From Clostridia bacterium (lineage in GTDB: Bacteria > Bacillota > Clostridia > Christensenellales > Aristaeellaceae): a stretch of DNA of 50,563 nt. Both the position numbers and the translations under genes were made by a program. Location: contig JAFQKQ010000104.1 in NCBI GenBank assembly GCA_017396845.1, positions 1 through 50,563 of the forward strand. Reading direction: 5' to 3'. Of this stretch, positions 1-50,563 are shown piece after piece. The first letter of the stretch is position 1, and every line of letters starts with the position of its first letter. The notes beneath the pieces were generated by a model. That model worked only from the letters and a program-made list of their open reading frames with translations. It did no database searches and was not told the origin of the DNA.

Positions 1-573
1 AGCTTGGCTTTGTTTCATGTCTGCTTTTTTCTGCCTGTAGGGAGATTTCTCCCCTGCTTAAATGATGATTGGCAAGTTTTCTGCCTGTTTATGGCACGCG
101 AAAAGGGGCTGCTGCAGATTTTTTGCTTCTGCAACAGCCCCTTGAATTTATGATAAAAATGGAATAAACGAAGAGGCTGCAAGGATAACGAAAAACGCCC
201 AAAGGATATTTTGCCGGTTAACAAGCCTCCTGCCGCTCTTCCGATAGTAAGGGAGGGGATCGCGTGAGCGGCGGAGGGATATGGCGCAGGAAGCAGGTTC
301 ATAGATCGGGAACTTGGAAAATTTCGAAAACGGATTCTTGCTTGCTTAAGAAATACACGAAAAAGAAACCGTATCCCCCAGACGCTCATGCGTCAGTTTT
401 CCGGGGGCTTCACTCTGCGTTTTGCTGAAAATGAGCCGCCGGCACATGTTGTTAATGCGCTTCGCCTTTGAAAAAGGGCGTCAAGAGGCTTAAAAACCAA
501 AGAATCCCTCTTTTGCAAAACAGTACGCTTTTGCAGCAGCCGCTTCGTATATGTGCTGTTCAAGATCGCGAGC
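1..573. other. Intergenic stretch with hairpins, no supported gene
   Basis: I see no credible gene here. Three hairpins stand out. At 103-143 the arms AAGGGGCTG and CAGCCCCTT (9 bp) continue, after one mismatch, into TGCAG/CTGCA. At 375-407 CCCCC/GGGGG encloses a smaller GACGC-TCAT-GCGTC stem. At 514-535 TGCAAAA pairs with TTTTGCA. All lie downstream of the minus-strand GH9 gene, so one may end its transcript, but none has a clean T-run on that strand. Open frames in the stretch have no ribosome binding site or recognisable product. Confidence 0.5.
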
Positions 574-2940
574 TTAAATGATCTTTGAAAGCGTCCACAT
601 CCACTTCTTGGCGGGGCAGATCCATACTTCTTTGTAGGTGGCGGTGCATACCTGCGGCCAGTAGGGGGCGTCGGAATCGAACAGGGTTTGAATACCTACG
701 GGCATCTGGCCGATGGTCTGGCCGGGCTGTACGGCGTATTCGTCCGTCCAGTCGTAGCCTTCGCCGTAGATGAGGGACTGCGCGAAGGGGTTTTTGCCGA
801 CTGTCCATTCCAATTGGCGCTGCACGAGGGATGCGGCTTCGTCGTCGTGTGCGGCCTTTGCTGCCGCTGCCAATGCGGCGGCCTGCGAGAGCATTACGTT
901 CAGATTTCCGCGGAAGGAGAACCAGACGGGGAAACGCCTGAGATAATAGCCTTTTCCGAGCGGTATGCCCGTTTGTACCTGCTGTTTGAATGCGCGAAGA
1001 TTTTCTTCGTCGCCTGCGATGATATTTGCAAGCGTTTCCTCGGGATAATCAATCGCCTCGTCTTCGTGGTATATGCCTTCCGGCAGCATGTACCACGGGG
1101 AAGTGGCTTCGGAGGCTTTCTTTGAGTATTCGCAGTAGAGCTTAAGTGAATGGATCCAAAGCGGATAGTCTTCGTGATCGGGAAGGATTTCTGTAAGCGT
1201 GCTGAGGCCTGCGGTCAGATACTGCTCAAAGGAATGATGCGAATGGTGCCAGATCAGATGATGTTCCTTTTCGCACCAGAAGAAGCCGCGGATGGGCGTA
1301 TCCCAGTCGGGGAGCTCAGTCTGCTGACATTCCATGAGAAGGCGTGCGTATTTTACGGCGTCCTCTTTAAACTCCGCTGCGCCGGCTTTCAAAAGCTGAG
1401 AAGCAGCGCTTACCGCCGCCGCGTACAGTTTTACGCTCTGTTCGCCGGGATCATTGTTGAAACCGTCAACGGGAAGGCCTGTTGATGAGGTTTCGGCGAA
1501 GCGGAAGTCCTCTTTTGCGATTTTAAGCGCGTATCTTGAAAGCGCGGGATCATCGTCCTTGAGCGCATATGCGCCGAGGGCTTCCGCGTAAGCGGATACG
1601 AAATTTGCAAAGGGGCTCTTCGACGGAATGGACACAATATCGTCGTTTGTGCCGATCACGCCGTCCGTCCAGATGGAGGTGGAGGAATAGCTGGAGCGGT
1701 AGCCGTCGCCGAAGCGAACCTTCATTACATAGTCAAGACCCCATCTGGCTTCCTCCAGCACGCGCTCACACAGGCGCTTGCCAAGCTCGTCCCCGCGCTT
1801 TTTAAGCGCTTCTGTAAGCAGGAAAAGGGCGCTTGTGCCGTCTGCCGTGTTGTTCATGCCCTGCGCAAGATCGGCTGCGTCGTGCCAGCCGCCGTTTGCT
1901 ACGATGGCGCGTCCGTCGGGATGCTTAAGCAGCAGATCCGTGTGGCATGCGCGGTGTTTTCCGGGGATTTCCATACCGCATCTTTGAGACAGATAGAAGT
2001 TCAGCACCTTCCATGCTGATGCATCCCATACATTTTCGTCTACCGGGAATGCGCGCGTAGAGTTTTCGCCCGCGATGATGATGTACTTGCCTTCTTCGGT
2101 GATTTCAGAAAAATCCATGATGGAAAGGCCGTTCTTCTTTTCAACGGGCTTCTTGAGCACTTCGCGTCCCGTTTCGGTTTCTATTACGCGGAATACGGAC
2201 GCGGAAAGGGTGTCGCTTGCGACGGCGTACTTCTTCTCCTTCGGAAGATAACCGCTTCCGGAGAATGCGATTCTGCCCTCTCCCGGAATCCAGCCTTCGT
2301 ACATTTCACATTCAACCTTTTGAACCTCAAGCCGCGAAAGATAATAAGTGCAAGTGTCGACCGTATCGAATTCGTGTCCGCACATGTCGTATTCGAGTGC
2401 TATGCCCGACACGTTGTTTCTGTGGAGATAGGGGATTTCGACCGTGATGTGGTTCCACTCATCCGCTTTCAGGTTCACATTGTGCGCACCCTCGCGCATA
2501 TAGCGGTCGGGAACCGGATGATCGCCCTCGTTGTACAACTGAAGTCTTACGCACAGAGACTTCATGCCGGGAACATGCGGGTACACCCAAAGTGAAAGGC
2601 GGTTCCACTCGGACAAATCCTCATGATCCAAAACGCGCATTGCGCCGGGCTCGGCATAAATTCGGCCCAGTCCCCTTCCGGGCAGCCATGAATCAAGGTT
2701 GGATTTAGCGGTGAATTTGAGGCTCATTTTGCCGTCCAGAACCTGTTCGTCCGAAAGCTCGATATGTGCATAGGGCGTCAATGCCTTCCAGTTGTCAAGC
2801 GACTGCATATCGTCAATGAGCCGTGACTCAATTACCTTTTTGCCCCGAAGCCGATAATCGGTGGTTTCTCTTTCGTCGATGGGCATGATTTTGTGCGCGT
2901 CCTTGGATATTTCAAGCAGTCTGAACAGACGGTTTTTCAT
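574..2940 (-). CDS. Glycoside hydrolase family 9 protein (cellulase-like), no signal peptide
   Basis: A 788-residue protein of the GH9 family, which contains inverting endo- and exo-glucanases. The N-terminal ~200 residues look like a carbohydrate-binding-type beta domain, followed by an Ig-like cellulase N-domain and an alpha-helical catalytic barrel. The GH9 catalytic-base motif appears as GGWHDAADLAQG near residue 350; the family usually has DAGD, so the middle glycine is alanine here. The C-terminus has the PYWPQ...YKEVW block that should carry the catalytic acid. There is no signal peptide, so the enzyme probably acts in the cytoplasm on imported oligosaccharides. The start follows GGGAGG with 7-nt spacing. 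It is monocistronic behind its own promoter at 2967-2995. The family is secure; cellulose-type substrate specificity is an inference. Confidence 0.85.
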   Translation of the reverse strand: MKNRLFRLLEISKDAHKIMPIDERETTDYRLRGKKVIESRLIDDMQSLDNWKALTPYAHIELSDEQVLDGKMSLKFTAKSNLDSWLPGRGLGRIYAEPGAMRVLDHEDLSEWNRLSLWVYPHVPGMKSLCVRLQLYNEGDHPVPDRYMREGAHNVNLKADEWNHITVEIPYLHRNNVSGIALEYDMCGHEFDTVDTCTYYLSRLEVQKVECEMYEGWIPGEGRIAFSGSGYLPKEKKYAVASDTLSASVFRVIETETGREVLKKPVEKKNGLSIMDFSEITEEGKYIIIAGENSTRAFPVDENVWDASAWKVLNFYLSQRCGMEIPGKHRACHTDLLLKHPDGRAIVANGGWHDAADLAQGMNNTADGTSALFLLTEALKKRGDELGKRLCERVLEEARWGLDYVMKVRFGDGYRSSYSSTSIWTDGVIGTNDDIVSIPSKSPFANFVSAYAEALGAYALKDDDPALSRYALKIAKEDFRFAETSSTGLPVDGFNNDPGEQSVKLYAAAVSAASQLLKAGAAEFKEDAVKYARLLMECQQTELPDWDTPIRGFFWCEKEHHLIWHHSHHSFEQYLTAGLSTLTEILPDHEDYPLWIHSLKLYCEYSKKASEATSPWYMLPEGIYHEDEAIDYPEETLANIIAGDEENLRAFKQQVQTGIPLGKGYYLRRFPVWFSFRGNLNVMLSQAAALAAAAKAAHDDEAASLVQRQLEWTVGKNPFAQSLIYGEGYDWTDEYAVQPGQTIGQMPVGIQTLFDSDAPYWPQVCTATYKEVWICPAKKWMWTLSKII

Positions 2941-2966
2941 ATAAGCGCCTCCCGGTATTTTTCTTT

Positions 2967-2995
2967 ATCATAACATAATATGGCTGTATATGCAA
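2967..2995 (-). promoter_or_regulatory. Sigma-A promoter for the GH9 gene
   Basis: Read on the minus strand, TTGCAT (2990-2995) and TATGAT (2967-2972) are separated by 17 bp, about 30 bp ahead of the GH9 start codon. The -10 is 5/6 to consensus and the -35 is weaker. A TGCAAAA/TTTTGCA-type hairpin lies just upstream. Confidence 0.5.
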
Positions 2996-3042
2996 TAAAA
3001 AAAGTCCGACTGTGCAAAAGCCAGAGTTCTCGTTTTGCAACA

Positions 3043-3086
3043 AATACAGAAAAGAGGCTGATTTGCAGCAGCCTCTTTTCTGTATT
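3043..3086 (-). terminator. Terminator of the metNIQ operon
   Basis: An 18-bp perfect inverted repeat (left arm 3043-3060, right arm 3069-3086, 8-nt loop) lies about 50 bp beyond the metQ stop codon. The inner stem reads AAAAGAGGCTG/CAGCCTCTTTT. Only a short T-rich tail follows on the minus strand, so part of its role may be mRNA 3'-end protection or bidirectional termination. Confidence 0.6.
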
Positions 3087-3133
3087 TATAAACCGGTTCC
3101 GATGAATTCCGGTCGGATTTTGTGCGTCAGCGC

Positions 3134-3979
3134 TTATTCGGCAGCAGCCTCAGTGCTCCAAGCGGGAACGAAGGAGCCCTTGTAGAGGGTGTTGAATACT
3201 TCCGCTACTGCGTCGCACTGATAGGCTTCGGCGATGCGCAGGTATACGGGGTTGGCAAGGTCTTCTTCGCGGGCAGCGATGATGTTTACAATGCCGTGCT
3301 GGTCGGCATTGTTGGGATCATATGCCTCAACAGCGATGGCGCTCTCATGGGCATAGCCGGCCTGGGTGGCGTACTGGCCGTTCATGAAGCCGGCGGCAAC
3401 GGAGGTATCGCTCATCTGGGAACCGATCATGGCGGCGTCGAGCTCGATGAGGTTCAGCTCCAGGGGATTCTCAACGATGTCGATAACGGTGGCATAGCTG
3501 GTCAGGTTCTCGGCCAGCTTGATCAGGCCCAGAGCTTCCAGCATCTGAAGTGCGCGGGCTTCGTTTACAACGTCGTTCATAACCAGAATGGTGTCGCCCT
3601 TCTGGAACTGATCGACAGAGGTGTACTTATCGGAGTACAGGGAGAGGGGAGCGATGAGGGTCTCGCCGATGGCGGCAAGCTTCTTGCCATAGGTTTCGGC
3701 GTTCTCGTCGTTCCAGTTGTTGAGGAAGTTGTAGTGCTGGAATGCGTTCAGGTCAACGTCGCCGGTCGCGAGGGCGATGTTGGGCATTACGTAGTCGTTG
3801 AAGTAAATCAGTTCGATTTCGATGCCTTCCTTGGCGAGCTCGGGAACGAGAACCTCGGACCACTGTTCGTTGGTGGAGCCTACGACGCCAACCTTTACGT
3901 TGACGACTTCATTCTCGGCGACGGCAGTCAGCGCGAAAACGAGAACCAGTGCGGTGAGAAGAGCAAGAACCTTTTTCAT
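3134..3979 (-). CDS. metQ: Methionine ABC importer substrate-binding protein (NlpA/MetQ family)
   Basis: A 281-residue NlpA-family (periplasmic-binding type 2) protein that captures methionine, often D- and L-forms, and delivers it to MetI. The N-terminus MKKVLALLTALVLVFALTAVA is a classic signal peptide ending in an AVA|E type I cleavage site. Unlike usual Firmicutes MetQ proteins it has no lipobox cysteine, so it does not look lipid-anchored. Family signatures include VGVVGSTNEQWSEV near the mature N-terminus and DVDLNAFQHYNFL, the block that contacts ligand in MetQ. It is last in the metN-metI-metQ operon, 56 bp after metI, with AGGAGG ahead of the start. It should share the methionine-responsive leader at 6155-6378. 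Family assignment is strong; methionine specificity is supported by the NIL domain of the partner ATPase and by the Met-rich leader. Confidence 0.92.
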   Translation of the reverse strand: MKKVLALLTALVLVFALTAVAENEVVNVKVGVVGSTNEQWSEVLVPELAKEGIEIELIYFNDYVMPNIALATGDVDLNAFQHYNFLNNWNDENAETYGKKLAAIGETLIAPLSLYSDKYTSVDQFQKGDTILVMNDVVNEARALQMLEALGLIKLAENLTSYATVIDIVENPLELNLIELDAAMIGSQMSDTSVAAGFMNGQYATQAGYAHESAIAVEAYDPNNADQHGIVNIIAAREEDLANPVYLRIAEAYQCDAVAEVFNTLYKGSFVPAWSTEAAAE

Positions 3980-4035
3980 GTGGGAAACCTCCTGTTTAAT
4001 AATCTCTTATCCAAACCCCCGCTTGGAGGGAGGGC

Positions 4036-5061
4036 TCAGTGGGACAATTTGCGCTCGAGGAATGTTCCGAGCGTCTGGATGAGGGTAACCATTACGAGAA
4101 TGATGATGATGGTGACAACCGTTACATCCATCATTACGCGCTGATAGCCGTAGCGGATGGCGTAATCGCCAAGGCCGCCCGCGCCGACTGCGCCGGCCAT
4201 GGCCGTCAGGGCGATGATGTTTACGATCGTGATGGTCGCGCCGCGGATCATTCCCGGAAGACCTTCGCGAAGGTATACGCGGAAGATGATGGATACCGGA
4301 TGAAGGCCCATCGAACGCGCGGCTTCCACTACGCCGGGATCGATCTCGCAAAGCGCTGAATGAATCTGGCGGGAGAAGAAGGGCACCGTCGCTACGACCA
4401 GGGGGAAGATTGCGCCGGTTACGCCGATGGAGGTACCGACCAGAGAGCGCGTGGTTTTAATAAGAAGCGAAACCAGAATGATAAAGGGAATCGAGCGGAA
4501 TACGTTGATCAGTTTATCGAGCAGCTGGTAGATCGGCGGGCAGTCGAGAATATTGCCCTTTTCCGTAACGACCAGCGTTACGCCGAAGAGAATTCCAAAG
4601 CCAGCGCTGATGAGCGACGAGTAGCCTACCATCTGAAGCGTCTGCTTCAGGCACCTGAACAGTTCCTTCTTGGTTTTTATGACGTTTGGAATCAGGTTCT
4701 GCTGGAAGGTATCGAGGGTGTCGGCATTCTTCATGGCTTCCCATACGACGCCTGCGCCGTATGCGAGTATGAGGCTCAGGGCGGCGACGACTACGATGGT
4801 TGAAATCAAATGGCCGATGGAAAAGTTTTTAACGATGTATTTCACCGATGCATACAGTGCGTAGAGATAGGCGATGATGATCGCGCCGAAAAGCGCGGGG
4901 TACATAACATAAGTGAGCGCGCTTAACACCTTTGCTTTTACGTCTTCCATGCCTTCCAAGGAAAGAACGACTGCGCCTGTTACGGCAAGCGCGATGACGC
5001 CGATTAGTATATACAGTGCGATGCTGTTTAACCGCGCCTTTTTATTCTGCTTACTCGGCAT
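4036..5061 (-). CDS. metI: Methionine ABC importer permease with an extra N-terminal membrane domain
   Basis: The inner-membrane channel of the methionine importer. The C-terminal ~215 residues match a normal MetI. They carry the EAA loop as VVEAARSMGLHPVSIIFRVY, the cytoplasmic loop that docks on the ATPase, plus five hydrophobic segments. The protein has 341 residues whereas MetI is usually about 217. The extra ~120 residues at the N-terminus contain three further hydrophobic segments (about 14-36, 50-70 and 83-105), which I do not recognise as a named domain. The gene overlaps metN by 11 nt, indicating translational coupling, and precedes metQ. No frameshift is seen at the join, so the extension looks genuine. 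Confidence 0.9.
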   Translation of the reverse strand: MPSKQNKKARLNSIALYILIGVIALAVTGAVVLSLEGMEDVKAKVLSALTYVMYPALFGAIIIAYLYALYASVKYIVKNFSIGHLISTIVVVAALSLILAYGAGVVWEAMKNADTLDTFQQNLIPNVIKTKKELFRCLKQTLQMVGYSSLISAGFGILFGVTLVVTEKGNILDCPPIYQLLDKLINVFRSIPFIILVSLLIKTTRSLVGTSIGVTGAIFPLVVATVPFFSRQIHSALCEIDPGVVEAARSMGLHPVSIIFRVYLREGLPGMIRGATITIVNIIALTAMAGAVGAGGLGDYAIRYGYQRVMMDVTVVTIIIILVMVTLIQTLGTFLERKLSH

Positions 5062-6127
5062 GATACATCACCTCCGCAAAAATGCTCTCCCCGTCGATGG
5101 ACGAAAGCGCCGAACGAATGCTTTCATCCTTGCCCCTGAATACCGTGATCATCTTGCCCAGCGGCTTTCCGTCCAGCATTTCGATGTTTCCGTAGATGAT
5201 AGAAATATCAATATCGAATTTGCGGGAAAGATTGGATACCAGCGCATGGCCGGAGGCGCTTCCGTGGAAGGAGAGTTCGACAACGGTGTCACCCTTGGAA
5301 AGGCCGAGGGGACTGATGATATCGTCGATCTGTCCCTTTACGCGCTCAACGCCGTCGGTGGTTCCGATAAAGCGTCGGGTGATGGGCATCTGGGGATTGG
5401 AGAATACGGTGTATATATCGCCCTTTTCCACCACACTTCCGTTTTCCATAACGGCGACGGAATCGCAGATCTGCTTGACAACCGCCATTTCGTGGGTGAT
5501 TACGATGACGGTGATGCCGAGCTTGCGGTTCAAATCCTTAATGAGGGAAAGAATGTCCTGCGTGGTCTGCGGGTCGAGCGCGCTGGTCGCTTCGTCGCAC
5601 AGCAGCACCTCGGGATCGCTGGCTAATGCGCGGGCGATGGCTACGCGCTGCTTCTGACCACCGGAGAGCTCGGAGGGATAAGCGTTCAGCTTTTCTTCAA
5701 GGCCTACGATTTTCAGAAGCTCGATGGCCTTGCTGCGCCTTTGGCTTAAGGAAAGCGAGGATCCGCGAAGGGGGAAGAGCACGTTTCCCAGCACCGTTCG
5801 CGATTTCATAAGGTTGAACAGCTGGAAGATCATGCTGATCTTTTTGCGGCTCTTGCGGACTTCGGATTCCTTCATTGCGGTCAATTCTTTGCCGCCTACG
5901 AATACTTTTCCGCTCGTCGGGCGCTCAAGAAGGTTTAAGCACCGAACCAATGTGGATTTTCCTGCGCCTGAAAAGCCGATAATTCCGAAAATACTGCCCT
6001 TCTCAATTTCCAGCGATACATCAACCAATGCCCTTACGCCGGCTGCGCCGGAGCGAAAGGTCTTGTACAGATGCTCGATTCGGATCATCGGTTCCTGCGC
6101 GTTTTTCTTGTTTAATTGCATTTCCAT
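5051..6127 (-). CDS. metN: Methionine ABC importer ATP-binding protein with NIL domain
   Basis: The ATPase of the methionine importer, 358 residues. It has Walker A GFSGAGKST (residues 51-59), signature LSGGQKQR (near 154), Walker B VLLCDEATSALD, and a C-terminal NIL domain (about residues 260-350). In MetN proteins that domain binds methionine and inhibits transport when the cell is replete. The open frame extends upstream to 6199, but that stretch runs through the intrinsic terminator at 6155-6188. I therefore place the start at the ATG at 6127, which follows GGAAACGGAG by a few bases; ATG 6121 is an alternative. It is first in the operon and sits directly behind the leader-peptide attenuator. 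Confidence 0.93.
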   Translation of the reverse strand: MEMQLNKKNAQEPMIRIEHLYKTFRSGAAGVRALVDVSLEIEKGSIFGIIGFSGAGKSTLVRCLNLLERPTSGKVFVGGKELTAMKESEVRKSRKKISMIFQLFNLMKSRTVLGNVLFPLRGSSLSLSQRRSKAIELLKIVGLEEKLNAYPSELSGGQKQRVAIARALASDPEVLLCDEATSALDPQTTQDILSLIKDLNRKLGITVIVITHEMAVVKQICDSVAVMENGSVVEKGDIYTVFSNPQMPITRRFIGTTDGVERVKGQIDDIISPLGLSKGDTVVELSFHGSASGHALVSNLSRKFDIDISIIYGNIEMLDGKPLGKMITVFRGKDESIRSALSSIDGESIFAEVMYHAE

Positions 6128-6154
6128 GCGCGCTCCGTTTCCTGCTTTAACTTT

Positions 6155-6188
6155 AAAAAAATCAGGCGGGCCGCTGCGGCCTGCCTGA
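6155..6188 (-). terminator. Attenuator terminator in the metNIQ leader
   Basis: On the minus strand TCAGGC pairs with GCCTGA, then after one A/C mismatch GGCC pairs with GGCC around a GCAGC loop, followed immediately by seven T residues. It lies after the leader-peptide stop codon and 28 bp before the metN start, downstream of the only good promoter. It must therefore be read through for metNIQ expression. There is no T-run on the plus strand, so it is not a terminator for the divergent gene. Confidence 0.88.
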
Positions 6189-6230
6189 CGGGAAATCAAT
6201 ATTTTGAATAACCCCTATGGCTTGACTGCT

Positions 6231-6314
6231 TCAGCCGATGCAAACGAGAATAGACATGCACATCATCATGTACATGCTCATTCGCATCATCATGGCCGAA
6301 GTACTTCTCAGCAT
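6231..6314 (-). CDS. Methionine-rich leader peptide of the metNIQ operon
   Basis: A 27-codon open frame with ten methionines: at position 1, 8-10, 12, 14, 16-18 and 20. It starts with ATG at 6314, nine bases after a TTAGGAGA ribosome binding site, and ends in TGA at 6233-6231. The cluster includes two runs of three ATG codons. It sits between a consensus promoter and a Rho-independent terminator that precedes a methionine transporter. That is the textbook layout of ribosome-mediated transcription attenuation, in which stalling at codons for the cognate amino acid prevents termination. A short hairpin (GGCT/AGCC) overlaps the stop codon. I could not identify a strong antiterminator by eye. The opposite strand reads as a histidine-rich frame, but the promoter, ribosome binding site and terminator all support the methionine strand. 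Confidence 0.85.
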   Translation of the reverse strand: MLRSTSAMMMRMSMYMMMCMSILVCIG

Positions 6315-6348
6315 AAAGGCGATTCTCCTAACCTCATTGATTGTAAAC

Positions 6349-6378
6349 ATTATAAGAGTAAGCATACGGTTTTGTCAA
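6349..6378 (-). promoter_or_regulatory. Consensus sigma-A promoter of the metNIQ leader
   Basis: On the minus strand a perfect TTGACA (6373-6378) and a perfect TATAAT (6349-6354) are separated by 18 bp. Transcription should start near 6342, about 28 nt before the leader-peptide ATG. This unusually strong promoter fits control by attenuation rather than by initiation. Confidence 0.85.
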
Positions 6379-6478
6379 TGCTGTTGGCGTAAATTAACAT
6401 TTCAAATAACCCGGATTTGCAGGAATTAAGAATTCATCCATCGAAACTGTGCCTAAAAAGAGCGCAGGAGGCATGAAA

Positions 6479-7642
6479 ATGGATTTTCTTTCGCTCGCGC
6501 AAGCGGAAAAAGCATATACCGCCGAAATGTATCGGCTGTTTCACAGAATTCCCGAAAAATCGCGCCATGAAACGGAAACCAACCGGCAGATCCGATTGGC
6601 GCTTCAAAAGGAAGGAATTGGGTATCTCGCGCCGAAGGACAATATCACAATCGCCGTCATACGGGGCGCGCGTCCCGGAAAAGTATGCGCGATTCGCTCG
6701 GATACGGACGCGTTGCAGCTTACAGAGGATACCGGGCTTTCCTATGCTTCTCAGAATTCCGGCATGATGCACGCCTGCGGACACGATTCGCATATCGCCA
6801 TAGGGCTTACGTGCGCGAAGATTTTGAACCGCATAAAGGACGAGCTTCCGGGTACGGTCAAAATCATTTTCCAGCCGGCGGAGGAGGGGGAATTCGGCGC
6901 ACAGGCGGTGATGGAGACCGGGCTTGTGAATGATGTAAACGCCTTCTTTGCCGTTCATGTGTGGAGTCCGTTCAAGACCGGTGAAATGCGTGTGTCTTCA
7001 AAGGGCGTAGCCGCCAGCACCGACATGTTTACCATTACGCTTAAGGGGCGCGGCGGACATGGCGCGGTTCCCGATGCATGCATTGATACGGTGGTGGCCG
7101 CTTCTCAGCTGGTAATCAATCTTCAGTCGATCGTATCCCGTTTTACCTCGCCTTTTTCGCCGGTGGTCGTGACAATCGGAAGTCTGCACGCAGGGACGAG
7201 ATGCAATATCATCGCAGGCGAAGCGGTGCTGGAAGGAACGATCAGAACCTTTGATCCCGATGTGTATAAAGCGGTTCACGAGGATTTTGACAGAATTGTC
7301 ATGAATACCGCGGGAATGTATAAGTGCGGATATGAAATCGACATGCGCCCGGCTTGCGGCGTTACCTATAACGACGAGGCGCTTGTGAAAACGGCGCTTG
7401 AAAACGCCGGAAAAATCGCGCCTCCCGATTCGGTCGGCCCGGATGAAATGTCCACGCTCGGCGACGATTTCGGCGAGTACAGGTCGATTGCGCCCGTATG
7501 CTATATGAAGGTAGGCATCAGAAACGAGGAGATCGACGCGGTGTATGCGCATCATCATCCAAAGTTCAAGGTAGATGAAAACGCGCTTCCGAGGGCTGTC
7601 GCATGGCTTGTGATGAACGCGCACAGCTTTTTGGATCAATAA
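6479..7642 (+). CDS. M20-family amidohydrolase (N-acyl amino acid / hippurate hydrolase type)
   Basis: A 387-residue zinc-dependent M20D-type amidohydrolase of the family that releases amino acids from N-acyl or conjugated forms. Visible metal-site motifs are MHACGHD (C100, H102), FQPAEEG (E135/E136), HVWSP (H160) and a C-terminal AHHHPKF histidine. A dimerisation insert follows residue ~170. AGGAGG lies 7 nt before the ATG at 6479; an in-frame ATG at 6473 is too close to that site and the frame opening at 6449 lacks one. It has no signal peptide and so should act in the cytoplasm. It is divergent from the methionine importer operon, so a role in salvaging an N-acylated or peptide-linked amino acid is possible. 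The substrate cannot be read from the sequence. Confidence 0.88.
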   Translation: MDFLSLAQAEKAYTAEMYRLFHRIPEKSRHETETNRQIRLALQKEGIGYLAPKDNITIAVIRGARPGKVCAIRSDTDALQLTEDTGLSYASQNSGMMHACGHDSHIAIGLTCAKILNRIKDELPGTVKIIFQPAEEGEFGAQAVMETGLVNDVNAFFAVHVWSPFKTGEMRVSSKGVAASTDMFTITLKGRGGHGAVPDACIDTVVAASQLVINLQSIVSRFTSPFSPVVVTIGSLHAGTRCNIIAGEAVLEGTIRTFDPDVYKAVHEDFDRIVMNTAGMYKCGYEIDMRPACGVTYNDEALVKTALENAGKIAPPDSVGPDEMSTLGDDFGEYRSIAPVCYMKVGIRNEEIDAVYAHHHPKFKVDENALPRAVAWLVMNAHSFLDQ

Positions 7643-7646
7643 AATC

Positions 7647-7686
7647 AACATGCGGACTTTGCATTTTGCATAGCCCGCATGTTTTA
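7647..7686. terminator. Terminator after the M20 amidohydrolase
   Basis: Arms AACATGCGG (7647-7655) and CCGCATGTT (7675-7683) pair perfectly, with the loop containing a further TGCAT...ATGCA possibility, and TTTTAT follows on the plus strand. It starts 5 bp after the amidohydrolase stop codon. Confidence 0.75.
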
Positions 7687-7749
7687 TCGGAATTGCATGT
7701 AAATGCCGGAAAACGTATAAAACTAATAATATATATTCCATAAATATGC

Positions 7750-7778
7750 TTGTGAATTTTCGACTTTCGTGCTATCAT
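7750..7778 (+). promoter_or_regulatory. Promoter of the kinase-gnd-LarA operon
   Basis: TTGTGA (7750-7755) and TATCAT (7773-7778) are separated by 17 bp, about 40 bp before the kinase start codon. I see no clear operator palindrome next to it. Confidence 0.5.
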
Positions 7779-7818
7779 TTATATGTGATAATCTTGCTTG
7801 GTAGGGGGAATTTTATCC

Positions 7819-8877
7819 ATGAAGAAATACGATCTCATTACTGCAACCAGCATGGGCGTTCGCATTACGCCTGCTGACCGTCAGCCCGTAGGAATTGGAA
7901 ACCACTATACCATGCAGGCCACCAGCGCCGAGAGCAACGTTCTGAACGTATCCTCTTCTCTGGGCCTGAACACCAAGGTAATGACCGCTTTTGTAGCGGG
8001 AAGCCCGATCGCCGCATTTATCAAGGGCGAGCTTCGCCGCAGGAATATCCAGTTTGAAGGCCCTGAAGTAGAGCAGGGCGGCCCCTGGGGCTATCGTCAT
8101 CAGTTCAATATCGCCGATACCGGCTTTGGCATGCGCGGCCCGCGCGTACATAACGACCGCGCCGGCGAGGTTGGAAGAACGCTGAAGGTTGAGGATCTCA
8201 ATCTTGAAAAGATCTTCAAAGAGGAAGGCGCGCGCCTTATGCACATTTCCGGCCTTTTTGCGGCGCTGTCCCCCGAGACGGGCGAATTGTGTGTAAAGCT
8301 GAGCGAGTACGCCAAGGAAAACGGCACAAAGATCAGCTTCGATTTAAACTACCGCGCATCCTTCTGGAAGGGCCGCGAAAAAGAGCTTCGTGAAATCTTC
8401 TCCAAAATCGCTTCCCGTTCCGATATTCTGATCGGAAACGAAGAGGATTTCCAGCTGGCGCTGGGTATTGAAGGCCCTGAAGCCGGCGGAAAGGATCTCG
8501 CCGGAAAGATCGACTCCTTCAAAGAGATGATCTACCGCGTGAAGGAAGCGTATCCGAATGCGAAATATTTTGCCACCACCCTTCGCCAGGTAATCAATGT
8601 AAACGCGCATATCTGGGGCGCGATTCTGTTTGCAGACGGCCAGTGGTACGTAGAAGAACCCCGCGAAATCCCCGTGCTTGACCGCATCGGCGGCGGCGAC
8701 GGTTTTGTCGGCGGCATGCTGTATGCGTATCTGAAGGACTGGGCGCCCTCTGAGTGGGTCAAGTTCGGCTGGGCGACCGGCGCAATGGCCGTTACGATGA
8801 TCGAAGACTATGCTACGCCCGCCGATGAAGAGCAGGTATGGAGCGTATGGAAGGGCAACGCCCGCGTAAAGAGATAA
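7819..8877 (+). CDS. PfkB-family sugar / sugar-acid kinase (KDG-kinase type)
   Basis: A 352-residue ribokinase/PfkB-fold kinase that phosphorylates a sugar or sugar acid with ATP. The C-terminal PfkB signature appears as RIGGGDGFVGGMLYAYL, placing the catalytic base at about D294. The mid-region IGNEEDFQLALG matches the NExE block of 2-keto-3-deoxygluconate kinases. The start at 7819 follows TAGGGGGAA; the frame opening at 7798 lies over that site. It is first of three closely spaced genes (15 and 19 bp gaps) with 6-phosphogluconate dehydrogenase and a LarA-type epimerase. That context suggests the substrate is a gluconate-type acid, or KDG by family resemblance. The family is certain; the substrate is inference. 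Confidence 0.85.
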   Translation: MKKYDLITATSMGVRITPADRQPVGIGNHYTMQATSAESNVLNVSSSLGLNTKVMTAFVAGSPIAAFIKGELRRRNIQFEGPEVEQGGPWGYRHQFNIADTGFGMRGPRVHNDRAGEVGRTLKVEDLNLEKIFKEEGARLMHISGLFAALSPETGELCVKLSEYAKENGTKISFDLNYRASFWKGREKELREIFSKIASRSDILIGNEEDFQLALGIEGPEAGGKDLAGKIDSFKEMIYRVKEAYPNAKYFATTLRQVINVNAHIWGAILFADGQWYVEEPREIPVLDRIGGGDGFVGGMLYAYLKDWAPSEWVKFGWATGAMAVTMIEDYATPADEEQVWSVWKGNARVKR

Positions 8878-8891
8878 AGGAGATATAAATC

Positions 8892-10343
8892 ATGAGCAAG
8901 CTTGCAGATATCGGCCTGATCGGCCTTGCCGTTATGGGCGAGAACCTTGTAATGAATATGGAATCGAAGGGCTTTACCGTCGCCGTATTCAACCGCACCA
9001 CCTCTAAAGTAAAGGATTTTGTGGAAGGCCGCGCAAACGGCAAAAACATCATCGGCTGCTACTCTATTGAAGAACTAGCAAGTAATCTCGCCAAGCCCCG
9101 CAAGGTAATGATGATGGTAAAGGCCGGCGCAGCGGTAGATGCCATGATTGAGCAGCTTTTGAATGTGCTTGAGCCCGGCGACATCATCATCGACGGCGGC
9201 AACTCCCATTTCCCGGACACCATCCGCCGCACCAAGTATGTGGAGGAGAAGGGACTTCTCTACATCGGCACCGGCGTATCCGGCGGCGAAGAGGGCGCGC
9301 TCAAGGGCCCCAGCATGATGCCCGGCGGATCTCCCGAGGCATGGCCGTATGTAAAGCCCATTTTCCAGAGCATCTGCGCCCATGTTAACGGCGAAGCCTG
9401 CTGCGACTGGGTGGGCGAGAACGGCGCCGGCCATTTTGTAAAGATGGTTCATAACGGCATTGAGTACGGCGATATGCAGCTGATCTGCGAAGCCTACCAG
9501 CTGATGCGCGACTATCTCGGAATGACCGCAGACGAAATGCACGAGGTATTCAAAAAGTGGAACGAGGGCGTTCTTGACAGCTATCTGATCGACATCACCA
9601 CCGACATCCTTTTCAAGAAGGATGAAGACGGCGAGCCGCTGGTAGACAAGATCCTCGATACCGCAGGTCAGAAGGGCACCGGCAAGTGGACCGCCATCGC
9701 GGCGCTGGATGAGGGTATGCCGCTGACGCTGATCGGCGAGGCGGTGTTCGCCCGCTGCTTAAGCGCCATCAAGGAAGCACGCGTGGAAGCCAGCAAGGTT
9801 CTCACCGGCCCCGAAAAGAAGTTCGAAGGCGACAAGGAAGCGTTTATCGAGAACATCAGAAAAGCCCTGTACGCCGCGAAGATCATCTCCTATGCGCAGG
9901 GCTATGCCCTCATGCGCGCGGCGGCTAAGACCTATAACTGGAACCTGAATTACGGCGGAATCGCGCTTATGTGGCGCGGCGGCTGCATCATCCGCTCGGT
10001 ATTCTTGGGAAAGATCAAGGATGCCTTCGACAAGAATCCTGCGCTTGACAACCTGCTGCTTGACGAATACTTCACCAAGGAAATTTCGGACTGCACCGAC
10101 GGCTGGCGCAAGGTGTGCGCACAGGCTATGCTCGCCGGCGTTCCCGCACCCGCGATGACCTCCGCTCTCAGCTATTTTGACGGAATCCGCACCGCCCGCA
10201 TGAGCGCGAACCTTCTGCAGGCGCAGCGCGACTACTTCGGCGCGCATACCTATGAGCGCGTAGACGCGCCCCGCGGACAGTTCTTCCATACGGACTGGAC
10301 GGGACACGGCGGAAACACCACCGCCAACACCTACAACGCATAA
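8892..10343 (+). CDS. gnd: 6-phosphogluconate dehydrogenase, decarboxylating
   Basis: A 483-residue enzyme of normal family length that oxidises and decarboxylates 6-phosphogluconate to ribulose 5-phosphate with NADP+ or NAD+. The N-terminal Rossmann motif reads GLAVMGENL, followed by VFNRTTSKV. The substrate-site block GAGHFVKMVHNGIEYGDMQ carries the family's catalytic lysine and histidine-asparagine pair. The C-terminal all-helical domain ends with the usual HTDWTGHGG tail. AAAGGAGATATAAATC precedes the ATG. It lies between a PfkB kinase and a LarA-like protein, so it probably serves aldonate catabolism as well as the pentose phosphate pathway. Confidence 0.96.
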   Translation: MSKLADIGLIGLAVMGENLVMNMESKGFTVAVFNRTTSKVKDFVEGRANGKNIIGCYSIEELASNLAKPRKVMMMVKAGAAVDAMIEQLLNVLEPGDIIIDGGNSHFPDTIRRTKYVEEKGLLYIGTGVSGGEEGALKGPSMMPGGSPEAWPYVKPIFQSICAHVNGEACCDWVGENGAGHFVKMVHNGIEYGDMQLICEAYQLMRDYLGMTADEMHEVFKKWNEGVLDSYLIDITTDILFKKDEDGEPLVDKILDTAGQKGTGKWTAIAALDEGMPLTLIGEAVFARCLSAIKEARVEASKVLTGPEKKFEGDKEAFIENIRKALYAAKIISYAQGYALMRAAAKTYNWNLNYGGIALMWRGGCIIRSVFLGKIKDAFDKNPALDNLLLDEYFTKEISDCTDGWRKVCAQAMLAGVPAPAMTSALSYFDGIRTARMSANLLQAQRDYFGAHTYERVDAPRGQFFHTDWTGHGGNTTANTYNA

Positions 10344-10361
10344 TCAGGAGGGGGCAAAATC

Positions 10362-11636
10362 ATGCTGAGCTTTTCCAAGTATTCGCCCCGCCCCGAAGGG
10401 CTTGACGACAGCGAAATCCGCGCGTCTTTGGAAACGGCGCTGTCGGACGTGAGGATGAGCCTGAAAAAGGTATTGATTCTTCCGCCGGACTTTACGCGCT
10501 TTCATTCCTGCGCGGGCCGCATCACTTGGCATCTCTATGACATGCTGAAAAACCATTGCGAGGTGGACATCATGCCGGCGCTCGGCACGCATGTGCCGGT
10601 TACCGAGAGCGAGTGGAAGGCGATGTTCGGAGATATCCCCTTTGATAAAATGATTGTTCACTCTTGGCGCACGGATGTTGAAAAGGTGGGCGTGGTTCCG
10701 GGCGAATATGTGAGCGAAATCTCTGAGGGACTTGTTACCGATTCCATCGATGTTGAAGTAAACAAGCGCCTTCTGGATCCCTCCTACGACCTCATTCTCT
10801 CCGTAGGTCAGGTGGTGCCGCACGAAGTCGTCGGCATGGCGAACCGCAACAAGAACATATTTGTCGGCTGCGGCGGCGCTTCCATGATCAATTCTTCGCA
10901 TATGCTGGGCGCTTTCTACGGCATGGAGCGCATCATGGGCAAGGATCATACGCCGGTTCGCAAGGTGTTTGACTACGCGGAGGAGCACTTCCTTTCTCAG
11001 ATTCCGCTTTCCTATATTCTCACCGTCACCGATGCGCCGGGCGGAAATATCAGAATGCACGGCCTTTTCATCGGCCGCGAGAGAAAGTATTTCGAAGAAG
11101 CGGTCGCGCTTGCCCAGAAGGTAAACCTGACCTTCGTCGACAAAACGTTTAAGAAGGTTGTGGTATTGCTTGACGGCGAGGAATTCAAATCCACATGGCT
11201 CGGCAATAAGAGCGTTTACCGCACGCGCATGGCGATTCAGGACGGCGGCGAGCTGATCGTACTCGCGCCCGGCGTAGATAAATTCGGCGAGGATCCCTCG
11301 ATTGATAAGCTCATCCGCAAGTACGGCTACTGCGGACGCGAGAATGTTTTGAAGCTCGTTAAAGAGCACGATGATATCAAGGCAAACCTCTCCGCCGCCG
11401 CGCACCTGATTCACGGCTCCGGCGACGGCAGATTCTCGATCACATACTGCACAAAGCATGTAACGAAGGAAGAGGTAGAGGGCGTATGCTTCGGCTATAT
11501 TCCCTATGATGAAGCTGTAAAGAAGTATAATCCCGAGGTACTCAAGGACGGCTGGAACACCTTGGAGGACGGCGAAGAGATCTACTACATCTCCAATCCC
11601 GCGCTGGGACTCTGGGCGGATAAGGCAAAGTTCTGA
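10362..11636 (+). CDS. LarA-family nickel-pincer racemase/epimerase homologue
   Basis: A 424-residue member of the LarA superfamily, whose enzymes use the nickel-pincer nucleotide cofactor to racemise or epimerise 2-hydroxyacids. Family landmarks are PPDFTR (R46), the GTHVPVTESEW block (H77), and H154, K164 and H180. The spacings of +10 and +26 from H154 equal those of H174, K184 (cofactor-linked lysine) and H200 (nickel ligand) in lactate racemase, so the active site looks intact. It follows gnd by 18 bp and is the last gene before the terminator at 11647. Gene context points to a sugar acid rather than lactate; a LarA homologue acting as a D-gluconate epimerase is known. The cofactor synthesis genes larB, larC and larE are not in the window. 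Confidence 0.85.
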   Translation: MLSFSKYSPRPEGLDDSEIRASLETALSDVRMSLKKVLILPPDFTRFHSCAGRITWHLYDMLKNHCEVDIMPALGTHVPVTESEWKAMFGDIPFDKMIVHSWRTDVEKVGVVPGEYVSEISEGLVTDSIDVEVNKRLLDPSYDLILSVGQVVPHEVVGMANRNKNIFVGCGGASMINSSHMLGAFYGMERIMGKDHTPVRKVFDYAEEHFLSQIPLSYILTVTDAPGGNIRMHGLFIGRERKYFEEAVALAQKVNLTFVDKTFKKVVVLLDGEEFKSTWLGNKSVYRTRMAIQDGGELIVLAPGVDKFGEDPSIDKLIRKYGYCGRENVLKLVKEHDDIKANLSAAAHLIHGSGDGRFSITYCTKHVTKEEVEGVCFGYIPYDEAVKKYNPEVLKDGWNTLEDGEEIYYISNPALGLWADKAKF

Positions 11637-11646
11637 TATCAAAAAT

Positions 11647-11694
11647 CCAAAAAGCACACCCGCAGAGAACGCTTTCTGCGGGTGTGCTTTTTGG
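11647..11694 (+). terminator. Strong terminator of the kinase-gnd-LarA operon
   Basis: A 20-bp perfect inverted repeat (11647-11666 with 11675-11694, 8-nt loop), GC-rich at the top (CACCCGCAGA/TCTGCGGGTG) and A/T-rich at the base so that the right arm ends in TTTTT. It lies 10 bp beyond the LarA stop codon. Confidence 0.9.
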
Positions 11695-11989
11695 TAAATG
11701 ACGGAAATTCACAGAGTAAAATTAAGAATATGCTTATTTGTTGTGCAAAATGGTGTTGTTTTTTGTGCATCATAAAAAGAAAACACTGAAATCAAAAGAA
11801 CAGAACACTGTTTAGACGGGGCGTCTGCTTGAAAGTGGGCTTGTGTTGTGGTATGTTAAGTGTGTAAAAGCGCTTGGAAATATGCCGAACGGCGAGACAG
11901 AACGCACGATCCTGCAAGAGAACATCCGCACGCCATGCGGACGGTTTTCGCGGGCGGGTGCAACAATGCATTAAAGGAGAGATTGGGTA
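11695..11989 (+). promoter_or_regulatory. Upstream region of the first sugar-import operon: promoter and cre-like operator
   Basis: There is no gene here. TTGAAA (11829-11834) and TATGTT (11852-11857) are 17 bp apart. Just downstream, TAAAAGCGCTTGGA (11865-11878) matches 12 of 14 positions of the cre consensus TGWAARCGYTWNCW, centred on the LacI-type half-site palindrome AAGCGCTT (11868-11875). This position at or just after the transcription start would suit repression by CcpA or another LacI-family protein. A long leader of about 120 nt then precedes the binding-protein gene. Confidence 0.5.
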
Positions 11990-13681
11990 ATGAAAAAGCT
12001 TTTTGCACTGATTCTGGCGCTCCTTATGTGCTCCGCAGCTCTGGCTGAGCTGCCCGATTACATTAACACCGATTCTGAGCTTCCGCTGATCAAGGAAGGA
12101 CACGAGGTAGAATTGGATATTGTAGCGCTGGGACGCACGGACTTCGGCGAGCCCGAAAATATCTGGTTCTGGAAATACGTGGAAGACAAGATGAACCTGA
12201 AAGTAAACGTAACGGCGAGCATGGATATTGAAACCTTTAAATCGCTTGCCTTTGCCAGCAACGAGCTTCCCGATGTATTCGTAACCAGCGGATTTACCAC
12301 CGCGCAGCTGGTTCAGTACGGCGATACGGAAGGACAGCTGATCGACCTTATGCCGTATGTGAATGAGGAATACATGCCGAATTTCTACCGCATGACGCAG
12401 GAAATGCCCGATCTGCTTTCGAGAATTACTACGGCAGATGGAAAGCTGTATTCGCTTCCGCAGCTGGAAGGCGCGAACCTTAAGGGTGTTGCGTGCCATA
12501 ATGCCGGCGCGCGCTTCTTTGTGGATACTACGCTTCTTGAGGAGCTGGATATGGAAATGCCCGCCACGCTTGATGAGCTGATCGAGTTCCTCGCAGCCGT
12601 TAAGGAAGCGCATCCGGAAATGGTTCCGCTGGGCGGCTCTGCCAATGCCAACCATCCCGGAAGCCTGATTCTGATTGCCATGGGCTATCTGACGGCGGAC
12701 GCATGGGGCCTTACGCCTTCCTTTAAAGACGGCGAAGTGGTTATCCCCGCCGGCGATCGCGAGCTCTACGGCGAGTATCTGACTGTGATGAAGCAGCTGT
12801 GGGACGAAGGCCTCATTGAAAAGGATTTCTTTACGCTTGATGGAAGCGCTGTAGAATCCAAAATGGCGCAGAACCTGTATTCCGTATTCTCAAATGTAGC
12901 CTATCTCTATCTGCCGGACTCCTTCCAGGATTGGTGGCATATTGAGCCCCTGACCAGCGAATGGAATGAAACGCCGCAGTGGCCCAGCGCTTCCATTAAC
13001 TTAGACAGCACGGCAATTACGATCTCTGTCGGCGGCTTTGTAATCACCTCCTCGTGCGAGGAAGAGAAGATTGCGGCGGCGCTGCGCTTTGCGGATTGGT
13101 TCTACGGCGAGAATTCCGTGAACTTCGGCCTTCAGTGGTGGGGACCGACCGCCCAGATGGTAGAAGAGCAGAACATCGGCTATGGAATCACGAAGGGCTG
13201 GGTAATGGATCCCGAAACCCGCAATTATGTATACCTGGATACCAACGACGCCACGCAAGACTATGCATTCCGCTGTGAAAACATTTTCGGCATGCATTCC
13301 GGATCGGGCTGGGGCAACGCTCTTTACAGCAATACCGTTCCGCAGGTAATGGCCGGCTTTGAAAGCGATCCTTCGATGCTTACCGTAAAGCTCAGTGAAA
13401 CGAACGGCGATGATCACTACCGCATCAGCGAAATTGAAATGGTGCGCGATCATCTGAAAACCATCTATCCCACCCTTACCTTCTTTGCACCCGAAGACGT
13501 TGCAGCCATCAACGACTACAAACTTCTCATCACCGACTATGTAAAGGAAGAAACCGCGAAGTTTATCACCGGTCTTCGTCCGCTTTCCGAGATTGACAGC
13601 TACTTTGACGCGCTCGAGGCAATGGGCTTTAATGAATGGCTCGCCTATTATGTCGATTACTACGAGGCGCTCAACGGCTGA
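11990..13681 (+). CDS. Extracellular solute-binding protein of a sugar ABC importer (family 1, LipO type)
   Basis: A 563-residue substrate-binding protein of the large type that works with LplB/YtcP permeases and usually captures oligosaccharides. The signal peptide MKKLFALILALLMCSAALA ends in ALA|E. A cysteine at residue 14 is not in a good lipobox, because the residue before it is methionine. The mature part has the family features LPDVFVTSGFTT (hinge region), YSLPQLEG and RFADWFYGENSVNFGLQWW. AAAGGAGAGATTGGGTA precedes the ATG. It is first in an operon with a hydrolase-like protein, two permeases and a membrane AraC regulator. A stable stem-loop directly after the stop should keep its mRNA more abundant than that of the downstream genes. 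The ligand is unknown. Confidence 0.88.
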   Translation: MKKLFALILALLMCSAALAELPDYINTDSELPLIKEGHEVELDIVALGRTDFGEPENIWFWKYVEDKMNLKVNVTASMDIETFKSLAFASNELPDVFVTSGFTTAQLVQYGDTEGQLIDLMPYVNEEYMPNFYRMTQEMPDLLSRITTADGKLYSLPQLEGANLKGVACHNAGARFFVDTTLLEELDMEMPATLDELIEFLAAVKEAHPEMVPLGGSANANHPGSLILIAMGYLTADAWGLTPSFKDGEVVIPAGDRELYGEYLTVMKQLWDEGLIEKDFFTLDGSAVESKMAQNLYSVFSNVAYLYLPDSFQDWWHIEPLTSEWNETPQWPSASINLDSTAITISVGGFVITSSCEEEKIAAALRFADWFYGENSVNFGLQWWGPTAQMVEEQNIGYGITKGWVMDPETRNYVYLDTNDATQDYAFRCENIFGMHSGSGWGNALYSNTVPQVMAGFESDPSMLTVKLSETNGDDHYRISEIEMVRDHLKTIYPTLTFFAPEDVAAINDYKLLITDYVKEETAKFITGLRPLSEIDSYFDALEAMGFNEWLAYYVDYYEALNG

Positions 13682-13703
13682 CAGCAATCGTAAAACCGAT
13701 TTC

Positions 13704-13734
13704 CGGATTGCCGCGTTTTCATCGCGGCAATCCG
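13704..13734 (+). terminator. Intra-operon stem-loop after the solute-binding protein gene
   Basis: A perfect 12-bp stem CGGATTGCCGCG/CGCGGCAATCCG with a 7-nt loop lies 22 bp after the stop codon and before the next ribosome binding site. There is no proper T-run, so it more likely stabilises the upstream mRNA or causes partial termination than ends the operon. Confidence 0.65.
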
Positions 13735-13756
13735 CTTTCATAGGAGATGAAGAAGC

Positions 13757-15274
13757 ATGTTCATATTGTCGCAGGCTCATCAGGCCATGGCGCACAGGAA
13801 GAGAAGAACGCTGGCGCAGTACGATGTTTATGATATTATCGACCGAAATGGACGTGCGCCGCTGAAATATGAAAATCCGATAGAGGAATACAAGAAAAGG
13901 CTTACGGATTATCTGGATCATGCCGAAAACACGGTTGACTGTGTTTTGTGGGATCCCGAATGGCCCAATGGCGAGGAGTATACGCAGTATCCTTCCAAAA
14001 TCAGGCCGCGCTTTACCTGCGGTTTTTACGGCCTTTTGGAGGACATGTATAAAATCTATGAAGAGGCAGGGCGCAAGCGCGGTCTTGAAAGCATACTCTG
14101 TCATAGAATTACCGGAAGCGATCCGTTTTATGAGGAATTTCCGCCCGTTCATAAGCTTGCGCATCCCGAAATGTATATTTTTGATTGGTGGAAGCTGGGG
14201 CTTCACAATCTGAACGAGCCTGAAATACGAAAAAGAAAGCTGGAAGCACTTACGGAGTGCATGGAAAACTATGATTTTGACGGTTTGGAGATTGATTTTT
14301 GCCGCCACACGCCGTTTCTTCCCCCGGGAAGGCAGTGGGAGCTGCGGGGCGCGGTAACGGAATTCATGACGGACGTCAGAAAAATGCTGCTGACAATGGA
14401 AGAGAAGAAGGGCAAGCCGATGATGCTCTACGCGCGGGTTCCGCATACGGTCGCCGGCGCGAACGAGGATGGTCTGGACGTCGCTTTATGGGCGGATGAG
14501 CAGATTGTGGACTGCCTGATTATAGGAACAAGAAGCTATTTTGCGGATATTGAAGATTACAGGCGAAAAACGCACGGGCTTGTAAGGCTGTTTCCCTGCT
14601 TTGATTATCATCACTGCACCGACGGATATGCCAATGCACCGCTTGAGGTGGCGCGGGGCGTGTTTTCCAATTGGTGGGATCAGGGTGCGGACGGAATCGT
14701 GCTGTTTAACTGGATGGCGGCGAGAAGAGAAGTGTATCAGGAGACGGCGAAGAGCAAAATCCGTATACATCCGAATTGCGAAGTGGAGCAGCTGCGGGAA
14801 GCGGCGGATCCTGAATATATGAAAAAACAAACGCGTACATTTGTGGCGGAGAGAAGAGGCGGATATCCGTACTGCAACGGCTTTGCCAATCACAATATGG
14901 ATAAACCGCTGCCCATAAAGATCACGCAGGAAAAAGACGCCCTTGTTGAGATCCGAACGAGCGAGGCAAGGGACGACGGAAGGCTCACGCTGATTCTTTC
15001 GGGGGATAAAGGGAATATTTGCGTTTGGGTAAACGGAGAGGAGGTTACGGGCGAAGTTCAAACGGGATATGAGGACAAGCTGATCAGATATCCCGTGCCT
15101 GTGTCCGGCTTTCATCCGGACGACCTTGATGAAGTAGAAGGACAAAGCCTGATCCGCTGCATTTTTGATCATGTAAGATGTGTAAAAGGAATAAACCATA
15201 TACGGGTAAAGGCGGAAAACATGCAGCTTGAAAAAGCGGAGATTACATTATTTCAGGAGGAAGAACATTCATGA
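13757..15274 (+). CDS. TIM-barrel glycoside-hydrolase-like protein of unknown activity
   Basis: A 505-residue soluble protein without a signal peptide. The segment YDFDGLEIDFCRHTPFLPPG around residue 175-190 is the kind of beta-strand with acidic residues found in GH10-like and hypothetical glycosyl hydrolase (GHL) barrels. It is followed by DVALWADEQIVDCLIIGTRSYF and WWDQGADGIVLFNWMA, which look like later barrel strands. The last ~110 residues look like a beta-sandwich (VWVNGEEVTGEV). I cannot assign a numbered CAZy family or confirm catalytic residues. AGGAG lies 10 nt before the ATG. It is second in the operon, between the binding protein and the permease gene, which starts inside its last codons. 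It probably acts on, or senses, the imported sugar. Confidence 0.7.
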   Translation: MFILSQAHQAMAHRKRRTLAQYDVYDIIDRNGRAPLKYENPIEEYKKRLTDYLDHAENTVDCVLWDPEWPNGEEYTQYPSKIRPRFTCGFYGLLEDMYKIYEEAGRKRGLESILCHRITGSDPFYEEFPPVHKLAHPEMYIFDWWKLGLHNLNEPEIRKRKLEALTECMENYDFDGLEIDFCRHTPFLPPGRQWELRGAVTEFMTDVRKMLLTMEEKKGKPMMLYARVPHTVAGANEDGLDVALWADEQIVDCLIIGTRSYFADIEDYRRKTHGLVRLFPCFDYHHCTDGYANAPLEVARGVFSNWWDQGADGIVLFNWMAARREVYQETAKSKIRIHPNCEVEQLREAADPEYMKKQTRTFVAERRGGYPYCNGFANHNMDKPLPIKITQEKDALVEIRTSEARDDGRLTLILSGDKGNICVWVNGEEVTGEVQTGYEDKLIRYPVPVSGFHPDDLDEVEGQSLIRCIFDHVRCVKGINHIRVKAENMQLEKAEITLFQEEEHS

Positions 15275-16206
15275 ACGCCATGCGCACCATCAGGGCCAAC
15301 CACAGAAGGCAGTATTTTCAGCGCATGAAAAGCAGCTGGCAGCAGTACACGCTGATACTGCCGGCGATCGCGGCGGTGTTTCTGTTTCACTATATACCAA
15401 TTTACGGCGTACAGATCGCTTTTAAAGATTTTCGAAACCTGATCGGCATACGGGGGAGCGAATGGATCGGACTTAATCACTTTCAAAAATTTATTGAGTA
15501 CCCGATGTTCTGGTCGATTTTGAAAAACACCGTGGTCATCAGCCTTTATTCGATTGCTACGTTTCCTTGCTCGCTGATATTTGCGCTGATGATCAATGAG
15601 CTTAAAAACGGCATGTTTAAAAACACGGTGCAGATGCTTACGTATGCGCCGCATTTTGTGTCGACCGTCGTCGTCGCCTCAATGGTGATGCTGTTTTTGA
15701 ACCGGGAAAGCGGCGTTATCAATCATGTACTGAGCGCATTCGGCGCTCAAAGACAGGACTTCATGGGTGTGCCGGAGTATTTTTCGTCGATTTATGTGTG
15801 GTCCGGCGTCTGGCAGGAGCTTGGATGGGGAACGATTATATATCTGGCCGCGCTGTCTTCCATTTCTCCGGAGATGATCGAATCGGCAAAAATTGACGGA
15901 GCATCGAGATTGAAAATCGTTCGCTACATAAACCTTCCCTCCATTATGCCTACTGTTATCACGCTTCTGATCTTAAGAACCGGTTCGCTTTTGTCGGTCG
16001 GCTTTGAAAAGACGTATTTGCTTCAGAATTCGCTGAACATTTCTTCGTCGCGCGTGATTTCTACGTATGTGTATGAGGTAGGCTTGCTGAATACCCAGTA
16101 CAGCTATTCTTCGGCGATCGGGCTATTCAATAATGTCATTAATATTGCGTTTATACTGATTGTGAACGGCATTTCCAAGCGTGTGACGCAGGTTGGATTG
16201 TGGTGA
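15271..16206 (+). CDS. Sugar ABC importer permease, LplB type
   Basis: A 311-residue inner-membrane permease of the MalF-like binding-protein-dependent class. Six hydrophobic segments are visible, starting with YTLILPAIAAVFLFHYIPIY. The cytoplasmic EAA loop reads IESAKIDGASRLKIVRYINLP and docks on an ATPase. The start overlaps the preceding gene by 4 nt (ATGA) and AGGAGG precedes it. It pairs with the next gene as a heterodimeric channel. No dedicated ATPase is encoded in the operon, so a shared MsmX/UgpC-type ATPase elsewhere in the genome is expected, as is usual for this transporter class. Confidence 0.9.
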   Translation: MNAMRTIRANHRRQYFQRMKSSWQQYTLILPAIAAVFLFHYIPIYGVQIAFKDFRNLIGIRGSEWIGLNHFQKFIEYPMFWSILKNTVVISLYSIATFPCSLIFALMINELKNGMFKNTVQMLTYAPHFVSTVVVASMVMLFLNRESGVINHVLSAFGAQRQDFMGVPEYFSSIYVWSGVWQELGWGTIIYLAALSSISPEMIESAKIDGASRLKIVRYINLPSIMPTVITLLILRTGSLLSVGFEKTYLLQNSLNISSSRVISTYVYEVGLLNTQYSYSSAIGLFNNVINIAFILIVNGISKRVTQVGLW

Positions 16207-16217
16207 GGAGTGAGAAT

Positions 16218-17123
16218 ATGAAAGAAAGCAGAAACGATGTTATATTCAGCGTTGTAAACAAGCTTGCGATATTTCTTCTTACCCTCGTTATTATTTATCC
16301 GCTGTTTTTTATCATTATCGCGTCGATATCGGATCCGTATCAGGTAAGCCTTGGAAATGTGCTGTTCTTTCCGAAGGGATTCACGCTGGAAGCATACAGG
16401 AATGTGTTTGAGGAGAAGGATATCTGGATCGGGTACAGAAACAGCCTTGTCTATCTTTTGGCGGGTACGAGCTACAATCTGCTTCTCACGATTCCGGCGG
16501 CGTACGTGCTTTCCAAAAAGAATCTGCCGCTGCGGGACGCGATATCGTGGTTTTTCTTTATCACGATGTACTTCGGCGGCGGCCTGGTACCGACATATAT
16601 CCTGATGCGCGATTTGAAACTTTTGAATACGCCGTGGGTGCTGATTGTAGGAATGGGCGTAAGCTGCTATAATCTGATTGTTACCAGGCAGTTCTTTTCG
16701 TCCTCCATCCCGGATGAGCTGTATGAAGCCGGTAAAATCGACGGCGCAAACGATTACGTGATGTTTGCGCGCATTGCGCTTCCGCTCAGTAAACCCATCA
16801 TTGCGATTATGGCGCTGTACTATGGAATCGGTCACTGGAACAGCTATTACAATGCGTTGATATATGTTCAGAAAAACGAGTTTTTCCCCTTGCAGCTGGT
16901 TCTGAGAAACATACTCATATTGAATCAAACGGCCAACAGCGCGATTGAATACTCGTCTGCAATGGAAGGCGAGGCGCTTTTGGAGGCTGCAAGAAGAACT
17001 TATATGGCGAACGCCATGAAATATGCGCTGATTTTCATATCCAGTGCGCCCATGCTGATCGCCTATCCCTTTGTGCAGCGCTTTTTCGTAAAGGGCGTAA
17101 TGATAGGCTCGGTTAAGGGATAA
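16218..17123 (+). CDS. Sugar ABC importer permease, LplC/YtcP type
   Basis: A 301-residue MalG-like permease, partner of the LplB-type protein. It has six hydrophobic segments, the EAA loop LYEAGKIDGANDYVMFARIALP, and the family ending FFVKGVMIGSVKG. The ATG at 16218 follows GAGGAG by 7 nt; the longer frame from GTG 16200 lies over that site. It begins 11 bp after its partner and ends 37 bp before the AraC-type regulator gene. Together with the 11990 protein it forms an importer for an unidentified, probably oligosaccharide, substrate. Confidence 0.9.
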   Translation: MKESRNDVIFSVVNKLAIFLLTLVIIYPLFFIIIASISDPYQVSLGNVLFFPKGFTLEAYRNVFEEKDIWIGYRNSLVYLLAGTSYNLLLTIPAAYVLSKKNLPLRDAISWFFFITMYFGGGLVPTYILMRDLKLLNTPWVLIVGMGVSCYNLIVTRQFFSSSIPDELYEAGKIDGANDYVMFARIALPLSKPIIAIMALYYGIGHWNSYYNALIYVQKNEFFPLQLVLRNILILNQTANSAIEYSSAMEGEALLEAARRTYMANAMKYALIFISSAPMLIAYPFVQRFFVKGVMIGSVKG

Positions 17124-17160
17124 GAAGAACACTACAAGTACGGATGAGGCGATAAAGACG

Positions 17161-18930
17161 ATGCTTAAGAGAATGCTGCGAAAAGAAGTGCTTGCGAGAA
17201 GTCTCGTGTCGTTTATGGGGCTTGCGATGGTAGCGGTTTTGCTGCTGAGCATGCTGTCTACGTATACGCTCGGATGGTTTCGAAAAAAGCAATATGAAGA
17301 GAATCTCGAAGCCAAAATGCAGGTGGCGCTTGAAGATCTCAAGCGGCAGTTCACGCAGGCGCAGGATGTTGCGCTGCACATCAGCGCGACCTATGAATGC
17401 AACCGCCGTATATTTTCGCAGCATAAATACTATGAAATCGAGCTTGTCGAAACATTGGCGGAGTTTGACGGCAAGCTCGGTTTTCGAGCGGATTATTTCG
17501 TGATATATTTTAATGAGCCTGAGAGGCTGTATATTACGCATACCGGCTTTGGCTGTTCTTCCACATATTCGGAATTGTATTTTGATCAGCTTGGCATAAC
17601 GGATCATGATCAGCTGATACAAAAACTCATGTCGCTTGAAAAGATGACCGTTTTGCGATACGAACAAGACAATGAAAACGAAAAGCTGATGCTGGCATGC
17701 CCGTTCAGAAGCGTGGGGAATTCACAGGATCCTGCGATGATCGTATGGATTCTGGATGAGCAGGCGATATTTGAACGCGTACTTTTAACGACCGGCGGAA
17801 TCGGTTCGAATTTCTCTGTATTAAGAGACGGTGCCTGTCTTACGCCTCAGGATTTGTCAAACTGCGATCTGGATGAACTGGCGGAATCTGAAAAGGACGG
17901 AATTCGCCTGATTGTCGATCCGCGAAGCGATCCGCTGTATGAGATGAACTATGATGTGGAAAGGGTAAACGGCATACTCTTCGTTGTAATCGCCGTGGTG
18001 CTTGCACTGCTCGCCGTAGGTCTTGCATTTTACAACTATAAGCCGATCAGAAGGCTTACGAAGAAATACAAGAGGATGGACGACAACGAAATTGTCGGCA
18101 TTGAAACGCTGATTGACGAAGCGCAGGAACAGCTGAAATTTATCGGCGACAGATATGCCAAAGGACTCAAAGAACAGCAGGCGCAGGTGCTTTTATTGCT
18201 GTTAAACGGCATTTGCAGCGAACGCGTGCTGTCGAATCTGTGTATTCTGCGCGATCAGCTGAAAGGACCGTGGTACTCGGTAATTGCAATTGTAACGGAA
18301 GAAAACGCGGAATACGCGCTTGAGCAGATGGAGATACTTACGGATGACGCGGTTTCCGCCTATGTGTGCTCGTGGGAGCGGAATGTGTTTTATGTGCTTC
18401 TGAGTATGTCGGAAGCGGAAACGGCGGAGGATATGGCCAACCTTTTAAAGGAATTCCTGGATGAACATGCGCTTACATATCAAATGGGACTCAGCGATCC
18501 GTGTCAGGATGTTGCGCTGCTCGGCGGCGCGAGAAGACAGGCGAGTGAAAGAACGCTGATAAACAAAGATGAAGAGGAACAGCGCGTGGATGAAGCGGAC
18601 GGGGAAGACGAACGCATGCAGCGGATATTGGAATATGTAAACAGGCATGCATTCGAATGGGAACTTACAATGGCGAGCACGGCTTCCGAATTCAAGCTCA
18701 GCACCGCTTATTTCAGCAACCTGTTTAAGCAGGCGAACGGCGTGAATTTCCATAAGTACGTAACATCCGTCAGAATCCGTGAGGCGAAGCGGCTGCTGAA
18801 GGAAACGGATACTTCGATCGCGGAAATCGCGGCCTTGGTGGGATACGCCAATCTTTCGCACTTCATACGGGTATTCCGCGAGGAAACGGACATGACGCCG
18901 GGGGCACACAGAAAGCAGAGCAAAGCATAG
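17161..18930 (+). CDS. Membrane-anchored AraC-family transcriptional regulator
   Basis: A 589-residue one-component sensor-regulator. The N-terminal transmembrane helix (about residues 14-37) is followed by an extracytoplasmic sensing domain (about 38-268) and a second transmembrane helix (about 269-292). A cytoplasmic linker then leads to a C-terminal AraC/HTH_18 domain from about residue 485. The second helix-turn-helix is recognisable as TSIAEIAALVGYANLSHFIRVFREETDMTPGAHR. This architecture is common in Firmicutes beside LplB/LplC importers, where it senses extracellular sugar or binding protein and activates the operon. It is last in the operon, implying feedback. Its DNA target is not known; I found no obvious direct repeats before the operon promoter. 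Confidence 0.87.
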   Translation: MLKRMLRKEVLARSLVSFMGLAMVAVLLLSMLSTYTLGWFRKKQYEENLEAKMQVALEDLKRQFTQAQDVALHISATYECNRRIFSQHKYYEIELVETLAEFDGKLGFRADYFVIYFNEPERLYITHTGFGCSSTYSELYFDQLGITDHDQLIQKLMSLEKMTVLRYEQDNENEKLMLACPFRSVGNSQDPAMIVWILDEQAIFERVLLTTGGIGSNFSVLRDGACLTPQDLSNCDLDELAESEKDGIRLIVDPRSDPLYEMNYDVERVNGILFVVIAVVLALLAVGLAFYNYKPIRRLTKKYKRMDDNEIVGIETLIDEAQEQLKFIGDRYAKGLKEQQAQVLLLLLNGICSERVLSNLCILRDQLKGPWYSVIAIVTEENAEYALEQMEILTDDAVSAYVCSWERNVFYVLLSMSEAETAEDMANLLKEFLDEHALTYQMGLSDPCQDVALLGGARRQASERTLINKDEEEQRVDEADGEDERMQRILEYVNRHAFEWELTMASTASEFKLSTAYFSNLFKQANGVNFHKYVTSVRIREAKRLLKETDTSIAEIAALVGYANLSHFIRVFREETDMTPGAHRKQSKA

Positions 18931-18947
18931 TGCAGAAGGGATAAATG

Positions 18948-18990
18948 AAACGGGATGCTGAGAAGAAATTCTTCAGCATCTCGTTTCGTT
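18948..18990. terminator. Bidirectional terminator between the import operon and the GH2 gene
   Basis: AAACG and GATGCTGA pair with TCAGCATC and CGTTT around one G-T wobble (18948-18986), with a TTTATTTT tail on the plus strand. It sits between converging genes, 17 bp after the AraC stop, and can serve both strands. Confidence 0.8.
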
Positions 18991-20636
18991 TATTTTCTGC
19001 CCTCGAGGGAATCAATCATGCTCTGCGCTTTGGTTGCGAGGGTTGAGAGGCGTTTGTCGTCGGCTTTCTGGATTTCTCTGTCGTAGGTGTACAGGCCGTT
19101 GATTTCATCCTCTACATCGGACAGCTGTGTGTAAATCACGCCGCTTAATCCCAGCGGAATGGAGGGGAACACCATTTCCTTCCACATGGTGTCGATTTTC
19201 TTGGTGAGCGCGATCTGGCTGTCGGCAGAGCCATAGCCGTATCGTTTTTTGCTTGGGAACATATGGCCTTCAATGGCTCGGGCGTATCCGCCGCACTCGC
19301 TCAGAAGCACCGGGCGCTTCTTGCCGCGCAGGCGTTTGTTTTTAAAGTAGACATGATGGCTGTCGAAATCGCTCTTTCTTTGATGGAACCAGCCGCTCGT
19401 TGCGTCGTACAGGCGCGTAGGGTCGATATCCTTCAGCAGCTTGTAATGGCGGTCGGCATGGAACTGCCCCCAGCCTTCGTTGAAGATGGTGTAGGATACA
19501 ATGCATGGATGGTTATAGAGGTGATTAATCGTATCTACGGCATGCTGCGTGAAAACGCGGCGGCTTTCATTGCTTTCAAATCCGAAGAGGGAGTCTATCT
19601 TGAATTTCAAGCCGATGGTCGAAAGCGCGGTATCGATGATAAAGTTGTATTTTCCGTTGTTTACCATATCCTGCATGACCAGCATGCCCAGTCGGTCGCA
19701 CGCCTCATAAAACGCTTCGCACTCAATCTTGATGTGCTTTCGCAAAAGGTTCATGCCGTGCTTTTTCATGTTCCGGATGTCGGTTTCATATGCTTCGGGG
19801 GAGGAGGGGAGGTAAATACCGTCTTCAAAATATCCCTGATCCAGCACGCCGTTTAAAAATATCGGCTTATCGTTTAATACAATGCGCGAACGGCCCTTGA
19901 CGACCTTGGTTCCGATGGTTCGAAGCGCGAAATAGCTCTTTACGCGGTCAAAGTCGTTTGTGAATATAATGTCGTACAGATTTGGATCCTTCGGCGACCA
20001 CAGGCGGGGCGACGGGATATCGATTCGAACGGATTCGCCGGATTTTACGCGCATTCTCACGATATCGGGAATGATTACCGTAACTTCCGAAGTGTCCGCT
20101 TCGACCTTAAGATCTATGCCGGTAAGATCAGGCGTGATCTTTATATTCCGGATGGCCTTTTGCGGAACGGCTTCTATCCATACGCTTTGCCAGATGCCGG
20201 ATACGGGCGTGTACCACATGCCGCCGCGCTTTTTCCGCTGTTTTCCATAAGGAAGCACTTGATCAAGCGAATCGGTATACTGTACGCGCAGCTTGTTTTT
20301 TCCGGGATACAATTCGTTTGTAATATCCTCGGAAAACGGAAGATAGCCGCCCTCATGAATGCACACACTGTGTCCGTTTATGAAAACCTCGCAGATCTGG
20401 TCTACGGCGCCGAAATGAAGTATGGCGCGGTATCCCTCCGGCAGAAAGTCTTCCGGCAGCGAAAACACCTTATCATAGGTCATGCTTTCGAGAAGCTCGC
20501 CTTCGTATCCGGAGGCATAACTCTCCGGGGGGAAGGGAACCTGAATGGGTGAGCCGTTTAACAGCCATTCGCCGTTTAATGAAAAAAAGCTTTCGCGCTT
20601 AAATTGCGGACGGGGATATACTTCATTCCAGTTCAT
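18990..20636 (-). CDS. Glycoside hydrolase family 2 protein
   Basis: A 548-residue GH2 enzyme (beta-galactosidase, beta-glucuronidase or beta-mannosidase group, retaining mechanism). It has the sugar-binding jelly-roll domain (to about 155, GVSGIWQSVWIE-like block), an Ig-like domain and a catalytic barrel. The acid/base is E387 in FNEGWGQF and the nucleophile is E447 in LLSECGGYA. At 548 residues it is short for the family and has no extra C-terminal domains. There is no signal peptide. The ATG at 20636 begins the family-conserved N-terminus and follows AAAGGCGG; the 35 upstream in-frame residues do not look coding. A terminator hairpin at 20721 separates it from the SDR gene, so it probably has its own promoter. 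Substrate specificity cannot be read by eye. Confidence 0.9.
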   Translation of the reverse strand: MNWNEVYPRPQFKRESFFSLNGEWLLNGSPIQVPFPPESYASGYEGELLESMTYDKVFSLPEDFLPEGYRAILHFGAVDQICEVFINGHSVCIHEGGYLPFSEDITNELYPGKNKLRVQYTDSLDQVLPYGKQRKKRGGMWYTPVSGIWQSVWIEAVPQKAIRNIKITPDLTGIDLKVEADTSEVTVIIPDIVRMRVKSGESVRIDIPSPRLWSPKDPNLYDIIFTNDFDRVKSYFALRTIGTKVVKGRSRIVLNDKPIFLNGVLDQGYFEDGIYLPSSPEAYETDIRNMKKHGMNLLRKHIKIECEAFYEACDRLGMLVMQDMVNNGKYNFIIDTALSTIGLKFKIDSLFGFESNESRRVFTQHAVDTINHLYNHPCIVSYTIFNEGWGQFHADRHYKLLKDIDPTRLYDATSGWFHQRKSDFDSHHVYFKNKRLRGKKRPVLLSECGGYARAIEGHMFPSKKRYGYGSADSQIALTKKIDTMWKEMVFPSIPLGLSGVIYTQLSDVEDEINGLYTYDREIQKADDKRLSTLATKAQSMIDSLEGRK

Positions 20637-20720
20637 GTGGACTACCGCCTTTTGCCTTCTTATATGAAACTCTATTCGACCAACGCCCCATAAAATCCTT
20701 TTTATAGAATAAAGTACATA

Positions 20721-20759
20721 AAAATTTGCGCACAAAATCAAATTATGTGCGCAAATTTT
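20721..20759 (-). terminator. Terminator after the SDR gene
   Basis: A perfect 13-bp inverted repeat AAAATTTGCGCAC (20721-20733) and GTGCGCAAATTTT (20747-20759) with a 13-nt AT-rich loop lies 7 bp beyond the SDR stop codon. On the minus strand the downstream arm ends in TTTTT, giving an intrinsic terminator. The symmetry would also suit a protein-binding site. Confidence 0.7.
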
Positions 20760-20765
20760 CGGGAT

Positions 20766-21512
20766 TTAATAGGGGCTGTCGAATTCCGCTTCCGCCTTTT
20801 TTACCGCATCCTCAAGCTTCATGCCGGAAAAGTAAGGCGCGGCCAGATATCTTCCGGATTTTTTGTCGTCCACAAACGCGCCGACGACGATGCCGGGGAT
20901 AGCGCTTTCGGGGGCGTTCGGTGCGTGCGGACCGCCGAGATCGGTTCTGCACCAGCCGGGATCGGTGAGATTGATCATTACGTCTGTTCCCTGCACCTTG
21001 CTTCCGAGGTCGATGGTGATCTTGTCAAGCGCCGCCTTGCTCGCGGAGTATCCCGCCTGCTGGGGATCCAACCGGATGCCGCTGGTGGTGTTTAAGATTC
21101 TTCCAAAGCCCTTTGCCATCATCTTCGGGAGGAAGTGATACATGATCATCGCAGGCGCGATGGTGTTGATTTTGAAGGACTCCGTATAATCGCTGACGGG
21201 CGTTTTCAAATACTCCGTGCGGTATGCGATCTGCATGCCGGCGTTGTTGAGAACGATATCCACGTCCACGCCGAAGCCGTCGATGTCGGAAAGCATTTTT
21301 TCAACCTGGGCAAGGCTGCTCAGCTCCGCTTCCACAGCATAGGCCTTTACGCCCATAGCGGTTACTTCTTTATAAATCTTCTCCGTATGCTCGATTTTTC
21401 TGCTGTGAAGAATCAGATTTGCACCCATCTGCGCCATAAACTTCGCTGTAAGATATCCGATTCCGCGCGCCGCGCCCGTAATCAGGCACCAGCGTCCTTT
21501 TACATCTGTCAT
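20766..21512 (-). CDS. Short-chain dehydrogenase/reductase
   Basis: A 248-residue classical SDR that oxidises or reduces a hydroxyl or keto group with NAD(P)(H). Motifs are TGAARGIG (nucleotide-binding glycines), LNNAG, the catalytic serine in NTTSGIRL, and YSASK carrying the catalytic tyrosine and lysine. The insertion SDPGWCRTDLGGPHAP is the usual post-catalytic loop. It follows the iron alcohol dehydrogenase gene by 18 bp, so the two are co-transcribed and may act on the same carbonyl or sugar intermediate. The substrate is unknown. Confidence 0.9.
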   Translation of the reverse strand: MTDVKGRWCLITGAARGIGYLTAKFMAQMGANLILHSRKIEHTEKIYKEVTAMGVKAYAVEAELSSLAQVEKMLSDIDGFGVDVDIVLNNAGMQIAYRTEYLKTPVSDYTESFKINTIAPAMIMYHFLPKMMAKGFGRILNTTSGIRLDPQQAGYSASKAALDKITIDLGSKVQGTDVMINLTDPGWCRTDLGGPHAPNAPESAIPGIVVGAFVDDKKSGRYLAAPYFSGMKLEDAVKKAEAEFDSPY

Positions 21513-21530
21513 AGCAATGCCTCTTCTTTA

Positions 21531-22712
21531 TTACAGCTTCGCGTTTGCTGCGATTTTGTAGATGTTTGCGATGTCTTCAGCGGACAGGGCTACGAATCCG
21601 CCGGTGCGGCCTTCGCCGATTCCAAAGTTCTTGACCAGCACGGGGATATCCTCTTCCTTTGCGCCGAGCTCTTCAAAGTTGATGGGCAGCCCCAGATCCT
21701 TCAAAAATCTTCTGAAGGCGCGGATACCGTTGATGGCGGTCTCCTCAGGACGCTCGAAATTCATGTGGCAGCCGAACACGCGGTTGGCCATCTGAGCAAA
21801 GCGCATGGGATTGTGGGGCATCACGTATTCCATCCACGCGGGCATGATCACGGCGAGGCCTGCGCCGTGTGCAACGTCGTAAAGGCCGGAAAGCTCGTGC
21901 TCGATGTTGTGGCTGTTCCAATCCTGGCTGCGTCCTACGCCGCAGATGTTGGTGTGCGCAACTGTGCCGGCCCACATGATGTTTGCACGGGCTTCATAAT
22001 TGCAGGGATCCGCGATTACGCGGGGCGCTTCCTTCACCATGGTCGCAAGAACTGCCTCGCACAGGCGGTCGGTGATCTCTACTTCGAGGGTGTTTGTGAA
22101 ATATCTTTCAAAAACGTGCGCCATGATATCCGCCGCGCCGCATGCCGTCTGGAAGGGCGGGAGGGTAAAGGTGAGCACGGGGTTCATGATGGAGAAGCGG
22201 GGGCGAAGCGCGCTGGAGCCTGCGCCGCGCTTAAGGCCGGTTTTTTCCTGCGTAACTACGCTGTCGCCGCTGCCTTCGCTGCCTGCGGCTGCGATGGTGA
22301 GCACGGTTGCCACGGGAAGCGCCTTTTCAATGGCGGCTTTTCCGGAATAGAAATCCCAGAAATCGCCTTCATATACAGCGCCTGCCGCGATGGCCTTTGC
22401 AGAGTCGATTACGGAGCCGCCGCCGACCGAAATGATGAAATCGATGTTTTCCTTGCGGCAGATTTCAATGCCCTCATAGACCAGCGTGTCGCGGGGATTC
22501 GGCTTTACGCCGCCCAGGAGAACGTACTCTACGCCTGCGCTTGCAAGGGAGGCCGTTACGCGGTCCAGAAGTCCGCTCTTTTTCGCACTGTTTCCGCCGA
22601 AATGCACCAGCGCCTTTGTGCCGCCGTATTTCTTAATCAGCTCGCCCGCTTCATTTTCGCGGTCTTTTCCGAATACGAATTCCGTGGGACTGTAGAAATT
22701 GAAATTATCCAT
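21531..22712 (-). CDS. Iron-containing alcohol dehydrogenase (butanol dehydrogenase type)
   Basis: A 393-residue group III alcohol dehydrogenase that reduces aldehydes with NAD(P)H. The nucleotide-binding block is GGGSVIDSAKAIAAGA. The metal-ligand region includes GAADIMAHVFERYF and LYDVAHGAGLAVIMPAWMEY, the family signature containing two ligand histidines. I chose the ATG at 22712, which follows AGGAG by the right distance; upstream ATGs at 22718 and 22727 lie on top of the ribosome binding site. It has its own promoter with a cre-like site and heads a two-gene operon with the SDR. A fermentative alcohol-forming role is likely but not proven. Confidence 0.9.
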   Translation of the reverse strand: MDNFNFYSPTEFVFGKDRENEAGELIKKYGGTKALVHFGGNSAKKSGLLDRVTASLASAGVEYVLLGGVKPNPRDTLVYEGIEICRKENIDFIISVGGGSVIDSAKAIAAGAVYEGDFWDFYSGKAAIEKALPVATVLTIAAAGSEGSGDSVVTQEKTGLKRGAGSSALRPRFSIMNPVLTFTLPPFQTACGAADIMAHVFERYFTNTLEVEITDRLCEAVLATMVKEAPRVIADPCNYEARANIMWAGTVAHTNICGVGRSQDWNSHNIEHELSGLYDVAHGAGLAVIMPAWMEYVMPHNPMRFAQMANRVFGCHMNFERPEETAINGIRAFRRFLKDLGLPINFEELGAKEEDIPVLVKNFGIGEGRTGGFVALSAEDIANIYKIAANAKL

Positions 22713-22754
22713 ATCCATTCTCCTCATGCTGCTTATTATTTGATAATCAAACCA

Positions 22755-22783
22755 ATTATACGCGTTTTGGAAGCGTTTATCAA
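22755..22783 (-). promoter_or_regulatory. Promoter of the alcohol dehydrogenase operon with embedded cre-like site
   Basis: On the minus strand TTGATA (22778-22783) and a perfect TATAAT (22755-22760) are 17 bp apart. Between and over the -35, GATAAACGCTTCCA (22768-22781) matches 12 of 14 positions of the cre consensus. A LacI-family repressor bound here would block RNA polymerase. Confidence 0.6.
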
Positions 22784-22803
22784 GTAAATTTCAAAGTACT
22801 GTT

Positions 22804-25296
22804 TTATGCCTGCTGTTTCAGTATTTCGCGCACCGCCAGCACCAGAAACATATAGTGGCTGGAGCCGCCGCCCATTACATATTCCGTCTGCTGCCACAGG
22901 AAGGGCCATGTGAGAAGCTCGGGGAAATCCGGGCGTATGAGCGCGGTTCCGGATATCACGCCGCCGGGGATGTAGGAGAAATCCGCTCGGTTCAGGCCGT
23001 AGGCGGTCGTTGCGGATTTTGCGCCCACGCCGGAGGCGAAGGAGGCGGTGTTGCTTCCGGGATGGACGCCCAGAATGAAATTGAGCGCGTTCATGATGGG
23101 CTCGGGCGGGAATAAATCGGGATATGCATCGTGCAGGAAAAAGTATTCAAAGGCCATTCGCTGAATGCCCCAGCCTGCACCCCAGATCGCGGGGCGGTAG
23201 GGAACGCCGTAGGGCGTTTCGGCGCAAAGCGTGGGCACGGACTTTGCAAATTCCGATAGTGATGTCTCCACCGCGTATGTAAAGTCTGCGTCCTTTATGT
23301 GCGGAAGAACGCGGCAAATGATCCATCCCAGGCGGCGGATTTCCGATTGAATCAATGCTTTTTCGCTTACAATGTGCTTTCTGTATGATTCTTCGCCCGT
23401 TGCAAGCAAAAGCTCCGCCGCTGCGTGAATTTTGCTGATTCGAGCGTTTTTGTCATTTTCGATACTTGTGATCTCGTAGAGCTCCTTTGAAATGGAAAGC
23501 GCGTCGCAGGAAAGAGAATCGTTAAAGCCTTTAAGCGCCGCGGAGGTCAGCGCGAGATGACCGGCTGTCATAAGCTCTCTTGCGGGATTGTTTTCGGTAA
23601 ATACCCAGCGGTCGTCTGAGTCGCCGGGGATGTTGTTTGTCATATTGCCGCTGTCTCCGAGGAGTACATATTGCCTGAGATCCCGGCAAATGATTCCCCT
23701 GTACAGCCGCCCGAGTGCCTGATAGCCGCCCACAACCGACAGCGCGCCGTGTTCGATCTGTTCAAGCAAATCGTTTCTGCCGTCGGGCTGATGAATCTCC
23801 ACCGCTTTGTTTTCCTGATCCACCGTTGTTTCGTCATAGTAAATATGGAAGCGATCGTAAATCAGGGAGAGAATATACATTTCGCCCGACTGTGATTCGA
23901 TTCTCAGATCAAAATCGCCTGCATCGTGCCAGCCGCCCCTGTTGAGACCGGGAACGCTTTCTCCGCTTTTGTACTTGGTGAGGGTGGATGGACCTTGTAC
24001 ATATCCGTCGATATGATTGTAATTTACAGGCGCCATTACCGCGTCGTCGTCATGGCAGAGTCCGTGCCATACGCGGTATTTTTCGTTTACGCGCATGTGA
24101 CACATCTGAACGGGCAGGAAGTATTCAAGCACCGGCTGCCATACGCCCCGGTCGAATACATCGTCCGATATGCGAAAGAGTGCGGATTGCGAGCTTCCGG
24201 CTTCCAGGCGGTAAAGGCCGCTTTCTTTGATGTTCGAAAAATCGCAGGTGTAATAGCGGTATCTGAGGAAATCGCCCCACAGATTGGGTTTCAGGGCTGC
24301 TACAGGCCTGAAGCCTGAAGCTGTTAATATGGAAAAAGTGATTTCTTCGTCAAACGCATCCCGCGCATCGGTCTCGATGACCGCAACCTTATTCTGATTC
24401 GGCATATAGCCGACCTGTGACGCCTGTATAACGGGCGCGCGACGCCAAGTGCGAACGACGGAGGGCGTAATCACCCATTCGATTGCGCCGCATGTTTTGC
24501 CTTTTTGCACTTCCTCGCTCAATACGAACCAGCCGTTGTTATGGTTCATGCGTCCGTCGTACAGTTTCAGTGCGCCCGTTTCCGTTTGAACGGTAAAGCG
24601 GCTCAATTCATCGTCCGGACAGACGGTAAATTTACGCCCTTCGGCGTAGGGCAGGGAAATGATATCGTCGGCGATGATGGGGCTGTATTTTCCGTTTTCA
24701 CCCATCAGCTGCTCGCGGGATGCGAAGGGCGCTTTTACGGGCCGAAGATGTTTCGAATGATGAATATTCGCGGGAAGGGAAAGCGTAGGCCCGTTCGGCT
24801 GGCGGGGGAATATGCCGCATGCGTCATCCATGATCCACGGCTTTGAGAACAGGAAACCGGGAAACAGCTCCAGATTAAAGCATACCTTGCCGATCCATTC
24901 ATCCGGCACGGGCGACTCAAAATCCACCCGCACGCGGACGCTTTCGCCATTGCCTGTCACGATGACGTTGTATTCGATCTCATCGTCCGGATAGATCATC
25001 GGGTTAAAGCCCGTAAGATGCGCGTCCATATCCGGGAATTTCAGGCGCGTGACGATGCTGTTTTCCTTTTTATGGAGCGTACGCTCCAGCTGCTTTGGAA
25101 GCGGCTGCCATTGGCCGGGCGTCTGTTCAAAGCGTATATCGCCGTTGGTGGCTATGCGTCTGTCGTGCATGATAATGCTGACTCCGCTCTGATGCCCGGC
25201 GGGATATATGTCGTCAAACGCCATGATATTTACGCCATGAAATTGAAAATAGCCTTTTTCCGGATGAAGTAGGAAGCCGTTTTCTGCCTGTGCCAT
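22804..25296 (-). CDS. Glycoside hydrolase family 9 protein, multidomain, no signal peptide
   Basis: An 830-residue GH9 enzyme. An N-terminal beta-rich region of about 290 residues, not assigned to a named domain, precedes the Ig-like cellulase N-domain (APVIQASQVGYMPNQNKVAVI, near residue 290) and the (alpha/alpha)6 barrel. The catalytic-base motif is canonical, GGWHDAGDFDLR near residue 455. The catalytic acid is probably the glutamate of WQQTEYV near residue 803. It has no secretion signal, so intracellular hydrolysis of imported beta-glucans or related oligosaccharides is likely. It lies 67 bp downstream of the GH38 gene and probably shares its transcript. It differs from the window's other GH9 protein in having the intact DAGD motif. 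Confidence 0.87.
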   Translation of the reverse strand: MAQAENGFLLHPEKGYFQFHGVNIMAFDDIYPAGHQSGVSIIMHDRRIATNGDIRFEQTPGQWQPLPKQLERTLHKKENSIVTRLKFPDMDAHLTGFNPMIYPDDEIEYNVIVTGNGESVRVRVDFESPVPDEWIGKVCFNLELFPGFLFSKPWIMDDACGIFPRQPNGPTLSLPANIHHSKHLRPVKAPFASREQLMGENGKYSPIIADDIISLPYAEGRKFTVCPDDELSRFTVQTETGALKLYDGRMNHNNGWFVLSEEVQKGKTCGAIEWVITPSVVRTWRRAPVIQASQVGYMPNQNKVAVIETDARDAFDEEITFSILTASGFRPVAALKPNLWGDFLRYRYYTCDFSNIKESGLYRLEAGSSQSALFRISDDVFDRGVWQPVLEYFLPVQMCHMRVNEKYRVWHGLCHDDDAVMAPVNYNHIDGYVQGPSTLTKYKSGESVPGLNRGGWHDAGDFDLRIESQSGEMYILSLIYDRFHIYYDETTVDQENKAVEIHQPDGRNDLLEQIEHGALSVVGGYQALGRLYRGIICRDLRQYVLLGDSGNMTNNIPGDSDDRWVFTENNPARELMTAGHLALTSAALKGFNDSLSCDALSISKELYEITSIENDKNARISKIHAAAELLLATGEESYRKHIVSEKALIQSEIRRLGWIICRVLPHIKDADFTYAVETSLSEFAKSVPTLCAETPYGVPYRPAIWGAGWGIQRMAFEYFFLHDAYPDLFPPEPIMNALNFILGVHPGSNTASFASGVGAKSATTAYGLNRADFSYIPGGVISGTALIRPDFPELLTWPFLWQQTEYVMGGGSSHYMFLVLAVREILKQQA

Positions 25297-25363
25297 AAAT
25301 ATATTCCCTTCATAAGAGATGTGGATTGCGGCGGGTGAGAAGAGGAGTGCATGCGTAGGGATT

Positions 25364-27829
25364 TCAGCTTAATATATCCGCTTCCCCGGCGGTTCCGGAG
25401 GCCGGATCGATTCGGAAGGTTTTTACTTCGTAGGGCGAAAATTTTGCTGAAATACTCGAATGAAGCAGGGGAAGTGCTAATTGTGCGCTTGTGTGTTTTC
25501 CTGCGGATTCAAAAAGCCTTGCAACAAAGCCGCTGCCGTCATCGGACGGGCGCAGGCAGGTGAGTACTACGCTGCCTTCCGAAAGCAGCGCCGCGCTTTG
25601 TACGGTATCGCCGTTTCCGTTCGGGAAGAAGGAAAGAGCGTAGGGCGGCTCGTTTACCCGGAGCGCTTCTCTGGTAACGTTTGCCGTGCGCTCGCATTCA
25701 TCTCCGCCCTGAATGACAAATGAATACATTCTCTCGCCCTGATCGATGCGCGGGGAGAAGCGGTCCTGCGGAAGAATGGGGCGGTCATTGATCGGATGCG
25801 CGGTAAAGCCGGCGCTTCTCAAAAGCGATATGCGGATTTCACCATCTTTAAAATCGCTTCCGTACACGCCGTCATTAATCACCGTAAACATATATCCGCC
25901 GCACTTAGCAGCCGTCCACTGCTGGGACACGTTTTCGCGTCCGTCCGTAAACAGCTCTTCGGTTCCGAAAATCTCCTGCCCCACATAGTTTTCGGTAAGA
26001 ACGGTGGGAAGAGAGAGTTTCACCATCTTATCCTTTTCGGCAAACTGAAGCCGCAGCACGACGGATATGCCTGCACCGGTCTTTGGGAGGCGGTAGGTGA
26101 TCAGCGCAAAGGAATTCTTATATATAAAGGAAGCCTCGACCACCGTTCGAACGGGGCCGTCCTCAACTGCGCGTACGGAACGAAGGCACGGCGCGGAAAC
26201 GCCCGCAAAGCGCGCGCTTTCCTCTTCTGTCATCAGGCGGAATTCATGCGCTTCGCCGCGGAAGCGGTCGACCGTCATGCCCCAGGGATCGCAGGAATCA
26301 TCGACTACCAGAAGCTTCATGGCGCTGTCTTTCAGATAATCGATTCCGTTTCGGGCGTATTTCCTTAAAAGACCGGTTGCGGTATCAATTTCAACGGATA
26401 TTTCGCCGTTTTCAAATACGAATGCGCCGTTTTCTTCTTTCATTAGGGGCTTCGGCTTTTCGGGAAGAACGTTTGCAAAGCAGGAGAAGCGGTTCATCTG
26501 CATGGGTTTAAGCTTTGCCCGGAACACCACGCGTTTGCGCCAGTCGAGCGGAAGATTGCTTCGCTCTTTTTCAATCTGGCTCGCAAGCCGCGTTTCGCCT
26601 TCGTATACGGCCATATCGGTGAATTCTTCCTTCCAGTTCTGATCCTGAAGCATGAATTCGCATTCCACGTCCGTTTCGATTTCATAGGGAAAGGGGTTGT
26701 ATACAAGCACCGGGTATTCGCCGGGCGCGGCCTTTTTCTCCCTCGCCGCGAGCGCGTAAAACGCTCTGGCGCGAAGGCGGGAGGCGATTTCCTTTGCATG
26801 GCTGATAATCTGAAGGGATGTTTCCTCAACTGCCTGAATGCTGCTGCCCGGAAGTATATCGTGGAATTCGGACATGCAAAGATCCTGCGTGGCTTGGTTC
26901 ATTTCGTCCTTCGGGTAGGAAATAAGCTGCGCCATATACGCGTGCGAAAGCATGCGCTCGGTGCTGTTTAACAGGCCTTCCAGGTTTCTGTGCTGCTGCT
27001 TGATCCGGATTTGCGATGTATAGCAGCCCACTGCCCAGGGCTGAAGCGAGCGGGCGACGGAGGGCAGAGATGCGCGGTGTTTGGATAGGGATGAAAAATA
27101 CTCCTCGGGCGTTGAATGCCGGATTCCGTATTGGGGATGCGCGTTTTTAAATTCGTTGATTTCCTGAATATCCTTTCGGCTCGGCCCGCCACCGTGGTTG
27201 CCTACGCCCCAGGGAATCATGCCGAGTTTCGTATCTTCGTGGTCATTGAGCCATTTCTCGATCTTGTTTTTCGCCTCGCCCAGCGGAGAATTATAGCCGG
27301 TGTTGATTCTGTGCGCCATGATCTCGGAGCCGTCGAAGCCCACCCACAGAAAATCGTCTTTCTCCAGCGGAAGATCGCCTGCGCCCGGACGCATGAAAAG
27401 ATAGGAATCATAGCCGGCTTTCTTTAAAAGCTGAACGAGACCTCTGTTGTGACCGAACGCATCGAAGCTGACAGCGGTCGTATTTGCGGAATTGAATTTT
27501 TCCTTGAAATAGCTTTTGCCCTGCTGCATCTGCCGGATGATGGATTCGCCGGAGGGCATATTGCAGTCACTTTGCAGATACCATCCGCCCATAATGCGCC
27601 ATCTTCCGCTTTTCACATGCGCCTGAATGCGCGAAAAGAGCGCAGGCTCGTATTCCTCCACCCATTTATACAACAGCGCTTCGTTATGACAGAAAATATA
27701 ATCGTCGAATTCGTCCAGAAAATCGGCTGCTGCGCGGAACGAAGACACAGCCGCCGCCGCGCCTTCCTCCCATTCCCATTGCCATACAGGGTCGATATGC
27801 GCGTTGGATATCAAATGAATTTCTCTCAT
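25364..27829 (-). CDS. Alpha-mannosidase, glycoside hydrolase family 38
   Basis: An 821-residue GH38 retaining alpha-mannosidase requiring a divalent metal. The N-terminus has the family zinc motif NAHIDPVW (H11, D13), and SFDAFGHN carries the probable nucleophile D123. A further metal histidine appears in WGVGNHGGGPS. The C-terminal half has the usual mannosidase middle and beta-sandwich domains. The open frame extends 83 residues further upstream, but AAGGAGA lies 9 nt before the ATG at 27829 and the conserved sequence begins there. There is no signal peptide, so it is cytoplasmic. It is first in a probable GH38-GH9 transcript from the promoter at 27864. Likely substrates are alpha-mannosyl oligosaccharides imported by ABC systems. 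Confidence 0.92.
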   Translation of the reverse strand: MREIHLISNAHIDPVWQWEWEEGAAAAVSSFRAAADFLDEFDDYIFCHNEALLYKWVEEYEPALFSRIQAHVKSGRWRIMGGWYLQSDCNMPSGESIIRQMQQGKSYFKEKFNSANTTAVSFDAFGHNRGLVQLLKKAGYDSYLFMRPGAGDLPLEKDDFLWVGFDGSEIMAHRINTGYNSPLGEAKNKIEKWLNDHEDTKLGMIPWGVGNHGGGPSRKDIQEINEFKNAHPQYGIRHSTPEEYFSSLSKHRASLPSVARSLQPWAVGCYTSQIRIKQQHRNLEGLLNSTERMLSHAYMAQLISYPKDEMNQATQDLCMSEFHDILPGSSIQAVEETSLQIISHAKEIASRLRARAFYALAAREKKAAPGEYPVLVYNPFPYEIETDVECEFMLQDQNWKEEFTDMAVYEGETRLASQIEKERSNLPLDWRKRVVFRAKLKPMQMNRFSCFANVLPEKPKPLMKEENGAFVFENGEISVEIDTATGLLRKYARNGIDYLKDSAMKLLVVDDSCDPWGMTVDRFRGEAHEFRLMTEEESARFAGVSAPCLRSVRAVEDGPVRTVVEASFIYKNSFALITYRLPKTGAGISVVLRLQFAEKDKMVKLSLPTVLTENYVGQEIFGTEELFTDGRENVSQQWTAAKCGGYMFTVINDGVYGSDFKDGEIRISLLRSAGFTAHPINDRPILPQDRFSPRIDQGERMYSFVIQGGDECERTANVTREALRVNEPPYALSFFPNGNGDTVQSAALLSEGSVVLTCLRPSDDGSGFVARLFESAGKHTSAQLALPLLHSSISAKFSPYEVKTFRIDPASGTAGEADILS

Positions 27830-27863
27830 GCCGACCAATCTCCTTGCTGCATTGTTTTTTATT

Positions 27864-27892
27864 ATCATACAGGAAATTCCGGCGCGCCGCAA
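27864..27892 (-). promoter_or_regulatory. Possible promoter of the GH38 gene
   Basis: On the minus strand TTGCGG (27887-27892) and TATGAT (27864-27869) have a 17-bp spacer and lie about 35 bp before the start codon. The -35 is poor, so an activator may be needed. Confidence 0.4.
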
Positions 27893-27947
27893 TAGGTTTT
27901 TATGAGATGACGGAAATGCATTATCGGATAAAAAAGGAGGGATAAAA

Positions 27948-28025
27948 TTGCAGGTCTCACCTTTTTTTACGCCTGCCTCTGCTAAAGTGCAAGGCAAGAG
28001 GCTTGCGATGTTTGGTACAGTGTAA
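27948..28025 (+). CDS. Possible very small protein, 25 residues
   Basis: A TTG-started frame of 25 codons preceded by AAGGAGGG at 7-nt spacing, in the otherwise empty interval between the GH38 gene and the rplT terminator. The peptide is basic with no recognisable motif and no clear promoter. The strong Shine-Dalgarno-like sequence is the only reason to list it; it may equally be a gene remnant or chance. The rest of 27893-28158 shows nothing I can name. Confidence 0.2.
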   Translation: MQVSPFFTPASAKVQGKRLAMFGTV

Positions 28026-28158
28026 AGCGTGGTTTCCTTTCCTGAATTGATTGCAGTTGCGCCGAAAGGGAGCGGCATGCAGACTGGTTTCCGATCCTTA
28101 CATAGACAACATTTCCATAAGAAGCGGAGAGGATTATGCAGGCTGCTTTACTTGTCTC

Positions 28159-28187
28159 AAAAAAATTAAGCCGCGCTTATGCGCGGC
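28159..28187 (-). terminator. Terminator of the infC-rpmI-rplT operon
   Basis: On the minus strand GCCGCGC pairs with GCGCGGC around a 4-nt loop, followed by TTAATTTTTTT. It begins 17 bp after the rplT stop codon. Confidence 0.9.
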
Positions 28188-28203
28188 TTTACGAAAACGA
28201 AAT

Positions 28204-28557
28204 TTATTTCGCAGCCTTGGCTTTCTCAACCAGCGCGGCAAATGCCTGCGGGTCATTGATGGCGAGCTCGGAGAGCATCTTGCGGTTGATGTTGATGCCG
28301 GCAACCTTCAGGCCGTTCATCAGCTTGGAGTAGGACAGGCCGTTCATGCGGGCAGCCGCGTTGATGCGGGCGATCCACAGACGACGGAAATCACGCTTCT
28401 TCAGCTTGCGGCCGATGTATGCGTAGCGGAGCGAACGGCGAACCTGCTCGCTGGCAGCACGATACTGCTTGCTCTTTGCGCCAAAGTAACCCTTGGCCAG
28501 CTTAAAAACCTTACGACGCTTTTTGAGTGCGTTAACTGCACGCTTAATTCTTGCCAT
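28204..28557 (-). CDS. rplT: Ribosomal protein L20
   Basis: A 117-residue large-subunit protein, normal length, needed early in 50S assembly. It has the highly basic N-terminus ([26 protein letters not shown]) and the [20 protein letters not shown] core typical of L20. It ends the infC-rpmI-rplT operon, 15 bp after rpmI. In Firmicutes L20 represses its own operon by binding the infC leader, and a matching leader is present at 29340-29457. Confidence 0.98.
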
Positions 28558-28572
28558 TGACGATTCGCCTCC

Positions 28573-28770
28573 TTACTTGTACGGAATCAGTTTCTTCATG
28601 GTGCGGCCCTCGGTGGTGGTGAGGTACGCAGCCTTGCGAAGGTTACGGGTACGCTTGGTGGGCTTTTTGGTGAGGATGTGGCGCTTGAAAGCCTGAGCGC
28701 GCTTTACCTTTCCGGACTTGGTAAGATTAAAACGCTTTGCGGCGCCCTTGTGCGTTTTCTGTTTGGGCAT
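28573..28770 (-). CDS. rpmI: Ribosomal protein L35
   Basis: A 65-residue basic ribosomal protein of normal family length, starting [14 protein letters not shown], the hallmark of L35, with [15 protein letters not shown] in the middle. It lies between infC (24-bp gap) and rplT, the conserved bacterial order. A GAGGAGGAACATCCC site precedes the ATG. Confidence 0.98.
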
Positions 28771-28794
28771 GGGATGTTCCTCCTCTCGTTAATC

Positions 28795-29307
28795 CTATTT
28801 ATTATCGCGCGGAGCTACCGTCATGGTCATGTTGCGGCCCTCAACGAGGGGGCGGCGCTCAACCGTTCCGTAGTCCTTAATGCGCTCGGCAAATTCCTGC
28901 ATAACGTCTGCGCCGATTTCGCTGTGGGCGATCTGACGGCCGCGGAAGCGGATGGTTACCTTGATCTTATTGCCATCCTGAAGGAATTTGATTGCCTGAC
29001 GGTATTTAACGTCAATATCGTGATCTTCAATCGTGGCAGACAGGCGAACTTCCTTGGTCTCTATCACCTTCTGATTTTTCTTGATCTCGCGCTCTTTCTT
29101 TGACATCTCAAAGCGGTATTTGCCATAGTCCATCAGCTTGCATACCGGCGGACGGGCGTTCGGCGCGATTTTTACCAAGTCGAGCTCCTGTTCCTCTGCA
29201 AGTGCAAGTGCCTGAGCGGTCGGCATGATGCCGAGCTGTTCACCTTCCTGATTAACCACGCGAACTTCCCGATCGCGGATCTCTTCATTGATCATCAGAT
29301 CGTTGAT
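28795..29307 (-). CDS. infC: Translation initiation factor IF-3, probable AUC start codon
   Basis: A 170-residue IF-3, which proofreads start-codon selection on the 30S subunit. Motifs are NEEIRDREVRVV at the N-terminus, LVKIAPNARPPVCKLMDYGKYRFE before the linker, and KVTIRFRGRQIAHSEIG in the C-domain. AGGAGG is followed, 8 nt later, by ATC AAC GAT CTG ATG ATC AAT GAA. The GTG at 29316 touches the ribosome binding site and the first ATG (29295) is about 20 nt away. The best-placed start is therefore the non-standard ATC at 29307. Non-canonical AUU or AUC starts are a known infC feature that lets IF-3 limit its own synthesis. Confidence 0.93.
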   Translation of the reverse strand: MNDLMINEEIRDREVRVVNQEGEQLGIMPTAQALALAEEQELDLVKIAPNARPPVCKLMDYGKYRFEMSKKEREIKKNQKVIETKEVRLSATIEDHDIDVKYRQAIKFLQDGNKIKVTIRFRGRQIAHSEIGADVMQEFAERIKDYGTVERRPLVEGRNMTMTVAPRDNK

Positions 29308-29339
29308 AAGACACACCTCCTGTTTTCCCTCTGCCTAAT

Positions 29340-29457
29340 AAAAAAAGACCGATGCAGGCGCACCGCTCTCCACAAAAACCTTGCATGGCAAGATCCTTTA
29401 TGAGTAACCCGCGCTGGCTGTGCCGCCGGGTGAGAAGCGGTAACTTCTGCTTTGACT
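29340..29457 (-). promoter_or_regulatory. L20-type leader attenuator of infC-rpmI-rplT
   Basis: The 5' untranslated region holds a terminator hairpin, CGGTGC/GCATCG (29350-29355 with 29360-29365), followed by GTC and seven T residues. An upstream strand ACCGCTTCTC (29432-29441) can pair instead with GAGAGCGGT (29362-29370), overlapping the terminator's 5' arm. The two structures are mutually exclusive. Position and design match the Firmicutes L20 leader, where L20 binding favours termination. A further small hairpin, CTTGC/GCAAG, lies between. Confidence 0.75.
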
Positions 29458-29462
29458 TAAGC

Positions 29463-29491
29463 ATGATACCACGCTTAGCCCGTTTTGTCAA
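29463..29491 (-). promoter_or_regulatory. Promoter of infC-rpmI-rplT
   Basis: On the minus strand a perfect TTGACA (29486-29491) is followed after 17 bp by TATCAT (29463-29468). Transcription would start near 29456, giving a leader of about 150 nt. Confidence 0.8.
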
Positions 29492-29530
29492 CCGAAGTTT
29501 TGAATCTTCACTCAAAATATACAAATCCGC

Positions 29531-29559
29531 TTGCGTAAATGCGAGTTATCCCTTACAAT
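29531..29559 (+). promoter_or_regulatory. Promoter of pepF
   Basis: TTGCGT (29531-29536) and TACAAT (29554-29559) have a 17-bp spacer, 33 bp before the pepF start. It is divergent from the infC promoter 40 bp away. Confidence 0.6.
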
Positions 29560-29592
29560 ATAGAGGATATGATTCTTTGGGAGGTATATTGA

Positions 29593-31386
29593 ATGGCTGA
29601 CAAGCTTTTGAAAAGGAGCGAGGTAAAAACAGAGGATACCTGGCGCCTGGAAGACATTTATGAAACAGAAGAATTGTGGGAAGGCGATTTTGAAACGGTA
29701 AAAAACGAGATTCCGAAGCTCGCGGCATATGCCGGTACGCTTTCAAACAAAGACAGCCTTAAGGAAATGCTGGATCTTCTGTATAAGGCGGAAAGAAAAC
29801 TCACCGGCCTTTTTGCCTATGCGAGAATGCGCCGCGATGAAGATAACGCGGTTACCCGTTATCAGGGCATGGTCGCCCGCACGCAGTCGCTGATCACGCA
29901 GTTTTCTGCCGCCATGGCGTTTGCCGCGCCCGAACTGCTCTCGGCAGAAAAAGAATACCTTGACAATGTAAAAAACGATCCGGCGTTTTCGGATTACGAT
30001 ATGTTTATCGATGATCTCATCCGCCGCCGCCCGCATACGCTCTCTGCCAATGAGGAAAAGCTGATTGCGATGACCGGCGAAATGGGTTCCGCGCCGCAGA
30101 CAATTTACGGCATGCTGACCAGCGCCGATATGCGCTTCCCCGAGATCGAAGATGAAAACGGCGAAAAGATCAGAGTCACTCAGTCAAATTACATCCCGCT
30201 GGTGATGTCAAGGAGCGAAAAGGTGAGAAAGGCGGCGTTTGACGCACTGTACTCCACCTACATGAGCTACTCTGCAACCATCCCCGCCATTTATTCGGCG
30301 AGCGTGAGCAAGGACGTTTTCTATGCAAGAAGCGCCAATTACAAAAGCGCGCTGGTTTCTCAGCTCTATCCGGACAATGTGCCCGAGAGCGTGTACGAAA
30401 ATCTCATTCTTGCGATCAATGAAAATCTTTCTTCCCTTCAGAGGTTTGTAGGCGTCAACGGAAGGCTCAATGGCATTGACAAGATGCATTTCTACGATCT
30501 GTACCTTGCGCCAGAGCTGGGCTTTGATATCAAGCTTCCGTTCTCCGAGGCGTATGATCTTGTGGTCGACTGCCTGAAGGTGCTGGGCGAGGATTATCAG
30601 GCGGTGCTTAAGAAGGCGAAGGACGAAAGATGGATCGATCCCTATGAGAACGAGGGAAAATCCTCCGGCGCGTATTCCTGGGGTACGTATGATTCGCATC
30701 CGTACGTTTCCATCAACTATAAAGAGGATCTCGACCATCTTCAGACAATCGCGCACGAAATGGGTCATTCTCTGCATACCTGGTACAGCAATAGCCAGCC
30801 CTATCCCAAGAGCGATTATTCTCTGTTTGTGGCGGAGGTTGCATCTACCGTAAACGAAATTCTGGTGCTTATGGAGCTTATGGAGAGACATCCCGAAAAG
30901 AATGCGCAGGCGTATCTTCTCTACAGCCTGCTGGATTCCTTCCGCGGAACGGTTTTCCGCCAGACGATGTTTGCGGAGTTTGAGAAGATCAGCCACGAAA
31001 TGTGCGAAAACGGTCAGCCGCTGACGGTGGAAAGCTTAAACGGCGCATATGCAGAGCTCAATAAAAAGTATTATGCGAACATTGAGTTTGACGAGCTGAT
31101 ATCCGCTGAATGGATGCGCATTCCGCACTTCTACCGCTCTTTCTACGTATATAAGTACGCCACAGGATTCTCCGCTGCGATGGCGATTGCCGGCATGATC
31201 CGAAAGGAAGGGAAAACGGCGGTTGAGAGGTATAAGAGCTTCTTAAAGGCCGGCGGCAGTCTGTATCCGATCGACGCTTTGAAGCTTGCGGGCATCGATA
31301 TGTCCTCGCCCGAGCCTGTAAGACGCGCAATGGCGGAGTTTAACGAGCTTCTCAGAAAATATGAAGAGGTCACGAAGGACATGTAA
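29593..31386 (+). CDS. pepF: Oligoendopeptidase F (M3B metallopeptidase)
   Basis: A 597-residue cytoplasmic zinc peptidase, normal length for PepF, that cleaves oligopeptides of moderate size. The zinc motif HEMGH is at residues 388-392 (TIAHEMGHSLHTWY), with the third ligand expected in FVAEVASTVNE. The N-terminal domain begins with the family pattern TEDTWRLEDIY. GGGAGG precedes the ATG. It is followed at 42 bp by a GNAT gene on the same strand. It probably degrades imported peptides or cleaved signal peptides. Confidence 0.96.
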   Translation: MADKLLKRSEVKTEDTWRLEDIYETEELWEGDFETVKNEIPKLAAYAGTLSNKDSLKEMLDLLYKAERKLTGLFAYARMRRDEDNAVTRYQGMVARTQSLITQFSAAMAFAAPELLSAEKEYLDNVKNDPAFSDYDMFIDDLIRRRPHTLSANEEKLIAMTGEMGSAPQTIYGMLTSADMRFPEIEDENGEKIRVTQSNYIPLVMSRSEKVRKAAFDALYSTYMSYSATIPAIYSASVSKDVFYARSANYKSALVSQLYPDNVPESVYENLILAINENLSSLQRFVGVNGRLNGIDKMHFYDLYLAPELGFDIKLPFSEAYDLVVDCLKVLGEDYQAVLKKAKDERWIDPYENEGKSSGAYSWGTYDSHPYVSINYKEDLDHLQTIAHEMGHSLHTWYSNSQPYPKSDYSLFVAEVASTVNEILVLMELMERHPEKNAQAYLLYSLLDSFRGTVFRQTMFAEFEKISHEMCENGQPLTVESLNGAYAELNKKYYANIEFDELISAEWMRIPHFYRSFYVYKYATGFSAAMAIAGMIRKEGKTAVERYKSFLKAGGSLYPIDALKLAGIDMSSPEPVRRAMAEFNELLRKYEEVTKDM

Positions 31387-31428
31387 TCCGGCGCGGGGAG
31401 AAATCCCCGCGAATTTTATGGTGATAAA

Positions 31429-32187
31429 ATGACGAACGATAAAATACTGGAAATGGCGCTGATTCAGGCGGCGGAGGATTACGGCTGCAAAGCGGAGGAC
31501 TTTTTAAAGCCCGATAACATGTGCGTTCGCTTTGCGCCGACCGCCCGCGCAAGAAAGTATCTGTATCCGCCCTATGTGCTTGACATGGCGACATACGGAA
31601 GCAATATAGTGTGCGCATGCGCTCGGGAGACGGAAAAGCCGGCTTATGAATATATTGAAGCGCTCGATCCCGAACGCGCGTTTGAATGCCCGAATATCAA
31701 TCGCCTGAACGCGATGCTTTCGCCCCTTGGCTGCGAGATTGCGGGAATGGGGGAATATTTCCTTCCGAGAATGGAGCTTGTTCAGGCGCTTCCTTCGCCG
31801 CTTCCCATCCGCATGCTGTATTCGAAAGATTTTAAGGATCTGTATGTTCCCGAGTTTTCAAATGCGCTTTGCGAAAAGCGGAAAGAGTTAGACTGTCTGG
31901 GCGCGGGCGCTTACGATGGCGGAAAGCTCGTTGCCTTTGCCGCCTGCTCAAGAGATGGGGAGGATATGTGGCAAATCGGCGTGGATGTGCTGAAGGAGTA
32001 CAGACGACAGGGGCTCGCCGCCGCTGTAACAAGCCGACTGGCGATGGAAATCCTTTCGCTTGGCAAGGTGCCGTTTTACTGCTGCGCCTGGGCAAATGTA
32101 AAATCTGCCAAGAATGCGCTGAAATGCGGATTCCGTCCCGCCTGGGCGCAGATGTATGCCGGAAAGAAGCGGCAGATTATGGAGTAA
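31429..32187 (+). CDS. GNAT-family N-acetyltransferase
   Basis: A 252-residue protein whose C-terminal half is a GNAT acetyltransferase domain. The acetyl-CoA-binding motif A reads IGVDVLKEYRRQGLAAAVTSRL, followed by FYCCAWANVKSAKNALKCGFRP, the usual late strand-helix unit. The N-terminal ~120 residues are not recognised and may be a substrate-specific GNAT-like half. The ribosome binding site is weak. It lies between pepF and a sulfatase on the same strand. The acetyl acceptor is unknown. Confidence 0.8.
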   Translation: MTNDKILEMALIQAAEDYGCKAEDFLKPDNMCVRFAPTARARKYLYPPYVLDMATYGSNIVCACARETEKPAYEYIEALDPERAFECPNINRLNAMLSPLGCEIAGMGEYFLPRMELVQALPSPLPIRMLYSKDFKDLYVPEFSNALCEKRKELDCLGAGAYDGGKLVAFAACSRDGEDMWQIGVDVLKEYRRQGLAAAVTSRLAMEILSLGKVPFYCCAWANVKSAKNALKCGFRPAWAQMYAGKKRQIME

Positions 32188-32205
32188 TCAAAAGGGGTGT
32201 GTTTC

Positions 32206-33711
32206 ATGGATACGCGGCCGAATATCATATTTATAATGACCGATCAGCAGCGCTATGACGCCGTTGGAAAGAGAAATCCTAACGTGATTACGCCCGCGAT
32301 TGACCGGCTGATAGAGGAGGGCGTGTTGTTTTCGGAAGCGACTGCGCCCTGTCCGATGTGCGTCCCCTGCAGAAATTCTATGATGTTCGGACTCTATCCT
32401 TCCCAGACGGGCGTCAGAACCAACAGCGGCTGCATGCTTGATGAAAGCCGCCTTCCGGGGATTCCGCTTCCGCAGATATTGAAGGATGCGGGATATTTTA
32501 CGGCGGGTTTTGGTAAAACGCACTGGAACCACACGCAAAAGGGCGTTCCGGGCTCAAGGCGCGGCTTTGACGTACGTGCAGAGGGACAGCCCAGAAACAG
32601 CGTGCTCGTGGAAGAGGGCGCGGTGATGATGGACGACGAGGATCCCGATGGGCTTGCAGCGTATTTTTCGGAGACGCGTGCGTTCGGCTCGGGCGAAGAA
32701 AACGCGCTTGGCTATATCGGCATGACGAGCGCGCTTGACATCGAAAGCCACAGAGACGGATTCATATCGAAAAAGTGCCTGGAGTTCATTAAAAGCTATG
32801 AGAAGGGCGAAAAGCCGCTGTTTTTGTATCTTTCCTTTATCAAGCCGCATGCGGGCTTTAATATCCCTAAGCAGTTTGAGGATATGTACGATATAGATGC
32901 GATTCCGGATCTTCCTCAGCCTCCGTGGGATCAGGAGCCGGATACGCATATCCGCGCACAGATGGATGTGTGCGAAAGCCTTCATACGCGCCATTATGAG
33001 CTTAAGGAAGTATGGGAAAAGCTTTCGCCCGTTCAGCGAAAAAAGACTACGCTCAGGTACTGGGCGAACTGTACATTTATGGATTACCTGATCGGGCAAA
33101 ATTTAGACGCAATGCGGAAAAACGGAATCCTCGATAATGCGTTGATTGTATTCGTGTCCGACCACGGTGACATGATGGGGGAGAGGGATCACAGGTTCAG
33201 TAAGTACTGCCTGTTTGAAAGCTCCGTAAGGGTGCCGTTGGTTTTGTCCGGAAGCTATTTGGATAAAGCCTTGCGCGGGACTCGCGACGAAAGGCCTGCG
33301 AGCCTTATCGATATCGTGCCGACACTGAGAAATGCCGCTTCCCTTGCGCCCGATCCCCGTCTTTCGGGACTCGACCTTTTATCGGGCAGAATGCGGACCG
33401 GCGCGTTTTCGGAATTCCACGGCGGCGGGGCAGACAGAAATCAGCCCGCGCCCGCGTGGATGTGGCGGACGAAGGAATATAAACTGATCCTCTACAGGGA
33501 AGGCCCCGTATTTGAAGACGGCGAAATCAAGGGCGAGCTTTACGATCTTATCAATGATCCAAACGAATGGACAAATCTGTTTTATGACGAAAAATACATA
33601 AAAATCCGCTTAAAGCTCACCGAAGAAATGCTCGCACATGCCGCATCCGCATTTGCCCGGGCGCCCATGATGGGGGATTATAAGGGGCATTCGCCCATTA
33701 CACCCAAATAA
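32206..33711 (+). CDS. Sulfatase, formylglycine type, cytoplasmic
   Basis: A 501-residue type I sulfatase that hydrolyses sulfate esters, probably on sulfated sugars. The metal site begins with IFIMTDQQRYDA. The activating motif is CVPCR at residues 52-56 (C-x-P-x-R), so C52 would be converted to formylglycine by an FGE or anSME enzyme, which is not in the window. FVSDHGDMMGERD supplies further metal ligands. The ATG at 32206 follows AAGGGG. There is no signal peptide, unlike many sulfatases, so it should act on internalised substrate. It starts 18 bp after the GNAT gene. Some members of this superfamily are phosphonate or phospho-ester hydrolases, but the CxPxR motif favours a sulfatase. Confidence 0.88.
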   Translation: MDTRPNIIFIMTDQQRYDAVGKRNPNVITPAIDRLIEEGVLFSEATAPCPMCVPCRNSMMFGLYPSQTGVRTNSGCMLDESRLPGIPLPQILKDAGYFTAGFGKTHWNHTQKGVPGSRRGFDVRAEGQPRNSVLVEEGAVMMDDEDPDGLAAYFSETRAFGSGEENALGYIGMTSALDIESHRDGFISKKCLEFIKSYEKGEKPLFLYLSFIKPHAGFNIPKQFEDMYDIDAIPDLPQPPWDQEPDTHIRAQMDVCESLHTRHYELKEVWEKLSPVQRKKTTLRYWANCTFMDYLIGQNLDAMRKNGILDNALIVFVSDHGDMMGERDHRFSKYCLFESSVRVPLVLSGSYLDKALRGTRDERPASLIDIVPTLRNAASLAPDPRLSGLDLLSGRMRTGAFSEFHGGGADRNQPAPAWMWRTKEYKLILYREGPVFEDGEIKGELYDLINDPNEWTNLFYDEKYIKIRLKLTEEMLAHAASAFARAPMMGDYKGHSPITPK

Positions 33712-33790
33712 TCGAAAAAATTAAATCCGCTATGCATGCGAATGAATGCCTTCGCGTATGATGCACCAAGAAAAACCGGAGGTGCAGTGT

Positions 33791-34966
33791 ATGCCAAGGA
33801 TTATGAAATGTATCGCCTGCGCGCTGATTGTGAGCATCATGCCCATTTTCGGTGCGCAGGCGGTTTTGTCTGTTGCGCCGCTTGTGGATGATGTGCCGAT
33901 TAACATTCATTGTAAAAGCGCGCTTCTCATGGAAGAGAGCAGCGGCCAGATCATTTTTGAAATGAATGCGGATGAAAAAAGACCCGTAGCGTCGGTCGTT
34001 AAAATGATGACGATTCTTATGTGCCTTGAAGCCATAGAAAGCGGAAGGATTTCACTGGCTGACAGCGTAACGATATCCAAAAACGCATCCGGCATGGGCG
34101 GATCCCAAGTGCTTTTGGACACCGGCGAAATTCAAACGCTCGATATCCTGTTAAAAAGCGCAATAGTAGGAAGCGCAAACGACGCATCGGTAGCCATCTC
34201 CGAGCACATATACGGCTCCGAAGAGCTTTTTGTAAAAGAAATGAACAAAAAAGCCGAAGTCCTCGGCATGACAAACACCCATTTCGTTAACTGTACAGGT
34301 CTTCCCGCCGAGGGCCAGCACACCACCGCAAGAGACGTAGCCCGGATGAGCGAAATTCTCTTTGATTACGACCTCTATTACGATTTTTCAACCATCTGGA
34401 TGGACAAGGTAGACCATAAAGATGGCCGCATCACTGACCTTACGAATACCAATCGCTTAATCCGCCTCTACGATGGCTGCGACGGCGGGAAAACAGGCTC
34501 CACCAACGAAGCGGGTTACTGCATAAGCGCAACCGCCAAGCGAGGCGGCATGCGCCTGATCGCCGTAGTCCTCGGCGCAGAAACCGGAAGCGATAGATTT
34601 GATACCGCAGAAAAAATGTTGGATTACGGTTTTGCCAACTATAGAATCAACACCGTGGCTGAAAAAGGCGCAAGAATCAAAGGAGAAATCCCCGTAAAAA
34701 ACGGACAAAAAGAAAGTGTGCCCCTCGTATTAAACGACAACCTTACGCTCCTCATGAACAAAGCTGAAAGCGCCGATATAGAACTGAAACCCAACCTCCC
34801 CGAATACCTGAAAGCACCCTTCCAAAAGGGCGAGAGGGTAGGAAGCGTTGATGTAATCAGAAACGGAAGAACCATTGCCGAGATCGGCGTGGTAACCATG
34901 GAAGGCGCACAGAGGCAGGGATTTTCGGATGTATGGAGAAGAGTCTGGCGGGAATGGGGGCTTTGA
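33791..34966 (+). CDS. D-alanyl-D-alanine carboxypeptidase (PBP5/DacF family)
   Basis: A 391-residue serine D,D-carboxypeptidase (peptidase S11) that trims the terminal D-Ala from peptidoglycan stem peptides outside the membrane. A signal peptide occupies about residues 1-30. Active-site motifs are SVVK (S68, K71), SAN (128-130) and KTG (234-236). A C-terminal PBP5-type beta domain follows (about 290-375). The last residues WRRVWREWGL could form a membrane-associating amphipathic helix. CGGAGG lies 7-8 nt before the ATG at 33791. A sporulation DacF role is possible but cannot be told from the sequence. Confidence 0.92.
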   Translation: MPRIMKCIACALIVSIMPIFGAQAVLSVAPLVDDVPINIHCKSALLMEESSGQIIFEMNADEKRPVASVVKMMTILMCLEAIESGRISLADSVTISKNASGMGGSQVLLDTGEIQTLDILLKSAIVGSANDASVAISEHIYGSEELFVKEMNKKAEVLGMTNTHFVNCTGLPAEGQHTTARDVARMSEILFDYDLYYDFSTIWMDKVDHKDGRITDLTNTNRLIRLYDGCDGGKTGSTNEAGYCISATAKRGGMRLIAVVLGAETGSDRFDTAEKMLDYGFANYRINTVAEKGARIKGEIPVKNGQKESVPLVLNDNLTLLMNKAESADIELKPNLPEYLKAPFQKGERVGSVDVIRNGRTIAEIGVVTMEGAQRQGFSDVWRRVWREWGL

Positions 34967-35102
34967 GCGATTAAAGTGATTCGTTAGGAGCAGGAAGCCG
35001 GGAATACGAAATACGGTAAGCGGAGCGCCGGGCGTCGATTGATAAGAAAACCAAACGGGAACGAATCCTTCGGGCGTTCACGCGCCGGCGCTCTTATGAA
35101 AA

Positions 35103-35146
35103 AAGGGCTTCCCAAAGGCCTTATAACTTGCGAGCCCTTCTTTTTG
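35103..35146. terminator. Terminator between the carboxypeptidase and AraC genes
   Basis: AAGGGCT (35103-35109) pairs with AGCCCTT (35133-35139), followed by CTTTTT on the plus strand and preceded by an A-run that serves the minus strand. It lies between converging genes. The remaining interval 34967-35189 shows no gene. Confidence 0.7.
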
Positions 35147-35189
35147 CGGTTTTTTGCTGCTTCCGTCTTTCTCTTCCGTCCCCGCTCCA

Positions 35190-36020
35190 TTATTCCGTTT
35201 GCTTGTCCTTATCGTATCCGACAATTCTATTTCTGTATTCCGACGGGGATACGCCGTATACGCTTTTAAAGCAGCGGCTCATGTGGAATTCGTCGCAGAA
35301 GCCGAAATTTGTTGCGATTTCCGAAAAGCGGGTATTGGGTTCTACGCGGATTTGCTTTTCTACCATTTCCACCTTTCGCCTGAGCTGATATTTGGAAAAT
35401 GTTTCGCCCACGCTTTTCAGCATGGCGCCGGAAATGACCTTTTTGCTTACGTTCAATTGATCGGCTACGTCCTGAAGCTTATAGTTGATGTAGGGGTGCA
35501 GATTGATCATCTGTATGATTTCCTCTGCAATGGTGGTTTCCGCATCCTTTTTCCCGGTGCGCATGTCCGCCAGCTCCAATACCAGCAGGTTAAAAAGCGC
35601 GCTCAGCTTTTCCTCTTTATAGGCTTCATCGCTCCAGAAGCAGGAGGTGATCTGGCGGAAATAATCGCGCACCTTTACATTGTGCTTTACGTGCATATGC
35701 GTGGGCAGCACGAGCGCGCCGCCCTCCGGTGAAAGATCGCCGGGCTCGTTTGAAATATGGATGCAGATGGTGCGCGTTTGGGGAGAACAGGGAAGGCGCG
35801 TATAGTGGTGATGTCCTGCGGACAGTAAAAGCACATCGCCCTTTTCAAGCAGATAATCGGTATCGCCCTCGGTGATCAGCCATTGCCCCTGCTCAAGGTA
35901 AATCAGATCGTGGTATTCCAGGATTCGGTCTATATACAGGGAAGCCGTAGGATTCTCATAGTAATGAGAGTTTGCGGCTTTTACTTTGTGGCGTCTGCTG
36001 ATATTAAATGCGATTGACAT
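35190..36020 (-). CDS. AraC-family transcriptional regulator with cupin sensor domain
   Basis: A 276-residue regulator. The N-terminal cupin/AraC-binding domain (about residues 20-150) includes EKGDVLLLSAGHHHYTRLP, the usual effector pocket segment. The C-terminal two-HTH domain includes LQDVADQLNVSKKVISGAM and FSEIATNFGFCDEFHMSRCF, ending in YGVSPSEYR. The ATG at 36020 follows AAGGAG by 9 nt. It is divergently transcribed from the second sugar-import operon, across a region holding repeated TTATACATGGA elements. It is therefore the obvious activator of that operon and perhaps of itself. Confidence 0.9.
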   Translation of the reverse strand: MSIAFNISRRHKVKAANSHYYENPTASLYIDRILEYHDLIYLEQGQWLITEGDTDYLLEKGDVLLLSAGHHHYTRLPCSPQTRTICIHISNEPGDLSPEGGALVLPTHMHVKHNVKVRDYFRQITSCFWSDEAYKEEKLSALFNLLVLELADMRTGKKDAETTIAEEIIQMINLHPYINYKLQDVADQLNVSKKVISGAMLKSVGETFSKYQLRRKVEMVEKQIRVEPNTRFSEIATNFGFCDEFHMSRCFKSVYGVSPSEYRNRIVGYDKDKQTE

Positions 36021-36037
36021 GTGATCAAGCTCCTTTG

Positions 36038-36291
36038 TACATGGAGAAGGGAACAAATATACATGCTTTGTTCTATTTATATATCATAGCATACCTGTGC
36101 GGCTTTTTCCATGAATATTCTGGAATTTACACAAAGTTTTCATGAAAGGATGTAACAAATTGGCAAAAACTTCCATATGCGCATGAAAATCAAAGCGATA
36201 TGGAAGTAATGCGAAGGATGTGTATAGAAATTATACATGGAATATGGTTTGATTATACATGGATTTTTGATCGGACGTATGCTAATATAAA
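36038..36291. promoter_or_regulatory. Divergent control region with direct-repeat AraC-type operators
   Basis: Two perfect copies of TTATACATGGA (36231-36241 and 36253-36263) are spaced 22 bp apart, two helical turns, as in araI-type AraC sites. A third core, TACATGGA (36038-36045), lies before the AraC gene's ribosome binding site. A separate 9-bp inverted repeat CTTCCATAT/ATATGGAAG (36170-36178, 36198-36206) is also present. The operon's -10 is probably TATAAA (36286-36291) with no good -35, as expected for an activator-dependent promoter. No gene lies in 36057-36362. Confidence 0.6.
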
Positions 36292-36362
36292 TACATACTT
36301 ACATGAAATGAATCATGCTTAATATATGAAAATACATGTGCAGTCCGATGGAGGCATCTTTT

Positions 36363-37346
36363 ATGAAAGCAATACTTCAGGATAAAAACGACCGTTTGAT
36401 CTGGACGGATGTGCCGGATCCCGTGCTGAAGGACGGCGATGTGCTTTTAGAGATTCACGCGGCGGCGCTCAACAGAGCCGATCTTCTGCAAAGGGCGGGG
36501 CAGTATCCGCCTCCGGACGGCTGGCCGGAGTGGTTTGGACTGGAAGCGGCCGGCGTGATCAAGGCGTTAAGCCCCTGTGCCGAAAAAGAAGGCAAATGGC
36601 ATGTAGGCGATAAGGTATGCGCACTGCTTGGCGGCGGCGGATATGCGGAATATGTCGCCGTTCCCAGCGGCATGCTGATGCCGATTCCCAAGGGCGTTTC
36701 CATGGCGGAGGCCGCCGCGATTCCGGAGGTGTTCGGCGCGGCATATCTGTTTTTGTTTTATGAAGGCAAGCTGAAAAAGGGCGATACGGTGCTCATGCAG
36801 GCGGGTGCAAGCGGGCTTGCGAGCGTTTTGATTCCGATGGCGAAGGCATACGGCGCAAGGGTAATCACCACGGTGCTGAGCGACGAAATTGCAGAGTCCA
36901 TCAAGCACTTAAACGCCGATATGGTGATCAACACATCAAAATACGATCTTTCCGAGATTCTGAAAAAAGAGCTTGAAGCGGGCAAGGGCGTTGATATCGC
37001 AGTCGATTGTCTGGGCGGCGAAACGGTAGGAAAGTGCCTTCCGTATATCAACTGCTGGGGACGCTGGATCATGATCGCCACCCTTGCGGACGATATATCA
37101 AATATTAATCTCAAATCCATGTACGTAAGAAGAACGCGCCTGATCGGAACCACATTAAGAAGCAGGACGTCCGAAGAAAAGGCGGAGCTTCTCGATAAGA
37201 TGGTCACTGAAATCTGGCCGAAGGTGGAGACGGGCGAAATCCGTCCTACCATTTGGAAAACCTTCCCCATTCAGGAAGCGGAAGAAGCGCAGGCGCTCAT
37301 GGCGGCGGGAAAGAGCGTGGGCAAAATTGTGCTGGAGGTAAAATAA
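36363..37346 (+). CDS. Quinone-oxidoreductase-type MDR protein (PIG3-like)
   Basis: A 327-residue zinc-free medium-chain dehydrogenase/reductase of the NAD(P)H:quinone oxidoreductase group. It shows the N-terminal GroES-like fold with LNRADLLQRAGQYPPP, typical of PIG3 proteins, and a Rossmann domain with MQAGASGLASVLIPMAKAYGARVI. GGAGG lies 8 nt before the ATG at 36363; the longer frame from 36336 has no such site. It is first in the operon activated from the AraC intergenic region and is 1 bp from a second MDR gene. Its physiological substrate in a sugar operon is unclear. Confidence 0.87.
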   Translation: MKAILQDKNDRLIWTDVPDPVLKDGDVLLEIHAAALNRADLLQRAGQYPPPDGWPEWFGLEAAGVIKALSPCAEKEGKWHVGDKVCALLGGGGYAEYVAVPSGMLMPIPKGVSMAEAAAIPEVFGAAYLFLFYEGKLKKGDTVLMQAGASGLASVLIPMAKAYGARVITTVLSDEIAESIKHLNADMVINTSKYDLSEILKKELEAGKGVDIAVDCLGGETVGKCLPYINCWGRWIMIATLADDISNINLKSMYVRRTRLIGTTLRSRTSEEKAELLDKMVTEIWPKVETGEIRPTIWKTFPIQEAEEAQALMAAGKSVGKIVLEVK

Positions 37347-37347
37347 C

Positions 37348-38349
37348 GTGCGCCAGATCGTATTTACGGAAGAGAATAAAGCCGTAATCCGCGAAATTGA
37401 AAAGGCGGAGCCGAAGGCAAACGAGGTCAGCGTGCGCATGCGCTATACCGCGATCAGCGCGGGCACGGAGCGGGCGAACCTCGTCGGAGGGAAGAATGTT
37501 TCCGGCGGACAAGCGTATCCTAGGCAGCTTGGCTACAGCGGAAGCGGCTATGTGGAAAAAGTGGGAGAGGGTGTAACCGATTTAAAGCCCGGCGACAGGG
37601 TGATTACCGTATGGGGAAAGCATATGGAGGTAAATACCCTTCCCAGGGAAAACGTACTGAAAATCGATTCCGATGATATTCCGATGGAGGAAGCCGCGTT
37701 TATTTTGATCGCCAGCTTTTCTCTTGCGGCGGTAAGAAAGCTGCGCCCGGAAATCGGTGAAAGCGGAATCGTCGCAGGTCTCGGTCTTCTGGGGCTTTTC
37801 TCCGTTCAGTTTATGAGAATCGCGGGCATGTATCCCGTGATCGCAGTGGATATGAACGAGGAAAGGCGCCTGCTCGCTCTGAAGCTTGGCGCTGATTATG
37901 TGTTTGATCCGACGGACGAAGATTATAAAAAGAAAATTCTTGCAATTACCGGCGCCGGACCGGACGCGGCGGTAGAGGTTACGGGAAACGGAGCGGCACT
38001 CAATCAGACGCTCAAAATCCTGAAGCCCTTCGGCAGAATATCGCTGCTCGGCTGCACGAGAACGCCGACGGAGGTAGACTTCTATAAGGATGTGCATATG
38101 CGCGGAATCACAATGATCGGCGCGCACACGATAGCGAGGGCGCAAACGGAGTCAAGGCCGGGCTTCTGGACGCTGAATGACGATCTGATTTCCATTCTGA
38201 AGCTTATGAAGGCCGGGAGAATTCATTTCAAAGATATTATCCACGAAATTCATTCGCCGCTGGAAGCGGAAAACGTATATGACCGCCTTGCCAATGACAG
38301 GAATTTTCCGGTTGGGGTTGTGTTTGACTGGGATAAGATACGCGTATGA
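37348..38349 (+). CDS. Zinc-type MDR alcohol/polyol dehydrogenase-like protein
   Basis: A 333-residue MDR-family dehydrogenase with a GTG start, placed by TGGAGG nine bases upstream. The N-terminal domain has GTERANLVGGK instead of the usual catalytic zinc-binding cysteine block, resembling the bacteriochlorophyllide/threonine-dehydrogenase-like branch, so it may not bind catalytic zinc. The Rossmann motif is GLGLLGLFSVQ with D at the end of beta2 (AVDMNEERR), indicating NAD preference. It follows the quinone-oxidoreductase-like gene by 1 bp and precedes two permeases. A role in oxidising the imported sugar is likely. The exact reaction is unknown. Confidence 0.82.
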   Translation: MRQIVFTEENKAVIREIEKAEPKANEVSVRMRYTAISAGTERANLVGGKNVSGGQAYPRQLGYSGSGYVEKVGEGVTDLKPGDRVITVWGKHMEVNTLPRENVLKIDSDDIPMEEAAFILIASFSLAAVRKLRPEIGESGIVAGLGLLGLFSVQFMRIAGMYPVIAVDMNEERRLLALKLGADYVFDPTDEDYKKKILAITGAGPDAAVEVTGNGAALNQTLKILKPFGRISLLGCTRTPTEVDFYKDVHMRGITMIGAHTIARAQTESRPGFWTLNDDLISILKLMKAGRIHFKDIIHEIHSPLEAENVYDRLANDRNFPVGVVFDWDKIRV

Positions 38350-38366
38350 GGTAAAAGGTGGGAATT

Positions 38367-39272
38367 ATGAAACGCAAAAATTCACTTTTACGATTTAAGG
38401 ATAATCTGATTGCGCATTATCCGTTGTACCTGATGGTGATTCCTGCGCTTTTATACTACATCTTATTTGTATACAAGCCGATGTACGGAATCCTGATTGC
38501 GTTTGAGAAGTTTAAAATGAAGGAAGGAATTCTCGGCAGCGCCTGGGTGGGCTTTGATAATTTTGAGCGTTTGATGAGTTCTTACTGGTTCCCGATTATA
38601 CTCAAAAATACGCTTATGCTGAGCGCTCTGAGCCTTTTGATTTCCTTCCCGCTTCCGATTGTTCTGTCGCTGATGGTAAACGAATTGAACGACGGAAAGG
38701 GAAAAAAGTTATTTCAAACCGTTTCCTATGCGCCGCATTTCATATCTACGGTTGTTGTATGCGGTATGCTGATATTGTTCATGTCGCCGTCATCCGGCAT
38801 ACTGGGAAAGATGCTGAGCATGAATACGCTGGCGGAGCCTTCTGCGTTTAAATGGCTGTATGTGCTCTCGGGCGTATGGCAGGGACTCGGCTGGAGTACG
38901 GTCATTTATTTTGCGGCGCTGTCGGGCGTTGATAAGCAGCTTCTGGAGGCTGCGGAAATCGACGGCGCGAACCGCATCCAGAGAATCATACACATCAATT
39001 TTCCTGTTCTGGTTCCGACCATTACTGTGCTTCTCATTCTTCAGATGGGTCAGCTTCTAAATGTAGGCTATGAAAAAGTGTATCTGCTTCAGAACGACGC
39101 AAACCTGACTGCGTCTGAGGTTATATCTACCTATGTGTATAAGCTCGGTCTTGAACAGAATGATTTCTCGTTCTCTACCGCAGCCAGTCTTTTTAATTCG
39201 CTGGTCAACTGCGTGATACTGGTAACGGCCAACACGCTTTCCAGACGCATCACGCATGCCGGTTTGTGGTAA
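38367..39272 (+). CDS. Sugar ABC importer permease, LplB type (second operon)
   Basis: A 301-residue MalF-like permease with six hydrophobic segments and the EAA loop LLEAAEIDGANRIQRIIHINFP. The start at 38367 follows AAAGGTGGG. It closely resembles the 15271 permease in the shared YAPHFISTVVV block, so the two import systems are paralogous. It pairs with the next gene. No ATPase is encoded here either. Confidence 0.9.
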   Translation: MKRKNSLLRFKDNLIAHYPLYLMVIPALLYYILFVYKPMYGILIAFEKFKMKEGILGSAWVGFDNFERLMSSYWFPIILKNTLMLSALSLLISFPLPIVLSLMVNELNDGKGKKLFQTVSYAPHFISTVVVCGMLILFMSPSSGILGKMLSMNTLAEPSAFKWLYVLSGVWQGLGWSTVIYFAALSGVDKQLLEAAEIDGANRIQRIIHINFPVLVPTITVLLILQMGQLLNVGYEKVYLLQNDANLTASEVISTYVYKLGLEQNDFSFSTAASLFNSLVNCVILVTANTLSRRITHAGLW

Positions 39273-39285
39273 GGAGGGGAGTAGA

Positions 39286-40203
39286 ATGCAAAAGAAGAAA
39301 GCTTCCCGCCTGTCCAGGGGCGACCGCGTGTTCCTTTTCGTAAACAAGATCGTGCTGGTCATCGTGTTTATCATGTTCCTGTATCCGCTTCTGTTTGTCA
39401 TCTCCGCTTCCGTCAGCGATCCTGAGATGGTAAACGCAGGAAAGGTAATTCTTTTACCGCGCGGGTTTACGCTGGACGGCTATCGGCGCATACTCGATTT
39501 TTCGGACATCTGGCGTGGGTATTTAAACACCCTCTACTATACAATCGTCGGTACGGTTTTGAATCTGGCATTCACAATTCCCTGTGCATACGCCATATCC
39601 CGAAAGGAAATGGCCGGAAGAAATATTGTGATGCTGATTATCATGATCACTATGTATTTTTCCGGCGGCCTGATTCCGATCTATTTGAATTTGAAGAGCT
39701 TTGGTCTTCTGGATACCTGGTATGTGCTCCTGATTACAGGTCTTGTATCCGCGTACAACGTGGTTGTCAGCCGAACCTTCTTCGCGTCCACCATTCCGCT
39801 GGAATTGTACGACGCTGCCTATATCGACGGCGCGGGCGACTGGACTACGTTTATCAGAATCGTGCTTCCGCTTTCAAAGCCGATCCTTGCGGTAATGGCG
39901 CTGTATTACGGCGTTGCGCGCTGGAACAGTTATTTTGACGCTATGGTATATCTGAGGGATCGAGCGAAATATCCGCTGCAGATGTATCTTCGCGAAGTTC
40001 TCATTCAGACAAAGATGGTTGCCGATTCCATGACGCAGAGCATGGATCCCGAGGCGGTAAAGGAACTCAACCGGCAGGCGAACGAAGCGAACCTGATCAA
40101 GTATTGCGTGATTATAGTATCTACCGCGCCGATGATGGCGATTTATCCCTGGCTGCAGAGATTCTTCGGAAAAGGCGTTATGATCGGCTCTGTAAAGGGA
40201 TAA
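39286..40203 (+). CDS. Sugar ABC importer permease, LplC/YtcP type (second operon)
   Basis: A 305-residue MalG-like partner permease with six hydrophobic segments, the EAA loop LYDAAYIDGAGDWTTFIRIVLP, and the ending FFGKGVMIGSVKG shared with the 16218 protein. AAGGAGGGG lies 6 nt before the ATG at 39286. The start is 13 bp after its partner. It is followed by a CCGCA/TGCGG hairpin (40220-40233) and the binding-protein gene. Confidence 0.9.
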   Translation: MQKKKASRLSRGDRVFLFVNKIVLVIVFIMFLYPLLFVISASVSDPEMVNAGKVILLPRGFTLDGYRRILDFSDIWRGYLNTLYYTIVGTVLNLAFTIPCAYAISRKEMAGRNIVMLIIMITMYFSGGLIPIYLNLKSFGLLDTWYVLLITGLVSAYNVVVSRTFFASTIPLELYDAAYIDGAGDWTTFIRIVLPLSKPILAVMALYYGVARWNSYFDAMVYLRDRAKYPLQMYLREVLIQTKMVADSMTQSMDPEAVKELNRQANEANLIKYCVIIVSTAPMMAIYPWLQRFFGKGVMIGSVKG

Positions 40204-40260
40204 TTAACAGGTTTGATGTTATCCGCATTCATGCGGAAACAAATATAAGGAGGTAAGACC

Positions 40261-41862
40261 ATGAAAAGAATGTTTGCCCTGATCCTTGTTCTCATGATGA
40301 TTCCCGCATGCTGCTTTGCATCGGAACGCATCAGCGAGGAAGTGATCACAGTAACCGTATCGGGACGCAGTAACCAGACGATCAGCTGGGATGAGACCAA
40401 CATGGCGAAGGTTATTGAAGAGCGCTTCGGCATCCGCCTGGTAGGAAACGGTTATCCCGATGATACGTGGAAGACTCAGTTCACGCTCATGCTCGCGGAA
40501 GAAAACCTTCCCGATATCATTCTGAATCCGCAAATCAGCCTTGCTGAGGTTGCTAGCTATGGTTCTCAGGGATATTTTCTGGATCTTAAGGATCTGGTTG
40601 CGGAGCATGCGCCCAACATCACCGCTACGATGGAAACCTATCCGCGCCTCAGAAATTATTCCACCAGCCCCGACGGCAATATGTATACCCTTACGCAGAT
40701 TTCCGTAAACGTGCTGGCGCTCGCGCCCCGCTTCTGGCTGAACAAGAACTGGGTAGAGAACGTAGGCATGGAATACCCCGAGACGCTGGACGATGTATAC
40801 GAGCTTCTTAAGGCCTTTAAGGAGCAGGACGCCAACGGAAACGGCGATGCGAACGATGAAATTCCGCTCGATGCGAATCATGAATACACCATCAGCACCT
40901 TCCTGAATGCATTCGGCTTCAACACCCGTCAGGTAAGCTATCTGCTTCAGGCGGATGAAGACGGAAATGTATATCTCGGTGAAACCACCGAAGCCTTTAA
41001 GGCGTATCTTACCTACATGAAACAGCTCTGGGACGAAGGCCTCATGTGCCCCGAGTTCTTCACGGAGCCTGGCGAACAACTGAATGCGCAGATCGCCGGC
41101 GATACCGTGGGCCTGTTCGGTGCATCCGCTCCTTACGTTTCCGCCGGTCAGGAAATCGATTACGATGCGAACTTCTACTGGGCGGGCGCTTTCACGAGCG
41201 ATTACCGTGAGAATGCCACCATCATCAAGAACTCCGAGGTTTCCGGAACGCCCTTCGTTCTTGTAAACGCGAAGACGGAGCACGCTGAAGAAATCGTAAA
41301 GCTGCTCGACTTCTTCTACACCGAAGAAGGACAGGTTGCGGGCAACAACGGCTTTGAAGGTGTTGACTTCGATTATCAGCCCGTAAATGTTCCCGGTCTT
41401 GAGGACAAGAAGACCTTCACCATGTACTGCCCCGACGGATTTGCCTCTGGCGAAGCATATCGTACCGGCAAGGCTGTCATCAACAACGGCTTCTACTTTG
41501 TAAAGCCGCTCGCAGGAACGCCCTCCGACGCGATCCTTGCAGCCACCAACGATGAGCAGTTTGAACTCCTTCTGCCCGCGAACGGCTGGCTGGTACAGCT
41601 GACCCGCTACGGCATCAACCGCGAAGGCGTCGAAATCATCGATGCATTCCCGTCCCTCATCTACGAGGAGGATGAAGCCGAAGAGCGCACGCAGCTTTAC
41701 AACGACATCAACAGCTACCTGAAGAACATGCAGACCCAGTTTATCACCGGCGAAGCGGACATTGAAGGCGATTGGGATGCATTCATCGAGACGCTCAACA
41801 GCATGGGCCTTGAGAAGCTTCTCGAAATCGAGCAGAATGCCTACACCCGTCTGATGGGCTGA
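40261..41862 (+). CDS. Extracellular solute-binding protein of the second sugar ABC importer
   Basis: A 533-residue family 1 binding protein. The signal peptide MKRMFALILVLMMIPACCFA ends at FAS|E. The cysteine pair in IPACC could be an imperfect lipobox, so lipid anchoring is uncertain. Features include ENLPDIILNPQ, the segment ANGNGDANDEIPLDAN (an EF-hand-like acidic loop common in these proteins), and a helical C-terminus. AAGGAGGTAAGACC precedes the ATG. Here the binding-protein gene follows the permeases, whereas in the first operon it leads. A stem-loop at 41902 follows and should protect the transcript. The ligand is unknown; neighbours suggest a sugar that is oxidised after uptake. Confidence 0.88.
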   Translation: MKRMFALILVLMMIPACCFASERISEEVITVTVSGRSNQTISWDETNMAKVIEERFGIRLVGNGYPDDTWKTQFTLMLAEENLPDIILNPQISLAEVASYGSQGYFLDLKDLVAEHAPNITATMETYPRLRNYSTSPDGNMYTLTQISVNVLALAPRFWLNKNWVENVGMEYPETLDDVYELLKAFKEQDANGNGDANDEIPLDANHEYTISTFLNAFGFNTRQVSYLLQADEDGNVYLGETTEAFKAYLTYMKQLWDEGLMCPEFFTEPGEQLNAQIAGDTVGLFGASAPYVSAGQEIDYDANFYWAGAFTSDYRENATIIKNSEVSGTPFVLVNAKTEHAEEIVKLLDFFYTEEGQVAGNNGFEGVDFDYQPVNVPGLEDKKTFTMYCPDGFASGEAYRTGKAVINNGFYFVKPLAGTPSDAILAATNDEQFELLLPANGWLVQLTRYGINREGVEIIDAFPSLIYEEDEAEERTQLYNDINSYLKNMQTQFITGEADIEGDWDAFIETLNSMGLEKLLEIEQNAYTRLMG

Positions 41863-41901
41863 TCGCAAGCAAATACCGCGAATACGCGGTAATAGCAGGT
41901 C

Positions 41902-41927
41902 GCCGTGGGAGAAATACCTTCCACGGC
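41902..41927 (+). terminator. Intra-operon stem-loop after the second binding-protein gene
   Basis: GCCGTGG pairs with CCACGGC (7 bp, extendable) with no T-run. A smaller CCGCG/CGCGG hairpin lies just before it. It probably acts as an mRNA-stabilising or partial termination element between the binding-protein and Gfo/Idh genes. Confidence 0.5.
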
Positions 41928-41960
41928 GGCTTGTTGAGTAAAGAAAAGAAGGGAAAGCAT

Positions 41961-42944
41961 ATGGACAGGAGAATCCGCGTTGCGCATTTCGGAATCGCGC
42001 ACGATCATAGCTGCGATACCATCAACTGCGCCCGTCAGCATCCGGATGTATTTGAAATTGTAGGCGTATGCGAACCGGATGAAAATATGCGGGAGGAATT
42101 CGGAAAAGCGGACGCATATAAGGATGTAAACTGGATTTCGGAGGAAGAACTGCTCTCAAGGAACGATATCGATGCGGTGTTCTGCGAGGGACATGAGCTT
42201 AGAAGCGTGTCGGATGCACAGAAGTGCATAGACCGCGCTCTTCCCGTGCATCTGGACAAGCCGGGCGGAACGGATATCAAAGCGTTTGAAAGGCTTATAA
42301 GGAGCGCCGAGGAAAAGCAGCTTACGCTTCAGATGGGATATATGTACAGATATAATCCTGCCCTGAAATATGCAGTGAACGCCGTAAAAAACGGCGATCT
42401 GGGCACGATTACCGGCATTGACGCGAGCTTTTCCACATCTCACAGCGCCCCGAAGCGCAGATGGCTTAAGCAGTTCCCGGGCGGAACCATGTTCTTTCTG
42501 GGCTGCCACTCCATCGATATGATCATGCTTGCGATGGGCGAGCCGCTGAGCGTTCATCCGTTCAATCATTCTTCCGGCGATGATAACGACGGCTCCATGG
42601 ATTCGTGCTTTGCGGTGCTTGAATACCCTGCGGGCGCTGCATGCGTCCGCGCAAACAGCACGGAGGTAAGGGGCTTTCATCGCAGGCATTTTAAAGTAAC
42701 CGGCACAAAGGGCACGATTGAAATCTGTCCGCTTGAAACGCCGACGGTGGTGAAAAGAATTGCATCCGCCGGTGAAGGCGTCGTTTTCCCGGGATATTTT
42801 GCGGGGAGATACGATGATATGATGCTGGAATTCGCCGCATGCGTTCGCGGAGAAATGAAAAATCCTTATACGGGGGATTATGAAATTCAGCTTCAGAAGG
42901 CGGTTTTAAGGGCCTCCGGCATCAAATTGGAGGGAGATCTGTAA
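41961..42944 (+). CDS. Gfo/Idh/MocA-family oxidoreductase
   Basis: A 327-residue NAD(P)-dependent sugar or inositol dehydrogenase-like protein. The N-terminal Rossmann fold begins RIRVAHFGIAHDHSC, with HLDKPGG in place of the usual EKP motif that carries the catalytic lysine. The C-terminal domain has FLGCHSIDMIM, whose histidine is the common catalytic partner. The ATG at 41961 follows GAAGGG. It is translationally coupled (TAATG overlap) to the next gene. Together with the upstream MDR proteins and the downstream epimerase it suggests a pathway of sugar oxidation or 3-keto-type chemistry, but no specific substrate can be assigned. Confidence 0.88.
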   Translation: MDRRIRVAHFGIAHDHSCDTINCARQHPDVFEIVGVCEPDENMREEFGKADAYKDVNWISEEELLSRNDIDAVFCEGHELRSVSDAQKCIDRALPVHLDKPGGTDIKAFERLIRSAEEKQLTLQMGYMYRYNPALKYAVNAVKNGDLGTITGIDASFSTSHSAPKRRWLKQFPGGTMFFLGCHSIDMIMLAMGEPLSVHPFNHSSGDDNDGSMDSCFAVLEYPAGAACVRANSTEVRGFHRRHFKVTGTKGTIEICPLETPTVVKRIASAGEGVVFPGYFAGRYDDMMLEFAACVRGEMKNPYTGDYEIQLQKAVLRASGIKLEGDL

Positions 42945-43978
42945 TGGAGAAAAAGGTGCTTGTTCTGGGCGGGACCGGCGCGCTGGGTTCGTATCTGGTT
43001 CCGGAGCTTGTGAATATGGGCATGCGCGTTCATGTGGTATCGCTGGACGACATTACGTCCGATAATCCCATGCTCACATATGAAAAGAACAATGCGATGG
43101 ACGATGCGGTTGTGAATCACCTCCTGAAAGGGAAGTACGACGCGGTTGTGGACTACATGGGCTACGGAACCGAGCATTTCAGAAAACGGTATAAAATGTT
43201 CCTTGACCAAACGAGTCAGTACGTATTTCTGTCCTCCTACCGTGTATATGCGGACAGCGAAGGGCTTGTAACAGAGAATACGCCGCGCTTGCTGGATGTT
43301 CTTGATACGCTGGATCCGGATTTTGCGGCGGGCGATGATTATTCGCTTTCCAAAGCGCGTCAGGAGGATATGCTAACATCAAGCGGCTATAAAAACTTCA
43401 CCATCGTCCGTCCCGCGATTACGTTTTCAAGTCATAAGTTCCAGTTGATCACTATGGAGGCCAATTCCTTCATCAACCGCGCGATCGATAAAAAGACAGT
43501 CGTGCTGCCCGAGGGCGCGATGGACATAAGGGGAACGCTCAACTGGTCGTATGATGTAGGCAAGCCTATGTCGAGACTGGTTCTGAATGATAAGGCCATC
43601 GGCGAAACCTATACCCTCGCCACCGGCGAAAACCACACCTGGCGCGAATTCGCGGAAATCTATAAGGAGCTCATCGGTATGGAATATGTAACATGCGACG
43701 ATGAAACATTCCTTCAGATTTTCGATAACGGCGCGCCGTGGGCCAGATGGCGCTTGATTTACGACCGCGAATTCAACAGAGCCATAGATAATTCAAAGCT
43801 TTTAAAGGATACCGGCCTCACCCAGAGCGTATTCACCCCCGTAAAAGAGGCGCTCAGGCAGGAGCTTACCAAGGTTCTCAAGGAAGACGAAACCTGGTGC
43901 AGAAGCAATATCGGCCCGATCAGCTATGAAGGCATAAACGGCAGAATGGATAGGTATCTTGCGGAAGGAAAGCTGTGA
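42944..43978 (+). CDS. NAD-dependent sugar epimerase/dehydratase-like protein
   Basis: A 344-residue extended-SDR protein. The nucleotide-binding motif is VLGGTGALGSYL, and YSLSK holds the catalytic tyrosine and lysine (FAAGDDYSLSKARQEDML). C-terminal substrate-domain residues resemble NAD-dependent epimerase/dehydratases acting on nucleotide sugars or free sugars. The ATG overlaps the previous stop codon by one base and GGAGGGAG precedes it. It is last in the operon, with a terminator hairpin 38 bp later. The reaction is unknown. Confidence 0.85.
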   Translation: MEKKVLVLGGTGALGSYLVPELVNMGMRVHVVSLDDITSDNPMLTYEKNNAMDDAVVNHLLKGKYDAVVDYMGYGTEHFRKRYKMFLDQTSQYVFLSSYRVYADSEGLVTENTPRLLDVLDTLDPDFAAGDDYSLSKARQEDMLTSSGYKNFTIVRPAITFSSHKFQLITMEANSFINRAIDKKTVVLPEGAMDIRGTLNWSYDVGKPMSRLVLNDKAIGETYTLATGENHTWREFAEIYKELIGMEYVTCDDETFLQIFDNGAPWARWRLIYDREFNRAIDNSKLLKDTGLTQSVFTPVKEALRQELTKVLKEDETWCRSNIGPISYEGINGRMDRYLAEGKL

Positions 43979-44015
43979 GGGGATTTTGCAGCGCCGGCGC
44001 AGGAACATCGAAGCG

Positions 44016-44040
44016 GACGCCGCGCAAGCGGCGTCTGTTT
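44016..44040 (+). terminator. Terminator of the second sugar-import operon
   Basis: GACGCCGC pairs with GCGGCGTC around GCAA (44016-44035), followed by TGTTTG. The T-run is short but the stem is very stable. The remaining bases up to 44255 hold nothing I can identify. Confidence 0.65.
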
Positions 44041-44255
44041 GCAATCCGGGCAGCGGTTCAGATGGGCACAGGCGCGAAGATCGATGAATCGGCGAAGGAA
44101 GGGGGAGCGACTGCTCCGTTTCTTCTGTGAATGTGTGCGCTTTTGTATATCCTTTCAGAAATGCGTTTCGCTGAAGGTTTAGCAGCCAAGACGCCGGTTT
44201 AGCGGTGTATGATATGCATTTGCACGCAGTACGGACGATTTTTGTACAAGTAAAC

Positions 44256-44284
44256 AAAAAAAGACCAACCATTTCAGGTTGGTC
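44256..44284 (-). terminator. Terminator of tRNA-Thr
   Basis: On the minus strand GACCAACC pairs with GGTTGGTC around a 6-nt loop, followed by seven T residues. It starts 2 bases after the encoded CCA of the tRNA. A near copy occurs at 47924-47948. Confidence 0.9.
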
Positions 44285-44286
44285 CA

Positions 44287-44362
<76 letters not shown>

Positions 44363-44384
44363 ACAATTCTTGACGACGTGTTAT

Positions 44385-44413
44385 AGTATATCACATGCGG
44401 CTTTAAAATGCAA
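44385..44413 (-). promoter_or_regulatory. Promoter of tRNA-Thr
   Basis: On the minus strand TTGCAT (44408-44413) and TATACT (44385-44390) are separated by 17 bp, about 22 bp before the mature tRNA 5' end. Confidence 0.6.
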
Positions 44414-44459
44414 TACGGTTTTTTAAGCTTAACATGATTTTTGCCGCATAAATGAGGAT

Positions 44460-44489
44460 GCGCCCCGGTACATGCATGCATCGGGGCGC
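44460..44489 (-). terminator. Hairpin after the M55 aminopeptidase gene
   Basis: GCGCCCCG pairs with CGGGGCGC (8 bp, 14-nt loop) 6 bp after the stop codon. The minus strand has only a weak T-rich tail, so termination may be partial. Confidence 0.6.
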
Positions 44490-44495
44490 GTTTGA

Positions 44496-45317
44496 TTATA
44501 TAAGCTGTTCTGCGCCGTATTCCTTCCAGAGACCGCTGTAGAGATCGGATAAGCGGCGGTAGACAGATTCCACGGTGTAACCGTCTAAACGCTTTGTGCC
44601 GTGAAGACTCGCCGCGTCTGCATCGGGTACATGCTTATAGGTGATCTGAACGACGGCGGGGGAGGGCGTTTCCGGGAAATAGAACTTTTCGCCGTTTATA
44701 AGGCGCGTAACGGCTGCCTTTGCTTTTTCATATACGATCCTGCGGCCTCGTTCCGGAGACAGGCACAGCGCGCTCTGACGGCCAAGCCCCTGCTTTACCA
44801 TGGCGGTTTCCACGCCGGGCAGCCAGGCGGCGGCTTCCTTGCACAGCTTATCGTCGCCGGACGCCATGATGACCGGAACGCCGCATTCTGCGCTGATTTC
44901 CGCGTCGATGCCAAGCTCGCCGTAGGCTTTTCCGTTCACACAGAATTTATGCCAGACGGCGCTGGTCATGGTGTGCTCAAGGTTTGCGTAAAGGGTACCG
45001 GCCATCGCGTGATAGCCGAGTAGGAACATGCCGTTTACGCTTTCGTCCAGAAACGGGAAGCGCGGCTTATAGGGGGAGCCTGCGAGAAGAAGCGCGCGGG
45101 GATCCAGCTGTTCAACCAATATGTTGCCCGAGCCGCCGTGTACATCCGCTACGATTACTTCATCCGCACCCGCGTCAAACGCGCCGCGAACCGCCGCATT
45201 TGCGTCTTCCGTCATAAGCCGCTGTCCAGCGGAGTACAGCTTTCCTGTCGAAAGCACGTAATCCGGGCAATTGATTCCGCTGATGCCTTCCATGTCTACC
45301 GCGATGAAAATCTTCAT
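44496..45317 (-). CDS. M55-family D-aminopeptidase (DppA-like)
   Basis: A 273-residue zinc peptidase of family M55, whose type member DppA hydrolyses D-Ala-D-Ala and D-Ala-containing peptides in the cytoplasm. Metal-site motifs are VDMEGISG at the N-terminus, VADVHGGSGN, and GYHAMAGTLYANLEHTM. Length matches the family. AGGAGG lies 6 nt before the ATG. It lies directly downstream of the decayed RsbW/SpoIIE-like pair. With the carboxypeptidase gene 10 kb away it may recycle D-Ala from peptidoglycan, but no direct link is shown. Confidence 0.92.
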   Translation of the reverse strand: MKIFIAVDMEGISGINCPDYVLSTGKLYSAGQRLMTEDANAAVRGAFDAGADEVIVADVHGGSGNILVEQLDPRALLLAGSPYKPRFPFLDESVNGMFLLGYHAMAGTLYANLEHTMTSAVWHKFCVNGKAYGELGIDAEISAECGVPVIMASGDDKLCKEAAAWLPGVETAMVKQGLGRQSALCLSPERGRRIVYEKAKAAVTRLINGEKFYFPETPSPAVVQITYKHVPDADAASLHGTKRLDGYTVESVYRRLSDLYSGLWKEYGAEQLI

Positions 45318-45374
45318 AAATGTCCTCCTTGCGCGGATGATTAACGCCGTTTATGGATGGTTTTCGAATGCTTT

Positions 45375-45745
45375 TTATCGGATTTTCTTTTGCATGGTCG
45401 GTTTGTTCCGCCCGTTTTCGCGCCGGTAGGAGAGAGAATCCATGGTCTCTTCGGAGATGAAAATGCCGGGCTTTTTAAGCTGCATCTCTTCCGGCGGGAT
45501 GTCGGGATCGGTAGTGCTTTTCTTCGGCGGATCATAGGGCAATGCTTTATCCGGAAATATAGGGGACGGCGTTGGAAACGGGATCAAAGCCAATCTGCAG
45601 CTTTGTCTCCGCTTCTTCGTTTTCGTACGCGCATTTGGAAATGCTGCTAATGATATTTTCAAGCACTGCGATGATCTGCATGGTCGTATTCGATGAGCGG
45701 TCGGCTTTTTTGGCGCTTCCTCTGCAAATGTGAGAACATCCTTCG
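45375..45745 (-). pseudogene. Decayed anti-sigma factor ATPase (RsbW/HATPase_c_2 family)
   Basis: Two frames together rebuild part of an RsbW-like serine kinase/ATPase. The first frame gives KKADRSSNTTMQIIAVLENIISSISKCAYENE (split here by its stop downstream), matching the N-box region, then continues LQIGFDPVSNAVPYISG and stops. The next frame resumes with LPYDPPKK, then TDPDIPPEEMQ, GIFISEETMDSLSYRRENG and KPTMQKKIR. That is the family's C-terminal half, with the glycine-rich GLGIF element degraded. No start codon or intact N-terminus is present. It directly follows the broken SpoIIE-type phosphatase, its normal partner. The gene is therefore inactive as written. Confidence 0.75.
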
Positions 45746-45759
45746 GGAGGACTTCGCTG

Positions 45760-47380
45760 CTAAAAAGCTGTCTCCGGCATTACAGATACGCCCTTGTCCT
45801 GCTTATAGTCGAGGATCAGCATCGTGATATCGTCAAACTGCGGCGCTTCTTTGATGAAATTGTCGATATCTTCTTTTAATAGAGGGCAGAAGCTCGTTTG
45901 CGCTCATGCGCTTATTCCGATTGATGAAAGCAAGAAGGCGGCCTTCGCCGTAAAGCTCTTCGGCATTATTGGTAGCTTCGGTTATACCGTCCGTATACAG
46001 GAAGATGCGGTCGCCTTCTGAGAGGGTGAGCTCATGCTTTTTATACTTTACGCCCTCCATGCCGGCAAGCACGAAGCCGGAACGAACCTTCAAATATTCA
46101 AAATCGCCGTTGCCGTGCAGTACAAGGGGCGGATTATGCCCGGCGTTCACATATTCCAGTTTTCCTGTTTTTATATTCAATATGCCCATCCAGGCGGTTA
46201 CGAACATGCCCGAATTATTGTCTTCGCACAGCTTCTGGTTTGCGTGCTGGAATACATCGTTGATCGGTAAACCGCGCTCGGCCATCGCTTTTATGATGGT
46301 TTTCGCCTCCATCATAAACAGCGCCGCCGGGATTCCTTTGCCGGATACATCGGCGCAGATGAAAGCGACGGTATCTTTGTCCAGCATGTAGAAATCGTAG
46401 AAGTCGCCGCCGACTTCCTTTGCGGCGATTGTCTGCGCATAGATATCAAAATCCGTCTGATCGGGAAAGGGCGGGAAGGTGGAGGGAAGGGCGGAGAGCT
46501 GAATTGCCTTGGCGTATTCAAGCTCCTTGTCGATTCTTGCCGCTGCTTCCGCAATATACCGCTTTAAGGTTTGAACGGTTGAATTGATATCGTTCGAGAG
46601 GGACACGAATTCCTCGTTGGAACGAACGTTAACCGTTACATCCAGATTTCCGCCCGCAATTTGTGCAAGGGAGCTGTTGATCTTATAAATATTGTTTACA
46701 ACCACGCGCTTGATCAGGAAGTATATCATCAGGAACAAAAGACCGAACACGATGATCTCAAGGAAGGAAAGGATGTACAATGATACCGTTTTTGAAAACA
46801 GCGCTTCTTGAACCGGCAGCACGCCGATGATGTAATATCCTTCCGATACAACGTACATGCAGTAGGAGGGGAGATTGTAGATATCCGCCCGGTAGATATA
46901 CTTTTCTGTGGATGAATCATCCGCATTTGCAATGGATTCGATTTTTTGTCCCTTATGACCGCCCGGGTCGCTGACAACGACGCCGTTTTTGTCGCAGATG
47001 ATCATACAGCCGCTTTGTCCCACGTGGCGGTTGTAGGCTGCCGTTACAGCTGCGTCCTCAATTACCATATAAAACTGCATGGAGTCGTAGCCGACTTGAA
47101 ACATTGCGCCGTTTTCCAGGGAAATCGCTGCGTATTTTCTGTATATGTTATTGTTTCTGGCAATGGGTCTGAATTCCTGAACATGGAAGCCGGAGCCGCC
47201 GATCGTGATTACGTCGATAAATTCACGCGATTGCTCGTCGGATAACATATCAAAACCGATAATCGTTTGCTTAAGCATATATGGCAAACTGCCAAATCTG
47301 GTTTTCTTATCCAGCAGTTAAAATGCAACTGCAAAAAGCACCGGAAAGAGCGCGGCAGTAACCAAACGGAATATATTCAT
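45760..47380 (-). pseudogene. Decayed SpoIIE/RsbU-type membrane phosphatase
   Basis: A sensor phosphatase with at least two lesions. The original start is probably ATG 47380, encoding MNIFRLVTAALFPVLFAVAF, a membrane anchor that meets TAA at 47318. The main frame (45833-47287) then gives part of a dCache-like sensor, a second transmembrane helix, a HAMP-like linker, and a PP2C/SpoIIE domain with EVGGDFYDFY, ADVSGKGIPAALFM and LYTDGITEA. Near 45875 an extra A in AAAAGAAG shifts the frame. In the other frame the true C-terminus continues EDIDNFIKEAPQFDDITMLILDY to the stop at 45760. Full-length relatives are longer at the N-terminus, so sensor sequence is also missing. The promoter at 47412 remains. 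In such systems the phosphatase activates an anti-anti-sigma factor. Confidence 0.78.
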
Positions 47381-47411
47381 AAGACTCAAGAACAATACCC
47401 CTTATATGCTC

Positions 47412-47440
47412 ATAATACAATCATAAGGTGGATAGTTCAA
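47412..47440 (-). promoter_or_regulatory. Promoter ahead of the decayed phosphatase
   Basis: On the minus strand TTGAAC (47435-47440) and TATTAT (47412-47417) have a 17-bp spacer, about 32 bp before the remnant ATG. It appears intact although the gene is not, and may still drive the M55 gene downstream. Confidence 0.6.
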
Positions 47441-47923
47441 GCCTGATTCTATTAATATTCCTTATGGCGCAGAGTGCAGAGTTATAAATGAGACATAAAC
47501 TGCCGAGTAATGACGAGTAATGAACGGATACCTTTTTCAGCATGCCATATTGACAACAACTTTGTCGAACTTTCAATTAAATGATTATTCATGCTGACCT
47601 GCGTGTTCCGGAATGGGGGATTTATATTGAATGTCTATCGGCGGATGAACTTAATATCTTGAAAGACGCCTTTTTGCGGGTATAGATTCCGGCTGCGATA
47701 CCGTGTAGAAATTGGTTTGGAAAAGCCTTAAACGGGTTTGACGCTTTCATTCGGAAGATGACGAAAATCTGCTTGCGTTATTTGAAAACAGCGGAAAAAC
47801 TGCCCCGCGGCGAGGCGCTTACTGTTGGATTCGGCATGGACTGCGAATACGATGAAAAACGAAATTTTGAGCGTGCGGGTCATGAAATGGAAAATTAAAC
47901 CGATACTTCGATAAAAACGTATG
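47441..47923 (+). other. Low-information stretch with a possible interrupted small ORF
   Basis: No gene is supported. On the plus strand a frame from ATG 47581 runs 106 codons to 47898 but is broken by TAG at codon 35 (47683-47685). A TTGACA lies at 47550-47555 without a good -10, and there is no clear ribosome binding site. The translated segments match nothing I recognise. It may be the remains of a small gene. Confidence 0.25.
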
Positions 47924-47948
47924 AAAAAACCAACCATTTCTGGCTGGT
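47924..47948 (-). terminator. Terminator of the GntR-ABC operon, near copy of the tRNA-Thr terminator
   Basis: On the minus strand ACCAGCC pairs with GGTTGGT (one G-T wobble) around AGAAAT, followed by TTTTT. Loop and stem differ from the tRNA-Thr terminator at 44256-44284 at only a few positions. It lies about 130 bp beyond the permease stop codon. Confidence 0.7.
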
Positions 47949-48077
47949 CTATAGGAAACGACTCAAAAACGAATACAATTCCCGGCTATCGTTTTGTTGA
48001 TAGTCCTTTCGTTTTGCAATGGGTGCATGTGGGTGAAAATGCCATCCGCCGCCGGACTTCCGTTTAGTATTGGAGAT

Positions 48078-48707
48078 TCAGCTTATTTCGCGCTTTTTAT
48101 AAAAGACGATAGACATATACCAAGAGAAAACATACATTCCGATTCCCAAAGCAGCAAGTATGGCCAATAGCAAATTTGGATTAATTTCGGCCGCAAACTG
48201 CCCTTTGAAATAGCCTGATGCTAAGGCGCTGGCTGCGAACACGAAACCAATCATCACAAAATAAACGGTTCGTCCTTTTTCTACGCCCAATTTGAAAATG
48301 AACGGAAGCGAAATGGAAGATGTAAGGGTTGCCACGACCAGCAAAAGCAGCATCAGGACAGCAAATTCACCGAACACAAAATTGCCGCATGCAATCATTT
48401 TTATACCTTGCGAAACTCCGGTAACGATTAGCATCGCTGATTGTGTAAATAAACCGATCAAATACTTGGCAGAGACAATTTGCGTTTTTGTGTATGGAAG
48501 CGTTCCGCTATACTGCATCCAGCGGCTTCGTTCATCATAGCCCAGCAGATTCACCGGAATCATGCCGCATAAAAGGCAAGGATAAAAAACGAAGAACATA
48601 TTGCCGTTACTGAAGAGCGCTATTGCAATAAATACGGCTGCTATGAAGATATATGATCTGCAATACTTCTTCATCATATACAAATCTTTTAAGAGAAGTC
48701 CTTTCAC
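48078..48707 (-). CDS. ABC-2-type transporter permease
   Basis: A 209-residue integral membrane protein with about six hydrophobic segments, starting MKGLLLKDLYMMKKY. This N-terminal amphipathic start is typical of ABC-2 permeases of the GntR-linked (YtrA/Pmt-like) export modules. The central YDERSRWMQYSGTLPYTKTQIVSAKY loop is characteristic of the group. It starts 1 bp after the ATPase stop, in a three-gene operon. Such modules usually export cell-wall-active compounds or peptides; the cargo here is unknown. Confidence 0.82.
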   Translation of the reverse strand: MKGLLLKDLYMMKKYCRSYIFIAAVFIAIALFSNGNMFFVFYPCLLCGMIPVNLLGYDERSRWMQYSGTLPYTKTQIVSAKYLIGLFTQSAMLIVTGVSQGIKMIACGNFVFGEFAVLMLLLLVVATLTSSISLPFIFKLGVEKGRTVYFVMIGFVFAASALASGYFKGQFAAEINPNLLLAILAALGIGMYVFSWYMSIVFYKKREIS

Positions 48708-48708
48708 G

Positions 48709-49554
48709 TTATTTCGCCTCCTTTACCATGAACACGAAAAGTTCCTCGATACTGATCGGGCTGACACGGATACCTTCAGGCACGGCATTTCTCAGCACCA
48801 TTGCTTCAGCCCCGTAAGTATTTTCTTTTTTATACTTGACTGCATCCGACGGAAGTGACTGCAACTCGTCCGCCGTTAAATGGATCAGACCGTATTTCGC
48901 TAATAATTGATCCTTCTCTTCTAAGAGCAGCAGTTTTCCCTTATGCAGGAATGCGATATAATCGCAAAGTTTTTCAAGATCGCTGACAATGTGGGAAGAA
49001 ATAAGAATAGAGTGGCTTTCATCCCTAGTAAAGTCACTGAACATTTCAACCACTTCATCGCGCACTACAGGATCAAGCCCTGACGTCGCTTCGTCCAGAA
49101 TGAGCAATTTTGCATGATGAGATAGAGCTATGGCAATGCCAAGCTTCATTTTCATTCCTCGCGAGAACTCTTTGAACTGCTTATTAGCCGGCAGTGCAAG
49201 TTCCTGTACTAAGCGGGCATATTCGGCTTCATCCCAGTTTTGAAAGGTATGCTTCATTACATTTCCGACTTGCTTAACGGTCAAGCACTCGGGAATACCG
49301 ACATCATCCATTACAACGCCGATATCCTCTTTGGTGAGTTCGATATTATCCTTATTGTCTTTTCCGAGAATTACGATACTGCCGCTATCCTTATGAACCA
49401 TGTCAAGAATCAGCTTGATCGTAGTGCTTTTTCCGGCGCCGTTCTCTCCAATCAGCCCCATAATACATCCGCTTGGCAGTATCAGATTCAGATTGTCCAG
49501 CGTAAATCCGGGATAAGATTTTGTCAGATTCTGAATTTCGAGTGCATTCATCAT
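48709..49554 (-). CDS. ABC transporter ATP-binding protein
   Basis: A 281-residue ATPase. It has Walker A GENGAGKST, the Q-loop region DVGIPECLTVKQ, the signature FSRGMKMKLGIAIAL (degenerate SRGMKMK, normal for this subgroup) and Walker B LLILDEATSGLDP. The C-terminal ~70 residues form the extra domain of this subfamily. Its start codon overlaps the GntR stop codon (CAATGATG), so translation is coupled; ATG 49551 is an equally good start. It is the partner of the permease at 48078. Confidence 0.93.
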   Translation of the reverse strand: MMNALEIQNLTKSYPGFTLDNLNLILPSGCIMGLIGENGAGKSTTIKLILDMVHKDSGSIVILGKDNKDNIELTKEDIGVVMDDVGIPECLTVKQVGNVMKHTFQNWDEAEYARLVQELALPANKQFKEFSRGMKMKLGIAIALSHHAKLLILDEATSGLDPVVRDEVVEMFSDFTRDESHSILISSHIVSDLEKLCDYIAFLHKGKLLLLEEKDQLLAKYGLIHLTADELQSLPSDAVKYKKENTYGAEAMVLRNAVPEGIRVSPISIEELFVFMVKEAK

Positions 49555-49925
49555 TGTTCCTCCAGACTGAAATTTACCATTTCTAAAATTTCCTGTTTGC
49601 TTAAATTGCAGGAAGCGGCGAGTCTGACGATCTCATCTATATGCGCTTCAATTCTTTTCAGGTTTTCTTCTCGCAGCAGTTCTACGTTTTTGGGAGCCAC
49701 ATAGCACCCTTTGGAAGGTAAAGTGTAAATAAAGCCTTCCCTTTCAAGCTCTTCATAAGCATGCTTTGTCGTAATAAAGCTGATACGAAGATCCTTTGCA
49801 AGCCCGCGAATGGACGGCAGCAATTCATCCTGCTTTAATTCCCCGCTGATGATCTGGCTCTTGATCTGAGAATATATCTGATCGTAAATGGGTGTTCCGC
49901 TTTTATTGTCGATTAGTATGTTCAC
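49551..49925 (-). CDS. GntR-family transcriptional regulator, YtrA type
   Basis: A 124-residue regulator with a GTG start at 49925, seven bases after AGGAG. The longer open frame to 50084 is unsupported and covers the promoter. The N-terminal winged helix begins GTPIYDQIYSQIKSQIISGELKQDELLPSIRGLAKDLRISFITTKHAYEELEREGFIYTLPSKGCYV, given here only as the region of residues 9-73. A short helical tail replaces a large effector domain, the mark of the YtrA subfamily. It heads an operon with the ABC exporter and has a perfect palindrome over its own promoter, so autorepression is expected. Confidence 0.92.
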   Translation of the reverse strand: MNILIDNKSGTPIYDQIYSQIKSQIISGELKQDELLPSIRGLAKDLRISFITTKHAYEELEREGFIYTLPSKGCYVAPKNVELLREENLKRIEAHIDEIVRLAASCNLSKQEILEMVNFSLEEQ

Positions 49926-49944
49926 GCCATCACTCCTGTAGATA

Positions 49945-49985
49945 CTGTATATAAGCATTATATACAGATGATGCGCAAAAGTCAA
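49945..49985 (-). promoter_or_regulatory. Promoter and palindromic operator of the GntR-ABC operon
   Basis: On the minus strand TTGACT (49980-49985) and a perfect TATAAT (49957-49962) have a 17-bp spacer. Overlapping the -10 is a perfect inverted repeat, CTGTATATAA and TTATATACAG around TGC (49945-49967). A dimer bound there would occlude the -10, which fits autorepression by the YtrA-type regulator. Confidence 0.8.
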
Positions 49986-50026
49986 TAGCAACATAAAACA
50001 GCGCACTGTTTTTTTGCACCCAAAAT

Positions 50027-50092
50027 AAAACGAAAGGGCTGTCAGCAAAACGAAAGCCCTGTTATCAAAACGAAAGGCGAGCAATCGTTTTG
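50027..50092. repeat. Short AAAACGAAAG repeats at 20-bp period
   Basis: AAAACGAAAG occurs at 50027, 50047 and 50067, exactly 20 bp apart, followed by TCGTTTTG at 50085-50092. The flanks GGGCT/AGCCC also form a hairpin, read on the minus strand as a terminator-like AGGGCT...AGCCCTTTCGTTTT. On the far side of the ABC operon the complementary CTATCGTTTT (47986) and CTTTCGTTTT (48006) again lie 20 bp apart. Unit length and lack of longer spacers exclude CRISPR. Confidence 0.5.
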
Positions 50093-50246
50093 CTATGCGC
50101 CCGCCGAAGGAAGCGGGTGCATTTTCTGATTATGGAATTTTGCTGTTTTTCGATAATGCGTAGATCGGTGTCAGAGCAACTCCGGAATAATTCATATTCC
50201 AAGGTGTATCTGTCGTTTTACATTTGATATTTGCAGGGAATAAAGA

Positions 50247-50285
50247 AAAAGCACTATGACTTTGTATCAAAATCGTAGTGCTTTT
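50247..50285 (-). terminator. Hairpin terminator beside the tRNA-Thr fragment
   Basis: AAAAGCACTA (50247-50256) pairs with TAGTGCTTTT (50276-50285). On the minus strand the downstream arm ends in TTTTT. It begins 5 bp after the tRNA-Thr 3' fragment, copying the tRNA-then-terminator layout at 44256-44362 with a different stem. The interval 50093-50246 shows nothing else. Confidence 0.65.
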
Positions 50286-50289
50286 ATGA

Positions 50290-50331
50290 AGCTGATGACC
50301 GGATTTGAACCGGTGACCTCATCCTTACCAA
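50290..50331 (-). pseudogene. Truncated tRNA-Thr: exact copy of the 3' half
   Basis: The 42 bases 50290-50331 are identical to 44290-44331, running from the anticodon loop through the T-arm to the discriminator base. The 5' half is missing; the sequence diverges right after the anticodon-loop region. The CCA position reads TCA. A fragment with these limits is what tRNA-targeting integrases leave as a displaced attachment-site copy. No integrase gene is present in the window. Confidence 0.8.
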
Positions 50332-50370
50332 TGGGATGAATCAAAGCTCCACAAAGCCAGTATTGGTATT

Positions 50371-50554
50371 ATATGCGATTTTTGCGCATATCGCAAGACG
50401 ATTTCTGCATGAAATGCAGAGTTTGCAGCCCTTGGCTGCGTAGTGATGGTTCTCCCGATTAGCAGGGGTTTAGCAGACCATCGACCACATATAGCAGAAG
50501 ATTAGCACAGGATTGAAACCGCCTACCTTCAAAAGATGAAGCAGGCGGTTTTTT
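50371..50554 (+). ncRNA. Candidate structured RNA ending in an intrinsic terminator
   Basis: Consecutive hairpins occur with no open frame: ATATGCG/CGCATAT (50371-50391), TCTGCAT/ATGCAGA (50404-50420), GCAGCC/GGCTGC (50425-50439), and GATGGT/ACCATC (50445-50482, with inner CCC/GGG). A terminator follows, ACCGCCT/AGGCGGT (50518-50549) and then TTTTTT on the plus strand. A small RNA or riboregulator is possible. I do not recognise the family and no convincing promoter is visible. Confidence 0.35.
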
Positions 50555-50563
50555 CTATGGATG

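Follow-up and report, generated by a model that had tools for sequence, protein, structure and literature searches.

A putative methionine-codon leader-peptide attenuator ahead of metNIQ-type importer genes in Clostridia

Introduction

What controls the metNIQ operon of a Clostridia genome in which a short Met-rich reading frame and a hairpin stand between the promoter and metN? The methionine genes of Bacillota are usually assigned to riboswitches or T-boxes, and methionine is the first residue of every protein; for both reasons a leader-peptide switch for this amino acid is unexpected. The well-known trpL and hisL leaders are trp/his-type ribosome-mediated transcription attenuators, and the original prediction, made for the 50,563-nt stretch of DNA called the window here, placed the metNIQ leader in the same class. 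We have followed this up by considering the layout of the locus, its relatives, the codon content of the leaders and the pairings open to their RNA.

Layout of the leader and the importer genes

Between 6378 and 3134 the minus strand carries, in this order, a promoter, a Shine-Dalgarno (SD) sequence, the leader ORF, a hairpin with seven T, metN, metI and metQ (Table 1). As a trp/his-type attenuator requires, the leader ORF with its ribosome-binding site sits between promoter and terminator, and the intrinsic terminator is placed after the ORF and before metN. The elements that had been read by eye hold up: both promoter hexamers are perfect, the ribosome-binding site is a good one, ORF translation gives the 27-codon frame with its ten Met codons, and folding gives the GC-rich hairpin followed by seven T ahead of the metN start.

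Table 1. Features of the metNIQ locus in the window
Feature	Positions	Strand	Basis
Promoter: TTGACA (6378-6373), 18-bp spacer, TATAAT (6354-6349)	6349..6378	minus	consensus matches 12/12
Ribosome-binding site (SD) AGGAG of leader ORF (6329-6325)	6325..6329	minus	direct reading
Leader ORF, 27 codons, stop TGA at 6233-6231	6231..6314	minus	direct reading and ORF translation
Region 1, CTTCGGCC, adjoining the first ATGATGATG on its 5' side	6294..6301	minus	predicted pairing with region 2
Hairpin formed by the Met-codon stretch itself	6254..6277	minus	folding
Region 2, CGGCTGAAG, spanning the stop codon	6229..6237	minus	folding
Spacer segment, predicted partner of leader ribosome-binding site and start (6326-6313)	6205..6219	minus	folding
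Region 3, terminator 5' arm	6177..6189	minus	folding
Region 4, terminator 3' arm (6173-6161), with seven T (6161-6155)	6155..6173	minus	direct reading and folding
metN, ATPase with NIL domain (start ATG at 6127)	5051..6127	minus	TIGR02314 373.8 bits, below cut-off 499.7; NIL domain by Pfam
metI, permease	4036..5061	minus	NF008049 169.6 bits, below cut-off 212; PF00528
metQ, substrate-binding lipoprotein	3134..3979	minus	NF008285 175.3 and TIGR00363 164.9 bits, both below cut-offs; PF03180 228.4 bits, above

The leader ORF (6314-6231, minus strand) translates as MLRSTSAMMMRMSMYMMMCMSILVCIG before its stop. Methionine takes 10 of the 27 codons, the start included, with two runs of three ATG. The terminator hairpin (6189-6161, minus strand) folds at -20.7 kcal/mol; it is absent from the output of a consensus scanner, which lists a hairpin at 6600-6578 instead, and appears in two separate folds. 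Across the genome assembly (73% complete), 16 matches to the pattern ATGnnnATGnnnATG..ATG fall at 11 places, and five of the 16 lie inside the leader ORF. Three of the other places are single matches in open frames 31-38 codons long, and eight of the ten non-leader places read as matches within open frames of 31 to more than 100 codons. For the leader peptides submitted to them, NCBIfam and Pfam gave no known family.

MetN, MetI and MetQ are members of their families, yet they score under the NCBIfam curated cut-offs for the MetN, MetI and MetQ models; the window's MetQ clears the Pfam cut-off for NlpA lipoproteins. Because of this family membership, the NIL domain and the Pfam score of MetQ, methionine is the likely substrate of the importer. 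At its N terminus the window's MetI is extended by about 110 residues (4732-5061, minus strand), a part left uncovered by the matches of relatives: the match of G001 begins at residue 81 and those of most other relatives at 100 or later. Adjoining the leader is a divergent gene for an M20-type amidohydrolase (6449-7642, plus strand; TIGR01891 311.5 bits, above cut-off), which is kept in G001.

The usual regulators of methionine genes were sought with Rfam. At gathering scores a tRNA is the sole match in the whole window, and around the leader nothing credible appears at E values up to 10. In the metNIQ leader itself neither the S-box (RF00162) nor the T-box family was matched, in agreement with the earlier reading that neither was visible there, and none was found in the 20 loci scanned, 19 of them from other genomes. 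The genome assembly does have one SAM riboswitch match, ahead of metK. By regular expression, a T-box motif was seen in L117 and L260 only (the latter a named locus), and S-box motifs in the named loci L225, L235 and L254.

Conservation among relatives

MetI was sought in 200 relatives, from which 130 metI loci were collected (30, then 100), the window's included. A short Met-rich, mostly Met- and Cys-rich, ORF followed by a terminator is present at about 67 of the 130 metNIQ loci, a tally in which L051, L054 and L131 are weak members; the misses, about half of the loci, include contig ends, stretches outside the collected sequence and loci possibly lacking a leader. Forty leader ORFs were picked by eye from scans. 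A strict scan of the 91 remaining loci gave 16 matches, of which L038 was dropped, and none of the 130 loci matched on the opposite strand. With relaxed criteria, 76 loci yielded three matches (L127 was added, L126 had been counted already and L086 was dropped), with 9 of 130 on the opposite strand. Upstream of metQ, nine of 14 stretches carry a leader on the operon's strand. L157 and L162 give the leaders of L025 and L003, the latter presumably, its leader lying on another contig.

If Met cluster and terminator belong together, as the original prediction supposed, relatives should keep both: many do, but some terminator loci are without such an ORF. Similar leaders reach beyond the window's family to other Clostridia, including Clostridium sp. 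N3C (L227), to Candidatus Ventrousia (L221) and to Synergistaceae (L242; Synergistota), and a Spirochaetales genome (L209) has a Met/Cys ORF without a terminator. A family pattern search of 308 genomes found a match in 184, but long reading frames matched too.

The G001 leader occupies the same locus as the window's, adjoining the M20 amidohydrolase (68% identical). G002 belongs to the window's genus, and its leader matches the window's at 88% over 67 bp, whereas its MetI is 40% identical to the window's and falls in another clade; leader and importer can therefore come apart.

Several arrangements depart from the common one. In genus g25 (L035, L036, L057, L149, L150; G065, G089, G026) a Met-rich leader with terminator, for example MKRVSTMRMFMMCEEMSIALLGLHGNA, faces away from metN; it points to a short ORF and a gene that we take to be YdcF-like (DUF218), and occurs in three species. 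L035, L036 and L057 are among the nine opposite-strand matches of the relaxed scan. L045 and L049 have a Met/Cys-rich leader and terminator downstream of metI, ahead of a separate metQ. L083, L111, L120, L123 and L124 carry Cys-run leaders (e.g., MTVRQKMCCCPGCMIAALPL) ahead of metI genes whose products form a single, very divergent clade (support 100/100, branch 2.15, with a long-branch warning), and cysteine exceeds methionine in four of these five. The importer of that clade is perhaps a cysteine importer. In the MetI tree, leaders with more Cys than Met group together, a pattern for which shared descent could account and in which long branches are flagged.

The leaders of the window's family often contain a recurrent motif, A-M-R-M-S/F-M. 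This would suit a Met/Cys-rich peptide that arrests the ribosome on meeting a small molecule, be it free Met, SAM or a metal; TnaC acts in this way with tryptophan. We regard such a nascent-chain sensor as unlikely: leaders ahead of the same genes share little past their Met/Cys content (e.g., L011, L014, L043, L115), which fits the reading of codons better than that of a fixed peptide.

Enrichment of Met and Cys codons

Selection by eye plays no part in the following test. It takes in all SD-preceded ORFs of 12-45 codons, of any composition, whose end lies a short way ahead of a terminator upstream of metN; the terminator had to reach -13 kcal/mol or lower with at least 200 nt present, and 61 of the 130 loci qualify. 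There are 48 such ORFs, in 43 of the 61 loci, against 10.8 per shuffled replicate. Methionine makes up 15.9% of their residues against 2.7% (5.9-fold) and cysteine 11.7% against 4.2% (2.8-fold); the remaining residues reach 1.17-fold at most. Two or more Met together with two or more Cys are present in 30 of the 48. Met and Cys together reach at least 25% in 31 ORFs (2/216 in shuffled sequence), at 31 of the 61 terminator loci, and at least four internal Met occur in 24 (shuffled, 1/216). Named genomes contributed 80 loci, five of them dropped as copies of loci already used and 32 with a terminator; their 19 ORFs are enriched 4.9-fold in Met and 2.0-fold in Cys (at least 25% Met and Cys in 10/19, against 1/136 shuffled).

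The Met cluster of the leader ORF is thus beyond chance. With 10 Met codons of 27, the window's leader is rich in the codon for the very amino acid that the downstream genes presumably handle, their substrate being taken from protein family only. Methionine had been proposed as the signal, and the Met-codon leader fits that; but because most relatives mix Met with Cys, the signal probably comprises both sulphur amino acids.

Competing RNA pairings

In the window, region 1 (6301-6294) is predicted to pair with 6236-6229, the whole 1:2 duplex reaching -14.7 kcal/mol. Region 2 may pair alternatively with the 5' arm of the terminator, through CGGCT and GGCCG (6181-6177); the CGGC/GCCG pairing suspected from the outset belongs to this predicted antiterminator. 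When the A site of a ribosome is set on codon 8, 10 or 18, 6237-6233 folds onto GGCCG 6181-6177 around an inner spacer hairpin; codons 12 and 14 favor other pairs with the terminator arm. A ribosome at the stop hides region 2, and the remaining pairing amounts to -8.3 kcal/mol, against -20.7 for the terminator. In the congeners G001 (L162) and G002 (L112) the arm folds onto the post-stop region despite a much altered spacer. The pairing of 6205-6219 with 6326-6313 reaches -11.1 kcal/mol, a value that 39% of swapped partners equal. Compared singly with shuffled RNA, the antiterminator is no better than shuffling in any of the three (z -0.41 in the window, 0.33 and -0.47 in the congeners). Support for the folding logic of a ribosome on the leader, as originally proposed, comes from the family and not from the window alone.

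For the family, 57 leaders with a terminator were tested (39 of the 40 picked by eye and 18 found later) in 29 groups, which are genera or single loci without an assigned genus, a few such loci sharing a genus. Against shuffled RNA, the stretch from ORF end to terminator pairs with the terminator 5' arm at a mean z of -1.73 over the 57 loci, with z below -1 in 35 and above +1 in none; by group the mean is -1.35, with 23 of 29 negative. Measured against swapped partners, the Met/Cys cluster forms the more stable pairing with RNA around the stop in 19 of 29 groups (p 0.0065); for the ribosome-binding site and start, paired with leader RNA further downstream, this holds in 26 of 29 (p 7e-6). The three competing pairings are thus better than controls within the window's family.

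Narrower comparisons bear on these pairings. The genera of the 34 aligned leaders with an M-R-M motif or close variant were split into 14 groups, and the Met cluster with the RNA round or after the stop averages -16.9 kcal/mol over these groups, against -14.3 when the partner comes from another group and -11.2 shuffled; the consensus fold of the 34 is weak (-11.1 kcal/mol). An alignment of ten g13 leaders was excluded from pair counts, the ribosome-binding-site helix shifting register there. With leaders swapped between 39 loci, whole-leader complementarity to the terminator 5' arm gives no signal (mean rank 0.51). Pairing of the Met cluster with the arm gives none either (mean genus rank 0.505). 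In 34 loci the conserved stretch TTTGTGTTGCG with arm and loop reaches -10.1 kcal/mol against -7.8 shuffled, but against swapped partners it is hardly better (-12.4 versus -11.4). Outside the family, 11 leaders do no better than chance in the pairing tests (5 negative for the antiterminator, 6 for the ribosome-binding-site helix); a twelfth, L209, was left out for want of a terminator. In L118 (G116), CTTCTG stands in place of the usual TTTGTG behind the Met cluster, and CAGGAG in place of CGCAAA on the loop side of the terminator, which looks like a double compensatory change.

Folding with a stalled ribosome gives greater arm pairing than folding with one at the stop in 54 of 56 loci. The arm pairing is 0.60 stalled and 0.22 at the stop, against 0.55 and 0.32 in shuffled RNA, so that shuffled RNA gives part of the contrast and the stalled value is itself hardly higher than the shuffled one. 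Ribosome-free RNA is predicted to pair the arm at 0.64, about as stalled RNA is, so that these folds lend no support to a default to termination without translation.

The helix at the ribosome-binding site, found in many members, together with the need for fMet at every leader start, would suit a device that reads fMet supply rather than elongation, with the multiple Met codons secondary. This leaves the internal Met and Cys enrichment unexplained, and we consider it very unlikely. A further alternative makes the Met codons a by-product of a conserved RNA sequence. In one large subgroup ATGCGAATG and TTTGTGTTGCG are indeed conserved as DNA, the latter even where the ORF ends before it (L069, L098, L102, L108, L168). 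Other subgroups, which are without these sequences, still have a ribosome-binding site, a stop codon and, in frame between them, the Met/Cys enrichment, which leaves this alternative less probable again. Least probable of all is that the ORF makes a functional peptide whose transcript the hairpin simply ends: Met/Cys-rich peptides are able to bind soft metals, but the linkage to metNIQ is repeated across loci, the 5' arm of the hairpin interacts with the RNA that separates it from the ORF, and the consensus scan lists no second promoter-like site on the minus strand between 6000 and 6600.

Proposed mechanism

In sum, we think it likely that a trp/his-type ribosome-mediated transcription attenuator controls metNIQ. 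The original reading to this effect is supported by the leader layout, the Met/Cys enrichment, the conservation and the family-level pairings. Directly supported are the ORF, the promoter and terminator sequence, the enrichment, the conservation and the pairing statistics of the family; translation, stalling, readthrough, the roles of the pairings and the signal are what we infer.

A ribosome would begin the leader ORF close behind RNA polymerase. When charged tRNA-Met (in most relatives, tRNA-Cys too) is ample, it would pass the Met/Cys codons and reach the stop, where it would cover region 2, allowing the terminator to form and turning the importer off. When charged tRNA is scarce, the ribosome would stall in the Met cluster and bar region 1 from region 2; the freed region 2 and the spacer could then pair with the terminator 5' arm, and transcription would continue into metNIQ. 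The helix of the leader's own ribosome-binding site with the downstream leader may curb re-initiation, in which case mainly the first ribosome would be read. Counting against attenuation is that a shortage of Met limits initiation too.

More tentatively, and with rather less than even confidence, we suggest that the leaders belong to an undescribed family of attenuators, widespread on metNIQ-type importers in several phyla and with leader peptides serving Met and Cys alike, in which the ribosome-binding-site helix would cause the first ribosome to be read, the Met:Cys make-up would tell the importer's substrate, and one Cys-run type would belong to a single very divergent MetI clade. If the attenuator works as proposed, many uncultured Clostridia would sense shortage of Met (and Cys) by the ribosome, the make-up of a leader might hint at the substrate of its importer, and it would become testable whether initiation gives out before stalling sets in at elongator Met codons.

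Comparison with known systems

The original prediction knew of no well-characterised Met leader-peptide attenuator in Clostridia. In the open-licence literature searched no experimentally tested case was found, but there is a predicted precedent: a report on Streptomyces lividans TK24 predicts, from transcript data, a metL leader before metNIQ (PMC8079986). Like the present leaders it is a short ORF, with an end, CMCRRMCAF, rich in Met and Cys; unlike them it is described there as leaderless and as lacking a typical Rho-independent terminator, and its authors stress Met and Thr. Actinobacterial cys-operon leader peptides share the runs of Cys codons in a leader ORF of sulphur genes, but they have Cys only, precede different genes and no terminators were found there; the same paper reports no conserved RNA structure upstream of actinobacterial Met operons (PMC1262725).

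Elsewhere in Bacillota, Met transporters are reported to be under a T-box (PMC7058034) or, for metT, an S-box (PMC2940859). The T-box of the Lactococcus lactis met operon likewise controls a high-affinity Met transporter via tRNA-Met charging, but there the RNA is directly bound by uncharged tRNA and no leader peptide takes part (PMC7058034). The S-box riboswitch also controls Met genes by termination; in Clostridium perfringens it is placed at metK and metT (PMC2940859). The window's genome has one before metK; the S-box senses SAM, however, and was not found in the window's metNIQ leader.

The closest likeness is to the trp/his attenuators: a leader ORF rich in cognate codons, a terminator and the (here predicted) alternative pairings 1:2, 2:3 and 3:4. 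His leader peptides in bacilli are an instance (PMC2965389). The metNIQ leaders differ in that the codons are for Met, mixed with Cys in most relatives, that the gene governed would be an importer, that the putative signal is the initiating amino acid, and that they commonly have their own ribosome-binding site covered by a predicted helix.
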